A DNA stretch of 64,000 nt from Buchnera aphidicola (Tetraneura ulmi) (GTDB lineage Bacteria > Pseudomonadota > Gammaproteobacteria > Enterobacterales > Enterobacteriaceae). Both the position numbers and the translations under genes were made by a program. Below the pieces are notes generated by a model. It made no database searches and was not told the origin of the DNA. It saw nothing but the letters and a program-made list of their open reading frames with translations. Below are positions 1 to 64,000 of the stretch, piece after piece. Location: the NCBI RefSeq assembly GCF_964058925.1, contig NZ_OZ060366.1, forward strand, positions 162,308 through 226,307, read 5' to 3'. The stretch's first letter is position 1. Every line of letters starts with the position of its first letter.

Positions 1-1
1 T

Positions 2-814
2 TTAGAAAATTTTCCAAAATTATATAAAAGAAATGTAGCCGTTTTTGATACTTCTTTTTTTTATTCAATGAAAGAAAAATCTTATTTATATGCTATTCCA
101 TATAGTTTATACAACGATTATGGCATTAGAAAATATGGTGCACATGGAACTAGTCATAAGTACGTTTGTATGAAAGCTTCTACGTTTTTGAAAAAACCAT
201 TTTCCAATATAAATATAATTTCTTGTCATTTAGGAAATGGTTCTTCTATTTCAGCAATTAAGAATGGTATTTGTGTTGATACTTCTATGGGATTAACTCC
301 TTTAGAGGGATTGGTCATGGGAACTAGATCTGGAGACATTGATCCTTCAATTATTTTTTTTATGTATGAGAAATTACATTATACAATCAAAGAAATTAAT
401 GAATTATTAATAAATAAATCGGGATTATTAGGTTTAAGTCAGAGTACTAGTGATTTTAGAGATCTTGAATTGAATTATTATTCTGATGAAAGAGCAAAGT
501 TAGCAATTGATATTTTTTGTTTCAGATTAAGAAAGTATATTTCTTCTTATTTTTCTTTAATGGATGGTGAATTGGATGGAATTGTTTTTACTGGAGGGAT
601 TGGAGAAAATTCTTCTTTAGTAAGAGAAAAGAGTTTAAAAAATTTATCTTGGTTTGGAAACATTTTTGTTGATTATAAAAAAAATAATAATTCTTTTAAA
701 AAAAATGATAATTTAATAATTGATATAAGCAAAAATTCTAATGTTCCAATATTAGTTATACCGACTGACGAAGAATTTGCTATTGCAAAAGAATCATTTA
801 GTTTGTTTTTTTAA
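2..814 (+). CDS. ackA: acetate kinase (5' end cut by window edge)
   Basis: Acetate kinase converts acetyl phosphate plus ADP to acetate plus ATP in the cytoplasm and forms the substrate-level ATP branch together with pta downstream. Only the C-terminal ~270 residues are present; the frame is open to the left edge, so the first in-frame ATG at 68 is internal (the preceding residues NVAVFDTSFF fit the family). Visible active-site motifs are GAHGTSH (catalytic His), GTRSGDIDP (Arg) and GGIGENSSLVRE near the end (Glu). The protein ends with a normal family C-terminus. pta follows after 92 bp on the same strand, the usual ackA-pta order. Confidence 0.96.
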   Translation, partial: LENFPKLYKRNVAVFDTSFFYSMKEKSYLYAIPYSLYNDYGIRKYGAHGTSHKYVCMKASTFLKKPFSNINIISCHLGNGSSISAIKNGICVDTSMGLTPLEGLVMGTRSGDIDPSIIFFMYEKLHYTIKEINELLINKSGLLGLSQSTSDFRDLELNYYSDERAKLAIDIFCFRLRKYISSYFSLMDGELDGIVFTGGIGENSSLVREKSLKNLSWFGNIFVDYKKNNNSFKKNDNLIIDISKNSNVPILVIPTDEEFAIAKESFSLFF

Positions 815-906
815 TAAATAAATTTTTTAAAATTAATTTTTAAAAATATCAATGATTGAATATAAAAAATTTATAATTTTTTTTAATTTAAAATGAGAGA
901 TTTATT

Positions 907-3108
907 TTGTCACAAATTACAATTATTTTTTTACCTTTAGATAAATCTATTGATTTAAGCACAACTATTTTAGGATTTATTGACTTTTTAGAAAAAAGTA
1001 ATAATTTTAAAAAAAAATATTTTTTTCAACCTATTTCTAACCAAATTTTTAATAAAAAAAATTTAGATAAAACATTAGAAATTATTAAATTCAATAAATT
1101 AATTTCATTTATTCCAGTTTTAAAGAAAATTAGTATAGATGATATTTTTAATAAAAATAGATTTTCAATTATTTATAATAAAATTTTAAAAAATTTTTAT
1201 AGTTCAAAAAAAAAATCTGATCTAGTTTTAGTAGAAGGACTAAAATTAGTTAAGGACTATGAACATATAATCAATCAAGTTAATTTTGAAATATCGATGA
1301 TATTGAACGCAAATATAATTTTTGTATCAAAAAAAGATATAACAGATGTTTATTATAATAATAGAATAGATTTTTACATGAAAAAATATTTAACTAAATA
1401 TAGTTTAGTTCCTTTAGGAATTATTGTTAATAAATTGCTATCTATTATAGATAATAGTTCTTATTTTTTTTCAAAAGAAAAAAAATTTCTCAATTCTAAT
1501 AAAATTATTTTTTCTAAAAAAAAATCTACTGTTTCTTACAATTATAAATCTTTTAATAACAATAAAGAATTAATTCCAGTAATTGCTTCTATACCTCGGA
1601 GTAAAAAGTTAGTTAATTTTTCCGCTAGTATTTTATTTAATTTTTTAAAAATAAAAATTTTAAATGAAGGAAATTTAAAAGATTGCATAGTAAGAGATTT
1701 TTTTTTATTGAATTTTATACATGAAAATATTTTTAAAAAAAATTATCTTGGTTCTATAATAATTGTTTCTTTTACTAATCAATATTTAGTTGATATATTA
1801 TTGAAAAATAAAAAATTACAAAAAGAGATGAGTGTTTTGTTTTTTGTAGATTTAAAAGATTCAAAAATAGAATTTGTTAGAGAGTTTTGTAAAAAATTAA
1901 TTAAAAAAGATTTACCTGTTGTTTATTCTTCTAAAAATATTTTTAAAGTATTAAATTTATTAGAGAAAAATTTTTTTTCTATTTTAAATAAATCTTATTT
2001 TGAAATCAAATTAGTTCAGAGATTTATTTCTAGTTGTATTTGTATTAAAAAATGGAATAATTTATTTAGAAAATGTATTAAAATTAAAAAAGAAAAAAAA
2101 TTTGTAGAATCTGGAACAATTTTTAAAATAAAATTAAAAAAAATAGCTACTTCTTTTCCTAATATCAGTCGTATTATTTTTCCTGAAGGTAACGAGTTAA
2201 GGATTATTAAAGCTGTAAATTTTTGTAGTAATAATAAAATAGCTAAATGTATTTTATTAGGAGATGAAGAAAAAATAAAATATTTATGCATAAAAAATAA
2301 AATTGTTCTTGATAATAAAATTAAGATTATAAATCCAACTTCAATAAGAAATAGATATATTTCAAATTTAGTAAAAATACGTAAACATAAAGGAATGAAT
2401 GAAATAGAAGCACATCGTTGCTTAGAAACAGACAATAACAACATTACATTAGCTACGTTGATGTTAGAAGAAGGTAAAGTAGATGGTTTAGTTGCTGGAT
2501 CTACTACTACTACAGCTAATACAATTAGACCTGGATTACAATTGATCAAAATGTCTAAAGGATATAATTTTATTTCATCTTATTTTTTCATGTTATTTCA
2601 TGATAAAGTATTAATATATTCTGATTGTGCTATAAATATAGACCCAGACGAGAATCAATTATCTGAGATTGCAATTCAGTCTGCAGAATCAGCTATTCAA
2701 TTTAATATTAATCCTATAGTAGCTATGATTTCTTATTCTACAGGTGATTCAGCTTCTGGTAAAAAAGTAGAAATTATTAGAAAAGCTACAAATTTAGTTA
2801 GGTTAAAAAGACCTGATATTGTTATAGATGGTCCTATACAGTACGATGCTGCTATAGATTTTAAAACAGGTAAAATTAAATCACCAAATTCTTTAGTTGC
2901 AGGACGAGCAACTGTTATAATTTTTCCAGATTTAAATACTGGAAATACCACTTATAAAGCAGTTCAACGTTCAGCAAATATTTCCAGTATTGGTCCTATA
3001 TTGCAAGGTATGAAAAAACCTATTAACGACTTATCAAGAGGAGCTTCAGTAGAAGATATTATCTATACAATTACTGTAACTGCAATACAGTCTAAATTTA
3101 AAAAATAG
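907..3108 (+). CDS. pta: phosphate acetyltransferase
   Basis: Phosphate acetyltransferase makes acetyl phosphate from acetyl-CoA and phosphate. At 733 residues it is the long enterobacterial form (E. coli 714): an N-terminal P-loop-like domain, a DRTGG-type middle region and a C-terminal PTA_PTB catalytic domain from about residue 420, beginning FPEGNELRIIKA and containing VAGSTTTTANTIRP and RSANISSIGPILQGM. Translation most likely starts at a TTG: it has GAGAG about 7 nt upstream and the first residues MSQITIIF align with the E. coli N-terminus. The catalytic domain is well kept, but the N-terminal nucleotide-binding loop of E. coli (GTSVGLTS) is replaced by LDKSIDLS without glycines, so that regulatory domain has probably lost ligand binding. 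Confidence 0.96.
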   Translation: MSQITIIFLPLDKSIDLSTTILGFIDFLEKSNNFKKKYFFQPISNQIFNKKNLDKTLEIIKFNKLISFIPVLKKISIDDIFNKNRFSIIYNKILKNFYSSKKKSDLVLVEGLKLVKDYEHIINQVNFEISMILNANIIFVSKKDITDVYYNNRIDFYMKKYLTKYSLVPLGIIVNKLLSIIDNSSYFFSKEKKFLNSNKIIFSKKKSTVSYNYKSFNNNKELIPVIASIPRSKKLVNFSASILFNFLKIKILNEGNLKDCIVRDFFLLNFIHENIFKKNYLGSIIIVSFTNQYLVDILLKNKKLQKEMSVLFFVDLKDSKIEFVREFCKKLIKKDLPVVYSSKNIFKVLNLLEKNFFSILNKSYFEIKLVQRFISSCICIKKWNNLFRKCIKIKKEKKFVESGTIFKIKLKKIATSFPNISRIIFPEGNELRIIKAVNFCSNNKIAKCILLGDEEKIKYLCIKNKIVLDNKIKIINPTSIRNRYISNLVKIRKHKGMNEIEAHRCLETDNNNITLATLMLEEGKVDGLVAGSTTTTANTIRPGLQLIKMSKGYNFISSYFFMLFHDKVLIYSDCAINIDPDENQLSEIAIQSAESAIQFNINPIVAMISYSTGDSASGKKVEIIRKATNLVRLKRPDIVIDGPIQYDAAIDFKTGKIKSPNSLVAGRATVIIFPDLNTGNTTYKAVQRSANISSIGPILQGMKKPINDLSRGASVEDIIYTITVTAIQSKFKK

Positions 3109-3149
3109 TTTTTATAAAAGATTTTTATATGAGTAATATTTTAAAAAAA

Positions 3150-3419
3150 TTATATTTTTATTATAATATTTTCTATTACAAAACAAGAACAAGGTAAAAT
3201 TTCTTTAAAATTACAATAAGCAATGGGTTTTTTTTTTTTACAATATAAAATTTTTCCAGAAATTAGTTGAATTTTACAAGATCCGCAAAATCCATTTCTG
3301 CAATTATATTGTATTGGTATATTGTTTTTTTCTAATATTTTTAACAATATTTTTTTTTTTGAATTATAAATAATTTTTTTCATATTGTTAGTTTTTATTG
3401 TTATAGTTATAATTTTCAT
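3150..3419 (-). CDS. yfaE: 2Fe-2S ferredoxin that maintains ribonucleotide reductase
   Basis: Small ferredoxin of 89 residues. The ligand pattern is C40-x4-C45-x2-C48 (CRNGFCGSC) followed by a C-terminal LPCSC, matching YfaE, which reduces and helps assemble the diferric-tyrosyl cofactor of NrdB. It starts 3 bp after the nrdB stop on the same strand, so it is almost certainly translated from the nrdAB transcript; this nrdA-nrdB-yfaE arrangement supports the assignment. The gene contains a 12-A run on its coding strand near codons 61-64 but the frame is intact. A second Met at residue 13 could also start, but the first puts the cysteines in register with E. coli. Confidence 0.93.
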   Translation of the reverse strand: MKIITITIKTNNMKKIIYNSKKKILLKILEKNNIPIQYNCRNGFCGSCKIQLISGKILYCKKKKPIAYCNFKEILPCSCFVIENIIIKI

Positions 3420-3422
3420 TTT

Positions 3423-4556
3423 TTATAATTTAAATTTTTTAAAATCTTTTTTTAGATTGATAGAAGAATCAATCTGTCCTACTAAATAGGAACTAATTTC
3501 TGTTTCTTGTGGTGCTTCTTGTAAGTTATCTGAAGATAACCAAGAGTTAATCCAAGGAATTGGGTTAGAAGTATTTTTAAATGGAGAACATAAATTTATT
3601 GAATTCATACGTATATTTGTAATATATTCGATGTATTGAAATAAGATATCTTTATTTAATCCTAACATGGATCCATCTTGAAACAAATATTTAGCCCATT
3701 CTTTTTCTTGTTCAGCTACTTTTAGAAACAATAAATTAGCTTCATTTTTTAGTTCTTTTGTTATATTTGACATATTTTCGTTATTATTAGGATTTTGAAG
3801 AATATTAATTATATATTGAGTACTGGTTAAATGTAATGCTTCATCTCTTGCAATTAATCTAATTATTTTTGCGTTTCCTTCCATAATTTCTCTTTCAGCA
3901 AATGCAAATGAACAAGCGAAACTGACATAAAAACGTATTGCTTCTAGAGCATTAACGCTAATTAAAGATAAGTATAATTTTTTTTTTACATAGTTTAAAT
4001 TTACGTTTATTTTTTTTTTATTAATTGTATGAATTCCTGGTCCAAAAATATACCAATATTGTATTGATTTTATTAATTTATCATAGTAATTTGCAATGTC
4101 TTGTGCTCTGGTTTTAATAAATTTATTACTGACAATATCATCAAATATTAATGATGGTTCATTTATAATATTTCTTATTATATGAGTATAAGATCTAGAA
4201 TGAATCGTTTCTGAAAAAGACCAAGTTTCTATCCAAGTTTCTAATTCAGGTATAGAAATAATTGGTAAAAAAGCAATATTAGGACTTCTACCTTGAATAG
4301 AATCCAGTAAAGTTTGATATTTTAAGTTGCTTAAAAATATATGTTTTTCATGAGCAGGTAATTTTTTAAAATCAATTCTATCTTGTGTTAAATCAATTTC
4401 TTCTGGTCGCCAAAAAAAAGATAATTGTTTTTCAATTAGTTTTTCAAAAATAGAATATTTTTGCTGATCATATCTAGATATGTTTACATTTTGTCCAAAA
4501 AACATTGGTTCTTGTAGTTGATTATTTTTTTTTTTTGAAAAAGTACTATAATTCAT
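3423..4556 (-). CDS. nrdB: ribonucleoside-diphosphate reductase class Ia, beta subunit
   Basis: The beta subunit carries the diiron-tyrosyl radical that drives deoxyribonucleotide synthesis. It has 377 residues (E. coli 376). Iron ligands are visible at D85, E116 and H119 ([13 protein letters not shown]) with the radical tyrosine at Y123, and the second Glu/Glu/His set lies in AEREIMEGN and IARDEALH; numbering is offset by one from E. coli. The C-terminal tail that docks to NrdA is present. It lies 58 bp downstream of nrdA and 3 bp upstream of yfaE, so the three genes form one operon on minus. Confidence 0.98.
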
Positions 4557-4614
4557 TTATTTAGTTCCTGATTATTAATTTTAAATTCAAAGATATTTTT
4601 TTAAATTTTCATTT

Positions 4615-6912
4615 TTATATATAACAAGATCCACTAGAACAGTTATTTTCTTCTTCAGAAGATAAATTATTATTATAATTAAATTCAGAAAATTCATTTG
4701 ATCCATCTCTAGTATTTTGATAATAAAGAGTTTTTATTCCTAATTTATAGGCTGTTAGTAAATCTTTTATTAGTTTTTTCATTGGAATTTTGTTATTTTT
4801 AAATTTTTTTGGATCGTAATTTGTATTTACAGATATGGATTGGTCAACGAATTTTTGCATTATTCCAACTAGATGTAAATAACCAATATTGTTTGGAATA
4901 TTCCAAAGTAATTCGTATTTTGATTTTAAATTTGTATAGTCTGGAACTACTTGTTTTAATATTCCGTCTTTAGAAGATTTAATACTAATAAATCCTCTGG
5001 GTGGTTCAATTCCATTTGTTGAATTAGAAATTTGTGATGATGTTTCTGATGGCATAATTGCTGTTAATGTAGAATTTCTTAACCCATATTTTTTTATTTT
5101 TTTTCTTAATTTATTCCAATCTAATTGTAGTGGTTCATTGCATATTTCGTCAATTTCTTTCTTATAAGAATCTATTGGTAATATTCCTTTATGATAATTG
5201 GTTTGATAAAATAAATCACATGCACCAAATTCTTTAGCTAATTTACAAGAAGCTCTCAATAAATAATATTGTATGTATTCAAAGGTGTTATGCGTTATTT
5301 TTTTCGCGCTACCATCAGAATATTTTACATTATTTTTTGCTAAATAATATGCAAAATTAGTTACTCCTATTCCTAAAGATCGTCTTTTAGTAGAAGATTT
5401 TTTTGCGGCTAATATTGGGTAATCTTGATAATCTAGAATTGAATCTAATGCTCGAACTATTAATTCGGAAAGATTTTTAATTTCCTTAATATGACTAATA
5501 GTTCCTAAATTTATAGCTGATAAAGTACATAATGCTATTTCTCCGTTTTTATCATTAATGTCATTCAATGAAGTGGTTGGAAGTGTAATTTCTAAACATA
5601 AGTTAGATTGTCTTATTGGAGCATATTTTGGGTTGAATGGACTGTGAGTATTACAATGGTCAACATTTTGAATATATATTCTTCCTGTAGAAGTTCTTTC
5701 TTGCATTAGTAATGAAAATAGTTCTAAAGATTTTATTGTTTTTTTTCTAATTGTTTTCTTTTTTTCATATTTTAAGTATAGTTTTTCAAATTTTTTTTGA
5801 TCAGAAAAAAAATAATTGTATAATTTTTTTGTATCAGAAGGACTAAATAAAGTTATCATTTCTCCTTTTATTAATCTTTGATACATAAATTTATTTATTT
5901 GAACAGCATAATCAACGTGTCTAACTCTGTTATTTTCGACTCCTCTATTATTTTTTAATACTAGTAAACTTTCTATTTCAAGATGCCAAATAGGATAAAA
6001 AATTGTTGCTGCCCCCCCTCTTACTCCACCTTGAGAACATGATTTTACTGCACTTTGAAATAGTTTATAAAATGGGATACATCCAGTATGAAATGCTTCT
6101 CCATTTCTTATTGGAGAACCTAATGCTCTTATTTGTCCTGCGTTTATTCCTATCCCTGCTCTTTGAGATACATATTTAACTATAGAATTAGTTGTAGCAT
6201 TAATTGAATTTAAATTATCAGCACACTCTATTAAAACACAAGAACTAAATTGTTTAGTTGGAGTTCTAACTCCTGACATAATTGGGGTGGGTAGTGAAAT
6301 TTTGAAAGTTGAAACAGCATCATAAAATTTTTTAATAAATTTCATTCTTTTGTTTTTAGGATATTTATAAAATAAACAGGCAGATATTAAAATGTAAAGA
6401 AATTGAGCAGTTTCATAAATCTTACCTGTCGTTTTATTTTGTACTAGATATTTTCCTTCTAATTGTTTTACTCCTGCATATGAAAAATTCATATCTCTCC
6501 AATGATCTATAAATGAATTCATTACAATAAACTCTTTTTCAGAGTAATATTTTAATAAATTTTCATCGTATTTTTTTAAAAGAACCATTTTTTTTACATG
6601 TTCGTATAGTTTTGGAGGTACAAATTGATTGTATGCTTTTTTTCTTAGATGAAAGATAGACAATCTTGCAGCCATATATTGATAATCAGGAGAATCTTGA
6701 GAGATTAAATCAGCAGCTGCTTTTATAATAGTTTCATGTATATTTATTGTACTGATTCCGTTATAAAATTGAATTCTTGATTTAAGTTCTACTTGAGAAA
6801 CAGAAACGTTTTCTAAACCTCTTGATGCCCATTGTAAAACTTTATGTATTTTATCGAGGTTAATAAGTTCTTTTTTTTTATTTCTTTTTATAACAAATAT
6901 TTTTTTAAACAT
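4615..6912 (-). CDS. nrdA: ribonucleoside-diphosphate reductase class Ia, alpha subunit
   Basis: Catalytic alpha subunit, 765 residues (E. coli 761). An N-terminal ATP-cone begins at FVIKRNKKKELINLDKI. Active-site cysteines are visible in QFSSCVLIEC, RQSNLCLEITLP and GEIALCTLSAINLG; the radical-transfer tyrosine pair is in TLYYQNTRDG, and the C-terminal redox pair is C758 and C763 (NNCSSGSCYI). Full catalytic machinery is therefore present. An SD-like GGAAT lies upstream of the ATG. gyrA ends up just upstream (90 bp gap) in the same orientation; nrdB and yfaE follow. Confidence 0.98.
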   Translation of the reverse strand: MFKKIFVIKRNKKKELINLDKIHKVLQWASRGLENVSVSQVELKSRIQFYNGISTINIHETIIKAAADLISQDSPDYQYMAARLSIFHLRKKAYNQFVPPKLYEHVKKMVLLKKYDENLLKYYSEKEFIVMNSFIDHWRDMNFSYAGVKQLEGKYLVQNKTTGKIYETAQFLYILISACLFYKYPKNKRMKFIKKFYDAVSTFKISLPTPIMSGVRTPTKQFSSCVLIECADNLNSINATTNSIVKYVSQRAGIGINAGQIRALGSPIRNGEAFHTGCIPFYKLFQSAVKSCSQGGVRGGAATIFYPIWHLEIESLLVLKNNRGVENNRVRHVDYAVQINKFMYQRLIKGEMITLFSPSDTKKLYNYFFSDQKKFEKLYLKYEKKKTIRKKTIKSLELFSLLMQERTSTGRIYIQNVDHCNTHSPFNPKYAPIRQSNLCLEITLPTTSLNDINDKNGEIALCTLSAINLGTISHIKEIKNLSELIVRALDSILDYQDYPILAAKKSSTKRRSLGIGVTNFAYYLAKNNVKYSDGSAKKITHNTFEYIQYYLLRASCKLAKEFGACDLFYQTNYHKGILPIDSYKKEIDEICNEPLQLDWNKLRKKIKKYGLRNSTLTAIMPSETSSQISNSTNGIEPPRGFISIKSSKDGILKQVVPDYTNLKSKYELLWNIPNNIGYLHLVGIMQKFVDQSISVNTNYDPKKFKNNKIPMKKLIKDLLTAYKLGIKTLYYQNTRDGSNEFSEFNYNNNLSSEEENNCSSGSCYI

Positions 6913-7002
6913 AATTTTATTCCAAATAAATACTATTTATATTCCTATATTTTATGAATTTAATTTTTAAAAATTTTATTTTTTAAAAAGATGTTTTATT
7001 TT

Positions 7003-9516
7003 TTAGAAAATTTTTTTTATTCTTTGTATTGCAACTAGTTTTTCTTTTTTTGTTGTTCTTATAAGAATAACTCCTTGTGTGTTTCTTCCAAGTATTCTTA
7101 ATTCAGAAACTCTAGTTCTAACCAATTTACCTGCATCAGTAATGATGATTATTTGATCGTGATCTACTACTTGAATGGCAGCAATTACGATTCCATTTTT
7201 TTTTGTTTTTTTCATTGCAATCATTCCTTTTGTAGCTCTGGATTTAATTGGAAAATCAGTTATTTTTGTTCTTTTTCCATATCCCTTATCTGTAACTATA
7301 AGAATACTATGTAGTTTTTTTGGTACAATTAGAGAAACAACTTTGTCATTTTTATTCATTTTCATTCCTCTAACTCCAGATGCAGTTCTTCCCATTTTTC
7401 GTACTGAAGTTTCAGAAAATTGTACTGTTTTTCCAGAAGCTGAAAATAACATAATATTATTTTTTCCGTTGGTTAAGGCAATTCCAATTAATTCGTCATT
7501 ATTTTTTAAATTAATTGCTATAATTCCTTTATTTCTTGGTCTATTAAATTCGTTTAAGGCAGTTTTTTTTACGATACCGTGAGATGTAGCCATAAAAATG
7601 TTAATATTATCTTGGTATTTTTTTATAGGTAAAATTGCTGTAATTCTCTCTTTAGTTTGTAGGGGTAATAAATTAATTATAGGACGTCCTCGAGCATTTC
7701 TACTAGATTCAGGTAATTGATATACTTTCATCCAATATAGAATACCTTTGTTTGAAAAACATAAAATAGTGTCTAGTGTGTTTGTCACTAATAATATTTT
7801 TATAAAATCTGTTTTTTTAGTTTTTGCAGCTGTTTTTCCTCTTCCTCCTCTTTTTTGCGCTTCATAGTCAGATATTGGTTGATATTTTACATATCCAGAA
7901 TATGATAAAGTAATAACAACATCTTTTGGATTAATCATATCCTCCAAATTAATTTCGGATTGTTTTGAGGCTATAATTTCTGTTTTTCTTTGATCTCCAA
8001 AATCTTTTTTAATATTTAATAGTTCATTTCTTATGATTTCCATCATGTATTTATGATTATATAAAATTTTTTTTAGTTTTTTTGTTTTTTCTAGTAAGTT
8101 ATTTTTTTCTTCAATAATTTTTTCATATTCTAAATTTGTTAGTTTACTTAAACGCAATTCTAAAATTGATTGAGCTTGTTTTTTAGTAAAATAGTTAAAT
8201 TTTTTTTTATCAATTAAATTTTTAGTATTATCATTTAAAGTTATTGTTTTTTTTTTATTTTTATTTTCCCATTTTTTTGATAATAGTTTTATTTTTGCTT
8301 CCGAAGAATTTTTAGAAGATTGAATTATTTTAATAATTAAAGTTATATTTTTTATAGCAATACTGAGACCAATTAAAATATGAATTTTTTTTTTGTATTT
8401 TTGAAGTTCAAAAATACTACGTCTAGTAACTGTTTCTTTTCTATGTAAAATAAAAGAACGAATAATTTCTAATAAAGATAATCTTTTTGGTTTTCCATTA
8501 AATAAAGCAACCATATTAATACCAAAAGAAATTTGCAATTGACTAAGAGAATATAATTGATTCAGAATAATTTCTGATATAGCTTCTTTTTTAATTTCTA
8601 TTACAATTCTCATTCCATCTTTATCTGATTCATCTCTTAAAGCGCTTATTCCATCAATTTTTTTTTCTTTAATTAATTCTGAAATTTTTTCTATTAATCT
8701 AGATTTATTAACTTGATATGGTATTTCGTTTATAATAATTGATTTTTTTTTAGATTTTGTATTTATTTCTATTTTATGTTTAGCTCTAATACTAATTTTT
8801 CCTTTTCCTGTTTTATAGGCTGTTTCAATTCCTGAACGTCCTATTATTATTCCTGAAGTTGGAAAATCAGGACCTGGTATGTGTTTAATAAGATCTTGGA
8901 AAGTTATTTTTTCGTTATCAATATATGCTATACATCCATTTATTACTTCAGTAATGTTATGTGGAGGAATATTTGTAGCCATTCCTACTGCAATTCCAGA
9001 AGACCCATTAATTAATAAATTAGGTATTTTTGTTGGTAATATTTTAGGAATAAATTCTGTTCCATCGTAATTTGGAATAAAATCAACTGTTTTTTTTTCT
9101 AGATCAGATAGTAATTCATGAGCTATTTTTGACATTCTTACTTCAGTATATCTCATTGCAGCTGCTGCATCTCCATCAATGGAACCAAAGTTTCCTTGAC
9201 CATCAATAAGTGTATATCTTAGAGAGAATTGTTGAGCCATTCGTATTATGGCATCATATACAGCTGAATCACCATGTGGATGGTATTTACCAATTACATC
9301 ACCAACAATTCTTGCTGATTTTTTATAAGGTTTATTCCATAAATTATTTAAAATATACATTGCAAATAGTATTCTTCTATGAACAGGTTTAAGACCGTCT
9401 CTAACATCTGGAAGTGCTCTTCCAACTATAACTGACATAGCATAGTCTAAATAAGAATTTTTTAGTTCTTTTTCTATATTTATTTGTAATATTTCTTTAG
9501 CAAGATTATTTTTCAT
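7003..9516 (-). CDS. gyrA: DNA gyrase subunit A
   Basis: Breakage-reunion subunit of gyrase, which introduces negative supercoils. It has 837 residues against 875 in E. coli; the shortening is at the C-terminus, which ends after the last beta-pinwheel blade (AIQRIKKIF) without the acidic tail. The catalytic tyrosine is Y123 ([12 protein letters not shown]) and the quinolone-region positions S84 and D88 are of the sensitive type. The GyrA box that wraps DNA is present as QKRGGRGK. The coiled-coil tower region around residues 370-490 is very Lys/Asn-rich, as expected from base composition. Confidence 0.98.
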
Positions 9517-9792
9517 AGAATTATTGTCTTGATAAGTTGATGGTTGAAGTTTAAATTAGGAAAATATATGTATAATATAACTAACTAAATAGTATATTAA
9601 AAGATTTTTTTACGATGAAAAATATTATATATAGTTTATATTATTTGAAATAAGTTAAGATATATTTTATATTTTTTCTTATTATTAAATATATATATTT
9701 ATTATTAATTAATAGTTATATTTTTTTATGCGAAATTTTTTATTAGGAAAATTTTTTTTAATATCAGAAATATAAATATATTTAGGTCATTT

Positions 9793-10560
9793 ATGAAAAC
9801 AGAAGAAAAGATATTAATAGAAAGTTTATTTAGTCGATTATTGGAAGTAGAAAAAAAATCTTCTAAAAGAGACCAATCAGCAGAAGAATTGATTGATTCG
9901 TTAATCGAAAAACAAAAAAACGCTCCATATTACTTGATTCAAACTGTTTTAGTACAAGAAACTGTTTTAAAAAAATTAAATGTAGAAATAAATGAATTGA
10001 AAAAAGAAATTACTAATTTTAAAGAAAAAGTTGTAGAAAAAGATAAAAAAACTAGTTTTTTATCTGGTTTTTTTAAAAATAATAAGAATAAAAATAGTAA
10101 TTTCAATAGTTTAAAAAAATCGAATACCATTCCTAAGGAATATGTTAATAATAACATACCTAGCAATGATTCTGTTGGTTCTACTGCTACTTCTGGGTTT
10201 TCTAGTTCTAATAATAATACCTTTTTGGGTAATGCTTTACAGACTGCTGTTGGAGTAGCTGGAGGGATGGTTGTTGGAAACATGTTAACTAATATGTTTC
10301 AAAATAATAAAAATCCAGTAGAAGAAGAAATATTTACATCTGTTAATAATGATAATACTTATATTTCTAATGTAGATAATGATGATGAAAATCTTTCATC
10401 TCATGAAGACAATGATCAAAATAGTCATTTTTTTAATGATGAAGACCATTCTATAAACGAAGAAAATGAATCTTATGATACTAGTTTTTTTGATGATGAT
10501 TCTTCTTCTGAATTAGAAATAAATGATGATGTTAGTTATGATGATGATGATATTGTATAA
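9793..10560 (+). CDS. DUF2076 family protein, unknown function
   Basis: A 255-residue protein of unknown function. The N-terminal ~75 residues (MKTEEKILIESLFSRLLEVE..., then QKNAPYYLIQTVLVQE) match the DUF2076 family as I know it, including the conserved APYYL(I/A)Q segment. A predicted amphipathic/coiled segment covers about residues 60-90, a Ser/Asn linker follows, then a glycine-rich hydrophobic stretch at about 148-170 (TAVGVAGGMVVGNML) that could contact a membrane. From about 175 to the end the protein is mostly Asp, Glu, Asn and Ser, ending DDDDIV. No signal peptide. A gene of this family sits at the same place, next to gyrA and tsaA, in Buchnera. Its retention in so small a genome suggests a real but unknown role. 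Confidence 0.85.
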   Translation: MKTEEKILIESLFSRLLEVEKKSSKRDQSAEELIDSLIEKQKNAPYYLIQTVLVQETVLKKLNVEINELKKEITNFKEKVVEKDKKTSFLSGFFKNNKNKNSNFNSLKKSNTIPKEYVNNNIPSNDSVGSTATSGFSSSNNNTFLGNALQTAVGVAGGMVVGNMLTNMFQNNKNPVEEEIFTSVNNDNTYISNVDNDDENLSSHEDNDQNSHFFNDEDHSINEENESYDTSFFDDDSSSELEINDDVSYDDDDIV

Positions 10561-10578
10561 TTATTTTTATTAAGTTAG

Positions 10579-10598
10579 CACTTTTAAAGTGTTTTTTT
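10579..10598 (+). terminator. hairpin terminator after the DUF2076 gene
   Basis: The palindromic CACTTTTAAAGTG is followed immediately by seven T residues on the plus strand, 18 bp after the stop codon at 10560. Short stem plus U-tract is the pattern of an intrinsic terminator for the plus-strand gene. Confidence 0.6.
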
Positions 10599-10607
10599 AG
10601 TTTTTTT

Positions 10608-10657
10608 TCCGTCAATTAAATTAAGCCTAATTATTAAAAATAAATTTAATTGACGGA
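10608..10657. repeat. 15-bp perfect inverted repeat between convergent genes
   Basis: Arms TCCGTCAATTAAATT (10608-10622) and AATTTAATTGACGGA (10643-10657) are perfect complements around a 20-nt loop. The pair lies between the DUF2076 gene and tsaA, which converge. No clear U-tract follows on either strand, so it may be a 3'-end stabilising hairpin for both transcripts rather than a classical terminator. Confidence 0.65.
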
Positions 10658-10694
10658 ACATTTATGTTTTTTTAGTTAAATTTGATTTTAAAAA

Positions 10695-11300
10695 TTATTT
10701 ATCTTTTAATATTGTTTTTTTAAAGTAATCTTTTATTCCTTTAGAATTTGGTATAATTCCTAAATCTCCTTTTTTCCAGTTAACAGGACATACTTCTCCA
10801 TTTTTTTTATTAAAATAGATTGCGTCAGTGATTCTTAAAATTTCTTTTACATTTCTACCTATCGGTAAATCGTTTATGGACTGATGACGAACGATTTGAT
10901 TTTCATCTATTATAAATGTTGCTCTTAAGGAAACGCCTGTATCCTTATGTTCAACATCATATAATTTTTGTATTTTTCTTTTTATATCTGAAACCATAAA
11001 AAATTGAATCATTCCGATTCCTCCCTGAGAAATTTCAGTATTTCTCCAAGCATTATGAGTAAATACTGAATCTACAGATATTCCAATTAATTCAATTTTT
11101 CTTTTTTTAAATTCTGTATAAAACGAATTAAATTCTAATATTTCTGTAGGACATACAAAAGTAAAGTCTAAAGGCCAGAAGAATATTATAGCCCCATTTT
11201 TATCGATGTTGTCTTTAAGATTGAACGAATTTATTATTTTTCCATTTTTTGAAATTGCTGGAGCAATGAAGTTTGGTGCTTTTTGATTTACTAATACCAT
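10695..11300 (-). CDS. tsaA: 2-Cys peroxiredoxin (AhpC/TSA family)
   Basis: Thiol peroxidase that reduces hydrogen peroxide and organic hydroperoxides, 201 residues. The peroxidatic cysteine is C50 in FTFVCPTEI and the resolving cysteine is in GEVCPVNWKKGD near the C-terminus, so it is a typical 2-Cys enzyme; the GGIG segment (SQGGIGMIQF) of sensitive peroxiredoxins is also present. The C-terminal tail after CPVNW is of the Prx1/TSA type rather than the shorter E. coli AhpC. No ahpF is adjacent, so the reductant is unknown here. AGGAAA lies upstream of the ATG. Confidence 0.92.
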   Translation of the reverse strand: MVLVNQKAPNFIAPAISKNGKIINSFNLKDNIDKNGAIIFFWPLDFTFVCPTEILEFNSFYTEFKKRKIELIGISVDSVFTHNAWRNTEISQGGIGMIQFFMVSDIKRKIQKLYDVEHKDTGVSLRATFIIDENQIVRHQSINDLPIGRNVKEILRITDAIYFNKKNGEVCPVNWKKGDLGIIPNSKGIKDYFKKTILKDK

Positions 11301-11545
11301 TTTTTTTCCTATTTAAAATTTATGTCTAATTTTTTTTTAAATTTTTTATAAAAATAATTATTTTTTTGTTTTTTTATTTTTTTTAATAAAAATAAAAAAT
11401 TTTATTTTTTATAACAAAAATACTGATGTATTTTAGATTTTTTTGTTTTTCTTTTTTTATTTTATTATTTTTTTTATTTTTTTAAAATATTTTAATTAAA
11501 TAAAAGATTAATTTTAATATTTCAGTATTAAGGATATTTTAAAGA

Positions 11546-12208
11546 ATGAATGTTATTGATTTATCTTGGAAAGATGTTTTTTTAAAAAAAAAAGAATTGT
11601 ATGATTTGCTTTTTTTTATTAATAAAGAAAGATTAAAAAAAAAAATATATCCCCCTAAAGGTAAAGTTTTTCGTATTTTTTTTGAAGTTCCTTTTAAAAA
11701 AATTAAAGTGGTTATTTTAGGTCAAGATCCATATTATAACTTAAATCAAGCAAATGGTTTATCTTTTTCTGTTGAAAGAGGGATATCTGTACCACCTTCA
11801 TTAAATAACATTTATAAAGAAATAAAAAATGATATTCCTAATACAGTTATTTCAAAAGAAAATGGTTGTTTGTCTAAATGGTCTAAACAGGGTGTTTTTT
11901 TATTAAATTGTATTTTAACTGTTGAAGAAGGAAAACCAGGTTCTCATTCAAATATAGGTTGGGAAATTTTTACTAATGATATTATTAGATTAATTAATCG
12001 ACATCATGAAGGAATTATTTTTTTATTATGGGGAAAATATGCACAATCAAAGAAAAAAATTATTGATAAAAGTAAACATTTTGTATTGGAAGCGCCGCAT
12101 CCATCTCCTTTATCAGCATACCGAGGTTTTTTTGGATGTCGGCACTTTTCAAAAACTAATAGAATTTTAACTATTCAAGGAAAAAAAACAATTGATTGGT
12201 CGAATTAA
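11546..12208 (+). CDS. ung: uracil-DNA glycosylase
   Basis: Removes uracil from DNA to start base-excision repair. It has 220 residues (E. coli 229). The catalytic Asp is D61 in the water-activating motif GQDPYYN, and the DNA-intercalation/His motif is HPSPLSAYRGFFG, so it is family 1 UNG and looks active. Two 11-A runs lie in the first 35 codons but the frame is intact. It converges with grpE, whose stop codon lies 22 bp away, with no obvious hairpin between. Retention of ung fits with cytosine deamination pressure in an AT-rich genome. Confidence 0.97.
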   Translation: MNVIDLSWKDVFLKKKELYDLLFFINKERLKKKIYPPKGKVFRIFFEVPFKKIKVVILGQDPYYNLNQANGLSFSVERGISVPPSLNNIYKEIKNDIPNTVISKENGCLSKWSKQGVFLLNCILTVEEGKPGSHSNIGWEIFTNDIIRLINRHHEGIIFLLWGKYAQSKKKIIDKSKHFVLEAPHPSPLSAYRGFFGCRHFSKTNRILTIQGKKTIDWSN

Positions 12209-12230
12209 TTTTTAATTTTTAGAAAATAGT

Positions 12231-12929
12231 TTATATTTTTTTTTCATTTTTTTTGGAATCATCAATTAAAACTATTGATTTCCTTAATATTTTATTTTTA
12301 TAAATATATCCTTTTTTTACAGTTGATTTAATTTTATATATTTTTTTTTCATCAAATTTGAATTTATTTTGAGTTTCATGAAAATTGGGATTAAAGATTT
12401 TGTTTTTTAATATAATTGGTTGTACACCAATTTTTTTTAAATCATTTTTTAAATTAAATAATGTTAAAGATATTCCTTCAATAATTTTTTCATTTTTTAT
12501 AGTTTGGTTTTTTTTTATTTGTTCATTAATTTTTTCAAAATTGTCAACAATAGGAATTAAATTAGTAATAATTTCTTCTTTTTTTTGTTTTTTTATTTCT
12601 TTTATTTTTTTTTGTGTATCTTTTTTCAAGTTTTCTATGTTAGCTTGAGTTCTTAATTGAACGTCAAAAATTTTTTTTTTTAAATTATTAATTTTTTTTT
12701 GTAAATTAATTTTTATTTCTTTTGAAAATTCAAGGTTTCTTGATGGATTTTCTATTTCAATTTTATTATTTTTTTCTTTGTTTGTAACTTTATTATTTTT
12801 TTGTTCAGATTTTTCAGATGTTATAGAATTTTTTTTTTCTTTTTTTTTAAAATTTTCATCTTTTTTAATATTTTTTTGCGTTTTTTTTTTTTTAATTTCA
12901 TTTTTAAAATTTTTATTTTTATCGTTCAT
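12231..12929 (-). CDS. grpE: GrpE nucleotide exchange factor
   Basis: Nucleotide exchange factor for DnaK. It has 232 residues against 197 in E. coli. The first ~75 residues are an extreme Lys/Asn/Glu low-complexity extension; the recognisable GrpE part begins near residue 75 with a long coiled coil (KKINNLKKKIFDVQLRTQANIEN) and ends in the beta domain (NPNFHETQNKFKF, then KKGYIYKNKILRKSIV). The body motifs fit GrpE well. AAGGA lies 7-8 nt upstream of the ATG. A heat-shock-type promoter is visible upstream (separate entry). The extension is probably a product of A-rich drift. Confidence 0.93.
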   Translation of the reverse strand: MNDKNKNFKNEIKKKKTQKNIKKDENFKKKEKKNSITSEKSEQKNNKVTNKEKNNKIEIENPSRNLEFSKEIKINLQKKINNLKKKIFDVQLRTQANIENLKKDTQKKIKEIKKQKKEEIITNLIPIVDNFEKINEQIKKNQTIKNEKIIEGISLTLFNLKNDLKKIGVQPIILKNKIFNPNFHETQNKFKFDEKKIYKIKSTVKKGYIYKNKILRKSIVLIDDSKKNEKKI

Positions 12930-12955
12930 ATAATTTTTCCTTTTTTATATTTTTT

Positions 12956-12985
12956 ATTATGTAGAACAAAAATCGTTCTTTCAAG
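12956..12985 (-). promoter_or_regulatory. candidate sigma-32 (heat-shock) promoter of grpE
   Basis: On the minus strand CTTGAAA (12979-12985) is followed after 14 nt by CTACATAAT (12956-12964), about 27 bp before the grpE ATG. The -35 element is an exact match to the sigma-32 consensus CTTGAA; the -10 keeps the C and CAT of CCCCATNT but not all Cs. Position in front of a known heat-shock gene supports it; it is a pattern call only. Confidence 0.5.
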
Positions 12986-13027
12986 AAAAATTATTTTTTC
13001 TATTTTAAAATTTTAGGATTATTAGAT

Positions 13028-13909
13028 ATGAAAAAAAAAATTAGTTGTATTGGGATTCTAGGATCTCCTAGAAATATAACAGCTTTTTCTATACATGAAA
13101 TTTTATATCATTGGTTATTTAAAATAGGATATAAAGTTTTTATTGAAAATACAATTGTTTCTAATATTTGTTTAAAAAAACCAAATATAGGCACGATTGA
13201 AAAAATTGGTTCTTGTTGTGATTTAGCTATAATTATTGGAGGAGATGGAAATATGCTTAGTGCAGCTCGAGTTTTGTCTCGTTATTCAATAAAATTAATT
13301 GGAATAAATTTAGGGAAATTGGGGTTTTTAGCTGATTTAAATCAAAACAATATGTTTGAAGAATTATTAAAAATTTTATCTGGAGAATATTTTTTAGAAA
13401 ATCGTTTTATATTAGAAGTTAAAATATATAGAAGTTCTTCTCTTTTAAAAACAAGTACTGCTGTTAATGAGGTTGTTTTGCATTCTAAAAAAGTAGCGCA
13501 TATGATAAATTTTGAAGTATATATTGATAAAAAATTTGCTTTTTCTCAAAGGTCCGATGGTTTAATTATATCTACTTTAACTGGATCTACTGGATATTCA
13601 CTTTCAGCTGGAGGTCCTATTCTTGATACTTCATTAGAAGCTATTTTATTAGTTCCAATGTTTCCTCAAACACTTTCTTCTAGACCGATTGTAATAAATA
13701 ATAGAAGTTTAGTTTTATTAAAATTTTTAGATGATGATAACAATGATTTTTTAAAAATTAGTTGTGATAGTCAAATTGTTTTATCTTTAGATCCTGCAGA
13801 TGTCGTTTTGGTTCGTAAGGGTAATAATTTTATTAAATTAATACATCCTAAAAGTTATAATTATTTCGATGTTTTAAGTAAAAAATTACATTGGTCTAAA
13901 AAAATTTAA
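13028..13909 (+). CDS. nadK: NAD kinase
   Basis: Phosphorylates NAD to NADP. It has 293 residues (E. coli 292). The kinase signature GGDGNMLSAAR is at about residues 73-83, and the second conserved block STLTGSTGYSLSAGGPI at about 180-196. Both are needed for NAD and ATP binding and both are intact. It is divergent from grpE across ~98 bp, so the grpE promoter region also lies upstream of this gene; E. coli also has grpE and nadK as divergent neighbours, which supports the call. Confidence 0.96.
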   Translation: MKKKISCIGILGSPRNITAFSIHEILYHWLFKIGYKVFIENTIVSNICLKKPNIGTIEKIGSCCDLAIIIGGDGNMLSAARVLSRYSIKLIGINLGKLGFLADLNQNNMFEELLKILSGEYFLENRFILEVKIYRSSSLLKTSTAVNEVVLHSKKVAHMINFEVYIDKKFAFSQRSDGLIISTLTGSTGYSLSAGGPILDTSLEAILLVPMFPQTLSSRPIVINNRSLVLLKFLDDDNNDFLKISCDSQIVLSLDPADVVLVRKGNNFIKLIHPKSYNYFDVLSKKLHWSKKI

Positions 13910-13953
13910 TTTTTTTATTTTTTTTTACTTCTATTAATTTAAATTAAATAGTT

Positions 13954-14002
13954 TTTTTACTAAATTTTATTTTTTTATTTTATTAAATTAATTTAGTAAA
14001 AA
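13954..14002. repeat. 13-bp inverted repeat between nadK and ssrA
   Basis: TTTTTACTAAATT (13954-13966) and AATTTAGTAAAAA (13990-14002) are exact complements with a 23-nt loop. The element lies between the 3' ends of nadK (plus) and ssrA (minus). It may serve as a shared 3'-end hairpin, but in such AT-rich sequence the support is weak. Confidence 0.35.
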
Positions 14003-14033
14003 TATTTTAAAAAAATATATAACTTAATAAGTT

Positions 14034-14409
14034 TGGAGCTGACGGGAATCGAACCCGTGTCCAAATCACTTTCCACTCTAGTTCTACATGTTTATTCTGT
14101 ATATATTTTCCTCAATTATTTTGTACAGAATCAAAGATAATAAGTAATTCTGAATTTTTTATATGATTTGTGAATTTACAGAATTTGTTCACAATCATTC
14201 TCTTAAAATTATCCTTCTAAAAACTTTTATTTTTTCTAAAAGAGAAAGATTAGAATAAATAAGAAGGGCTTTAACTAGTTTTTTAAGCTGCTAAAGCGTA
14301 ATTTTTTGTTTTTGCTAGTATTTTTTTATCGGTTTTTTTACGAGGCCAACCGAAATCCTCGACATGCACTTAAGTTTTCAGTAAATTTGTCAAATCCAAA
14401 AACAGCCCC
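14034..14409 (-). ncRNA. ssrA: transfer-messenger RNA (tmRNA)
   Basis: tmRNA rescues stalled ribosomes and tags the incomplete protein for proteolysis. On the minus strand the 5' end GGGGCTGTTTTTGGATTTGA and the 3' end CGGGTTCGATTCCCGTCAGC form the tRNA(Ala)-like domain, with the acceptor G-U pair visible (GGGGCTG pairing with CAGCTCC). Pseudoknot 1 is recognisable around GAGGATTTCGGTTGGCCTC. The tag reading frame at 14283-14315 encodes AKTKNYALAA followed by TAA, the same length and C-terminus as the E. coli tag ANDENYALAA. The 3' CCA is not encoded (AAC follows the discriminator A), so it must be added after transcription. Ends are set by the acceptor stem and could be off by a base or two. 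Confidence 0.95.
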
Positions 14410-14452
14410 TTTTATAATTTTAAAAAGAATTTTTAATTCTAATTTAATAATA

Positions 14453-14470
14453 CCATAATAATTATTATGG
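14453..14470. repeat. 18-bp perfect palindrome upstream of ssrA
   Basis: CCATAATAATTATTATGG is a perfect 18-bp palindrome, 44 bp upstream of the ssrA 5' end and about 130 bp upstream of grxD on the other strand. It could be a protein-binding site or chance in AT-rich DNA; no known operator is recognised. Confidence 0.35.
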
Positions 14471-14598
14471 AACAATTTTTTATTAAATTTTTGTAATTTA
14501 TAAAAATTTATCTTTAATTTTTTGTTGTCAAATTTAATTTTTGTATTTATTATTTAGATAATGTTCAATTTATTAATTGAAATTTTTACAAAAAAAAA

Positions 14599-14922
14599 AT
14601 GAAAACAATTGAGAAAATTAAAAATCAAATAAAAAATAATCCAATTATTATTTATATGAAAGGAACCCCAGAACATCCTAGTTGTGGATTTTCTGCACAA
14701 GCTGTAAAAGTTTTATCAAGTTTTGGAAAAAGATTTGCTTACATTGATGTATTAAAAAATTCAGATATACGAACTGAATTGCCAATCTATGCAAATTGGC
14801 CTACTTTTCCTCAATTATGGGTTTCTGGAAATTTAGTAGGAGGTTGTAATATAATATTAGAATTATTTAAAAATGGAAAATTAAAAAAAATTATAAATTC
14901 TGTTAAAGAAAATAAATCATAA
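14599..14922 (+). CDS. grxD: monothiol glutaredoxin 4
   Basis: Monothiol CGFS-type glutaredoxin that binds and transfers 2Fe-2S clusters. It has 107 residues (E. coli 115). The active site is C29-GFS in HPSCGFSAQAV; the glutathione-binding WPTFPQLW and GGCNII motifs follow. No Shine-Dalgarno sequence is obvious before the ATG (an A-run precedes it). With erpA and yfaE in the same window it belongs to the iron-sulfur supply of the cell. It converges on rnt 36 bp away. Confidence 0.96.
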   Translation: MKTIEKIKNQIKNNPIIIYMKGTPEHPSCGFSAQAVKVLSSFGKRFAYIDVLKNSDIRTELPIYANWPTFPQLWVSGNLVGGCNIILELFKNGKLKKIINSVKENKS

Positions 14923-14958
14923 GATTAATATTGGACATAAATATTAAAAAATCAATGA

Positions 14959-15624
14959 TTAGTTATTATTTTTCTTCGATCGATAATTTATATTTTTTAA
15001 AGGCCAACCACCTAATTTTTTCCATTTATTTACAATATTACAAAATAAATTTGCGGTTTGTAGAGTATCGTATAAAGCTGAATGAGCTTGATTGGTATCA
15101 AAAATTATTCCTGAAGCTTTACATGCTTTTGCTAAAACAGTTTGACCTACTACTAATCCACTTAGTGATGCTGTATCGAAGGTTACAAAAGGATGAAATG
15201 GATGATTTTTAAACCCTGATCTTTTTATAGCAGCCATAGTAAAATTATGATCAAAAGTAGCATTATGTGCTACGATAATTGCTTTCTTGCAATTTTGTTT
15301 TTTAATTCCTTTATTTATCAACGTAATTATATTTTTAAATGCTTCTTTTTCACTAACAGCGGATCGTAGTGGGTTGAATGGATCGATTTTATTAAATTCT
15401 AACGCTTCTTTTTTTATAGAAGACCCAGTAAAAGGAATTATATGAAAATGTAGTAAGGATTCTTTTTTTATCCAACCAAGTTCATCCATTTTTAAAGTTA
15501 CAATAGCAATTTCTAATAAAGCATCAGTTTTTGCATTAAATCCAGCAGTCTCTACATCGATTACAACAGGATAAAAGTTTCGAAATCTTTTTCTTAAAGT
15601 ATTGATTTCATTTTCTTTAAACAT
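14959..15624 (-). CDS. rnt: ribonuclease T
   Basis: 3'-5' exoribonuclease that trims the CCA ends of tRNA and finishes 5S and 23S rRNA. It has 221 residues (E. coli 215). The DEDDh exonuclease motifs are visible: [10 protein letters not shown] (Asp and Glu), HNATFDHNF (Asp) and AHSALYD (His and Asp). Start is ATG at the right end of the feature. It is convergent with grxD and divergent from sodA. Confidence 0.96.
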
Positions 15625-15689
15625 TTCGATCTCGTTTTATAAAATATTTAATTTAATACAATTTTGTTTTTGTTTTATTTTTTAAGTGT

Positions 15690-15736
15690 AAGATTTATAA
15701 ATCTTAAATGTTTTTAAAAAATTAACATACTGTTAA
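15690..15736. repeat. two palindromes in the rnt-sodA divergent spacer
   Basis: The 242-bp spacer between divergent rnt and sodA holds AAGATTTATAAATCTT (15690-15705, perfect palindrome) and TTAACATACTGTTAA (15722-15736, six-base arms around TAC). Either could be an operator for sodA or rnt or a relict; no regulator for them is known to me in this genome. Confidence 0.35.
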
Positions 15737-15866
15737 TAAAATAACAATATAAAAGTATAACAAAATTGTATAAACATTTTTTTAGTATTTGTTTTCTAAA
15801 ATATCTAGATTAGAATTAAATACTAATTTATAATTTTTGATATCTTATTATAAATAGAGAGTTAAT

Positions 15867-16499
15867 ATGAATTATAAACTTCCAGAATTAGATTTTTCTT
15901 ATGATGCTTTAGAACCTTATTTTGATAAACAGACAATGATAATTCATCATACAAGGCATCATCAAACATACATTAATAATTCTAATTTAGCATTAAATTC
16001 AATAAATTCTGAATTATCAGGTAAATCTATTGAATATATTTTATATAATTTAAATAAGATAGATAATTTAGATAAAAGACAATTACTAAGAAATAATTTG
16101 GGTGGTCATTTTAATCATAGTTTTTTTTGGAAAGGATTGTCTTTAGGCACTAACATTTCTATTAGTTTTAAAAAAGTAATAGAAAAAAATTTTGGTAGTT
16201 TTTTAGAATTTAAGAAAAAATTTAATTCTGTTGCTTTATCTAGATTTGGTTCAGGTTGGGTTTGGTTAGTTATGGAAAATAATAATAATAAAAGATTATC
16301 TATTGTTTCTACGGCTAATCAAGACAATCCAATAATGAGAAAAGAAATTTCATTGGTAACTTCTGGAACACCTATTATTGGTTTAGATCTTTGGGAACAT
16401 TCTTATTATCTTAAATATCAAAATAATCGTTCAAATTACATAGAAGCATTTTGGAATGTTTTAAATTGGAATAAAGTAGTTAAACGTTTTGAATCTTAA
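15867..16499 (+). CDS. sodA: superoxide dismutase, Mn type
   Basis: Converts superoxide to hydrogen peroxide and oxygen in the cytoplasm. It has 210 residues (E. coli SodA 206). Metal ligands are visible: H27 (MIIHHTRHHQTYI), His in LGGHFNHSFFW, and Asp and His in GLDLWEHSYYL. The residue pattern and neighbouring sequence fit the Mn enzyme (SodA) rather than the Fe enzyme. A GAGAG SD lies 7 nt before the ATG. Together with tsaA it is the visible oxidative-stress defence in this window. Confidence 0.95.
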   Translation: MNYKLPELDFSYDALEPYFDKQTMIIHHTRHHQTYINNSNLALNSINSELSGKSIEYILYNLNKIDNLDKRQLLRNNLGGHFNHSFFWKGLSLGTNISISFKKVIEKNFGSFLEFKKKFNSVALSRFGSGWVWLVMENNNNKRLSIVSTANQDNPIMRKEISLVTSGTPIIGLDLWEHSYYLKYQNNRSNYIEAFWNVLNWNKVVKRFES

Positions 16500-16627
16500 T
16501 TTTATAGTTTATTATTATTTTTTAAAAATTTTCAAATTTAGTTTATTTTTTATATAGGAGTTAATTTCTACTTGAGAGTAATATTTTTTTTAAAGTAGTT
16601 GAATTTTTAAAATTTAAAATAAGGAAG

Positions 16628-17173
16628 ATGCTTATTTGTAAAATTAAATTAGTTGTAGGAATATCTAATCCAAATAAATATTATGGAGAAACTAGACATA
16701 ATGTTGGATCTTGGATGCTTTATAGTTTAGTAAATAGATATAAAGAAAAGTTTATAAAAAATAAAAAATTTTTTGGTTTTGTTTCTAATGTAATTTTAAA
16801 AAAAAAAAAAATTAAGTTTTTAATTCCAAATATTTATATGAATATAAATGGTCGTTCTGTGTTTTCTGTTGCTTCTTATTATAATATTAGTTTGAGTGAA
16901 ATGTTAATAATTCATGATGATATAGATTTGTTTCCTGGTGATATAAAAATTAAATATGGAATCGGACATGGAGGACACAATGGATTACGTAGTATAAAAT
17001 CTTACTTCGAAAAAAAAATTTATTTTCATCGAGTTAGAATTGGAATTGGAAGACCTTTATTTAAAGATCAAATCTCTAAATATGTTTTAGATAAACCTAG
17101 TAAAAATGAACATTTTTTAATTGTTAATTCTATAAAGAGAAACATTCTAGAAATAGAAAACAGGTTCTTTTAA
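16628..17173 (+). CDS. pth: peptidyl-tRNA hydrolase
   Basis: Releases tRNA from prematurely dropped peptidyl-tRNA. It has 181 residues (E. coli 194). The active-site set is visible: Asn in GISNPNKYY, the catalytic His in TRHNVGSWML and Asp in IIHDDIDLFPGDIKIK, followed by GHGGHNGLRSI. A run of 14 A (16798-16811) falls inside the gene at VILKKKKIKF without breaking the frame. AAGGA lies just before the ATG. ychF follows after 59 bp, the usual pth-ychF pair. Confidence 0.96.
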   Translation: MLICKIKLVVGISNPNKYYGETRHNVGSWMLYSLVNRYKEKFIKNKKFFGFVSNVILKKKKIKFLIPNIYMNINGRSVFSVASYYNISLSEMLIIHDDIDLFPGDIKIKYGIGHGGHNGLRSIKSYFEKKIYFHRVRIGIGRPLFKDQISKYVLDKPSKNEHFLIVNSIKRNILEIENRFF

Positions 17174-17232
17174 TTTTTTTTATGTATTAATTTTATTTTT
17201 AAAATTAGTTAGTTTAAATGGTAATCAATTAA

Positions 17233-18306
17233 ATGAGTTTAAAATGTGGAATAGTAGGATTTCCAAATGTTGGTAAATCAACTTTATTTAACGCTTTGAC
17301 AAATTTGAATATTAATGCAGAAAATTATCCTTTTTGTACAATTCATCCAAATTTTGGAAGTGTTGCAATTTATGATTCTAGATTATACAAATTAGCTAAA
17401 ATAGTGCCTACAAAAAGAATAATAAACACTTTTGTAGAATTTGTTGATATAGCAGGATTAATAGAAGGAGCTTCTAAGGGAGAGGGTTTAGGAAACAAGT
17501 TTTTATCTGATATTCGTAATACTGACGCAATTGTTCATATGGTTCGTTGTTTTGAAAGTGATTCTATTATTCATGTTCGTGGAAAAATATCACCAATAGA
17601 AGATATTGAGATTATTAATTCTGAATTGGTTCTTTCAGATTACAACGTTTGTGTAAAAGTTTTAAATAAAATTAAAATTAATAAAAATAAAAATATTTTA
17701 GATAAAAAAAAAATTGAAGTTTTAGAAAAATGTTTTAAACATTTAGATAATTTAAGTATGTTAAACAATCTTTTTTTAAGTGAAGAAGAAAGATCATACA
17801 TTAAAGAATTTAATTTTTTAACGATAAAACCCATGTTATATGTTGCAAATGTTAATAATAATAAAAGAAGTGTTTATTTTATTGAACAAATTAATGATTA
17901 TTTCAACACAAAAGAATCTGTTTTTCCTATTTTGCTTGGAAAAGATAATAATGGATGTTTTTGTTTTAATGTAAATAATAAATTAAAAAAACAGTTTTTT
18001 ACCGATCAAATTAAAGATATTTCTTTTTCTGTATTAAAATTATTAAATCTTCATACGTTTTTTACTGTTGGAGAAAAAGAAATAAAGTCTTGGACTATAA
18101 AGAAAAATAGTACTGTTATAGAAGCTGCAAGAAAGATTCATAGTGATTTTTTTCGTGGTTTTATCAAAGCTAAAGTTATTAGTTTTAATGATTTTATTTC
18201 TTTCAAAGGAGAAAAATTAGCAAAAAATTCTGGGAAAACTAGAATTGAAGGAAAAGATTATATTGTACAGGATGGTGATATTTTAAATTTTTTATTCAAT
18301 ATTTAA
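17233..18306 (+). CDS. ychF: OBG-family P-loop ATPase YchF
   Basis: Ribosome-associated Obg-family ATPase. It has 357 residues (E. coli 363). P-loop GFPNVGKSTLFNAL at residues 8-21, switch region DIAGLIEGASKGEGLG, a coiled-coil insertion at about 125-200, and the C-terminal TGS domain with FFTVGEKEIKSWTI and the RGFIKAKVI segment. The G4 motif is the YchF-type (VANVNN), not NKxD, as expected for an ATP-preferring member. It follows pth and ends at a clear bidirectional hairpin. Confidence 0.96.
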   Translation: MSLKCGIVGFPNVGKSTLFNALTNLNINAENYPFCTIHPNFGSVAIYDSRLYKLAKIVPTKRIINTFVEFVDIAGLIEGASKGEGLGNKFLSDIRNTDAIVHMVRCFESDSIIHVRGKISPIEDIEIINSELVLSDYNVCVKVLNKIKINKNKNILDKKKIEVLEKCFKHLDNLSMLNNLFLSEEERSYIKEFNFLTIKPMLYVANVNNNKRSVYFIEQINDYFNTKESVFPILLGKDNNGCFCFNVNNKLKKQFFTDQIKDISFSVLKLLNLHTFFTVGEKEIKSWTIKKNSTVIEAARKIHSDFFRGFIKAKVISFNDFISFKGEKLAKNSGKTRIEGKDYIVQDGDILNFLFNI

Positions 18307-18315
18307 AAAATACAA

Positions 18316-18360
18316 GAGAGGAAAATTTTCCTCTCTCATAAATTAATTTTTTTTTTTTTT
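18316..18360. terminator. bidirectional hairpin terminator between ychF and thrC
   Basis: GAGAGGAAAATTTTCCTCTC (18316-18335) is a perfect 20-bp palindrome. On plus it is followed by a 15-T run; on minus it is followed by TTGTATTTTTT. It sits between the stop codons of convergent ychF and thrC, so it probably ends both transcripts. Confidence 0.85.
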
Positions 18361-19648
18361 ATTTTTTTAATAAAAATTCTTTTAGTTTTTTAAAATTAAG
18401 TTTTAATTTATTAGATAAAAGTGGAAGTTTATCTCTTATCAATAATGATTTTGGAATATTGATTTTTTCTTGTAGAATGTTTTCTACTGTTTCTTTAAAT
18501 TTTGCAGGATGAGCTGTTCCTAAAAATAAACCAAATTGTTTTTTTTTTATTTTTTTATTTAAAAGATTGAAAGCAATAGCTGCATGAGGTTCGGATACAT
18601 ATCCTAAGTTTCTTAGTTCTTTTAAAGTAGATGTTGTTTCTTTTTCTGAAACGCTTCCAAAACCTAGTTTTTTTAAATTCCAGTTTTTTCTTTTAAATAA
18701 CTCTTCGACTCTAATCCAATTATTTGGTTGGCTGATATCCATAGCATTAGAAATAGTAGAAATTGTGTTTTTTGGATTCCATAGTCCTGTTTTTAAAAAT
18801 CTTGGAACTGTATCATTTGAATTAGTGGCAGCTATAAAAGATTTTATTTTTAATCCTAAAGATTTTGCTAATAACCCAGCAGTTAAATTTCCAAAATTTC
18901 CGCATGGAATTGATATGATTAGTTCTTTTTTTTTTTGTTTTTCAGGAATTAAAGAATATGCTTCAAAGAAATAACATATTTGTGCTAATAATCTACTAAC
19001 ATTAATAGAATTTGCCGAATTAAGTCCTGTGATTTTTCTTAATTCACAGTCATTAAATGCTTCTTTTACTAATGATTGACATTCATCAAATGTACCATCT
19101 ATTGCAATTGTTGTAATATTTTTTCCTAAAGTGCAGAATAATTTTTCTTGGTATTTACTAATCTTACCTTTTGGATATAAAATTATTACTCGAATATTTT
19201 TAATTTTATAAAAAGCGTGAGCTACAGCAGCTCCAGTATCTCCAGATGTGGCAGTTAGTATTGTTGTAATTTCATTTTTATTTAAATGAGACAATATTTG
19301 TGCCATGAATCTTGCACCAAAATCTTTGAATGCTAGTGTTGGACCGTGAAATAGTTCTAGACAAGAAATATTCTTTTTAACTTTTTTTAGTTTTGGAATA
19401 GGGAAAGAAAATGATTTTTTTACAAATTTAAATAAAAATTCTTCTTTAATTTCATCCCCGATAAGAATTGAAAGAATTTTTGAGCTTCTATTTATAAAAT
19501 CCATTTTTAATAATTTTTTAAGTGTTTCTTTGTTTAAAATAGGAAGTTCTGTTGGAAAAAACAAACCTTGTTTTTTTCCTAATCCTAATTTTACAGCTTG
19601 TGAAAAATTTACTATTTCATTTTTATCTTTTAAATTATATAATTTCAT
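18359..19648 (-). CDS. thrC: threonine synthase
   Basis: PLP enzyme for the last step of threonine synthesis, O-phosphohomoserine to threonine. It has 429 residues (E. coli 428). The PLP-binding lysine is K108 in GPTLAFKDFGARF and the phosphate-binding region TATSGDTGAAVAHA follows. It starts 3 bp after the thrB stop, so it is the third gene of the thrABC operon on minus. Both ends look complete. Confidence 0.98.
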   Translation of the reverse strand: MKLYNLKDKNEIVNFSQAVKLGLGKKQGLFFPTELPILNKETLKKLLKMDFINRSSKILSILIGDEIKEEFLFKFVKKSFSFPIPKLKKVKKNISCLELFHGPTLAFKDFGARFMAQILSHLNKNEITTILTATSGDTGAAVAHAFYKIKNIRVIILYPKGKISKYQEKLFCTLGKNITTIAIDGTFDECQSLVKEAFNDCELRKITGLNSANSINVSRLLAQICYFFEAYSLIPEKQKKKELIISIPCGNFGNLTAGLLAKSLGLKIKSFIAATNSNDTVPRFLKTGLWNPKNTISTISNAMDISQPNNWIRVEELFKRKNWNLKKLGFGSVSEKETTSTLKELRNLGYVSEPHAAIAFNLLNKKIKKKQFGLFLGTAHPAKFKETVENILQEKINIPKSLLIRDKLPLLSNKLKLNFKKLKEFLLKK

Positions 19649-19651
19649 TAA

Positions 19652-20584
19652 TTATCCTATTTTCCTAGTACCTTTTTGGTCTATTTTACATATATAAACA
19701 AATCCTTTATCTTTATTTACATAGTTTTTTTTTAAAGTTGAAGCTATTTTTTTTGCTGTTTTTATATCTTGGCTAATTGCAAAAAAGCTAGGTCCTGAAC
19801 CAGATATTCCACAACTTATTGCTCCATCTTTTTTTACCATAGATTTTACTTTTTTAAAATTAGGAAGTAATTTCATTCTATAGGGTTCAGCAATAATATC
19901 TTTTATAGATTTTGCAGCTAGTATTTCTTGATTAGTATAAGATGCGTGAATAAAAGTTGCTAAATTTCTGCTATGTTGAATACATGTAGAATTACTATAT
20001 GTATTCGGTAATATAGATCTAGATTGAAAAGTTGATATATTTATTCCTGGCCAGGCAACAATCCACAACCAATTTTTAAAATATGGAATATTTTGTCCAA
20101 TAATATCGTCTTTTTGTATAATTATTTGTATACCACCTGAATAACATGGATAAACGTTATCGTAGTGAATATTTCCTGAAAGATTTCCCTCTAACTGTCC
20201 CATTAAAATAATAAGTTCTTTATTGGAAAGTTTATTCGTTTTTGAAAATTCGTTAAGTGCTGTCATTGTTCCTACAATAGAACATGCACTAGAACCTAAT
20301 CCAGAGCCAATTGGCATATTTTTTTCTAAAACAATTTTTATTGGAATATTTTTTTTTATTTTTTTGCAGAAAAGTTCCCAACATTTATAAACGACGTTAT
20401 CTTCAACTTTTTTTGGAAGTTGATGCTTAAAAGTTCCAGTATTAACTAATTTAAAACAATTACTAGATGATATTGAAATTTTATCTCCTAGATTAGTACC
20501 ATCTATTGGTTCAATTGCAGCTCCTAAAACATCGAAACCTACTCCAATATTTCCAATGGAAGCAGGTGAATAAATTTTAATCAT
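19652..20584 (-). CDS. thrB: homoserine kinase
   Basis: GHMP-family kinase that phosphorylates homoserine. It has 310 residues, the E. coli length. The ATP-binding GHMP motif [11 protein letters not shown] is at residues 91-101, and the C-terminal [12 protein letters not shown] loop is present. It lies between thrA (23 bp upstream) and thrC (3 bp downstream) in the same direction. Confidence 0.98.
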
Positions 20585-20607
20585 TTTTTTATATTCCTAT
20601 TTAGATA

Positions 20608-23070
20608 CTATGATAGTATTCTAAGTAAATCTGAAAATACTCCTGAAGCTGTAATTTCGTTTCCAGCTCCATATCCTCTTAGTACTAAAGGAATAGGATT
20701 ATAGTATTTTGTATAAAATATTAATGCGTTTTCTCCATTTTTTATATTATATAATGGATCAGTTTTTTTAATTTTTTCAATTTTTACTTGGCATTGTCCT
20801 TTATTGTCAATAGTTCCAATTAATCTGAGTACTTTATCTATTTTTTTTGCATTTTTTACTTTTTTACTAAAATCTTTGTTTACTTTTTTTAGTTTTAACA
20901 TGAATAATTCGATATCATCGATACAATGGATTTTATTTGGTAGTATGGAATCAATTTTTACATCTTTTAGTTCAGTAGAATATCCATATTCTCTAGACAA
21001 AATTACAAGTTTTCTCGCTATGTCTAAACCAGATAAATCTTCTTTAGGATTAGGTTCAGTAAAACCTAGATCTTTGGCTTTTTTTGTTGCTTCTGAAAAT
21101 GTAGTTGATTCATCATCTAATTTACCAAAAATAAATGATAAAGAACCAGATAAAATACCTCTAAATTTTATTAATTTGTCACCTGTTTTTATTAGATATT
21201 TAAGATTATTAATTACTGGTAAACTAGCTCCTACATTAGTTTCGTATAAAAATTTTTTTTTGTTTAAAAAAGCAGTTTCTCTAATTTTTTTATATAATTG
21301 ATAATTATTTGTATTAGATTGTTTGTTTGAAGTTATTATATGGAATCCATTTGATAGGAAATTAATGTAGTGTTTAGTAATATTTTGGCTTGCAGTACAA
21401 TCAATAATTACTGGGTTTCTAAAGAAATTGTTGTTTTTCCATTCAATAAATTTATCAAAATTAAATTTTTCTTTTGATAGATTTAATCTTTTTTCCCATT
21501 TATCTAAACAAATTTCATCTTTTTTAAATAGAAATTTTTTTGAGTTAGCTATTCCATGTATACAAATATAAATTTTTTCTTTTTTTAGTTCTTCTTTTTG
21601 CTTTTTTATTTGTTCTAAAAATGCTTTTCCTACTCCTCCTATTCCTATTAAAAATATTTCTATTATATTTTTTTTATTAAATATTTTTTCATGTATTGAA
21701 TTTATTCCTGAAATGACGTTTTTTTGATCTACAACAATAGAAATTGAATTTTTTGAATTTCCTAATGATATGTCATAAATATTAATTTTTTTGGAAGATA
21801 AAGCAAAAAAAATATTTTCAAAAATATTTGTTTGTTTTTTAAGTTGTTTTGCGACAATTGTAATGATTGATAAATTTTTTATAATCTTTATTGGTATATT
21901 TAAATTATTTTTTAATTCTAAATTAAATTCTTTTTTTAAAAAAGATTGAAAAATTGGAATTTGTTCTTCTAAAATGTAATAATTATTTTTTTTTTCAGAG
22001 GATGATTTAGTGGATATTGGAATCCAGATATCATTTTTATAGAAAAACGATTCTATTCTTTTTTTTATGTTTGTTATAGTTTTATTGATAGATTTTTTAA
22101 TAGAAATCATTGAAATATTATCAATATGAGTAATTCCAGTAATACTATTTTTTTTTTCTTTAATTTTAATTAAATTTTTATCAGAAATAAGCGTTCCCTT
22201 TAAACTAGGTTGATTTGTATTTTTAATATAGCAAGGGATTTTACGTTGCATAATAGGAAAAATAGTTTTTGGATGTAATATTTTAGAACCATAATAAGAT
22301 AGTTCTGTTGCTTCTTTATAAGATATTTTTTCTATTATCTTTGTTTTTGGTATTTCTCTAGGATCACTAGTATAGATACCATTAACGTCTGTCCAAATTT
22401 CTAAAACACTAGATTTTAAACATACGGCTAAAATTGCAGCAGAGTAGTCTGAACCATTTCTTCCTAAAGTAACTAATTCTTGATTTTCGTTTCCGGCGAT
22501 GAACCCAGGCATTAAAATAATATTTTTATTGGGAATTATTGTATTTCTTATTTTTTTTTCAGATTTTAAAATGTTTACTTTTGCATTTAAATAATTTCCA
22601 GTTGCTAATATTTTTTTTATAGGATTTAAAACGAATGAATGTTTTTCTTTACATTGTAAGATTCTATTCATAATGGCAACTGATAATATTTCTCCTCTAG
22701 AAATAATAAAAGCTTGAATGTTTTTTGGACATTTTTTTAGCAAATATATTGTTTTTATTAAATTTTCAAGATTTAGAAATTCTAAATCAATCAATTTAAT
22801 AAATTCTTTATTTGTAAAATTTGGTAAATTTTTATTAATTTCTTCTATAATTTTTTTGAATATTAATTTAATAAGTTTTATTTGTTTTGAAATTTTTTTT
22901 TCTGTTTTTGGTGTTTTTATTATTTTTGTTAAGTAGTCAGTAATAGTATTTGGTGCTGATAAGACTATAGATACTTGTTCTTTTTCAGAATTTTTAATTA
23001 TTATTTCTGAAACAATTAAAAATTTTTTTGCATTTTTTAAAGATGTTCCACCAAACTTAAGTGTTTTCAT
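20608..23070 (-). CDS. thrA: bifunctional aspartokinase I / homoserine dehydrogenase I
   Basis: Fusion of aspartate kinase (about residues 1-290, KFGGTSLKNAKKF at the start), a regulatory ACT region (about 310-450) and homoserine dehydrogenase (about 460-820, beginning IFLIGIGGVGKAFLEQI). I start it at the ATG that gives MKTLKFGGTS: this makes 820 residues, the E. coli length. The upstream in-frame TTG overlaps the GGAG Shine-Dalgarno and is rejected. First gene of thrABC. The ACT region is more diverged than the catalytic parts, so feedback control by threonine cannot be judged from sequence. No threonine leader peptide or attenuator is recognisable upstream. Confidence 0.97.
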   Translation of the reverse strand: MKTLKFGGTSLKNAKKFLIVSEIIIKNSEKEQVSIVLSAPNTITDYLTKIIKTPKTEKKISKQIKLIKLIFKKIIEEINKNLPNFTNKEFIKLIDLEFLNLENLIKTIYLLKKCPKNIQAFIISRGEILSVAIMNRILQCKEKHSFVLNPIKKILATGNYLNAKVNILKSEKKIRNTIIPNKNIILMPGFIAGNENQELVTLGRNGSDYSAAILAVCLKSSVLEIWTDVNGIYTSDPREIPKTKIIEKISYKEATELSYYGSKILHPKTIFPIMQRKIPCYIKNTNQPSLKGTLISDKNLIKIKEKKNSITGITHIDNISMISIKKSINKTITNIKKRIESFFYKNDIWIPISTKSSSEKKNNYYILEEQIPIFQSFLKKEFNLELKNNLNIPIKIIKNLSIITIVAKQLKKQTNIFENIFFALSSKKINIYDISLGNSKNSISIVVDQKNVISGINSIHEKIFNKKNIIEIFLIGIGGVGKAFLEQIKKQKEELKKEKIYICIHGIANSKKFLFKKDEICLDKWEKRLNLSKEKFNFDKFIEWKNNNFFRNPVIIDCTASQNITKHYINFLSNGFHIITSNKQSNTNNYQLYKKIRETAFLNKKKFLYETNVGASLPVINNLKYLIKTGDKLIKFRGILSGSLSFIFGKLDDESTTFSEATKKAKDLGFTEPNPKEDLSGLDIARKLVILSREYGYSTELKDVKIDSILPNKIHCIDDIELFMLKLKKVNKDFSKKVKNAKKIDKVLRLIGTIDNKGQCQVKIEKIKKTDPLYNIKNGENALIFYTKYYNPIPLVLRGYGAGNEITASGVFSDLLRILS

Positions 23071-23410
23071 ACAAAATATTATCTCCAAATTAATATTTTT
23101 TTTATTTTTTTTATATGATTTAATTTATTTGAATAGATTTTTTTAGAATAATAAAAAAATTATTATTTTTCACAGGTTTGAAAAATTTTTACATTAATGT
23201 TTTTAAATATTAACATACTACAGTTTCTTTTTCTTTAGTTGTTTATTCATTTTATTTTAGGATAATTTATTTTTTAATGGTTTTTATTTTTTATTTTTTA
23301 TATTTAATTTCTCAATTTAAGTATAAAAAAAATATATAAATATTATTTGAATAGAAAAACAAAGTAAAATACAATTATGTTTTTAATTATATAAATTCAA
23401 TTTTTTTTGT
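23071..23410. other. thrA-hpt divergent spacer, no gene
   Basis: 340 bp of AT-rich sequence between divergent thrA and hpt. It should hold both promoters. I see no run of Thr/Ile codons of a thr leader, no attenuator hairpin with a U-tract and no tRNA. Only short AT palindromes are visible. Confidence 0.6.
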
Positions 23411-23944
23411 ATGAAACATATTATTAAAGTAAGTATTTCTGAAATTGAACTTCATTCTAGAATTAACGAGTTGGGGAAACAGATCAGTAAAAATTATAAG
23501 AATAGTAATACTAAAATGATTCTTGTTGGTTTATTAAGAGGATCTTTTATTTTTATTGCTGATTTATGTCGTGCAATTAGTGTGACTCATGAAGTTGATT
23601 TCATGACAATATCAAGTTATGGAATCAACGTTTTTCCTAGTTTAGAAATTAAAATTTTAAAAGATTTAGATGAAGATATATTTGATAAGAATGTTTTAGT
23701 AGTAGAAGATATTATAGATTCCGGTTTAACTCTTCAAAAGGTATTAAACATTTTGAAGTTAAGGAATCCTCGTTCGATTTCTATTTGTACGTTATTAGAT
23801 AAACCTCAATGTAGAGAAGTTACGATTTCAGCAGATTATGTTGGTTTTTCTATTGAAAATGATTTTATAGTTGGTTATGGAATTGATTATGCTCAAAAAT
23901 ATCGTCATTTGCCTTATATTGGAAAAGTGGTTTTTTGTGATTAA
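23411..23944 (+). CDS. hpt: hypoxanthine phosphoribosyltransferase
   Basis: Purine salvage enzyme that makes IMP (and GMP) from hypoxanthine (guanine) and PRPP. It has 177 residues (E. coli 178). The PRPP-binding loop is [11 protein letters not shown] and the C-terminal region [18 protein letters not shown] is nearly identical to the family. The ATG lacks a clear Shine-Dalgarno. Convergent with pcnB, whose stop lies 19 bp away. Confidence 0.97.
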
Positions 23945-23963
23945 TTTTTTTATTAGAATTTTA

Positions 23964-25184
23964 TTATTTATATTTTTTCCATATTTTTTTTATTTTTTTC
24001 AATTGTATGTTTTTTTCTATTTCTGAACGTAATTTCAGAAGATTATAAGATTGTTTAAATTTTTTTTTTTTAGTTATTTTTTTTATAATTTTTTTGTTTT
24101 TAGAATTATTTTCTAACAACCACTGTAACTTCCATATTTCTTTGCTGTCTGATAAGATTTGTTTTGGTATCTTAAAATATGGAATAATTTTTTTTAAAAT
24201 TTTTTCAATAGAAATTAAAAATGCTTCTTTTTTTTCTATTTTTTTTTCTTTTTGTATTTTTTTTTTTGTTTCTATTAAAAAATACCATAGGATAGATGCA
24301 AATAAAAAGTCTGTTTCATCGTTTTCTTTTTTTTGTTTTTTTATTTTTTTATCAATTAATTTAATAGCTTTTATACTAATTTTTTTAATTAATTTTTTAG
24401 TTTCATAATTGATTTTAATATTTGAAAAAAAGAAAACTGAATTAAATAATTTATATTTTTTAAATTTTTGATATATTTTATATAATTCTCCTGTTTGTAT
24501 TAATTTACTGATTTCATAAAATAATCGAGAAGGTGGAATATTTCTTAATAAGATTGCTAATTTAGTTATTGGTTCTTCTGTTCTTTTTGAAATTTCCATT
24601 TTTAATTTTACTGAAAATCGAATGACTCTTAATATTCTAATTGGATCTTCTCTATATCTAGTTTCAGGGTCACCTATTAATCTTATTTTATTTTTTTTTA
24701 AATCTTTTATCCCCCCAACGTAATCTCGTATGCTTGAAGTATTAATATCATAATAAAGTGCATTAATAGTTATATCTCTTCTTTTATAATCATCTTCTAT
24801 ATTTCCAAAAATATTATCATTTAGTAACATTCCATTAATTGTTTTTTTTACTTTTTTGTTTTTTTTATATTTTGATTTTTTATTACAGTTTTTTCTAAAG
24901 GTTGATACTTCGATAAATTCGGATTTAAACATAATATGTACAATTCGAAATCTTTTTCCTACTATTCGACAGTTTTTAAATATTTTCTTTAGTTGTTCTG
25001 GAGTAGCATTAGTAGCAATATCAAAATCTTTCGGTAATTTTCCTAAGATTAAGTCTCTTACACTGCCACCAACTAAATAAGATTGATAACCCGTTTTTTT
25101 TAATCGAAATAATACTTTAATTGCATTTTTACTTATTTTGTTATTCGTTAGAGATTTGTAATTTTTATAAATAATTAATGTCAT
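23964..25184 (-). CDS. pcnB: poly(A) polymerase I
   Basis: Adds poly(A) tails to RNA 3' ends and so promotes decay. It has 406 residues against about 465 in E. coli; the loss is at the basic C-terminus. The nucleotidyltransferase motif LVGGSVRDLILGKLPKDFDIAT starts near residue 37, then CRIVGKRFRIVH and RRDITINALYY, which match PcnB more closely than the CCA-adding enzyme. In E. coli dksA also precedes pcnB in the same direction; gluQ, between them there, is absent here. The A-rich 3' half is Lys-dense. Confidence 0.92.
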   Translation of the reverse strand: MTLIIYKNYKSLTNNKISKNAIKVLFRLKKTGYQSYLVGGSVRDLILGKLPKDFDIATNATPEQLKKIFKNCRIVGKRFRIVHIMFKSEFIEVSTFRKNCNKKSKYKKNKKVKKTINGMLLNDNIFGNIEDDYKRRDITINALYYDINTSSIRDYVGGIKDLKKNKIRLIGDPETRYREDPIRILRVIRFSVKLKMEISKRTEEPITKLAILLRNIPPSRLFYEISKLIQTGELYKIYQKFKKYKLFNSVFFFSNIKINYETKKLIKKISIKAIKLIDKKIKKQKKENDETDFLFASILWYFLIETKKKIQKEKKIEKKEAFLISIEKILKKIIPYFKIPKQILSDSKEIWKLQWLLENNSKNKKIIKKITKKKKFKQSYNLLKLRSEIEKNIQLKKIKKIWKKYK

Positions 25185-25227
25185 TAGGTTTATTATTCAC
25201 AGCTATTGTTTTCATTCAAAATTAAAA

Positions 25228-25256
25228 AAATAAAATATAGTCTTTTTAAGACTATA
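25228..25256 (-). terminator. intrinsic terminator downstream of dksA
   Basis: TATAGTCTT (25236-25244) and AAGACTATA (25248-25256) form a 9-bp stem with a 3-nt loop. Read on minus, it is followed directly by TTTTATTTTTTTAATTTT. That is a full intrinsic terminator, 43 bp before the pcnB start, so dksA transcripts should mostly stop here and pcnB may need its own promoter or read-through. Confidence 0.8.
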
Positions 25257-25301
25257 TAGTTATCTGTTCTTTCATGGAATTATTTTAGTAGTTTTAAAAT
25301 T

Positions 25302-25331
25302 GATCAAAAGTACAAAATAGTACTTTTGATC
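25302..25331 (-). terminator. 12-bp hairpin directly after dksA
   Basis: GATCAAAAGTAC (25302-25313) and GTACTTTTGATC (25320-25331) are exact complements with a 6-nt loop, 9 bp after the dksA stop on minus. The sequence after it on minus is AATTTTAAAAC, only moderately U-rich. It may be a first terminator or a 3'-protecting stem in tandem with the stronger hairpin at 25236-25256. Confidence 0.65.
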
Positions 25332-25339
25332 TTTATTTT

Positions 25340-25795
25340 TTAACCCAATAATTGTTTTTCTCGAATTTCTGCTAATGTCTTGCAATCTATACATAAATTT
25401 GCAGTAGGTCTAGCTTCTAATCTTTTAATTCCTATTTCTATATTGCATGATTCACAATATCCAAAATTATTTTCCTTTAATTTATTTAATGTAATTTCTA
25501 TTTTTTTTATAAGTTTTCTTTCTCTATCTCTATTTCTTAGTTCTAAACTGAATTCTTCTTCTTGAGTAGCTCTATCGATTGGATCAGGAAAGTTTGTTGC
25601 TTCTTCTTTCATATAAGACATTGTTTTATATACTTCGTTTGTTAATTGATATTTCCATGCTAACAAAATTTTTTTAAAATGTTCTGTTTGGTTTTCATTC
25701 ATATACTCCTCGTTTTTTTTAATTTTATAAGGGGTTACTCCAGCCATGGATAATATACTTAAAGATGAAATTTTATTGGTTTTTCGTTTTTTCAT
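25340..25795 (-). CDS. dksA: RNA polymerase-binding transcription factor DksA
   Basis: Binds the RNA polymerase secondary channel and works with ppGpp to tune rRNA and amino-acid promoters. From the ATG ([10 protein letters not shown]) it has 151 residues, the E. coli length; an in-frame TTG four codons upstream is rejected. The coiled-coil tip keeps both acidic residues (FPDPIDRA) and the C-terminal zinc finger has four cysteines (YCESC and LCIDC). Sequence identity to E. coli is high for this genome, which speaks for strong constraint. Two hairpins follow the stop. Confidence 0.96.
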
Positions 25796-26116
25796 TTTTT
25801 TTCTCAAATAATTTTTTTAAAATAAAAATCAATTTGTTAGTATAAATAAAAAAGTTTATATTGTTTAGTAATACTTACTTTTTAAGTTAATTTTTTTTTT
25901 CATTTTTTTTAAAAAATAAGATTATTTTTTGATTATTTATTTAAAATAATTTTTTTATAGAATTTATTAGTAAGAGAATTGTTTTAATAGGAATTAAATA
26001 TTACTATTTAATTTTAATATTTAATTAGATTTATCTAAAATACATTTTTTTATATTGAATTAGATTTTTTAATATAAGATTTTTACATATTGTTTTAAAT
26101 AAAAGTATTAATTATC
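25796..26116. other. dksA-truA divergent spacer, no gene
   Basis: About 320 bp of AT-rich spacer between divergent dksA and truA. It should contain both promoters. I see no open frame with family similarity, no RNA gene and no strong hairpin. Confidence 0.55.
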
Positions 26117-26917
26117 ATGAAAAAAAAAAGAATAGTAAAAAAAATTGCTTTATGTGTTGAATACGATGGAACTAATTATAATGGTTGGCAAAAACAAAAA
26201 AATACAATTACTACTATTCAAGAAAAATTAGAAACAGCAATTTCTATTATTGCAGATCATCCTATTAACGTTATTTGTTCTGGTAGAACTGATTCTGGAG
26301 TTCATAGTATTGGTCAGATAGTACACTTTAACACAACGTCTTTTCGAGAAGATTTTTCTTGGATTTTAGGAATAAATTCTTTTTTGCCTTCTGATATTTC
26401 TGTTCAATGGGTTAAAACTGTTTCTTTTAATTTTCATGCTAGATATAGTGCGTTATCTAGATTATATCGATATGTTATTTATAACAGTTCGTATAGAAAC
26501 GGTTTATTTTCAAACTTTTTAAATCATATTTTTAAAGAACTGGATGTTAAATTAATGATTAATGGAGCTAAATATCTTTTAGGAGAACATGATTTTAGTG
26601 GGTTTAGAGCTAAGAATTGTCAATCAAAGTCTGCTTTTCGTAACATTTCTAGATTAGATGTTTTTAGGAGAAAATTTTTTGTTATAATAGAAATAAAAGC
26701 AAATGCTTTTTTATATAAAATGGTTCGTAATATAGTTGGTTCATTGATTGAAATAGGATTAAAAAAAAAAAATGTATCTTGGATTAATACTATATTAAGA
26801 AGTAAAAATAGAAAATTATCTGGTCCTACGGCATTAGCTCGTGGTTTATATCTTGTTCATGTAGATTACCCATCTAATTTTGGTTTTCCTAAAATTTATA
26901 AAAAATTTTTTTTATAG
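26117..26917 (+). CDS. truA: tRNA pseudouridine(38-40) synthase
   Basis: Makes pseudouridine at positions 38-40 in the tRNA anticodon stem. It has 266 residues (E. coli 270). The catalytic Asp lies in SGRTDSGVHS and the family motifs YDGTNYNGWQKQ, RLYRYVIYN and NAFLYKMVRNIVG are present. A run of 12 A (26761-26772) lies inside the gene without frame loss. The stop codon overlaps the SD of leuB, which starts 11 bp downstream, so truA now heads the leu cluster. Confidence 0.97.
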   Translation: MKKKRIVKKIALCVEYDGTNYNGWQKQKNTITTIQEKLETAISIIADHPINVICSGRTDSGVHSIGQIVHFNTTSFREDFSWILGINSFLPSDISVQWVKTVSFNFHARYSALSRLYRYVIYNSSYRNGLFSNFLNHIFKELDVKLMINGAKYLLGEHDFSGFRAKNCQSKSAFRNISRLDVFRRKFFVIIEIKANAFLYKMVRNIVGSLIEIGLKKKNVSWINTILRSKNRKLSGPTALARGLYLVHVDYPSNFGFPKIYKKFFL

Positions 26918-26928
26918 AGGTATAGAAA

Positions 26929-28032
26929 ATGAGTAAAAAATATAAGTTAGCTATTTTATCTGGTGATGGTATAGGTCCTGAAATTATGGAAGAAGGAATT
27001 AAAGTTTTGGAAGTAATAAGAAAAAAGTTTAAGTTAAAGTTAGATATAAAGGAATATTTTGTTGGAGGTATTGCTATTGATAAGTTTGGATTAGCTTTAC
27101 CTAAAGATACAATTAGTGGTTGTTTGATGTCGGATTCAGTTTTATTCGGTTCAGTAGGAGGTGCTAAATGGAAACATTTTCCTGTTGAACAGCAACCAGA
27201 GAGAGCATCTTTATTACCGTTAAGAAAATTATTGAATTTATATGTTAATATCAGACCTTCTAAATTATATTCGAGTTTATCTCATTTATCTCCTCTTAAA
27301 GAAGAGATTGTAAGTAATGGATTTGATATTTTATGCATTCGAGAATTAATAGGAGGAATATATTATGGATCTCCAAAAGGACAAAGAATAGATAGTTTTA
27401 AAAAGAAATATGCTATTGATACAGCAATTTATCATGAAAATGAAATAACTAGAATAGCAAATGTTGCTTTTAAGATGGCTAAAAATAGAAGAAAAAAGGT
27501 TACTTCTATTGATAAGTCTAATGTATTAGAAACTTCAATTTTATGGAGAAAAGTAATTAATAAAGTTTCTAAAAAATATCCAGAAGTATCTTTAAATCAT
27601 TTATATGTAGATAATGCTAGTATGCAGATTATAAAAAATCCAATTGATTTTGATGTAATGTTATGTCCTAATCTTTTTGGAGATATTTTATCGGATGAAT
27701 GTGGAATGATTACTGGTTCTATTGGAATGTTACCTTCTGCAAGTTTAAATGAGTCAAATTTTGGACTATATGAACCAGCAGGTGGATCTGCACCAGATAT
27801 ATCTGGTAAAAATATTGCTAACCCAATTGCATTAATTTTATCAATTTCGATGTTATTTCGATATAGTTTTAAACTATTATACATAGCAGATTCTATTGAA
27901 TCTTCGGTAATTGATGTATTAAAAGATGGTTACAGAACTTTTGATATTATGACAACAAATGTCAATGAAATACTTCTTAGTACTAGTAGTATGGGAAGTA
28001 AAATTGCTGATTATTTAAAAAATAAGGATTAG
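26929..28032 (+). CDS. leuB: 3-isopropylmalate dehydrogenase
   Basis: Oxidises and decarboxylates 3-isopropylmalate in leucine synthesis. It has 367 residues (E. coli 363). The NAD- and substrate-binding motifs are [14 protein letters not shown] at the start, [10 protein letters not shown], and [25 protein letters not shown] with [11 protein letters not shown]. Its Shine-Dalgarno AGAGG (26916-26920) overlaps the truA stop codon, so it is translated from the truA message. It is the first gene of leuB-leuC-leuD-leuA, a permuted order relative to leuABCD. Confidence 0.98.
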
Positions 28033-28036
28033 TTTA

Positions 28037-29452
28037 ATGAAAAAAACTTTATATCAAAAAATATATGACAATCACATTGTTTCTGAATCTAATAATGAAC
28101 CTCCAATTTTATATATTGATTTACATTTATTACATGAAGTTACTTCTCCGCAAGCTTTTGCTTCTTTACGGAATAAAAATAGATTAGTTAGACGTCCAGA
28201 AAAAACTTTTGCTACTATGGATCATAATGTTTCGACCACAAGCAAAAATATTTTTAATACTGGAAAGTTAGCAAAAATTCAAATGGATATGTTATCAAAA
28301 AATTGTAAAGAATTTAATATTCAGTTATTCGATCTAAATAGTTCTTATCAAGGTATTGTTCATGTTGTTGGTCCTGAACAAGGATTAACGTTACCTGGTA
28401 TGACAGTTGTATGTGGTGATTCTCATACTTCTACTCACGGAGCTTTTGGGACTTTATCCTTTGGAATAGGAACTTCTGAAGTTGAGCATGTATTAGCCAC
28501 ACAAACTTTAAAACAATTTCGTTCTAAAACAATGAAAATTACGATATCTGGAGAGCTAAATTTTGGTATTACAGCAAAAGATATAATATTAAATATCATA
28601 GGTCAGATTGGTATTTCTGCAGGAACAGGATATGTAGTAGAATTTTTTGGTCCTTCAGTTTCTAGTTTAAGTATGGAAGGTAGAATGACTTTATGTAATA
28701 TGGCCATTGAAATGGGAGCTAAATCAGCGATAGTAGCTCCAGATCAAATTACATATAATTATTTGAATAATAAAAAATATGCCCCAAAAGGCTCAGAATG
28801 GGATTCTGCTATAACTTTTTGGAATACATTAAATTCAGATATAGGAGCTAAATTTGATAATAGTTTATTTTTTGATATTTCTAATCTTACTCCACAAGTT
28901 ACTTGGGGAACTAATCCTGAACAAGTGGTTGGGATCAATGAATCAATCCCAAAGATGTCTTCGTTTAAGAATTTGAATAAAAGAATTGCTGCAGAACAAT
29001 CAATGAAGTATATGGATTTATTACCTGGAACAAAAATAACAGATATATCGATTGATAAAGTTTTTATTGGTTCTTGTACTAATTCTAGAATAGAAGATTT
29101 AAGGTTAGTAGCTTCATTAGTTGCTGGAAATCGAATTTGTAAAGGTGTTACAGGAATTATTGTTCCTGGTTCTAAAGTAGTAAAAAAACAAGCTGAAAGA
29201 GAAGGATTGGATAAAATTTTTATTGATTCTGGTTTTGAATGGAGATTACCTGGTTGTTCTATGTGTTTAGGAATGAATGAAGATAGATTACTTGCAGGAG
29301 AAAGATGTGCTTCTACTAGTAATAGGAATTTTGAAGGTCGTCAAGGAAGAGGAGGAAAAACTCATTTAGTTAGTCCAGCAATGGCAGCAGCTGCAGCTTT
29401 ATACGGACGATTTGTTGATGTTAGAACATTAAAAATACAAAAAACATTGTAA
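28037..29452 (+). CDS. leuC: 3-isopropylmalate dehydratase large subunit
   Basis: 4Fe-4S subunit of isopropylmalate isomerase, partner of leuD. It has 471 residues (E. coli 466). Cluster ligands are C347 ([11 protein letters not shown]), C407 and C410 (GCSMCLGMN), identical in number to E. coli. The start overlaps the leuB/leuC junction closely (4-bp gap, AAGGA before the ATG). Confidence 0.98.
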
Positions 29453-29460
29453 GGATATAC

Positions 29461-30069
29461 ATGATGAATAATAAATTTATAAGTCATTCCGGAATAGTAT
29501 TACCTCTGGATATTGATAATGTTGATACAGATGCTATTATTCCTAAACAATTTTTACAAAAGACAACTAAAGATGGTTTTGGAAAGTATTTATTTCATGA
29601 TTGGAGATTTTTAGATACAGAAAGAAAAAAAAAGAATTTGAATTTTATTTTGAATAAGATTGAATATCTTGATTCAAGCATTCTTTTAACTAGAAGAAAT
29701 TTTGGATGCGGGTCATCTAGAGAACATGCAGTTTGGGCTATTTTAGATTATGGTTTTCGAGTAATTATTTCTTCTAGTTTTGCAGACATATTTTATAGTA
29801 ATAGTGTTAATAATAATTTATTATTAGTAATCTTACCGGAAGATATAATCGATAATTTATTTAAATTAGTAAAAAATAATATTGGAATAAAGTGTATAGT
29901 TGATTTATTCAATCAAAGTATTATTATTCATAAAAAAAAATATGAATTTTATATCAGTAAATTTAATAAAGAAATTCTTTTAAATGGTTTGGATTCTATT
30001 GATTTAACAATGAAAAAAGAGTCTAAAATATCATTTTACGAAAGTAGCATTCCATCTTTTTTTAGATAA
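29461..30069 (+). CDS. leuD: 3-isopropylmalate dehydratase small subunit
   Basis: Swivel subunit of isopropylmalate isomerase. It has 202 residues (E. coli 201). Conserved motifs are NVDTDAIIPKQFLQKTTK, NFGCGSSREHAVWA and SSSFADIFYSNS. AAGGA overlapping the leuC stop serves as SD. Two adjacent ATGs (29461 and 29464) could both start. After leuD the cluster is interrupted by 390 bp before leuA. Confidence 0.98.
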   Translation: MMNNKFISHSGIVLPLDIDNVDTDAIIPKQFLQKTTKDGFGKYLFHDWRFLDTERKKKNLNFILNKIEYLDSSILLTRRNFGCGSSREHAVWAILDYGFRVIISSSFADIFYSNSVNNNLLLVILPEDIIDNLFKLVKNNIGIKCIVDLFNQSIIIHKKKYEFYISKFNKEILLNGLDSIDLTMKKESKISFYESSIPSFFR

Positions 30070-30459
30070 ATAATAAATTTTTTATTAATTTTTTTTTAAT
30101 ATTAAAGTGTTAGTTTTATTTTTTAATAATACATACATATTTTTTTTATTATTTATTTTTTATATTTTAAATAAAATTTTTTTAGAATTAATTTATTATT
30201 TAATTTTTTAAAAATGTTAATTACATTGGAGAAAAAATCGATTATTTTTTTAAATTTTTTTTAATAAAATATATTATTTTTTATTAAAAACTTTTGAAAG
30301 AAAACGTACATAATTATGAATTATTAATATTTTTAATAAGAAAATACATTGCTCATGGTTATGTACATTTTTTTTTAGAAAAATTTATAAATTATAAGAA
30401 TATATTTTCATTTAGAAAAATATATTTTTGGATTTAATAAAATATTAAGAGATATTTAT
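30070..30459. other. leuD-leuA spacer, possible scar of plasmid backbone
   Basis: 390 bp with no gene. In circular leuABCD plasmids this junction would carry the replication genes, so a remnant of repA or ibpA would be expected here; I can see no recognisable coding remnant. It holds GTACATAA (30306-30313) and TTATGTAC (30359-30366) as 8-base inverted repeats, and presumably the leuA promoter. An SD-like AGAG lies before leuA. Confidence 0.45.
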
Positions 30460-32013
30460 ATGAAAGAAAAAATTATAATTTTTGATACAACATTAAGAGA
30501 TGGAGAACAGTCATTAAAATCTAGTTTAACAGTTCAAGAAAAAATAAAAATAGCTTTTTCTTTAGAACAGATGGGTATAGATGTTATTGAAGTTGGTTTT
30601 CCTATTTCTTCTCCTGGAGATTTTAAATCTACAGAGGTTATTGCAGCTAACATTAAAAATTCTACAATATGTAGTTTGGCTCGTTGTGTTGAAAAAGACA
30701 TTGAAGCAGCTGCTTTAGCTATGTCTAAGTCTAGTAATTTTAGAATACATTTGTTTTTGGGAACTTCATCTTTACACATCAAATCAAAGTTAAAAAGAAG
30801 TTTTTCAGAAATTATTGATTTAGCTGTTTTTTCTATTAAGAAGGCTAAAAAATATACTGATAATATTGAATTTTCTTGTGAAGATGCAGGAAGAACTGAA
30901 ATCGATAATTTATGTAAAATAGTAGAATTAGCAATAAAAGCCGGAGCAAATACAATAAATATTCCTGATACAGTAGGATATACCATTCCTAATGAATTTT
31001 CAAAAATTATTACTTCTTTATATAACCGTGTTCCAAATATTGAATCAGCTATTATTTCAGTGCATTGTCATAATGATTTAGGAATGGCTGTTGGAAATTC
31101 TATTTCTGCTATACAGTCAGGTGCAAGACAAATTGAAGGAACTATCAATGGTTTAGGTGAAAGAGCTGGAAATACTGCTTTAGAAGAAATCATTATGGCA
31201 ATAAAAATAAGAAGCGATATATTAAATGTATTTACTAATATTAATTGTGAAGAAATTTATAAAACTAGTAAGATAGTTAGTAATATTTGTAAAGTTCCAA
31301 TTCCTTTTAATAAATCCATTGTTGGAAGTAATGTTTATTCTCATTCTTCGGGAGTTCATCAAGATGGAGTATTAAAAAATAGAAATAATTATGAAATAAT
31401 TTCTCCAGAAACAGTAGGTATGAAACCGGTTCAATTAAATTTAACTTCTCGTTCTGGAAGGGCTGCAGTTAAACATAGAATGGAAAAATTAGGATATTTA
31501 GAAAAAGAATATGATTTAAATAAATTATATGCAAATTTTTTAATTTTAGCAGATAAAAAAGGAAGAATATTTGATCATGATTTGGAAGCATTGGTATTTA
31601 TGGATATTAAAAAAATAAAATATACATACTTTCAATTGGATTCTTTTGATGTCACATCAGGATCAGATGGGGTTTCAGTTGCATCAGTAACTTTGTTTTG
31701 TGGTAAAGAGAAAAAAACTTCAATTACTAAAACAAGAAACGGAATAATTGCAGCTGTTTATAAAACAATAAATAGAATAGTTGGTTATCCAATTTTTTTA
31801 AAAAAATGTAGTTTAATTTCTAATGGAATTAATAACGATTCTATATTTAAATTAGATATTATAGTTCGATATTGTAATCGAGATTTTTTTGGTACGGGTT
31901 CTTCGTTTGATTTTTTAAATTCTGTAATAAAAGCTATGATTTATGTATTAAATGATATTTTTAGATTTAAAGAAATGTCTTTTAGAAAAGAAGAAATAAA
32001 AAAAGAAAAATAA
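30460..32013 (+). CDS. leuA: 2-isopropylmalate synthase
   Basis: First committed step of leucine synthesis, 2-oxoisovalerate plus acetyl-CoA. It has 517 residues (E. coli 523). The DTTLRDGEQ motif is at residues 9-17, the metal ligands H202 and H204 lie in VHCHNDLG, and the family motif [13 protein letters not shown] follows. The C-terminal third is the leucine-binding regulatory domain ([13 protein letters not shown] onwards), present in full, so feedback inhibition is likely retained. It is last in the cluster rather than first. Confidence 0.98.
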
Positions 32014-32040
32014 TATAGAAATAAAATTTATATTATTTTT
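32006..32040 (+). terminator. AT-only hairpin at the leuA 3' end
   Basis: AAAAATAATATA (32006-32017) and TATATTATTTTT (32029-32040) are exact complements, and the leuA stop codon lies inside the left arm. The right arm ends in five T. This may end the leu transcript, but AT-only stems of this size are not rare here. Confidence 0.4.
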
Positions 32041-32461
32041 AAAAATATGAGTAATTTTTTTAAAGTTATTGTTTAATAGATAGTTTTTTATTTACAATTT
32101 TTAAAGAATTTTTTTTTGAATATAACGATTAAAAATTTTATTTTTAAAGTTTTTATTTATTGATAAACATAAAAATGATTTTTTAATTTTTTTATATTGA
32201 AATAAAAATGTTATTTTTTATTAGAAATGTATTAAATATATTTTTTTTTGTAGATTTTAGATTAGTTAATTGAATATTTTATAAATATTTTTTTATATTT
32301 TTTTGAAATTGAATAATTTTATTATTTAGTATTTTTGTGATTAAAGTGTCAAATATTTATTTTTTTTATTAAATAGTTTTAAATTTAATTTAATTTTTTA
32401 TTAATAAATAATTATTTTTATTGAATTTATAAAAATGTATTTATACGAATGAGAATACAAT
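32014..32461. other. leuA-secA spacer, no gene
   Basis: About 450 bp of very AT-rich sequence before secA. Apart from the hairpin overlapping the leuA stop I see no open frame with similarity and no RNA gene. It should contain the secA promoter and the right boundary of the leu insertion. Confidence 0.5.
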
Positions 32462-35062
32462 ATGTTAATTAATTTTTTTAAAAAGATTCTTTTTAATCGA
32501 AATAACAAAATTTTTACAGAAATTGAAAATATCGTTGATTTAATCAATTCAATGGAAAACAATTTTAAGCTTTTATCAGATAAAGAACTACAAGAAAAAA
32601 CAAAAGAATTTAAACACCGTATAAAATATGAAAATTTTTCTCTTAGTGAATTACTTCCAGAATCATATGCAACGGTACGGGAAGCAAGTCGTAGAATATT
32701 TGGGATGAGACATTTTGATGTTCAATTAATGGGAGGCATTGTATTAAATAAAAATTGTATAGCTGAAATGAAAACAGGAGAAGGAAAGACATTAACTTCT
32801 ACTTTACCTATTTATTTAAATGCATTACAAGAAAAAGGTGTTCATGTAGTTACTATGAATGATTATTTAGCTGAACGAGATGCTAATAAAAATAAACTGT
32901 TATTTGAGTTTTTAGGATTAAGTGTAGGAATTAATTTACCAAATTTATCTAATGAGTTAAAAAAAAAAGCTTATAAATGTGATATAACATATGGGACTAA
33001 TCATGAATATGGATTTGATTATTTGAGAGATAACATGGTTTATTCTAAGGAAGAACGAGTACAAAGGAAATTGTTTTATGCATTGATAGATGAAGTGGAT
33101 TCAATTTTAATAGATGAATCTCGTACTCCTTTAATTATATCAGGTCCAATTGAAGAAGATTTAGAAATATATTCTAAAATAAATAAACTTGTTTCTGTTT
33201 TATTAAAACAAAAAAAGGAAGATTCTGAAAAATTTTTAGGATCAGGTGACTATTTTGTAGACGAAAAATTTCGTCAAATACATTTAACTGAAAGAGGTTT
33301 AACAAGGATTGAAAAATTATTATTAGAAGAAAAAATAATAAATAAAAATGAAATTTTGTATTCAGAAAAAAATATTATATTAATACAATACATACTATCT
33401 GCATTAAAAGCAAATGAATTATTTATAAAAAATATAGATTATGTTGTAAACAATAATAAAATTATCATTATTGATGAACATACTGGAAGAATGATGCATG
33501 GAAGAAGATGGTCTGAGGGATTGCATCAAGCGATAGAAGCAAAAGAAAACGTTGAAATAAAATGTGAAAATCAAACTTTAGCATCAATAACTTTTCAGAA
33601 TTATTTCCGTTTATATGAAAAATTGTCTGGAATGACTGGGACAGCATCTACAGAATCTTTTGAATTTAATTCTATTTATAATTTGAAAACTATTACAATT
33701 CCCACCAATCGTCCAATGATTAGAAAAGACCTTCCAGATTTGATATATGCAACTGAAGAAGAAAAAATAAATGCAATAATTGAAGATATAAAAAGATGTG
33801 TTAAAAAAAAACAACCTGTTTTGGTTGGAACTGTATCAATTGAAAAATCTGAATTTATTTCTAAAAAATTAAAAAAATTAAAAATACAACATAATGTTTT
33901 AAATGCGAAATTTCATTCTACAGAAGCTGAAATTATTGCTAAAGCTGGTATTTTAGGAGCTGTTACAATAGCTACAAATATGGCAGGTAGGGGAACAGAC
34001 ATAGTTTTAGGAGGAAATTTAAATTGTTTTTCTTCTAAAAAGAAAAGTAATTCTAATTTTAATAAAAATATTATAAAAAAATGGAATAAAAATCATAAAA
34101 GAGTTCTATTATCTGGAGGTTTACATATTATTGGTACAGAGAGACACGAATCTAGGAGGATAGATAATCAATTAAGAGGTAGATCTGGTCGTCAGGGGGA
34201 TATTGGTTCTTCTAGATTTTATTTATCGATGCAAGATTCTTTAATACGTATTTTTTCATCAGAAAAATTAATTTTTTTTATGAGAAAATTAGGAATGAAA
34301 AAAGGAGATCCAATTGAACATCGTTGGGTTTCTAAAGCAGTAAAACAAGCGCAGAGAAAAGTAGAAAACATAAATTTTCTTTATAGAAAACAATTATTAG
34401 AATATGATGATGTAATGAATTCTCAAAGAAAAATTATTTATAATTATAGAAAAGAAATAATTGATCTTCCAAAAATTAGAAATATTATTATTAAGATAAT
34501 TAAAGATGTTTTATTAGAAGTAATTAGTTTTTATTATTATTCTTCTTCTAAAAAAGAAATTTTGAAATTTAATAAGTTGATTCTTCATTTAAAAAACGAT
34601 TTCATTTTAGAATCTTCAATTTTTAATTGGATAAATTGCAATAAAAAACTAGAAAAAAATAGTTTTTCTTCTATTTTAATCGATCTTTGTATTAATTATT
34701 ATTTAAATTTAATAAAATTAAATTTCTTTAAAATTTTTAAAAAGTATGAAAAATTTGTTGTTTTATCAATTTTAGATTCTTTTTGGAAGGAACATTTGTT
34801 TGCTATGGATAGTTTAAGACAGGGTATACAATTAAGATCTTATGCTCAAAAAGATCCAAAACAAGAATATAAAAGAGAATCTTTTTTTTTATTTTGTTCA
34901 ATGATTCATGAACTTAAGTATGAGATTGTTTCCTTTCTATTTCAAAATAAAGATTCTAGTTTAAACTTTAATATTGGTAAAAGTTGTGGTAATTTTTTTA
35001 AAAGGATAAATAATAGAAATTATTCTAATTTTTATTCTATTTTAAGAAAAAAATTTTTTTGA
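32462..35062 (+). CDS. secA: preprotein translocase ATPase SecA
   Basis: Motor ATPase that pushes preproteins through SecYEG. It has 866 residues (E. coli 901). Walker A is [11 protein letters not shown] at about residues 103-113, the DEAD-like box is [16 protein letters not shown], and the second nucleotide-binding domain has [16 protein letters not shown] and [10 protein letters not shown]. The scaffold and helical wing domains are present ([18 protein letters not shown]). The C-terminal zinc-binding SEC-C motif (CxCxSGxxxxxCHG), which contacts SecB, is absent; the protein ends in a basic tail. That is consistent with loss of SecB dependence. Confidence 0.98.
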
Positions 35063-35779
35063 GTATTTTTTGGATTTAAAAATAAAAATTATTTTTTTAT
35101 AATATTTATTTTAATTTATTTTAATTTTTTTTAGTTTTTTTTATTTTTAAATTTAAGTTTTTTTTTGAAAAAAGTAATATTTTTAAAATAATTAATTTTT
35201 TGGTTTTAATTTTATTTTATAAATTTATTTTTTTTTAAGAAAAAATTTTTAATTCTTAAAAAATTAAAAATGTTATAAATTTTTTGTAATTTTATTTTTT
35301 TATTTAAATTTCAAAAAAATATAAAATTTTTATAGAAAAACTTTAATGAATAGAATTTTTAATAGTTTTTTAAAATAAACATATTTTTTTTAAAAAATTT
35401 TTTTTTAAAATTATAAATATTAATCATTTTTATGTATTTTGATTTAATTTTTTAGTTTTTTAAAATTTTTTTAAAGAACTAAAAAAATTTTTAAGTATTA
35501 TATATAAAATTTATATTTTTTACAATAAAGAATAATTTAATTATTAAATTTTTTTTTAAAAATTCATATTTTTAATAAAATTTAAAGATTTTTAATAGTT
35601 GTTCTTTTTAAAAATTTATTGAATACTGTGGTTTAAGAGGTTTAAAATTCTTTAATTTTTATAGTTTTGAGATTTTTAAAAAACATTCTCAAAAAAAGAA
35701 AAAATATATTTTTTTAAAATTTTAATAATTGTTTTTTAATTTATTAAAAATTTTTAAATTTTAGTAAGGAATTTCAAAT
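35063..35779. other. secA-aceE spacer, eroded, no gene
   Basis: 717 bp, almost all A and T, without a usable open frame. Other Buchnera genomes, as I recall, have small genes such as mutT here, so this is probably an eroded remnant plus the aceE promoter region. Two AT stem-loops stand out: 35231-35263 (11-bp arms) and 35448-35487 (10-bp arms). Both are within what chance can give in such sequence. Confidence 0.5.
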
Positions 35780-38443
35780 ATGTTAGAGCAAGAAAATAAT
35801 GATATCGATCAAGTTGAAACTCATGAATGGTTAGATTCTATTGAATCAGTTATTAAAGAATCAGGATTGGATCGAGCAAAATTTTTATTAGATAAAATAC
35901 AATTATTTTCAAATACAGTAGGAAGAAATTTTTTTCAGACTAAAAAAAATCAAGATTATATTAATAGTATTCCTTTATCAGAAGAATTTAAATACCCAGG
36001 AGATATTGATTTAGAAAAAAAAATTCATTCTGCTGTTTGTTGGAATTCTATAATTATGGTTCTTCGTGCTTATAGAAAAAAAATGGATTTAGGAGGTCAT
36101 ATTTCTTCTTTTCAATCTTCTTCAACTATTTATGAAGTTTGTTTTAATCATTTTTTTAGAGGTAGAAATGATTTAGATGGTGGAGATTTTATATATTTTC
36201 AAGGTCATATTTCTCCTGGAATTTATTCTAGAGCTTTTTTAGAAGGGAGATTGACTAAAAAACAATTAAATAATTTTAGACAAGAAATTAGTGGTTTTGG
36301 TTTATCTTCTTATCCTCATCCAAAATTAATGCCAAAATTTTGGCAATTCCCAACTGTTTCAATGGGTTTAGGACCTATTTGTTCAATTTATCAAGCAAAA
36401 TTTTTAAAATATTTAAAATATAGAAATATTAAGGATACTTCTAAACAAAAAGTATATGCTTTTATAGGTGATGGAGAAATGGATGAACCTGAATCAAGAG
36501 GAGCGTTATCAATCGCATCTAGAGAGCAATTAGACAATTTAATTTTTGTTATTAATTGCAATTTACAAAGGTTAGATGGACCTGTTTTCGGGAATGGGAA
36601 AATTATAAATGAATTGGAAAATATTTTTATAGGTTCGGGATGGGAAGTTATAAAAGTAATATGGGGTAGTGGATGGGATGATTTATTAAATAGAGATACT
36701 ACAGGGATGTTAGTTAGATTAATGAATGAAACAGTAGATGGTGATTATCAAAATTTTAGATCAAAGAATGGAAATTACATTCGTAAAAATTTTTTTGGAA
36801 AATACAAGGAAACTTTATCTTTAGTAGAAAATATGAGTGATGAAGATATCTGGAATTTAAAAAGAGGAGGTCATGATCTAAAAAAGATATATACTGCTTT
36901 CAAAAAAGCAATGAACGTACGTAAAAAACCAGTTGTAATTTTATTTCATACAATAAAAGGTTATGGAATAGGAAATATAGCAGAAGGAAAAAATATAGCA
37001 CATCAAATAAAACATTTTAATATGGATACTTTGATGTATATCAGAAATCGTTTTAAAATTCCATTAACAAAAACTGAAGTTGAGAAGCTTTCTTATGTTT
37101 CATTTGTTTCTAATTCTAGAGAATACAAGTATATTCAAGAAAAAAGAAAAAAATTAGGTGGTTTTTTACCATTAAGATGTTCTAATTCAGATTCTTCAAT
37201 TTTTATTCCAGAATTAGAGGATTTTAAATCTTTATTAATAAAACAGAAAAAAGATATTTCAACTACAATTGCTTTTGTTAGATTTTTAAATATTTTATTA
37301 AGAAACAAAAAAATAAAAAATAATATTGTTCCAATAGTAGCAGATGAAGCTAGGACTTTTGGTATGGAAGGTTTATTTAGAAAAATAGGAATTTATAATT
37401 TCCGTGGTCAAAAATATATTCCTCAAGATAATGAACAACTTTTTTATTATAAAGAAGAAAAAAAAGGACAAATTTTACAAGAAGGTATAAATGAATTAGG
37501 TGCATCAGCATCGTGGTTGGCAGCAGCTACTTCATATAGTTCTAATAATTTACCAATGATTCCATTTTATATATACTATTCGATGTTCGGATTTCAAAGA
37601 ACAGGAGATTTATTTTGGGCGGCTGGAGATCAACAAGCGCGTGGTTTTTTAATTGGAGCAACTTCTGGTAGGACTACTTTGAATGGTGAAGGATTACAAC
37701 ATCAAGATGGACATAGTCATATTTATTCTTCTACAATTCCTAATTGTATTTCATACGACCCTTCGTATGCATATGAATTAGCTATTATTCTACAAGATGG
37801 TTTAAGAAGAATGTATGGTTCAAAACAAGAAAATATATTTTTTTATATAACTACTTTGAATGAAAAGTATTCTATGCCTTCCATGCCTAAAGATTGTTAT
37901 GAAGGAATTTGTAAAGGCATTTATAAATTAGAAACCTGGTCAGGGAATTTAGGTAGAATACAATTATTAGGTTCAGGAGCGATTTTAGAAAGTATTAGGT
38001 TAGCAGCTAAAATTTTAAGTACAGATTTTAATATTTCTTCTGATGTGTATAGTGTAACTTCTTTTACCGAACTTGCAAGAAATGGACAAGATTGTGAACG
38101 TTGGAATATGATTCATCCAGAACAAAAAAAGAAAATCCCTTTTTTAAAAAAAATTATGAATGATTCACCTGCTATTGCTTCAACGGATTACGTAAAATTG
38201 TTTGCTGAACAAATTCGTGGATATATACCTACTAAAAATTACAAAGTTTTAGGAACTGATGGATTTGGTCGTTCTGATAGTAGAGAAAACCTTAGAAATT
38301 ATTTTGAAGTTGATGCATTACATATAGTCGTAGCAGCATTGTTTGAACTTTCTAAATTAGGGAAGGTTAGTGTAAATTTAGTTTCACAAGTTATCAATAA
38401 ATTTAAAATAAATATTAATAAAGATAATCCAAGATTGTCTTAA
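35780..38443 (+). CDS. aceE: pyruvate dehydrogenase E1 component
   Basis: Thiamine-diphosphate E1 subunit of the pyruvate dehydrogenase complex; decarboxylates pyruvate and acetylates the E2 lipoyl group. It has 887 residues, the E. coli length. The TPP/Mg motif is GDGEMDEPESRGALSIASRE (about residue 230) followed by INCNLQRLDGPV; the C-terminal half has RTTLNGEGLQHQDGHSH and the transketolase-like fold. A SD AAGGA lies before the ATG. aceF starts 13 bp downstream. Unlike E. coli, pdhR is absent upstream. Confidence 0.98.
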   Translation: MLEQENNDIDQVETHEWLDSIESVIKESGLDRAKFLLDKIQLFSNTVGRNFFQTKKNQDYINSIPLSEEFKYPGDIDLEKKIHSAVCWNSIIMVLRAYRKKMDLGGHISSFQSSSTIYEVCFNHFFRGRNDLDGGDFIYFQGHISPGIYSRAFLEGRLTKKQLNNFRQEISGFGLSSYPHPKLMPKFWQFPTVSMGLGPICSIYQAKFLKYLKYRNIKDTSKQKVYAFIGDGEMDEPESRGALSIASREQLDNLIFVINCNLQRLDGPVFGNGKIINELENIFIGSGWEVIKVIWGSGWDDLLNRDTTGMLVRLMNETVDGDYQNFRSKNGNYIRKNFFGKYKETLSLVENMSDEDIWNLKRGGHDLKKIYTAFKKAMNVRKKPVVILFHTIKGYGIGNIAEGKNIAHQIKHFNMDTLMYIRNRFKIPLTKTEVEKLSYVSFVSNSREYKYIQEKRKKLGGFLPLRCSNSDSSIFIPELEDFKSLLIKQKKDISTTIAFVRFLNILLRNKKIKNNIVPIVADEARTFGMEGLFRKIGIYNFRGQKYIPQDNEQLFYYKEEKKGQILQEGINELGASASWLAAATSYSSNNLPMIPFYIYYSMFGFQRTGDLFWAAGDQQARGFLIGATSGRTTLNGEGLQHQDGHSHIYSSTIPNCISYDPSYAYELAIILQDGLRRMYGSKQENIFFYITTLNEKYSMPSMPKDCYEGICKGIYKLETWSGNLGRIQLLGSGAILESIRLAAKILSTDFNISSDVYSVTSFTELARNGQDCERWNMIHPEQKKKIPFLKKIMNDSPAIASTDYVKLFAEQIRGYIPTKNYKVLGTDGFGRSDSRENLRNYFEVDALHIVVAALFELSKLGKVSVNLVSQVINKFKININKDNPRLS

Positions 38444-38456
38444 CAGGAAAAATATA

Positions 38457-39701
38457 ATGGATATTACTGAAATTAAAATACCAGATATAGGATCAGAATC
38501 TGTAGAAGTAACAGAAATCTTGGTAAATGTTGGAGATCGAATAAAGAAAGAAGATAGTTTGTTAGTTGTAGAAGGACAAAAAACTTCTATGGAAATTCCT
38601 TCTCCTGTTTCTGGAATAATAAATAAAATTAATGTAAATATCGGTGATATGGTAAAAACTTCTACTTTAGTTATGTTTATAGAAGTAGAATGTGTTAATA
38701 ATAATAAAAAACAGTTGAAGGAGAAATATATTGATTTTTTTGAAATGTCTAAAAATAAAGATACTTTTTTAAAAAAAAAAAAAGATACACTAAATATTTT
38801 TGAGAAAAAAAATATATATACTAGTCCAATAGTTCGTCGTTTAGCAAGAATTAATGATATTGATTTATCAAAGATAAAAGGAACTGGACCTAAAAATAGA
38901 ATTTTAAAATCGGATTTATTAAAAATTATTTTAGAAAGAGAAAAAGGTTTAATTGCTTCACAAGTAGATCAGACGAAAAAAATAAATAATTTTAATTTTT
39001 CTAATTTAGATTTTAATAAAATTAAAATAAGTAAAATTCAAAAAAATATCAATATTAATTTATTAAATTCTTGGAAAAATATTCCTCATGTTACCCAATT
39101 TGATGAAGTTGATGTTACGGAATTAGAAGATTTTAGGAAAAAATATAATTTAAAATCGATAAATAAAGAAAAAAAAATAACGATTTTATCTTTTATTGTC
39201 AAAACTTTATTTATTTCATTGAAAGAATTTCCATTATTAAATAGCTCTTTATCAGAGGATGGTGATTATATTTTTTTAAAGAAGAAAATAAACATTGGAA
39301 TTGCTGTAGATACTGACAATGGATTAGTAGTTCCTGTATTAAAAAATTTAAAAAATAAAAATATTGTAGAAATATCTGAAGAAATAGTTAATTTTTCAAA
39401 AAATTCTAAATTAGGAAAGTTATTGTTTTCTGATCTTCAAGATGGAACTTTTACAGTAACTAGTTTAGGAAGTATAGGTGGGACAGCTTTTACTCCGATT
39501 ATAAATCCACCAGAAGTTGGGATTTTAGGTTTATCTAGATGTATTATAAAACCAATTTGGAATCATGATAAGTTTATTCCTAGAGTTATATTACCATTTT
39601 CTTTATCATATGATCATCAAATTATTAATGGTGCATATGCTTGTCGTTTTACTAATTTTTTTAAAAAAAATATAAATGATATTAGATTTTTATTAATGTA
39701 A
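38457..39701 (+). CDS. aceF: pyruvate dehydrogenase E2 (dihydrolipoyl acetyltransferase)
   Basis: Core of the pyruvate dehydrogenase complex. It has 414 residues against 630 in E. coli because it has one lipoyl domain instead of three: lipoyl domain (1-76, lipoylation lysine K42 in EGQKTSMEI), a peripheral subunit-binding domain (about 119-155, SPIVRRLARINDID) and the catalytic acetyltransferase domain (about 185-414). The active-site motif, consensus DHRxxDG, reads DHQIING: His387 is kept but Arg and Asp are replaced by Gln and Asn391. A 13-A tract at 38771-38783 lies in the linker with the frame intact. lpd follows. Confidence 0.96.
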   Translation: MDITEIKIPDIGSESVEVTEILVNVGDRIKKEDSLLVVEGQKTSMEIPSPVSGIINKINVNIGDMVKTSTLVMFIEVECVNNNKKQLKEKYIDFFEMSKNKDTFLKKKKDTLNIFEKKNIYTSPIVRRLARINDIDLSKIKGTGPKNRILKSDLLKIILEREKGLIASQVDQTKKINNFNFSNLDFNKIKISKIQKNININLLNSWKNIPHVTQFDEVDVTELEDFRKKYNLKSINKEKKITILSFIVKTLFISLKEFPLLNSSLSEDGDYIFLKKKINIGIAVDTDNGLVVPVLKNLKNKNIVEISEEIVNFSKNSKLGKLLFSDLQDGTFTVTSLGSIGGTAFTPIINPPEVGILGLSRCIIKPIWNHDKFIPRVILPFSLSYDHQIINGAYACRFTNFFKKNINDIRFLLM

Positions 39702-39841
39702 CAAAATAAAGAACAGAAAGATATATTTAATTTTTTTATTTTAAATGTTAAGTTTTTGTTGAATTATTAATAATAATTTTATTATTAAAAAATATATATT
39801 TTTTAGTATTTATTTTAATTTATTTTTATATAGGTGATTTA

Positions 39842-41266
39842 ATGTATAAAAAAATTGATACAGAAGTTGTTGTAATAGGTTCAGGACCTGCTGGGTATTC
39901 AGCTGCGTTTCGTTGTGCAGATTTAGGATTAAAAACTATATTAGTAGAACGTTATAGTAGTTTAGGAGGAGTATGTCTAAATGTAGGTTGTATTCCATCA
40001 AAATCATTATTAGAAGTTTCAAAAATTATTTCAAAAACTAAAACTGCAAAAGAGAAAGGAATTTTTTTTGAAAAACCTAAAATAGATTTATCAAATGTTA
40101 ATGAGTGGAAAAATAGTATAGTTAATCGTTTATCTAATGGTTTATCTAATTTAGCTAAAAAAAGGAAGATTCAAGTTATACAAGGAAAAGCTTTTTTTAC
40201 ATCTAAAAATTCCATTGAAATTAAGGGTTGTAATGATAATATAATTGTTAAATTTAGTTATTCAATTATTGCTACTGGATCTAGACCTATAGATTTATCT
40301 ATCTTGTCTTTTTCTAATGATTCTAGAATTTGGAATTCTACTAATGCATTAAATATTACAAAGATTCCTAGTCGTTTATTAATTGTTGGTGCTGGAGCAA
40401 TTGGTTTAGAGATGGCTACATTATATAGTTCTTTTGGTTCTAGCGTAGACGTAGTTGATACAAGTAATGAACTTTTTTCATTTTTAGATAGTGATATTGT
40501 TTCTGTTTTCGAAAATAGAATTCAAAATAAATTTAATATATTTTTAGAAACTTCTATTTTAGAAGTAAATTTTGAATCACATGGAATAAAAATTTTATTT
40601 TTAAATAAAAATAGTTCATCTAAAAATTATAAAGCATATGATGCTATATTAGTTGCAATTGGTAGAAAACCCAATAGCGAAAAATTAAATTTAAGAGAAA
40701 TTGGTATAGAAGTTGATAAAATTGGTTTTATAAAAGTAAATAATCAAATGCAAACAACAATTTCTAATATATTTTCTGTAGGAGATGTGACGGGTTATCC
40801 GATGTTAGCTCATAAAGGAATGCATCAAGCACATATTGCTGCAGAAGTAATATCAGGTAAATCCCATTTTTTCGATACCAAAATTATTCCTTCTATAATT
40901 TATACAGATCCAGAAATAGGTTGGGTAGGTTTAAGTGAGAAAGAAGCTTTGTCTTTTGGAATTGATTGTAGATCAGTTGTTTTACCATGGAATATTTTAG
41001 GAAAAGCGATATTACAAGATTCTGAATTTGGGAAAACTAAATTAATTTTTGATAAAAAAACTAATAAAATAATAGGTGGTATTGTCGTTGGAGTTAACGC
41101 AGGAGAATTATTAGGGGAAATAGGATTATCTATTGAAATGGGTTGTGATTCTGAAGATATTTCTTTAACTATTCATTCTCATCCAACTATATATGAATCA
41201 ATTGGATTATCTGCACAGATGTTTAATGGAACGATAACTGATTTATTTGTTTCAAACAAAAAATAG
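39842..41266 (+). CDS. lpd: dihydrolipoyl dehydrogenase (E3)
   Basis: Flavoprotein that reoxidises dihydrolipoamide for pyruvate and 2-oxoglutarate dehydrogenases. It has 474 residues, the E. coli length. FAD-binding GSGPAGYSAAFR is near residue 13, the redox disulfide is C45 and C50 (GGVCLNVGCIPSKS), the NAD-binding GAGAIGLEMATLY is at about 182, and the catalytic His-Glu pair is in HSHPTIYESIG. An SD AGGTGA precedes the ATG. It lies 140 bp after aceF, probably with its own promoter as in E. coli. Confidence 0.98.
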   Translation: MYKKIDTEVVVIGSGPAGYSAAFRCADLGLKTILVERYSSLGGVCLNVGCIPSKSLLEVSKIISKTKTAKEKGIFFEKPKIDLSNVNEWKNSIVNRLSNGLSNLAKKRKIQVIQGKAFFTSKNSIEIKGCNDNIIVKFSYSIIATGSRPIDLSILSFSNDSRIWNSTNALNITKIPSRLLIVGAGAIGLEMATLYSSFGSSVDVVDTSNELFSFLDSDIVSVFENRIQNKFNIFLETSILEVNFESHGIKILFLNKNSSSKNYKAYDAILVAIGRKPNSEKLNLREIGIEVDKIGFIKVNNQMQTTISNIFSVGDVTGYPMLAHKGMHQAHIAAEVISGKSHFFDTKIIPSIIYTDPEIGWVGLSEKEALSFGIDCRSVVLPWNILGKAILQDSEFGKTKLIFDKKTNKIIGGIVVGVNAGELLGEIGLSIEMGCDSEDISLTIHSHPTIYESIGLSAQMFNGTITDLFVSNKK

Positions 41267-41693
41267 AAAAATTAAATTTTTTTAGTTTTCATTTAAAATC
41301 GATTATTGTTTTTTTATTTAATTAAAATTATTTATTTTTTTTTATGATTTTAAATTTTTTTTATTTTTTTACTTTTTTTATTAATTTTAAATTATTTTTA
41401 TAATTTTATTTAGTTTTATTAAATGAAATACTTGATACTTGTTAGTATATATATAAGGATATTTTTTTTAAATAAACAATAAAATTAATTTTTTATTTTT
41501 AGAATATAAAATAAAAAAAATATTTCTTTTTTGTTTTTTTTATTTTTTTATTTTTTTAATAAAAATAAGATATTTTAAATATATAGTTTTAGTTTTTTTA
41601 AATTTATTTATTTTGATTAAATTTTTTTTATTTTCAATTAAAAAGATTTTTTAAAAAATATTTATTTTTTTTAGATTAAATACTTACATTTAT
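41267..41693. other. lpd-mtn spacer, no gene
   Basis: 427 bp between the 3' ends of lpd and mtn, nearly all A and T. In Buchnera genomes I recall speD and speE near here; neither is recognisable, so spermidine synthesis genes appear lost at this place. A 19-codon ATG frame near 41424 has no support. No strong terminator hairpin. Confidence 0.5.
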
Positions 41694-42382
41694 TTAAAAA
41701 ATTATTTTTAGTATTGATGTTACTATTAAAAAAATAATTTTACTTGATTTATTAATAAAATTTTTAAAGTCATAATTGCTATTTTCATTAGCTTTGTCAG
41801 ATATGATTCTAATTGATATTAATGGAATGTGTAATACATAGCATACATGAGCTACAGCAGCACATTCCATATCAATTGCAATAGATTTTGGAAAAAAACT
41901 TTTTATTTTCTTGTTTTTTTTATTTGTTCCAACAAATGTATCTCCACTAATGATTAATCCTTCTAAAAAATTATATTTTTTTTTATACATCATTGATTTA
42001 ATTTTTTTTGTGTACGATTCATCTGTTTTAAAAAAAATTGGACAATTAGGTATTTGTCCAATGTTATAATTAAAAGTTCTTAAATCAACATCAAAATAAC
42101 TTATTTTTTTTGCAATTGCGAAATCTCCAGGATTTAATTTTTTAGTTAAAGAACCAGCTGTTCCAATATTTAAGATTAGATTTGGTTTGTATATATGAAT
42201 AAGTAATGTTGTAGCAATTGCCGAAAAAACTTTTCCAATATTTGATTTTAAGATTATAATCTTAGTGGTGTTAATTTTTCCTATATAAAACTTATAGTTA
42301 TAAATTTTTTTTTTTTTATTTTAATTTTTGTTTTTAGAGTTTTTATTTCTTCTTCCATTGCTCCAATAATTCCAATTTTCAT
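41694..42382 (-). pseudogene. mtn: 5'-methylthioadenosine/S-adenosylhomocysteine nucleosidase, frameshifted in an A13 tract
   Basis: Enzyme that cleaves adenine from methylthioadenosine and S-adenosylhomocysteine. The minus-strand frame starts at ATG 42382 (MKIGIIGAMEEEIKTL) and stops early because a run of 13 A (42304-42316 on plus as T) is one base short (or two too long): with one more A the reading continues without any stop through GTAGSLTKKLNPGD to the end at 41694. The two parts together make a full-length enzyme of about 229 residues (E. coli 232) with all catalytic residues kept: Glu12 (AMEEE), the IDMECAAVAH Glu and Asp in RIISDKA. It could be a fresh pseudogene, an assembly error in a homopolymer, or a gene rescued by polymerase slippage. 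The downstream part alone is visible from ATG 41993 (99 codons). Located between lpd and erpA. Confidence 0.85.
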
Positions 42383-42427
42383 TTTTTTTCCTGGTTATTT
42401 AATGAAATGTAATTTTATTTAAATTAT

Positions 42428-42769
42428 TTAAATATTAAAGGATGATCCACAACTACAAGTGTTTTTAGCATTAGGATTTAAAATAACAAATTTAGAACCC
42501 TCTAAATTTTCAGTAAAATCTATTTTTCCACCAGTAATATACTGTATAGTAATTGGATCTATAATTAATGAAATTCCTAATTTTTTAATTACGATATCGT
42601 CTTCATTAGTTTTTGATTCAAAGATAAATTTATATTGAAAACCTGAACAACCTCCTCCTAAAATGTAAATTCTTAATTTATTTTTTTTTTTATTATTTTT
42701 TTTAATTATTTCTTGTATTTTTAAAGCTGCTTGTTTAGTAATATTAATTAAAATGTCTTTTTGTTTCAT
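42428..42769 (-). CDS. erpA: iron-sulfur cluster insertion protein ErpA
   Basis: A-type carrier that inserts Fe-S clusters into apoproteins. It has 113 residues (E. coli 114). The three ligand cysteines are in [11 protein letters not shown] and CSCGSSF at the C-terminus. The protein is well conserved. The gene lies 45 bp before mtn and 76 bp after ftsZ on minus. Confidence 0.96.
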
Positions 42770-42845
42770 TTTTTTTATTTTTTTTAATTAGTTAATTTTT
42801 CTATTTTAAAAATAGTAATTAGAAATAGGAATTCTTATATAAACA

Positions 42846-43976
42846 TTATTTTCCTTTTTTTCTTAAAAAAGTAGGAATATCTAGGTAGTTTAATGATCTG
42901 TTGAAATTAAAATTAGGCTCGTTTTTTGTTTTTTCTGGGTTTTTTAAGTTTTTATATCTATAACTATTAATAAATATCTCTTTTTTATTTTTTTCTCTTT
43001 GTATGTCTTCGTTTTCTAATTTGTATATAGAAATTCCAGTAGCTACAACAGTAACTCTAAGTGAATCATTTATTTCTGGATCTAAAGAAGTTCCAATTAC
43101 TACAGTTGCATTATCTGAAGAAAAAGATCGAATAGTATTTCCAACAGCTTCAAATTCATCTAATCTTAAGTCAAATCCTGCTGTAATGTTTACTAATACT
43201 CCTTTAGCACCAGATAAATCAATATCTTCTAGTAAAGGACTAGAAACTGCAATTGCTGCTGCTTCTTCAGCTCTATTTTCTCCTGAAGAAATTCCAGAAC
43301 CCATCATAGCGTATCCCATTTCTGACATGACTGTTCTTACGTCTGCAAAATCTACATTCATAAGTCCAGGTCTAGTAATTAATTCAGCAATTCCTTGAAC
43401 AGCCCCCTTTAGAACGTTATTTGCTGCACTAAAGGCATCAAGTAAAGAAATTCCTCTTGATAATACTTTTAATAACTTATCATTTGGAATTGTTATTAGA
43501 GAATCAACATTTTTAGATAATTCGTTAAGTCCTAATTCGGCACAATCCATTCTTTTTTTTCCTTCAAAATGGAAAGGTTTTGTTACGACAGCTACAGTTA
43601 AAATGCCCAATTCTTTTGCTATTTCTGCTATTACTGGAGCAGCTCCAGTTCCGGTTCCTCCTCCCATTCCTGCAGCTATAAATACCATATCTGAACCTTC
43701 TAAACAAGATTGGATTGTTTCTTTATCTTCTTCTGCAGAAGTACGACCTATTTCTGGATTAGCGCCAGCTCCTAACCCCTTTGTTATGTTGTTTCCTATT
43801 TGAATAGTTTGTGCTACTTCAATTTTTCTTAATGCTTGAACATCTGTATTAACAGAAAAAAATTGTACTCCTTCAATTTTTTCTCGTATCATGTACTCTA
43901 CAGCATTACCTCCACCTCCTCCTACACCAATGACTTTTATTACAGCATTACTACTTTGTTCTACTGATTCAAACAT
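42846..43976 (-). CDS. ftsZ: cell division GTPase FtsZ
   Basis: Tubulin-like GTPase that forms the division ring. It has 376 residues (E. coli 383). Nucleotide-binding [13 protein letters not shown] near residue 17, tubulin signature [10 protein letters not shown] near residue 105, T7 loop [11 protein letters not shown] near 205. A short linker leads to the C-terminal peptide [13 protein letters not shown], which matches the FtsA/ZipA-binding tail. It lies 53 bp behind ftsA on minus. Confidence 0.98.
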
Positions 43977-44029
43977 TTTTTTTCCTTATTTTAAAATAAA
44001 TTTATAATTTTTTAAAAAAAAGTAATATT

Positions 44030-45295
44030 TTAAAATTTGTTTTTTATCCAATTGTTAATTTTTTTAAAATAAACAGAAAATATATTTTTTTTTTTTAGAT
44101 GTTTATTTTTTTTAAGTTTTTCCATATATATCTTTTTTCCGAAGTGCAGCAATCCAATAGCTGTTGAATAGTTTGGGTCATTTATGTTTTTTGTTATTCC
44201 AGTAATTTTTTTTGGAAATCCAATTCTTACTTTTTTATTGAAAATTTTTTCAGCACACTTAGATACATTCTTCATCTTAGAACCACCTCCTGTTAGAACT
44301 ATTCCAGACAACAGTTGGTATTTGGATCCATTTTTTTTTAATTTTCTTTGTAGAGAAATAATTTCTTGGTTTACTAATTCAAATAATTCTGAGCATCTTG
44401 GTTCGATAATTTCGATTAATTTATCTTTTTTTATTTTTTTGTTTTGTGTTCCTGCAATGTCAGTAGTTAAAATTTTTTCTTTATTTTTTTTATTTGAATT
44501 TATTGCTTTTCCATATAGTGTTTTTATATTTTCTGCATTTATTTGAGAAGTAGAAAAGGCGTATGCAATATCATTAGTAATTGTATTTCCAGCATAAGGG
44601 ATAACTTGACTATGTTTAAGAATTCCAGCTATATAAATTATTATATCCATAGTTCCTCCTCCAATATCAATTAAACATACTCCTAAATTTTTTTCTTCTT
44701 CAGTAAGAACAGCTTCGCTAGAAGCTAAACCAGAAAAAATTAATTGATTAACCTTTAACCCAAATTTTTCTATATATTTTATTAAATTTTGTTCTATTTT
44801 TTTATGACAAGTAATTAAATGTACTTCAGCTTTCATTCTTATTCCAGATAAACCAGTAGGATTTTTTATTCCAGTTTGTTGATCAATTTGATATTCTTGT
44901 GGTAATACATGTAAAATATAATGTTCATTGTAAATTTGAACTGATTTTGCAATAAATATTACATTTTTTATATCTTCTTCGTTTACTTTTCCTTGATTAA
45001 TAGGAACTATTCCAATTTCATTTTGACAGTTGATATCTTTACTCGATAAAGATAGATGTACTGAAGAAATACGACATTTAGACATAATTTCAGCTTGTTG
45101 AATAGACTTTTTTATGCATTTTATTATTGATTCTAAATCGTTTACTGAACCGTTTTTAATACCTTTGGATGAACAATTCCCTATTCCAATTATGTTGATT
45201 AATCCATCAGTTAATATTTCTCCTACTAAAGTAGTTACCTTCGTTGTTCCTATATCAATTCCGAACACTAATTTTTTTTTTGTTGTCGAAATCAT
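44030..45295 (-). CDS. ftsA: cell division protein FtsA
   Basis: Actin-like protein that anchors FtsZ to the membrane. It has 421 residues (E. coli 420). ATP-binding motifs are GIDIGTTKVTTLVGE at the start, CLIDIGGGTMDIIIY and VLTGGGSKMK. The C-terminal amphipathic helix for membrane binding is kept (FKKINNWIKNKF). A 12-A run lies just before that helix. In E. coli ftsQ precedes ftsA; here the next upstream gene on minus is rsmH. Confidence 0.97.
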   Translation of the reverse strand: MISTTKKKLVFGIDIGTTKVTTLVGEILTDGLINIIGIGNCSSKGIKNGSVNDLESIIKCIKKSIQQAEIMSKCRISSVHLSLSSKDINCQNEIGIVPINQGKVNEEDIKNVIFIAKSVQIYNEHYILHVLPQEYQIDQQTGIKNPTGLSGIRMKAEVHLITCHKKIEQNLIKYIEKFGLKVNQLIFSGLASSEAVLTEEEKNLGVCLIDIGGGTMDIIIYIAGILKHSQVIPYAGNTITNDIAYAFSTSQINAENIKTLYGKAINSNKKNKEKILTTDIAGTQNKKIKKDKLIEIIEPRCSELFELVNQEIISLQRKLKKNGSKYQLLSGIVLTGGGSKMKNVSKCAEKIFNKKVRIGFPKKITGITKNINDPNYSTAIGLLHFGKKIYMEKLKKNKHLKKKNIFSVYFKKINNWIKNKF

Positions 45296-45593
45296 TATTT
45301 CCTTAGCCTATTTTTATTTTTTTATAGTAATTTTTTATTAATGTTTTTATTTTTTTCTAAAAATTTTTTTTATAGAAAATAAGTAGTGGATTAAATATTA
45401 ATATTACAAAAAAAAATAAAAAAAATAAAAAAAAATAAGATTTTTAATTTATATTAATAATATTGATTAATAATTAAACTTATTTTTTTTATTATTTTTA
45501 AAATAGAAGATTATTTTTTATATTTTAAATATATAGTTTATTTTCCATTTTTTTGAATTGATTTAATTAAATTTTTAGATAAAAATATTTTTT
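45296..45593. other. ftsA-rsmH spacer where the murein cluster is missing
   Basis: 298 bp of AT-only sequence. In E. coli and several Buchnera strains the region between rsmH (mraW) and ftsA carries ftsL, ftsI, murE, murF, mraY, murD, ftsW, murG, murC, ddlB and ftsQ. None of these is visible here; I see no coding remnant. Confidence 0.6.
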
Positions 45594-46547
45594 TTATAAG
45601 GTTTCGGAAACTCTTAGTATAGCACTTCTTGATCGAGGGTTTTTTTTAATTTCATTTTTATTTGGTGAAATTTTCTTAATGTTTTTTAATCTAATTTTTT
45701 TTTGTTTTTGTAAGTTATTTTCTAAAATAGATAATTTTTTTGGAATATTGTTGTATGTAGAATTATTTAAAATAAAGTTTTTTACTTTTTTATCTTCTAA
45801 TGAGTGAAAACTTATTATTAAGATTCTGCTTTTTTTGTTCATTACATCTAATATGTTTTTTAATGCTATATCTAATTCTTTTAATTCTTGATTTACATGT
45901 ATTCTTATTGCTTGAAAACTTCTGGTTGCAGGATGTTTTTTTCTTTTTTTTTTTGATTTTGGAATAGTACTGCAAATCAAGTTTGCTAATTCATTAGTTC
46001 TAGTAATTATTTTCTTTTTATTTTGTTTTTTAATTGCTCTGGCTATTTTTTTTGCATATCTTTCTTCTCCATATTTTTTTAGAATAATAAAGATTTTTTT
46101 TTCTTTTTCTTTTCTTAGCCATTTAGATGCAGAAATATAGTTTTTTTGATTCATTCTCATGTCTAATGGACCATCATTAATAAAAGAGAAACCACGTTTT
46201 GGATTATCTAATTGAGGAGATGAAACTCCTAAATCAAATAATATTCCATCAATTTTTTTTTTAATTCCTAGTTTAGTAGCATAATTATAAATTTTTGAAA
46301 AGCTTCCATAAATAAAATAAAATCTAGGATCAGTTATTTTTTCTGCTTCTTTTTTAATTTCAGGGTCTTTGTCTATTGCATATATTTTTCCGTTTTTTCC
46401 TAATTTTTTTAAAATTTCTTTAGTATGTCCTCCATATCCAAAAGTTGCATCAACATATATTCCGTTTTTTTTTATTTTTAAATATTTAATAATTTCTTTT
46501 TTCATTACTGCAATGTGAGAATATTTTTTATTTATTTTCTGTTCCAT
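45594..46547 (-). CDS. rsmH: 16S rRNA (cytosine-1402-N4)-methyltransferase
   Basis: Methylates C1402 of 16S rRNA. It has 317 residues (E. coli 313). S-adenosylmethionine-binding motif YVDATFGYGGHTKEIL near residue 32, GILFDLGVSSPQLD and RGFSFINDGPLDMRM, and the C-terminal PRSRSAILRVSE are all typical. This is the first gene of the ancestral division/cell-wall cluster; its old neighbours are gone. No clear Shine-Dalgarno. Confidence 0.96.
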   Translation of the reverse strand: MEQKINKKYSHIAVMKKEIIKYLKIKKNGIYVDATFGYGGHTKEILKKLGKNGKIYAIDKDPEIKKEAEKITDPRFYFIYGSFSKIYNYATKLGIKKKIDGILFDLGVSSPQLDNPKRGFSFINDGPLDMRMNQKNYISASKWLRKEKEKKIFIILKKYGEERYAKKIARAIKKQNKKKIITRTNELANLICSTIPKSKKKRKKHPATRSFQAIRIHVNQELKELDIALKNILDVMNKKSRILIISFHSLEDKKVKNFILNNSTYNNIPKKLSILENNLQKQKKIRLKNIKKISPNKNEIKKNPRSRSAILRVSETL

Positions 46548-46578
46548 TTTTTTATCGATATTTTTATTTTTTAAATGT

Positions 46579-47052
46579 TTATTCTAATTTTGTAATACTT
46601 ATTATACCAGAACGAGTTAATTCTAATATATTTGTTTTTTTTTTAATTAGATTTAAAAATTTATCTATGTTTTCGTTAGTTTCAGATAGTTGTATTATGT
46701 TATAAAGATTTTTTTTTAAAATTATTTTTCCTTGAAATTTTTCGATTATTTCTAGTATTTTTTTTTCTTCTTTTTCAATATTTATTTTAATTAAAATGAT
46801 TTCTTTTTGTATGTGTTTTTTTTTAATTTCATATACGTTTAAAACATTTATATTTTTTTTAAGTTGTTTTTCAATTTGTGCAATTATTTTTTTATTCCCG
46901 ATGGTTTGGACTGTCATTTTTGATATTGAAGGATCTTCAGTAGGAGCTACGTTAAGACTTTCTATATTATAACCTCTTTGAGAAAATAGACCAATTACTC
47001 TTGATAATGATCCAGATTCGTTTTCTAGTAAAATCGATAAAAATCTTTTCAT
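46579..47052 (-). CDS. ilvH: acetolactate synthase III regulatory subunit
   Basis: Small subunit of acetohydroxyacid synthase III. It has 157 residues (E. coli 163). The N-terminal ACT domain begins MKRFLSILLENESGSLSRVIGLF with the valine-site region GYNIESLNV. The C-terminal domain is present but A-rich. It lies 9 bp after ilvI, so they are translated together. Confidence 0.96.
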   Translation of the reverse strand: MKRFLSILLENESGSLSRVIGLFSQRGYNIESLNVAPTEDPSISKMTVQTIGNKKIIAQIEKQLKKNINVLNVYEIKKKHIQKEIILIKINIEKEEKKILEIIEKFQGKIILKKNLYNIIQLSETNENIDKFLNLIKKKTNILELTRSGIISITKLE

Positions 47053-47061
47053 ATTTTAAAA

Positions 47062-48783
47062 TTACCTGTTTTTTCTTAATAACATGTCTTTCATAGATCC
47101 ATTTTTAATTTGCATTGGATAAACGTGTTCTGAATTATCGATTTTTACATCTATAAATACAAGATTATTTTTGGATAAGTATTCAATTGCAGATTTTAGT
47201 TTCTTTTTTATTTCTCCTGGTTCAGTAATAGATATACCTATATGTCCGTACGATTCCGCTAATTTTATAAAGTTAGGTAAAGATTTCATATACGAATGAG
47301 AATATCTTGAAGAATACATAACATCTTGCCATTGTTTAACCATTCCTAAAGATTTATTATTTAGATTAATAATTAAAATTGCAGTTTTATATTGTTTAGC
47401 AGTAGATAATTCTTGAATATTCATTTGAATACTACCGTCTCCTGTAATGCAAATTACCATTTCTTTTGGAAAAGCGATTTTTACTCCAATTGCTGCAGGT
47501 AATCCAAAACCCATTGTTCCTAATCCTCCAGAATTAATCCATGTTCTAGGATTATTAAATTGATAGTACTGTGCTGTAAACATTTGATGTTGTCCAACAT
47601 CGGATGTTACATAAGCTTTTCCTTCTGTAATTTTCCAAAGTGTTTGAATGATTTCTTGTGGTTGTATTTTTTTTTTGTTTTTTTTATATTCTAAACTATT
47701 TATAGATTTCCATTTTTTTATGGATTTCCACCATTTTTTTAAAAAATTTTTTCTTTTTTCTATTTTTTTTTCTTTTAAAAAATTAATCAGTTTATTTAAA
47801 ATATATTTTGCATCTCCTATAATGGAAATATCTGATTTTACTGTTTTTGATATTGAAGTTGGATCGATGTCTATGTGTATAATTTTTGCATATGGACAAT
47901 ATTTGTCTAAATTATTAGTTGTTCTATCATCAAATCTAACTCCAATAGCAAAAATTAAATCAGAATAATGCATAGCCATGTTTGCTTCGTACGTTCCATG
48001 CATACCTAGCATTGCAATACTTTGTTTATGACTTGCTGGAAATGAACCTAACCCCATTAATGAAGTAGTTACTGGTAAGAATAATAATTCTGCAAGAATT
48101 TTTAATTCTTGGTTAGCATTTGAACTAATTACTCCTCCTCCTGAATATATAACAGGTTTTTTTGAAAGAAGTAGTTGTTCTACTATTTTTGGGATGTTTT
48201 CTTCTCCTTCAATATGATTAGGATCATAAGATCTAATATTAATTTTTTTAGGCCAATAATATTGTTTCTTGTTCTTTTTATCCAAAATATTTTTTGGTAA
48301 ATCTATTACTACAGGACCTTTTCTTCCAGTTGATGCTAAGAAAAAAGATTTTTTAAAAATGAGTGGAATTTCTTCTGTTTTTTTTACTAAAAAACTATGT
48401 TTAACTATAGGTCTAGATATCCCAATCATGTCGCATTCCTGAAATGCATCAAATCCAATTAGATGAGAAGCAACTTGTCCAGAAATTATAACCATTGGAA
48501 TTGAGTCCATATAAGCTGTGGCAATTCCTGTAATAGCGTTTGTTGCACCTGGTCCTGATGTTACTAATACAACACCAGTTTTACCTGTTGCTCTTGCATA
48601 TCCGTCTGCCATATGTGTTGCTCCTTGTTCGTGTCTTACCAAAATATGATTAATTTTGTTATCAACTGTTTTCAATGCATCGTAAATATCTAATACAGCA
48701 CCTCCAGGATATCCAAAAATATATTCTATTCCTTGATCAATTAAAGAATGTATTACCATTTCTGAACCAGATAATAGTTTCAC
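47062..48783 (-). CDS. ilvI: acetolactate synthase III catalytic subunit
   Basis: TPP-dependent large subunit; makes acetolactate and acetohydroxybutyrate for valine, leucine and isoleucine. It has 573 residues (E. coli 574). The catalytic Glu is in [18 protein letters not shown], and the TPP/Mg motif is [15 protein letters not shown] with [11 protein letters not shown]. The start is GTG with AGGAG 6-7 nt upstream, which fixes it. The product feeds the leucine genes at 27-32 kb. Confidence 0.97.
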
Positions 48784-49466
48784 TTTTTTCTCCTTTTGGA
48801 TAAGTTAATCATTTCTTGATTATTTTATAATTATTAAATAATCCACAGTTTTATAAATTGATTTTTTTTGATTAACTTTAAACCGTGATCCGTTATATTG
48901 TATGTAATATTTAAGATAAATATTGATATTAAATTATAAAAAAATAATTCTTTAAGTACAATATGTAAAAAAAATATTTTTTTTTAAACTTTTTATATCT
49001 TTTTTTTAAGAAAATGTTCATTTTAAAAGTTTATAGAATGATTAAAAATTTATGAATAATTATTAAATAATTAAATTTGTATTTTTAAGTTTATATTTTA
49101 TAGTTTATTAATTTTGTATATGATTTTTTTATAATTTAAAATATTATTAAAATATTTTAATAGAATATATTTGAGAATTTATAAAATTAATTAATCAATT
49201 TTATAAAAATAATTGATTTTAGAAAATTTTCAAAATTATTAATAAATAATTGTTTTGGTATATTATTAATTTCATAATTTTAAAAAATAAATAAATATTG
49301 AATCAATGAATAATAAATTATGAAAAAGAAATATTTTTAGGTTTAAGAAAAAATCATTTACACATGTATTGTCTATTTAAATGGATTTTTTTTAATTTTA
49401 TATTTTTTTTAATAATTCAAATTAAATTTAAAAATTTTCATTAATCATAAGTTAGGTATTAATTTT
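48784..49466. other. ilvI-degP divergent spacer, no gene
   Basis: 683 bp between divergent ilvI and degP, almost all A and T. A somewhat GC-richer island at 48880-48898 (AAACCGTGATCCGTTATAT) stands out and may mark a promoter; TTAACT (48872-48877) and TATATT (48894-48899) at 16 bp on plus fit a weak sigma-70 site. TAATCCACA at 48839-48847 is one base from a DnaA box. No leader peptide or RNA gene is seen. Confidence 0.5.
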
Positions 49467-50915
49467 ATGAATAAAAATCTTTTTTTTTTATGTTGTTTCT
49501 TTTTTTGTTTTTTTTTTATACAAGATGTTAATTCTTCGATTGTTTTTAAAAATAATAAAAAATCAGAGTTAATAATACCAACTTTATCGCATGTTCTTGA
49601 TAAAGTAATGCCTTCGGTAGTTAGTATATCTGTTGAAGGGTTTTATCATCGCGATCAAGAGAACATCAATAATAATCATAGTAGTAATAATTATTCAGAT
49701 TTTTTTAAAAACAGTAATTTGAATTTTAAAAAAGAATCATTATTTAGTTTTCAAAAAAAAGATTTTAATTCTAAAGAGAATAAAAATTTTAAAAGTAATA
49801 GTTCTGGAGTATTTTATGCTTCTGGATCTGGAGTAATTATTGATGCAAAAAATGCTTATGTAGTAACGAATAGTCATGTTATTAATCATGCAAGAAAAAT
49901 AGAAGTAGAATTAAACGATCATCGTTCTTATGCAGCTAAATTAGTTGGAAAAGATGTTAGTTCGGACATAGCTGTATTAAAGTTGCAAAACGTTAAAAAT
50001 TTGAAATCTATAAAACTATCTAATTCGGATTTATTAAAAGTAGGTGATTATACATTAGCTATTGGAAATCCTTATGGATTAGGAAATACTGTTACTTTAG
50101 GAATTGTTTCAGCTTTAGGTAGAAGTGGGTTACACCTTGAATATTATGAAAATTTTATTCAAACGGATGCTGCAATTAATCGTGGAAATTCAGGAGGGGC
50201 TTTAGTCAATTTAAGAGGTGAATTAATCGGTATTAATACGGCAATATTAGCTCCTGGTGGAGGTAATATTGGAATAGGTTTTTCTATTCCTAGTAATATG
50301 ATTACTAACGCATCTAAACAGATAGTAAAATATGGATATGTTAAAAGAGGTAAATTAGGAATTATAGGTACAGATTTGAATTCTGAATTAGCAAAGATAA
50401 TGAAAATTAATTTAAGTAAAGGAGTATTTGTTAATCAAGTATTGCCTCATTCTGTGGCTGATAAATCTGGAATTAAACCTGGAGAGATATTAGTTACAAT
50501 TAATGGAAAAATAATTTCAAATTTTTCTTCTTTTCGTGCTGTTATTGGTTCTAATCCAATAGAAAATCCTATAAGTTTAGGAGTTTTTGACGGAAAAAAA
50601 ATCAAAAATATTATACTTAAATTACAATATATTAAATCTAAAAAACATATTTTTCCTGTTCGTTATAAAATTTTAAAAGGTGTTAGTTTTAGTTACTATC
50701 ACTTTAAAAAAATAAAATTTGTTAAAATAAAATCTATTCGCAAAAAGACTCCAGCATGTTTTAGTGGTTTTAAAGTAAATGATGTGATTTTAAAAATTAA
50801 TAACGATTGTATTCATAGCTTATTAGATTTGAAGAAAGCATTGAATAAAAACTCTTCAACATTAGTTTTTCGTGTTTTTCGTTCTGGTAGAATAGTTTAT
50901 TTAACATTAAAATAA
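49467..50915 (+). CDS. degP: periplasmic serine protease/chaperone DegP
   Basis: Degrades or refolds misfolded envelope proteins. It has 482 residues (E. coli precursor 474). A signal peptide of about 24 residues (MNKNLFFLCC..., very Phe-rich) is followed by the protease domain with triad H137 (TNSHVINH), D167 (SSDIAVLKL) and S242 (GNSGGALVN), then two PDZ domains (about 295-385 and 395-482). The LA-loop segment is Asn/Ser/Phe-rich. The gene converges with dapD at a clear hairpin. Confidence 0.96.
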   Translation: MNKNLFFLCCFFFCFFFIQDVNSSIVFKNNKKSELIIPTLSHVLDKVMPSVVSISVEGFYHRDQENINNNHSSNNYSDFFKNSNLNFKKESLFSFQKKDFNSKENKNFKSNSSGVFYASGSGVIIDAKNAYVVTNSHVINHARKIEVELNDHRSYAAKLVGKDVSSDIAVLKLQNVKNLKSIKLSNSDLLKVGDYTLAIGNPYGLGNTVTLGIVSALGRSGLHLEYYENFIQTDAAINRGNSGGALVNLRGELIGINTAILAPGGGNIGIGFSIPSNMITNASKQIVKYGYVKRGKLGIIGTDLNSELAKIMKINLSKGVFVNQVLPHSVADKSGIKPGEILVTINGKIISNFSSFRAVIGSNPIENPISLGVFDGKKIKNIILKLQYIKSKKHIFPVRYKILKGVSFSYYHFKKIKFVKIKSIRKKTPACFSGFKVNDVILKINNDCIHSLLDLKKALNKNSSTLVFRVFRSGRIVYLTLK

Positions 50916-50948
50916 AAATATGGTTTTTTGATTTTTCTATAAATAATT

Positions 50949-50988
50949 TCTAGTCCGTTTTTTGATCATTAGTTTTAAGCGGACTAGA
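50949..50988. terminator. hairpin terminator between degP and dapD
   Basis: TCTAGTCCG (50949-50957) and CGGACTAGA (50980-50988) form a 9-bp stem, extendable with G-U and A-U pairs to about 12. TTATATTTTTT follows on plus. It lies between the 3' ends of convergent degP and dapD and is GC-rich for this genome. Confidence 0.75.
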
Positions 50989-51023
50989 TTATATTTTTTA
51001 GAATAAAATTTATTTCTTTTTTT

Positions 51024-51854
51024 TTATTTTTTTATTTCATTTTCTCTTAACAATTTATTTATTTGTACTTTACTTAGAGTTTTATCATTTACATTCTTTA
51101 CTATTACAGCACAGTATAAATTGTGGGTTTTATCTTTTGAAGGTAAACTACCTGAAACAACTACTGATTTTTTTGGGATTTTTCCATAAGATATTTCTCC
51201 AGTTTCTCGGTTGTAAATTTTAGTGCTTTTTCCAATAAATACTCCCATAGAAACTACAGATCCTTCTTCTACAATAACTCCTTCTACAATTTCAGATCTA
51301 GCTCCGATAAAACAGTTATCTTCAATTATTGTTGGATTGTCTTGAATAGGTTCTAAAACTCCTCCAATGCCTACTCCTCCAGATATATGTACATTTTTTC
51401 CTATTTGCGCACAAGAACCAATTGTTGACCAGGTATCTATCATAGTATTTTTATCTATATAAGCTCCAATATTAATAAATGAAGGCATAAGAATAGTATT
51501 CTTTTGTATACATGCTCCAAAACGAACTGTTGCAGTTGGAGCTAATCTAATTTTTTCTTTTTTAAATCTTTCATAAGTATATTGAGAATATTTTAAAGGT
51601 ATTTTATCAAAATAAGGATTTTTAGAATTTTCAATTATTTTATTTTCATTAAAATATAATGAAAGTAATATAGTTTTTTTTATCCATTGGTGAGTGATCC
51701 ACTTTTGATTTATTTTTTCACATATTCTTAATTTTCCTTCGTTTAAAAAAGATAATATTTCGTTTATTATTTTTAATAACTTTTCGTTATTATTTTTTTT
51801 TTTTAATATTTCTTTTTCGTCAAATGCTTTTTCGATTATTTTTTTATAATTCAT
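51024..51854 (-). CDS. dapD: 2,3,4,5-tetrahydropyridine-2,6-dicarboxylate N-succinyltransferase
   Basis: Succinylates tetrahydrodipicolinate in the lysine/diaminopimelate pathway. It has 276 residues (E. coli 274). An N-terminal helical domain (1-~100) precedes left-handed parallel beta-helix hexapeptide repeats ([32 protein letters not shown]), and the active-site region [14 protein letters not shown] is intact. It lies 32 bp after map on minus. With no murein genes seen here, diaminopimelate may be used mainly for lysine. Confidence 0.97.
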
Positions 51855-51886
51855 AATTTTTCCAAAATTATATTAATTGAATGATT

Positions 51887-52678
51887 TTAAATATTATTAA
51901 ATTCATAAGGTATTTTTTCTTTTTTTCTTTTTGTAAGAATTTTACAACCAGTTTTCGTTACTAGAATTGTATGTTCATATTGTGCGGATAAACTTTTGTC
52001 TTGTGTTTTTACCGTCCAATTATCTTTCATTAATTTTACATAAGATTTTCCTTCGTTTATCATTGGTTCAATTGTAAAGACCATATTTTCTTGCAATAGT
52101 GTATTTTGATATCTATTGTAATAATGTAATATTTGTGGTTCTTCGTGAAAATTTTTTCCTATTCCATGACCGCAATATTCTTTTACAATTGAAAATCCAC
52201 TTTTTTTAGTTTCTTGTTCTATAGTTTTTCCTATTATATTAATTGGTATCCCTGGTTTTATTTTTTTAAAAGTTAGATATAAACTTTTTTTTGTAATTTC
52301 GCATAATTTTTTTGCAGTTTCTTTAATTTTTCCGATAAAAAACATTTTTGATGTATCTCCATAATATCCATTTTTTAATATAGTAATATCAACATTCGCA
52401 ATATCCCCTTCTTTTAAGTATTGTTTTTTGTTAGGTATTCCATGGCAAACTACATCATTAATAGATATGCATATTGATTTTGGGTAACCTCGGTAACCTA
52501 GACAAGCAGGTATTGCATTTTGTTTTTCAATAATGTGTTTATGACAAATTTTATTTATTTTTTCTAAATTAGTATTTACGGTCATGTATTCTGAAATCAT
52601 TTCTAACACTTCACTAGCTAATTTACTAGAAATTTTTATTTTTTTAATTTCTTCTTGGTTTTTGATGTGTATTTTCAT
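51887..52678 (-). CDS. map: methionine aminopeptidase
   Basis: Removes N-terminal methionine from new proteins. It has 263 residues (E. coli 264). The five metal ligands are visible: Asp in NVDITI, Asp in GDTSKMF, His in CGHGIGKNFHEEP, Glu in TIEPMIN and Glu in QYEHTILV. It is divergent from rpsB, as in E. coli, and upstream of dapD on minus. Confidence 0.97.
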   Translation of the reverse strand: MKIHIKNQEEIKKIKISSKLASEVLEMISEYMTVNTNLEKINKICHKHIIEKQNAIPACLGYRGYPKSICISINDVVCHGIPNKKQYLKEGDIANVDITILKNGYYGDTSKMFFIGKIKETAKKLCEITKKSLYLTFKKIKPGIPINIIGKTIEQETKKSGFSIVKEYCGHGIGKNFHEEPQILHYYNRYQNTLLQENMVFTIEPMINEGKSYVKLMKDNWTVKTQDKSLSAQYEHTILVTKTGCKILTKRKKEKIPYEFNNI

Positions 52679-52782
52679 TGTTTTTGGTTTTATTTGAATA
52701 TAAAATCATTAATTTGATTTATTTTAAATTTACAAAATAATTTTAGAAATTAAATTGATTATAAGTATTAAAAATACTTACA

Positions 52783-52788
52783 TATAAT
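52783..52788 (+). promoter_or_regulatory. possible -10 element of the rpsB operon
   Basis: A perfect TATAAT stands at 52783-52788, 86 bp before the rpsB start. A good -35 is not seen at the right distance (TTGATT at 52755-52760 is 22 bp away). A 7-bp stem (AAGTATT AAA AATACTT, 52763-52779) lies just upstream. Weak call in AT-rich DNA. Confidence 0.25.
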
Positions 52789-52873
52789 TATGTATTAATC
52801 AATATCAATAAATGTTATTTATAGAATAATACAATTCTATAAAATTCAATTATTATTTTTTGGAGTAAATATT

Positions 52874-53575
52874 TTGATATTATCTATGAAAGATATGATT
52901 AAAGCAGGAGTTCATTTTGGGCACCAAACTAGATATTGGAATCCTAAAATGAAACCTTTTATTTATGGAACAAGAAATAAAGTACATATTATTAATCTTG
53001 AAAAAACATTACCAATGTTTCATACAGCAATGTTTGAGTTGAAGAAAATATTTTTAAAAAGCGGAAAAGTTCTATTTGTTGGAACTAAAAAAGCTGCTAG
53101 TAAAATTATTAAAAATTCGGCAATGAAAATGAATCAATATTATGTTAACCAACGTTGGTTAGGTGGTATGTTAACAAACTGGAAAACAGTACGTCAGTCA
53201 ATTAGTCGTTTAAAGAGTTTAGAACTTCAGTCAACAGATGGAACTTTTGAAAAATTAACTAAAAAAGAAGTGCTATTAAGAAGAAGAGAACTTCAAAAGT
53301 TAGAAAATAGTTTAGGAGGAATTAAGAATATTGGTGGATTACCAGACGCTTTATTCATAATAGATGCAGAACATGAAAGTATTGCTGTTAAAGAGGCAAA
53401 TAATTTAGGAATTCCTGTTTTTTCTATAGTTGATACTAATTCTAATCCAGATGGAATAGATTTTGTAATCCCTGGAAACGATGATTCTATTCGTTCTATT
53501 GATTTATATTTATCAACAATATTTAATTTTATTGAGAAAAATGTAAATTTAAATAAATCCAGTAATAAAATTTAA
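52874..53575 (+). CDS. rpsB: 30S ribosomal protein S2
   Basis: Essential 30S protein, 233 residues (E. coli 241). Family motifs [10 protein letters not shown]-like ([18 protein letters not shown]), [12 protein letters not shown] and [18 protein letters not shown] are strong. The start is not ATG: GGAG at 52862-52865 is 8 nt from TTG 52874 and 5 nt from ATT 52871 (which is where the E. coli ATG aligns), but 20 nt from the first ATG at 52886. I choose TTG. tsf follows 56 bp later, the universal pair. Confidence 0.95.
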
Positions 53576-53631
53576 TAAAAAGATAATTTTTTTAAAAAAA
53601 ATACTTTTAAAACAAGTAAAGGATTTTAATT

Positions 53632-54435
53632 ATGGTTGTTAAAAATTTATTGAAATTAATTAAAGATTTAAGGAATAGAACAGGAGCAAGTTTGGTTGAA
53701 TGTAAAAAATCATTATTATTGTTCAATGGAGACATAGAATTAGCTATAGATCATTTAAGAAAATTAGGAATAGATCGTTCTTTAAACAAAAGTTCTAATT
53801 TGGCTTTAGAAGGATCTATTTTTTTATATAGAAAAAAAAATATTGCTGGTATTTTGGAATTAAATTGTGAAACGGATTTTGTATCTAAAAATAGACTTTT
53901 TGTTGACTTTGGAAATTTAATTGTAAAAACAGCAGTATTAGAACACATAAAAGATATTAATCAAATAATTAAAAAATTTGAAAAATTTAGATTAGAATTA
54001 ATTTCTAAATTTTCTGAAAACATTTTATTTCGTAAATTTTTTTTGTTAGAAGGTTTTGATGTTAGAGATTATTTACATTTGAATCGTATAGGAGTATTAG
54101 TTGATTTTAACAAATGTAATAAAAAACGTTTAGGTAAAGAAATTGCAATGCATATTACTGCTAGCAAGCCAAAATTTTTATCTAAGGATAGTGTACCATT
54201 CAGTATTTTTGATAGAGAACGAAAAATTCAATTTGATTTAGCAAGTTCTTTAGGGAAAAGTATAGAAATTACTAATAAGATTGTTTCTGGAAGAATGAAT
54301 AAATTTTTTAAAGAAATTGTTTTATTAGAGCAAAATTTTATTTTTGACGATCAGGTTACTGTAAGTGATTATTTAAATAAAAATAATAGTTTAATAAATT
54401 CTTTTGTTAGATTTGAAGTTGGAGATACTTATTAA
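53632..54435 (+). CDS. tsf: elongation factor Ts
   Basis: Nucleotide exchange factor for EF-Tu. It has 267 residues (E. coli 283). N-terminal UBA-like domain with RTGASLVECKKSL, core motif LELNCETDFVSKN, and the AMHITASKPKFL region are present. AAGGA precedes the ATG. The subdomain C and C-terminal part are shorter and A-rich. Part of the rpsB-tsf-pyrH-frr series. Confidence 0.96.
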   Translation: MVVKNLLKLIKDLRNRTGASLVECKKSLLLFNGDIELAIDHLRKLGIDRSLNKSSNLALEGSIFLYRKKNIAGILELNCETDFVSKNRLFVDFGNLIVKTAVLEHIKDINQIIKKFEKFRLELISKFSENILFRKFFLLEGFDVRDYLHLNRIGVLVDFNKCNKKRLGKEIAMHITASKPKFLSKDSVPFSIFDRERKIQFDLASSLGKSIEITNKIVSGRMNKFFKEIVLLEQNFIFDDQVTVSDYLNKNNSLINSFVRFEVGDTY

Positions 54436-54530
54436 AATAAAATTTTTTTTACATGCTTTTTTTATTTTTAATTTTCAAATTTTTAATTTATTAAGGAACA
54501 TTTTTTAAAATACTTGGAATTATAAAAGAT

Positions 54531-55262
54531 ATGTGTATTAAAAGGAAAAAACCTTTATATAATCGAATTTTGCTTAAAATTAGTGGTCAATCATTTCAAA
54601 AAAAAAATACAAGTATGTTTGGAATTGATATTCTTTCTATCAAAAGAATAGCTAGCGAAATTAAAGTTTTGTTAGAATGTGGAATAGAAATAGGAGTTTT
54701 GCTTGGAGGTGGAAATTTATTTAGAGGTTACGATTTAAAACAACGAGGATTAAGTAATGTAATATCCGATCAAATAGGAGTATTATCTACAGTAATAAAT
54801 AGTTTAGCTTTTAAAGATATTATTCAAAAACTATCTGTTAAGACTTGTTTAATGAGTTCTTTTCCAATTGGAAATATTACGGAAATTTATAATTATGAAA
54901 AAGCGATGGATTTGTTATCTAATAAATATGTAGTAATTTTTTCAGCTGGAATTGGAAACCCATTTTTTTCTACGGATTTAGCAGCTTGTTTGCGTGGCAT
55001 TGAAATTCAAGCTGATGTAGTATTAAAAGGTACTAAAGTAAATGGAATTTATAATTGTGATCCTGAAAAGCATTTGCCTTCTAAAATGTATAAATTGTTA
55101 AGTTATGATTTTTTATTGAAAAAAGAGTTAAAAATTATGGATATATCTGCTATTTGTTTAGCAAGGGATTATAAGATTCCTATTAGAGTTTTTAATATAA
55201 ATAAAATGGATTCTTTAATGAGAGTAGTTTTTGGAGAAAAGGAAGGAACTACCGTTATGTAA
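54531..55262 (+). CDS. pyrH: UMP kinase
   Basis: Phosphorylates UMP to UDP. It has 243 residues (E. coli 241). Amino-acid-kinase family motifs are LLKISGQSF, VLLGGGNLFRGYDL and FSAGIGNPFFSTDLAACLRG. In E. coli this enzyme is regulated by GTP and UTP. It is 95 bp after tsf and 50 bp before frr. Confidence 0.97.
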   Translation: MCIKRKKPLYNRILLKISGQSFQKKNTSMFGIDILSIKRIASEIKVLLECGIEIGVLLGGGNLFRGYDLKQRGLSNVISDQIGVLSTVINSLAFKDIIQKLSVKTCLMSSFPIGNITEIYNYEKAMDLLSNKYVVIFSAGIGNPFFSTDLAACLRGIEIQADVVLKGTKVNGIYNCDPEKHLPSKMYKLLSYDFLLKKELKIMDISAICLARDYKIPIRVFNINKMDSLMRVVFGEKEGTTVM

Positions 55263-55312
55263 TGTTCTTTTTTTGAATAATTTCTATACATGAATAATAG
55301 ATTGGTGAAATT

Positions 55313-55870
55313 ATGTTAGTTAATTTTCAACAAAATGCTAAAGTTAGAATGGATCAAACAGTTAAATTTTTGGAAATTAGTATTTCTAAAATAAGAACAG
55401 GAAGAGCATCTCCAAAAATATTAGAAAATATTTTTATTAAATATTTTGGTATTAAAACCCCTTTAAAAAAAATAGCAAATATTGTTTTAGAAGATTTTTC
55501 AACATTAAAAATAAACGTTTTTGATAGTAATATATTAAATGAAGTTCAAAAATCTATCATTAATTCTAATTTAGGATTGAATCCAATTAAATTTGCTAAT
55601 TTTATTCGTGTGAAATTTCCTTCTTTAACTGAAGAACGTAGAAAAAATTTAGTTAAATTAGTTCGTTCTGAGATTGAATCGAGTAAAGTTTCTATTCGTT
55701 CTATTCGTCGTGATTGCAAAGACAAATTAAAAATTTTTTTAAAAAAAAATATGATCAATAAGGATACAGAACGTATTTACAATAATGAAATCCAAAAGAT
55801 TACTGATATATATATAAAAAAAATCGATTCAATTGCATCTTTAAAAGAAATAGAGTTATCAAAATTTTAA
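55313..55870 (+). CDS. frr: ribosome recycling factor
   Basis: Splits post-termination ribosomes together with EF-G. It has 185 residues, the E. coli length. Conserved segments are ISKIRTGRASPKILENI and the SLTEERRKNLVKLVRSEIESSKVSIRSIRRD helix region. The frame is intact through A-rich codons near 55741. Downstream is a 779-bp gene-free spacer where dxr and uppS would be expected. Confidence 0.97.
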   Translation: MLVNFQQNAKVRMDQTVKFLEISISKIRTGRASPKILENIFIKYFGIKTPLKKIANIVLEDFSTLKINVFDSNILNEVQKSIINSNLGLNPIKFANFIRVKFPSLTEERRKNLVKLVRSEIESSKVSIRSIRRDCKDKLKIFLKKNMINKDTERIYNNEIQKITDIYIKKIDSIASLKEIELSKF

Positions 55871-56649
55871 TTTTTTATTAATTTAATTTTTTAGATTGTT
55901 TTTTAAAAAATTTTATTTTTTTGAAATAAGTACAAAGAATAGTTATTTTTTAATGGTTTTTATTTATTTTTTGTTTGTATACTAGATGGTTCCATCCACA
56001 CTCGTATTTTTATAAAAATACAAGTGTGGATGGAACCATCTACCATGAAAGAAAATATTTTAGTATTTTTAAAATTAATATTTTTTAAATTTTATTTTTT
56101 TTAAAAATATTTTTTTTAATATTTTTAGTTTATAAGTTTTTTATTCTAAAAAAAGTTTTTTTTAAATTAAAAAAATATTTAAGTGAAAATATTTAATTAT
56201 AAAAAAAATATTTAATATAATTTATAAAATTATATCTATAATAAATATTTTAACAAAGATAGTTTAGATCTTGTTCTTTTAGAAAGGATTAGAATATTCT
56301 AATAATTTATCAAGAAAAATTTTTAAATGTTTAAAACAGATAGATTGAGTAAATAAAATTTAAGTAAATATTTTTATATTATTAATTTTAGAATTTAATA
56401 ATATTAACTTTGAATTTTAAAAAAAATATATATTAAAAAAAATAATTTATAAAAAATAATATTTTTTTATAATTTTTTATATAGATATTAATATTTTAAA
56501 TGTATAAAATATTTTTAGAAATTTTATTTAAAAGTAAAATTTTTGGATGTCTAAATTAATCAATTTTTTTGATATTTTGAAATTTTATAAAAAGACAATA
56601 TTTTTTATTAATTGTATTTTATTAATTGTATTAATAGAAGAATATAAAA
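55871..56649. other. frr-bamA spacer, eroded, with a large palindrome
   Basis: 779 bp without a gene, the longest gap in the window. In the gene order I know, dxr and uppS lie between frr and bamA, so this looks like their erosion scar; no coding remnant is recognised. It contains the 60-bp palindrome at 55983-56042, and otherwise only AT runs. Confidence 0.6.
55983..56042. repeat. 60-bp near-perfect palindrome
   Basis: Positions 55983-56012 and 56013-56042 are reverse complements in 29 of 30 pairs; the one mismatch is C56003 against A56022. The outer 20 bp of each arm are much richer in G and C than the flanks and each contains a small inner repeat, GATGG-TT-CCATC on the left and GATGG-AA-CCATC on the right. 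The centre is A/T only (TTTTTATAAAAA). It lies 113 bp after frr. No U-tract follows on either strand, so it is not a classical terminator. Confidence 0.9.
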
Positions 56650-59088
56650 ATGATTATAAGAAAAATTTTTTTTTTTATCTTTATGATTTTATTTAGCAGA
56701 GCAGTACAAGCAGATAAAGAATTATTGGATAAAAAAGTTCAATATAAAGGATTGAATCGTATACCAATTAGTATAATTTCAAAATTTAGTAAATTAAATT
56801 CTGGTTCTTTAGTTTCTAACAATAAAGTTGAAAATTTTGTAAAAAAATTATCATCTACTAATAATTTTGTTAAAATTATTTTAGAAAAACATAAAAATTC
56901 TGTATTTTTAAATTTTATAGAACGACCTATAGTATCAAAAATAGAAATAATAAGTAATAAATTGAATAATAATAAGAATCTTAAAAAAATATTAAAAAAT
57001 TTAAAAATAGAAAGAGGAAAACTTTTTAATAAAATTAATATTGATATTTTAAAAAAAAAAATAAAAAATGGATTTTTTAAAATTGGTAGATTTGATAATC
57101 TTATCCATGTTTCTTCGTTTTTAACTAGATCAAATAAAATTCACTTAAAGATTTATGTAAATCAAGGAAATTTTTATCAACTAAAGACTGTTAAAGTTAT
57201 AGGTTGTAAAAAAGTATCAATAAATAAAATAAAATCATTTTTTTTAAAGGATAGAAAACCATCATTTTTAAATCTTTTTAGAGATCATTATTTTCACCCT
57301 AAAAAATTACAACAAGATTTAAAAAAAATAAAGGATTATTATTTATCTTTAGGTTTTTCTGATTTTTCTGTAAGATTTATTAAAGTACATATTTGTAAAA
57401 AATTCAAGACTATACATGTCTTAGTTAGTTTTAATGAAGGAAAACAATATTTTTTAGAAAAAGTATTGATCGAAGGAAATATTTTAAATAATATCTTTGA
57501 AGAAGATAAAAAAAAATATATTTCTTTAAATTCTTTTTTTAATTTTAGTCGTTTAGAAAAGCTTAGAAAAATTATTCTCAAAAAATATCATAATCTTGGT
57601 TATGAACATTCTAATGTTTGTATTTATCCAATTTTTGATAAGAAAAATAAAAAAGTTCGAGTACGTATAAAAATAAATCCAAAAAAACGTTATTTTGTAC
57701 ATAGAATATATTTTAAAGGAAATAAATATACAAAAGATTCAATCTTAAGAAATCAAATTGATATTTTAGAAGGTGATATATTTAGAAAAAAATTTTTTTA
57801 TAATTCAATTAAAAAAATAAAAGATACTCAGTTTTTTGATGATGTTAATGTAAAATATAAACTATTATCAGGAAATAAATCTAATCAAGTAGACTTAATT
57901 TATTTTGTTAAAGAAAAGAATACTGGAACGTTAAATTTTAATTCTGGTTATGGTATGGAAACTGGTATTAGTTTAAATTTTTCAATGTCTGATAAAAATT
58001 GGTTAGGGACTGGGAAAGAATATAAAATTAATACCTTTAGTAATGATAACAAAATATATGAAGATTTATCTTTTGTATACCCTTATTTTAATTCTTATAA
58101 TACTATTTTTTCTAATCTAATTTTTCATGATCGAATAAAAGGAGATTATTCTGAACTATTTCGTTATACCGACGAAAATTATGGAATGCATTCTGATTTG
58201 AATTTTAACGTAAATAATAATAAATTCAATTTTTGTTTTAGTTATATACACAATGTATTGACAGATATAAAAAATCATATTTCTGTAATGAAATATTTAT
58301 CATCTTTAAAAAGTTTTACCACGAATGGTTATAAACATATTTATCAGAAAATAGACGATTTTATTATTGAATATAAGTGGGAAAATTTTAATTCTGTTCC
58401 AACTCGACTTGCTTTAAAATCTAATTTTTTAACATCTAAACATAAAATGATTTTATCTGGAAAATTTACCCTACCAGGTTCAGATAATAGTTTTTATAAA
58501 ATATTATTAGACGATTATGAATCTGTTTCAGTCAATAGAAGAGAAAATTTTAAATTGTCGTTACGTTCACATATCGGGTTTGGAAACACTTTTTTTGGAA
58601 AAAGAGAAATGCCATTTTACGAAAATTTTTATGCAGGTGGTTCTCATTCAGTTCGTGGTTTTATATTAAACAGTGTTGGTCCAAAATCTATTTATTATAA
58701 TAAAGAAAATATTTCTTGTATGGGTACACATAGAAATGATATTTGTAAATATGATAAATATATAGGAGGAAATGGAATGATAATTACAAATATGGATTTG
58801 TTTTTACCAAATAAATTGTTTTTCAAAACAATAAAAGATAAATTTAGATCTTCTATTTTTTTAGATTCTGGGGTGGTTTGGGATTCTAATTGGCAACATA
58901 ATCTAGAATTAGATTCTTCAGAATTTTTTGATTTTAGCAATCCTAATATAATTTATGCTTCTAGTGGAATATCATATAGCTGGTTTTCATCTTTAGGAAA
59001 AATATCTATTTCATATGCATTTCCTATTGGAAAATATGATTCATACAAAATAGAGAGATTGCAAATCAATATTGGTAATATTGAATAA
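56650..59088 (+). CDS. bamA: outer membrane assembly factor BamA
   Basis: Outer-membrane barrel that inserts other barrels. It has 812 residues (E. coli 810). A signal peptide (MIIRKIFFFIFMILFSRAVQA, then DKE) is followed by five POTRA domains (to about 420) and a 16-strand barrel with the family motif YAGGSHSVRGF. The loop motif and barrel are diverged but in frame. The last residues are NIGNIE, where E. coli has NIGKTW: the terminal aromatic of the C-terminal strand signal is missing. fabZ follows; skp, lpxD, lpxA and lpxB, which neighbour it in E. coli, are absent. Confidence 0.95.
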   Translation: MIIRKIFFFIFMILFSRAVQADKELLDKKVQYKGLNRIPISIISKFSKLNSGSLVSNNKVENFVKKLSSTNNFVKIILEKHKNSVFLNFIERPIVSKIEIISNKLNNNKNLKKILKNLKIERGKLFNKINIDILKKKIKNGFFKIGRFDNLIHVSSFLTRSNKIHLKIYVNQGNFYQLKTVKVIGCKKVSINKIKSFFLKDRKPSFLNLFRDHYFHPKKLQQDLKKIKDYYLSLGFSDFSVRFIKVHICKKFKTIHVLVSFNEGKQYFLEKVLIEGNILNNIFEEDKKKYISLNSFFNFSRLEKLRKIILKKYHNLGYEHSNVCIYPIFDKKNKKVRVRIKINPKKRYFVHRIYFKGNKYTKDSILRNQIDILEGDIFRKKFFYNSIKKIKDTQFFDDVNVKYKLLSGNKSNQVDLIYFVKEKNTGTLNFNSGYGMETGISLNFSMSDKNWLGTGKEYKINTFSNDNKIYEDLSFVYPYFNSYNTIFSNLIFHDRIKGDYSELFRYTDENYGMHSDLNFNVNNNKFNFCFSYIHNVLTDIKNHISVMKYLSSLKSFTTNGYKHIYQKIDDFIIEYKWENFNSVPTRLALKSNFLTSKHKMILSGKFTLPGSDNSFYKILLDDYESVSVNRRENFKLSLRSHIGFGNTFFGKREMPFYENFYAGGSHSVRGFILNSVGPKSIYYNKENISCMGTHRNDICKYDKYIGGNGMIITNMDLFLPNKLFFKTIKDKFRSSIFLDSGVVWDSNWQHNLELDSSEFFDFSNPNIIYASSGISYSWFSSLGKISISYAFPIGKYDSYKIERLQINIGNIE

Positions 59089-59146
59089 TATAAATTATAT
59101 TTTTTATGTAAATAAATTTTCATTTTTTTTTGAGATACATGGTTTT

Positions 59147-59602
59147 ATGAAAAATAAGAAGATTTATTCTAGAAATGAAAATATTTTAGATTTATTAGTT
59201 CACAGACATCCATTTTTATTTGTTGATAAAATTTTAAAATTTAAAAAAAATCAACTTTTAATTGCAAAAAAAACCATTTTTTCCAACGAACCTTTCTTTA
59301 AAGGTCATTTCCCTCAAAGAAAGATTTTTCCTGGTGTTTTGATATTAGAATCAATTGCTCAAGTAGCGAATATATTTATATGTAAAAACAAAGAAAACCC
59401 TTTTGTTAAAAGTATATATTATTTATTATCGGTAAAAAACGCTAGATTTAAAAAATTTGTATTACCTGGAGACGAGATTATCATTACTGTTTTTTTTAAA
59501 AAAGAAATTAAAAATTTTTTTTGGTTTGATGGTGTTGTAAAAGTTAAAAATATTACGGTTTGTACTTCTACTATTATATGTGGAAAAGATAGATTTTCTT
59601 GA
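59147..59602 (+). CDS. fabZ: 3-hydroxyacyl-[acyl-carrier-protein] dehydratase FabZ
   Basis: Dehydrates 3-hydroxyacyl-ACP in fatty-acid elongation. From the ATG at 59147 (MKNKKIYSRNENILDLL) it has 151 residues, exactly the E. coli length. A longer frame from 59072 would overlap bamA and is rejected. The active site is kept: His in GHFPQRKIFPGVL and Glu in LESIAQ. The other genes of this pathway are not in the window. Confidence 0.95.
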   Translation: MKNKKIYSRNENILDLLVHRHPFLFVDKILKFKKNQLLIAKKTIFSNEPFFKGHFPQRKIFPGVLILESIAQVANIFICKNKENPFVKSIYYLLSVKNARFKKFVLPGDEIIITVFFKKEIKNFFWFDGVVKVKNITVCTSTIICGKDRFS

Positions 59603-59667
59603 ACATTTTTGTTTTTTAAGCAATTAAAGATATATTTTTTTTAACGTTTATATAAAGTAGGTAATAG

Positions 59668-62600
59668 ATGATTGATAGTCAGTTTATTCATTTACGTATT
59701 CATAGTGACTATTCATTGTTTGATGGAATTTGTAAACCTAAAGAATTAGTTCGACATGCATTTAAATTAGGTTTTCCAGCAATTACAATTACAGATTTAA
59801 ATAATTTGTTTGGAATAGTAAAATTTTATAAAGAATCTAATAAATTAGGAATAAAACCGATTATAGGAGTTGATTGTACAATACAATCTTGTTTTATAAA
59901 TGGTAATGATAATTTTTCAAAATTAACATTATTAGCAAAAAATAATGAAGGATATAAAAATTTAATTATTTTAATTTCTAAGTCGTATAAAAATAGAGAT
60001 ACAAAGTTAAAGATTGGTGTTTTTATAAAACAAAAATGGTTATTAAAATATAAACGAGGGTTAATTATCCTATCAGGAGGTTGTTTTGGAGATTTTGGTA
60101 TAAATATAATTAAAGAAAATTTTAGTTGTTTTAAAGAATGTATTGAATTTTATAAAAGATATTTTCCTAATTCTTTTTATATTGAACTAAATAGGTTAGG
60201 GTTTTATGATGAAAAAAAATATTTAGAAATTGCTGTTAATACAGCAATTTCAGAAAAATTACCAGTAGTTGCAACAAATTTTTGTTGTTTCCTTTATAAA
60301 AAAGATTTTTATGAACATACAGTACGTGTTTCAATCAATCAAGGGTTATCTATAAATGATTCTAATTTTTTGAATAAATATACAAACAATCAGTATTTGA
60401 AAACTAATAAAGAAATGAATGAATTGTTTTCTGATATTCCAGAATCAATTCATAATACGTTAGAAATTGCTAAAAGATGTAATGTATTTTTAAAGTTAGG
60501 AAATAGATTTCTTCCTAATTTTTTCACAGGTTCATTAAGTACAAGTAATTTTTTAGTTTCTAAATCGAAAAAAGGGTTAGAAAAACGATTGAAAAAAAAT
60601 TTTCCTAATGAAAAAACTAGATCTAGAATTCGTTTTAAATACGATAAACGTTTATCGTTAGAATTAAAAATTATTAATTCGATGGGGTTTTCAGGTTATT
60701 TTTTGATTGTTATGGAATTTATAGAATGGGCAAAGAAAAATAAAATTCCAGTTGGTCCAGGACGAGGATCAGGAGCAGGATCGCTTGTTGCATATTGTTT
60801 GTCTATTACAGAATTAGATCCTTTATTATTTAATTTATTGTTTGAACGTTTTTTGAATATGGATAGGGTTTCATTACCAGATTTTGATATAGATTTTTGT
60901 ATGAAAAAGCGAGATCGGGTAATTGAACATGTATCAAATTTATATGGTCAAGAATCAGTTTCTCAAATCATTACTTTTGGTACTATGACTGCTAAAGCAG
61001 TTATTAGAGATGTTGGACGAGCTTTAGGGTATAATTATGGATTTGTTAATAGTATTTCTAAAAAAATCCCTTTAGATCCAGGAATTACATTAAAAAAAGC
61101 ATTGTCTATTAATAATGAATTACTATCAATGTATAACAGTAATGAGAATGTTAAAAAAGTAATAGATTTGTCTAAAAAATTAGAAGGAGTAACTAGAAAC
61201 GTTGGAAAACATGCTGGTGGCGTGGTTATATCTCCAAAAAGAATAATTAATTTTTCTCCTTTATATTATGACGAATCAGGTAATAATCAAATTACTCAAT
61301 TTGATAAAGACGATATCGAGAGTGTTGGTTTAGTTAAATTTGATTTTTTAGGTTTAAAAACTTTGACTGTTATTGATTATGCAGTAAGAATGATTAATAA
61401 AATAAAAAAAATAGAAAATAAACCTTTGTTAAATATTAATGATATTAATTTAAATGAAGTTGAATGTTACAATTTTTTACAAACAGCTGAAACTACAGGA
61501 ATATTTCAATTAGAATCGAAAGGTATGAAAGATTTGATAAAACGATTAAAACCAGATTCATTTGAAGATATTATTTCTTTAATTGCTTTATTTCGTCCAG
61601 GACCATTACAATCTGGAATGGTTGATAATTTTATTGCTAGAAAACATGGATTAGAGAAAATTTTTTACCCAGATAAAAAATGGCAACATATTTCTTTAAA
61701 ATTAATATTAGATTCTACTTATGGAATTATTTTATATCAAGAACAAGTGATGCAAATTGCGCAAGTTTTAGCTGGATATACACTGTCTCAAGCTGATATT
61801 TTACGACGAGCTATGGGAAAAAAAAAACCGGAAGAAATGGTCAAACAAAGATCAATTTTTAAGAAAGGAGCCAGAAAAAATAATATAAATCCAAGTTTAT
61901 CAATTAAAATTTTTGATTTATTAGAAAAATTTTCAGGTTATGGATTTAACAAATCACATTCAGCAGCATATGCACTTTTATCTTATCAAACTTTATGGTT
62001 AAAGGTTAATTATCCGTTAGAATTTTTTTCTTCAATATTAACAGAAGAAATAGATAATACTAGAAAAATTTCTTTTATTATTAAAGAAATAATTCGAATG
62101 AAAATAAATTTTTTATCTCCTAATATTAATTTAAGTAAATATGGTTGTTTTGTTAGTAAAAATAGAAAAATAATATTAGGTCTTGGTATGATCAAGGGAA
62201 TAGGAAAAAGTATTATTTCATCTATTTTAGAAAACAGAAAGAAAAAAGGAATTTTTTTAGATTTTTTTGATTTATGTGTTCGAATTGGTCATAAAAAATT
62301 AACTCGTACAGTATTATTAAAATTGATTAAAGCTGGTTCTTTAGACATTTTTAAATTAGATCGTGATGTTTTAGTGAATATGTTGCCTAAAATTATAAAG
62401 TTATCTCGTCAATATTTGATTGAGAAACAAACTCATCAGAATCTTATTTTTAATAGTTCTAGAACAAAACTAATGGAACAAATAAAAAATGAATCTATTC
62501 TTTATAAAAATGTAATTTGGACTAATTTAGATAAATTAATTTTTGAAAAAGATGTTTTTGGTTTTTATTTAAGTAGTCATCCGATTTATATATATATAAA

Positions 62601-63195
62601 AGAAGTAAAGTTTGTATTTGATGTTTGTTGGATATCTGATATTTTTAAAAAAAAACACAAACATGTTTGTAATATAATGGGTATTATTAATCAAATTAAA
62701 AAAAAGATAACCACTAAAAGTAAAACTATCTTAACATTAATTTTAGACGATAATTCTTCAACAATAGAGCTTGTTTTTTTTTCTAACACATATGAAAAAT
62801 ACAAGGATCTTTTGTTTAAAGATAATATTATTATAGTTAATGGATACGTTTCTTTTAGGTACAATAATACTTTTTCAAATTATAGATTCATTGTCCAAAG
62901 TATTATAGATATAAAAACATTTAGAAAAAAATATATAAAAAAATGTTACGTATGTTTGAATGAAGTAGATACTAATGAATTCTTATTAAAATCTTTATCC
63001 AAAATTTTAGAAAAGCATTCTTTATTTGGAACTATACCAATATGTATAAAATACGTTCACAAGAATAATTTTTTATCTTCTAAATTTCAGTTAGGAAAAA
63101 GTTGGCTAATTAATGTTACAGATATATTTTTATATGAAATAAAAATGTTATGTGGAGAGAAAAATTTTTACATTACATATAAAAAAGTCAAATAG
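59668..63195 (+). CDS. dnaE: DNA polymerase III alpha subunit
   Basis: Replicative polymerase. It has 1175 residues (E. coli 1160). The N-terminal PHP domain starts HLRIHSDYSLFDG; the polymerase catalytic Asp motif LPDFDIDFC is at residues 403-411, after GPGRGSGAGSLVAYCL; GYGFNKSHSAAYALLSYQT is in the fingers/thumb; the C-terminal part holds helix-hairpin-helix and OB segments. The beta-clamp-binding and tau-binding end is A-rich. rnhB, between fabZ and dnaE in the relatives I know, is missing. Confidence 0.98.
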   Translation: MIDSQFIHLRIHSDYSLFDGICKPKELVRHAFKLGFPAITITDLNNLFGIVKFYKESNKLGIKPIIGVDCTIQSCFINGNDNFSKLTLLAKNNEGYKNLIILISKSYKNRDTKLKIGVFIKQKWLLKYKRGLIILSGGCFGDFGINIIKENFSCFKECIEFYKRYFPNSFYIELNRLGFYDEKKYLEIAVNTAISEKLPVVATNFCCFLYKKDFYEHTVRVSINQGLSINDSNFLNKYTNNQYLKTNKEMNELFSDIPESIHNTLEIAKRCNVFLKLGNRFLPNFFTGSLSTSNFLVSKSKKGLEKRLKKNFPNEKTRSRIRFKYDKRLSLELKIINSMGFSGYFLIVMEFIEWAKKNKIPVGPGRGSGAGSLVAYCLSITELDPLLFNLLFERFLNMDRVSLPDFDIDFCMKKRDRVIEHVSNLYGQESVSQIITFGTMTAKAVIRDVGRALGYNYGFVNSISKKIPLDPGITLKKALSINNELLSMYNSNENVKKVIDLSKKLEGVTRNVGKHAGGVVISPKRIINFSPLYYDESGNNQITQFDKDDIESVGLVKFDFLGLKTLTVIDYAVRMINKIKKIENKPLLNINDINLNEVECYNFLQTAETTGIFQLESKGMKDLIKRLKPDSFEDIISLIALFRPGPLQSGMVDNFIARKHGLEKIFYPDKKWQHISLKLILDSTYGIILYQEQVMQIAQVLAGYTLSQADILRRAMGKKKPEEMVKQRSIFKKGARKNNINPSLSIKIFDLLEKFSGYGFNKSHSAAYALLSYQTLWLKVNYPLEFFSSILTEEIDNTRKISFIIKEIIRMKINFLSPNINLSKYGCFVSKNRKIILGLGMIKGIGKSIISSILENRKKKGIFLDFFDLCVRIGHKKLTRTVLLKLIKAGSLDIFKLDRDVLVNMLPKIIKLSRQYLIEKQTHQNLIFNSSRTKLMEQIKNESILYKNVIWTNLDKLIFEKDVFGFYLSSHPIYIYIKEVKFVFDVCWISDIFKKKHKHVCNIMGIINQIKKKITTKSKTILTLILDDNSSTIELVFFSNTYEKYKDLLFKDNIIIVNGYVSFRYNNTFSNYRFIVQSIIDIKTFRKKYIKKCYVCLNEVDTNEFLLKSLSKILEKHSLFGTIPICIKYVHKNNFLSSKFQLGKSWLINVTDIFLYEIKMLCGEKNFYITYKKVK

Positions 63196-63227
63196 TTTTA
63201 ATTTTTAGTTGTTTTTTTATTTATTTT

Positions 63228-64000
63228 TTATTCTTTTATTTTTTTAGTAATAAAATTTATTATATTATTTTTTTTTAAAATTTCAGAAACATGTTTTTTT
63301 CTATCTCGATATTCTATTTCTTTTTTTTTTGATAGTTTTTCACTGACTATGATTTGGTGTGGTATACCAATTAAATCCATTTCATTGAAAATAACTCCAG
63401 TTCTTTCCTTTCTATTGTCAAATAGAACGTCAAATTTATTTTTTTTTAAAATTTTATATATTTCAATAGAAATATTGTTTACTATTTTTGATTTATATAA
63501 ATTTACAGGTATAATTGCAATTTGAAAAGGGGATAAAGTATTTGGCCAAATGATACCTTTTTCATCGTGATGTTGTTGAATAATAGCACTTACTAATCTA
63601 GTTATTCCTATACCATAGCAACCCATTGTTATAATTTTTTTTATTCCACTTTTGTTTTGTATTTTAGTATTAAAAATTGATGTATATTTTTTTTTAATTT
63701 GAAAAATATGTGCTATTTCTATAGGATTATCATCGATAATTTCATATTTTATATTTTTTTTTGTTATTTTTTTTTTTGTATTAGTTTGAAATTCATGAGA
63801 AATATCACCTCCAATATGATTAGAATTTGCTTTAATTAAATTAAATTTTAATTTCATTTTTTTAAATATATTTGTATACGTATATATCATTTTTTCGTAC
63901 GTATTTTTTAAAGATGTTGAGTTTTCATGAAAAGAATAAGCATCTTTCATAATGAATTCTCTTGATCGAACAACTCCTGCTTTTGCTCGAATTTCATCTC
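63228..64000 (-). CDS. proS: prolyl-tRNA synthetase lacking the editing insertion (5' end beyond window)
   Basis: C-terminal part of ProRS. The frame runs off the right edge (DEIRAKAGVVRSREF precedes MKDAYSFHE, so the ATG at 63950 is internal). Class II motif 2/3 regions are visible: KDAYSFH, NHIGGDISHEFQ, HIFQIKKKYT, GCYGIGITRLV and the anticodon domain with FDNRKERTGVIFNEMDLIGIPHQIIV. In E. coli an editing (INS) domain of about 180 residues lies between SHEFQ and the HIFQ motif; here only about 32 residues separate them. The gap is in one open frame, so it is a real domain loss rather than a frameshift. Convergent with dnaE across 32 bp. Confidence 0.95.
   Translation of the reverse strand, partial: DEIRAKAGVVRSREFIMKDAYSFHENSTSLKNTYEKMIYTYTNIFKKMKLKFNLIKANSNHIGGDISHEFQTNTKKKITKKNIKYEIIDDNPIEIAHIFQIKKKYTSIFNTKIQNKSGIKKIITMGCYGIGITRLVSAIIQQHHDEKGIIWPNTLSPFQIAIIPVNLYKSKIVNNISIEIYKILKKNKFDVLFDNRKERTGVIFNEMDLIGIPHQIIVSEKLSKKKEIEYRDRKKHVSEILKKNNIINFITKKIKE

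Follow-up and report, generated by a model that had tools for sequence, protein, structure and literature searches.

A one-base-short A13 tract interrupts an otherwise intact mtn in Buchnera and may be partly corrected by transcriptional slippage

The mtn locus

We analysed a window of 64 kb from the Buchnera aphidicola (Tetraneura ulmi) chromosome, which is 530,976 bp long with about 23% GC and is accompanied in the assembly by two small extra contigs. The gene for MTA/SAH nucleosidase, mtn (pfs), lies on the minus strand at 41694–42382, as assigned by frame reading, profile match and structure alignment. Upstream and on the same strand is erpA, a 113-aa open frame (42428–42769). On the other side lies the convergent lpd (39842–41266, plus strand), recognized as an open frame and by gene order, and the order lpd–mtn–erpA–ftsZ is common to relatives. 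The nucleosidase gene is not present here as a single uninterrupted frame: the minus-strand frame from ATG 42382 (MKIGIIGAMEEEIKTLKTKIKIKKKKFITISFI) stops after 33 aa (42281–42382, stop included). The frame changes at a run of 13 A on the coding strand (T13 on the plus strand) at 42305–42317. The original prediction had reported both the early stop and the length of the run, and these hold, but its coordinates for the tract (42304–42316) were off by one. A tract of the same length at 38771–38783 (plus strand), inside an intact gene named aceF from gene order, stays in frame and serves as an internal control.

Reading the gene with one additional A opens it to the stop at 41694 and gives a protein of 229 aa with no other stop, so both the predicted nucleosidase of about 229 residues and the predicted lack of a second lesion were borne out. 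Reading it with two A fewer likewise opens it to 41694, giving 228 aa. The stretch after the tract (41694–42305, minus strand) is open for 204 codons (203 aa and a stop), compared with a longest open stretch of 97 codons among 2,000 shuffles, and its GC content by codon position (0.25/0.28/0.12) is coding-like. An AGGA resembling a Shine–Dalgarno motif, read from the sequence at 42389–42392 on the minus strand, is retained and ends 6 bases ahead of the ATG. The lesion is thus a single indel in an A/T run longer than about 9, with an open and conserved remainder, and it belongs to the length class that one inserted base restores. Downstream re-initiation was considered as a rescue and rejected: the long ATG frame at 41694–41993 (99 aa) lacks the N-terminal half that carries Glu12.

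Over its whole length, the read-through protein matches nucleosidase profiles above their curated cut-offs (NF004079, 232.9 bits against 169; TIGR01704, 198 bits against 73.8). It resembles the MTA/SAH nucleosidase 1jys across residues 1–226 of 229 (E = 1e-51), whereas the gene as assembled would, without slippage, yield only the 33-aa stub. We take 1jys to be the E. coli MTAN and 3bl6 to be the S. aureus MTA/SAH nucleosidase. As had been predicted, the catalytic residues are kept: Glu12 (AMEEE from residue 8), the Glu of MEC at residue 173 (MECAA from 172) and the Asp of RIISD at residue 196 (IISDK from 193), the last two of which presumably align with Glu174 and Asp197 in the numbering of the E. 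coli enzyme. A second nucleosidase could in principle cover for Mtn: this genome has one other PF01048 member, at chromosomal positions C1:482313–482897, which at a guess is probably DeoD.

mtn in other Buchnera-type genomes

The gene is in frame in all 42 other Buchnera-type genomes that possess it (G001, G002, G046 and G061, both genomes of the G020 genus and all 36 of the G075 genus), a label that rests on shared gene order where examined and on genus placement. The frameshift is therefore seen in this genome alone (1 of 43), and it is not maintained across species; maintenance across species without decay is a trait of some slippage-rescued genes. In four genomes (G008, G012, G032 and G054), mtn is absent between lpd and erpA, and a profile search of these found no remnant above noise. 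On a DnaN tree, the absences correspond to two or three changes, although they may have a single origin. Judged from these genomes, mtn is usually retained in Buchnera and sometimes lost. A scan of genome contigs returned one locus, a Borrelia. The neighbouring erpA is itself frameshifted in two genomes, at an A9 in G008 and at an A11 in G051 (possibly not a Buchnera), with opposite signs.

Long A runs are a recurrent feature of the same part of the gene. Among 35 mtn loci, 33 could be read for tract position (the motif test missed L005 and L132), and six of these 33 have a run of at least nine A starting at residues 18–30; the run in this genome begins at residue 22. Runs of at least ten A anywhere in the gene occur in 5 of the 35 loci, four of them at about residues 23–25 and all in frame (L127, A10; L131, A12; L133, A11; L138, A13), the fifth at residue 154 (L005). 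With A9 included, in-frame runs of A9–A13 recur at residues 23–25 in six loci (the four above, L136 and L143). Because runs of A10–A13 stand in frame at the same loop in four species, such lengths are nothing unusual there and leave the frame undisturbed; on these alignments, the mtn loop accumulates long A runs in several species, with the frame intact in those other than ours.

Of 34 columns that are invariant in eight other sequences, the read-through Mtn retains 29, and the five changes, all conservative, place it near the top of the leave-one-out range (0–6). In place of dN/dS, we used a protein relative-rate test with two genomes of the same genus (G001 and G002) as references, to which Mtn is 46–49% identical. 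Dividing the length of its own branch by the G001–G002 distance gives 1.14, which places Mtn 15th among 47 window genes, whose median is 1.02. Without this scaling, only one of these genes has a longer own branch than Mtn, and the G001–G002 distance of Mtn ranks eighth. By this comparison, Mtn is fast-evolving everywhere rather than accelerated on this lineage, and a recent lesion would leave no trace in the rate either way. Among window genes whose orthologues in G001/G002 have 70 aa or more, none besides mtn was listed in two-frame pieces, in a listing that covered only matches below 80%. The original prediction had also held that selection still maintains mtn. The lone lesion, the conserved residues, the in-frame copies elsewhere and the ordinary relative rate agree with this, but maintenance after the lesion is conjecture. 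Spermidine synthesis was rejected as a reason for keeping the gene, since none of the 11 Buchnera-type genomes tested has speE (it was found in 1 of the 15 genomes searched).

Two other window genes stood out. The gene at 54531–55262, probably pyrH by gene order, has an own-lineage rate 3.9 times the G001–G002 distance, the highest of the 47. At 63228–63998, residues 212–404 or so of a 566-aa orthologue are absent in frame (matches cover 141–211 and then 405–561); by eye, we take the product to be a prolyl-tRNA synthetase that lacks the inserted editing domain.

Further homopolymer frameshifts in this genome

One of the extra contigs, of 3,007 bp, is a plasmid carrying trpEG. It matches the Buchnera plasmid pBTc2 at 80% identity over 99%, and that name presumably refers to Tetraneura caerulescens. 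Published genomes of Tetraneura Buchnera measure 530,863 and 533,871 bp (PMC12243488). By pattern search, the genome has 73 A/T runs of at least 12, and 71 of these are on the chromosome. We examined all 71, and five break a gene: dnaN, mtn, acpS, rlmN and corC. An A13 is itself common in this chromosome, and a gene-breaking A13 is rare. Shorter runs, searched in about 202 kb of the 531 kb, break era and a lolE-like gene as well, so that the total of seven homopolymer frameshifts is a lower bound. All seven are one base short. In chromosomal coordinates (contig C1 of this genome, G000), the six besides mtn lie at C1:12231–12243 (dnaN, A13), C1:238721–238734 (acpS, A14), C1:239517–239526 (era, T10), C1:267689–267700 (rlmN, A12), C1:278599–278609 (lolE-like, A11) and C1:398529–398545 (corC, A17). 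The dnaN gene is single-copy here and is split only here; all 10 relatives examined carry it as one frame.

These seven come from frame scans run without the 25-aa end filter used for other genomes below; with it, corC (8 aa from the start) would fail and mtn would be at the edge. For the shorter runs, 25 candidate rows with runs of at least 8 were listed and four places inspected, of which era and the lolE-like gene were accepted; most of the remaining rows either fall on tracts already known or have an upstream frame no longer than 20 aa. Another of the four places, made up of the neighbours dnaA and dnaN, was rejected. The last, a T10 at C1:72554–72563, separates a frame of 112 aa from one of 265 aa and is a possible frameshift of the opposite sign; the longer part had no NCBIfam match.

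In the stretches covered, the share of internal coding A runs that are broken is 0 of 49 for A10, 1 of 31 for A11, 1 of 13 for A12, 2 of 16 for A13 and 1 of 4 for A14, and 30 internal coding A runs of 12–15 sit in open frames of at least 150 aa. The window holds 17.2 A/T runs of at least 12 per 100 kb, compared with 3.75 and 5.0 in G001 and G002 (80 kb each, of like GC), a density 3–5 times that of these two same-genus genomes. A loss of mismatch repair that might explain so many long tracts is unsupported, because mutS is intact. The genome also contains an A26 run (C1:357079–357104) near the 3′ end of a small frame that looks BolA-like by eye.

The sign of homopolymer frameshifts in other genomes

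We counted the sign of such lesions in about 80 kb round mtn from 22 genomes (G001, G002 and 20 of the G075 genus), defining a lesion as a gene whose tblastn matches split between two frames. This gave 66 split events supported by at least three genomes. We removed 19 rows that had no run of at least 9 in the possible interval or lay within 25 aa of an end (of these, 12 were opposite in sign to mtn and seven were alike) and two more in which the query was the lesioned copy. Of the 45 homopolymer frameshifts that remained, 41 were one base short and 4 one base long, although the rows are not independent: a single murF site supplies 12 of the 41. Counting in six of the removed rows, all at the N terminus of ung, changes the ratio to 41 to 10. 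These six genomes (G149, G156, G159, G160, G172 and G181) share an opposite-sign frameshift near aa 15–20 of ung, and in some of them an alternative ATG yields a near-full protein.

The genes in the count were identified by NCBIfam as nadK, truA, coaE, yfaE, murD, ftsW, ddlB, mutT, folC, ispE and apbE, and by our own reading as murE and murF. Genes that are essential in E. coli occur both among these (nadK, coaE, murD, murE, murF, ftsW, folC and ispE) and among those broken in this genome (dnaN, era and acpS). The same sign appears in 11 genes besides apbE and mutT, with ddlB showing both signs. Apart from the rest stand apbE, which is broken in several genomes and whose G001/G002 frames have no match in the window, and mutT, which is broken in one genome; mutT is described as lost in Ua in the available part of PMC3164680. 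Together these two genes give 4:3, against 37:1 for all others (Fisher p = 0.009, on non-independent rows and with a grouping chosen after the rows were seen). By contrast with the filtered count, six of the seven rows from a looser scan of G001 and G002 that used frames only had the opposite sign (three in apbE, one joining the ftsZ start, one beside ung and one other). In each of these two genomes the split-hit method retained a single gene: apbE, with the opposite sign, in G001, and truA, with the same sign, in G002.

The murF gene is split at one A10–A12 tract in 17 of the 20 G075-genus genomes, with both halves aligning, and is in one frame in G152, G161 and G181. From this distribution, the frameshift looks old and retained. 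The accessible text of PMC3164680 counts four independent inactivations of murF among the genomes it studied.

Discussion

Frameshifts at poly(A) tracts that are rescued by polymerase slippage are on record for Buchnera and Blochmannia (Tamas et al. 2008 and Wernegreen et al. 2010, as cited in the available portions of PMC3017870 and PMC5009743). The case of mtn resembles these in its setting, an AT-rich insect endosymbiont, and in its form, a single indel in a long A run of an otherwise intact gene. Several genes in one genome, including replication genes, were likewise affected in Blochmannia vafer, as dnaX and dnaG illustrate in the accessible part of PMC3017870. Unlike those cases, the mtn frameshift occurs in one genome and is known here from DNA alone, and mtn is not among the genes named for them in the portions of these sources that were available. 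Its lesion is of the same class and sign as those of the homopolymeric frameshift genes of Aphidinae Buchnera, such as murF, in the available text of PMC3164680, although the murF split is shared by 17 of 20 genomes and the mtn frameshift is confined to 1 of 43.

Slippage, a new break, a length polymorphism and a sequencing error were all put forward in the original prediction; all four remain candidates. We give about an even chance to the first, in which the cell needs mtn, or at least benefits from it, and tolerates its A-tract frameshift. Provided that the assembled base count is correct, RNA polymerase would slip on the A13 template and produce mtn mRNAs of mixed run length. Those with 14 (or 11 or 17) A would be translated into full-length, presumably active Mtn and the others into the 33-aa stub, so that the nucleosidase would be made at a reduced level. 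Ribosomes slipping by −1 on the AAA-AAA codons would also produce this protein, perhaps as a minor contribution. The same account would apply to the other six frameshifted genes. In endosymbionts of aphids and ants, corrected transcripts of comparable genes are reported at 12–50% (PMC5009743, in the part available), and at 30% in an earlier case (PMC3017870, likewise).

Several observations favour slippage: the lone lesion with its open, conserved remainder and retained start signal; the ordinary relative rate of Mtn (1.14 against a median of 1.02); the six same-sign frameshifts elsewhere in the genome, single-copy dnaN included; the splitting of murF at one tract in most genomes of a genus; and the one-base-short sign of 41 of 45 lesions in other genomes. 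This last point is in line with the insertion-dominated slippage measured in Buchnera, where 151 of 157 insertions among transcription errors fell in homopolymers, compared with 16 of 57 deletions (PMC5574713, accessible text). Because insertions dominate transcript errors in runs, a filter on tolerated lesions would leave those that one inserted base restores, which fits both 41:4 and the 7:0 of this genome. Other evidence points the other way. Deletions in runs, like insertions, become commoner with run length, and no transcription error that restored a frame is reported as detected in the available text of the same study. The absolute branch of Mtn is the second longest, with 5 of 34 invariant columns changed, and the looser scan of G001 and G002 was dominated by the opposite sign (6 of 7 rows). 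The need for Mtn is itself in doubt, given the four genomes that lack the gene and the absence of speE, one source of MTA, from all 11 genomes tested.

The foremost competitor to slippage, though we think it fairly unlikely, is that the true run keeps the frame and was read one base short by the assembly, in mtn and in the other six genes alike. Undercalling would make every lesion one base short, as all seven are, and would account for lesions in dnaN and era, which are expected to be indispensable (dnaN being the strongest argument), and for a broken share that climbs from 0 of 49 at A10 to 1 of 4 at A14. Two Tetraneura Buchnera assemblies were nanopore-based with Illumina polishing (PMC12243488), although the method used for this one may differ. 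Yet the same assembly holds 30 internal coding A runs of 12–15 in open frames. Six Aphidinae Buchnera have 8–18 homopolymer frameshifts, and two others have 1 and 3 (PMC3164680, available part); the seven found here, a lower bound, come just below the former range and above the latter values. The same sign dominates the counted rows in other genomes' assemblies, and independent read errors would not split murF at one tract in 17 of 20.

Less probable still, in our judgement, is a recent and unrescued lesion in a gene on its way out, as in other Buchnera lineages. That mtn has vanished between lpd and erpA from four genomes, with no remnant above noise and with two or three changes required on the DnaN tree (or one origin), shows such a course, and the restriction of the frameshift to this genome fits it; homopolymer indels in Buchnera are commonly taken as recent inactivations in the accessible text of PMC3164680. 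Against it stand the 42 in-frame carriers, the lack of a second lesion and the ordinary relative rate, and a fate particular to mtn leaves the matching dnaN lesion unexplained. Given six further frameshifts that include dnaN, plain gene loss is a poor general explanation, which leaves rescue or undercalling. A symbiont population that carries both A13 and frame-keeping lengths, of which the assembly displays one, seems to us the least probable of these readings, and a distant one. Long A runs mutate often, and the run at the mtn loop varies from A8 to A13 among species. Deep sequencing of two Buchnera revealed polymorphism for single-base indels (PMC3164680, part available), although nothing specific to this strain points to one.

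Returning to slippage as the preferred reading, the sign counts allow a more general proposal, which we consider quite possible but hold with somewhat less than even confidence. Persisting homopolymer frameshifts in needed Buchnera genes would almost all be one base short, since only that class would be readily repaired by slippage, and a standing set of core genes (dnaN, era, acpS, the lolE-like gene and mtn) would be slippage-dependent. Two other sources of the sign bias are conceivable: contraction-biased DNA (replication) slippage and, in this genome, homopolymers that were undercalled. The contrast between apbE/mutT and the other genes argues, on few data, against contraction-biased replication slippage as the sole cause. 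In the accessible literature on Buchnera mtn, slippage, Tetraneura and homopolymer deletions, we found no report of the mtn lesion or of such a rule, although the rule may be contained in Tamas 2008 or Wernegreen 2010.

Taken alone, mtn adds another case to the homopolymer frameshifts of AT-rich symbionts, and its company is of more interest. Single-copy dnaN carries the same fault, which means either that the assembly contains homopolymer miscalls in core genes or that core replication in this symbiont runs on slippage-corrected mRNA. The sign count, in turn, suggests a way to separate tolerated frameshifts from decay by genome sequence alone.
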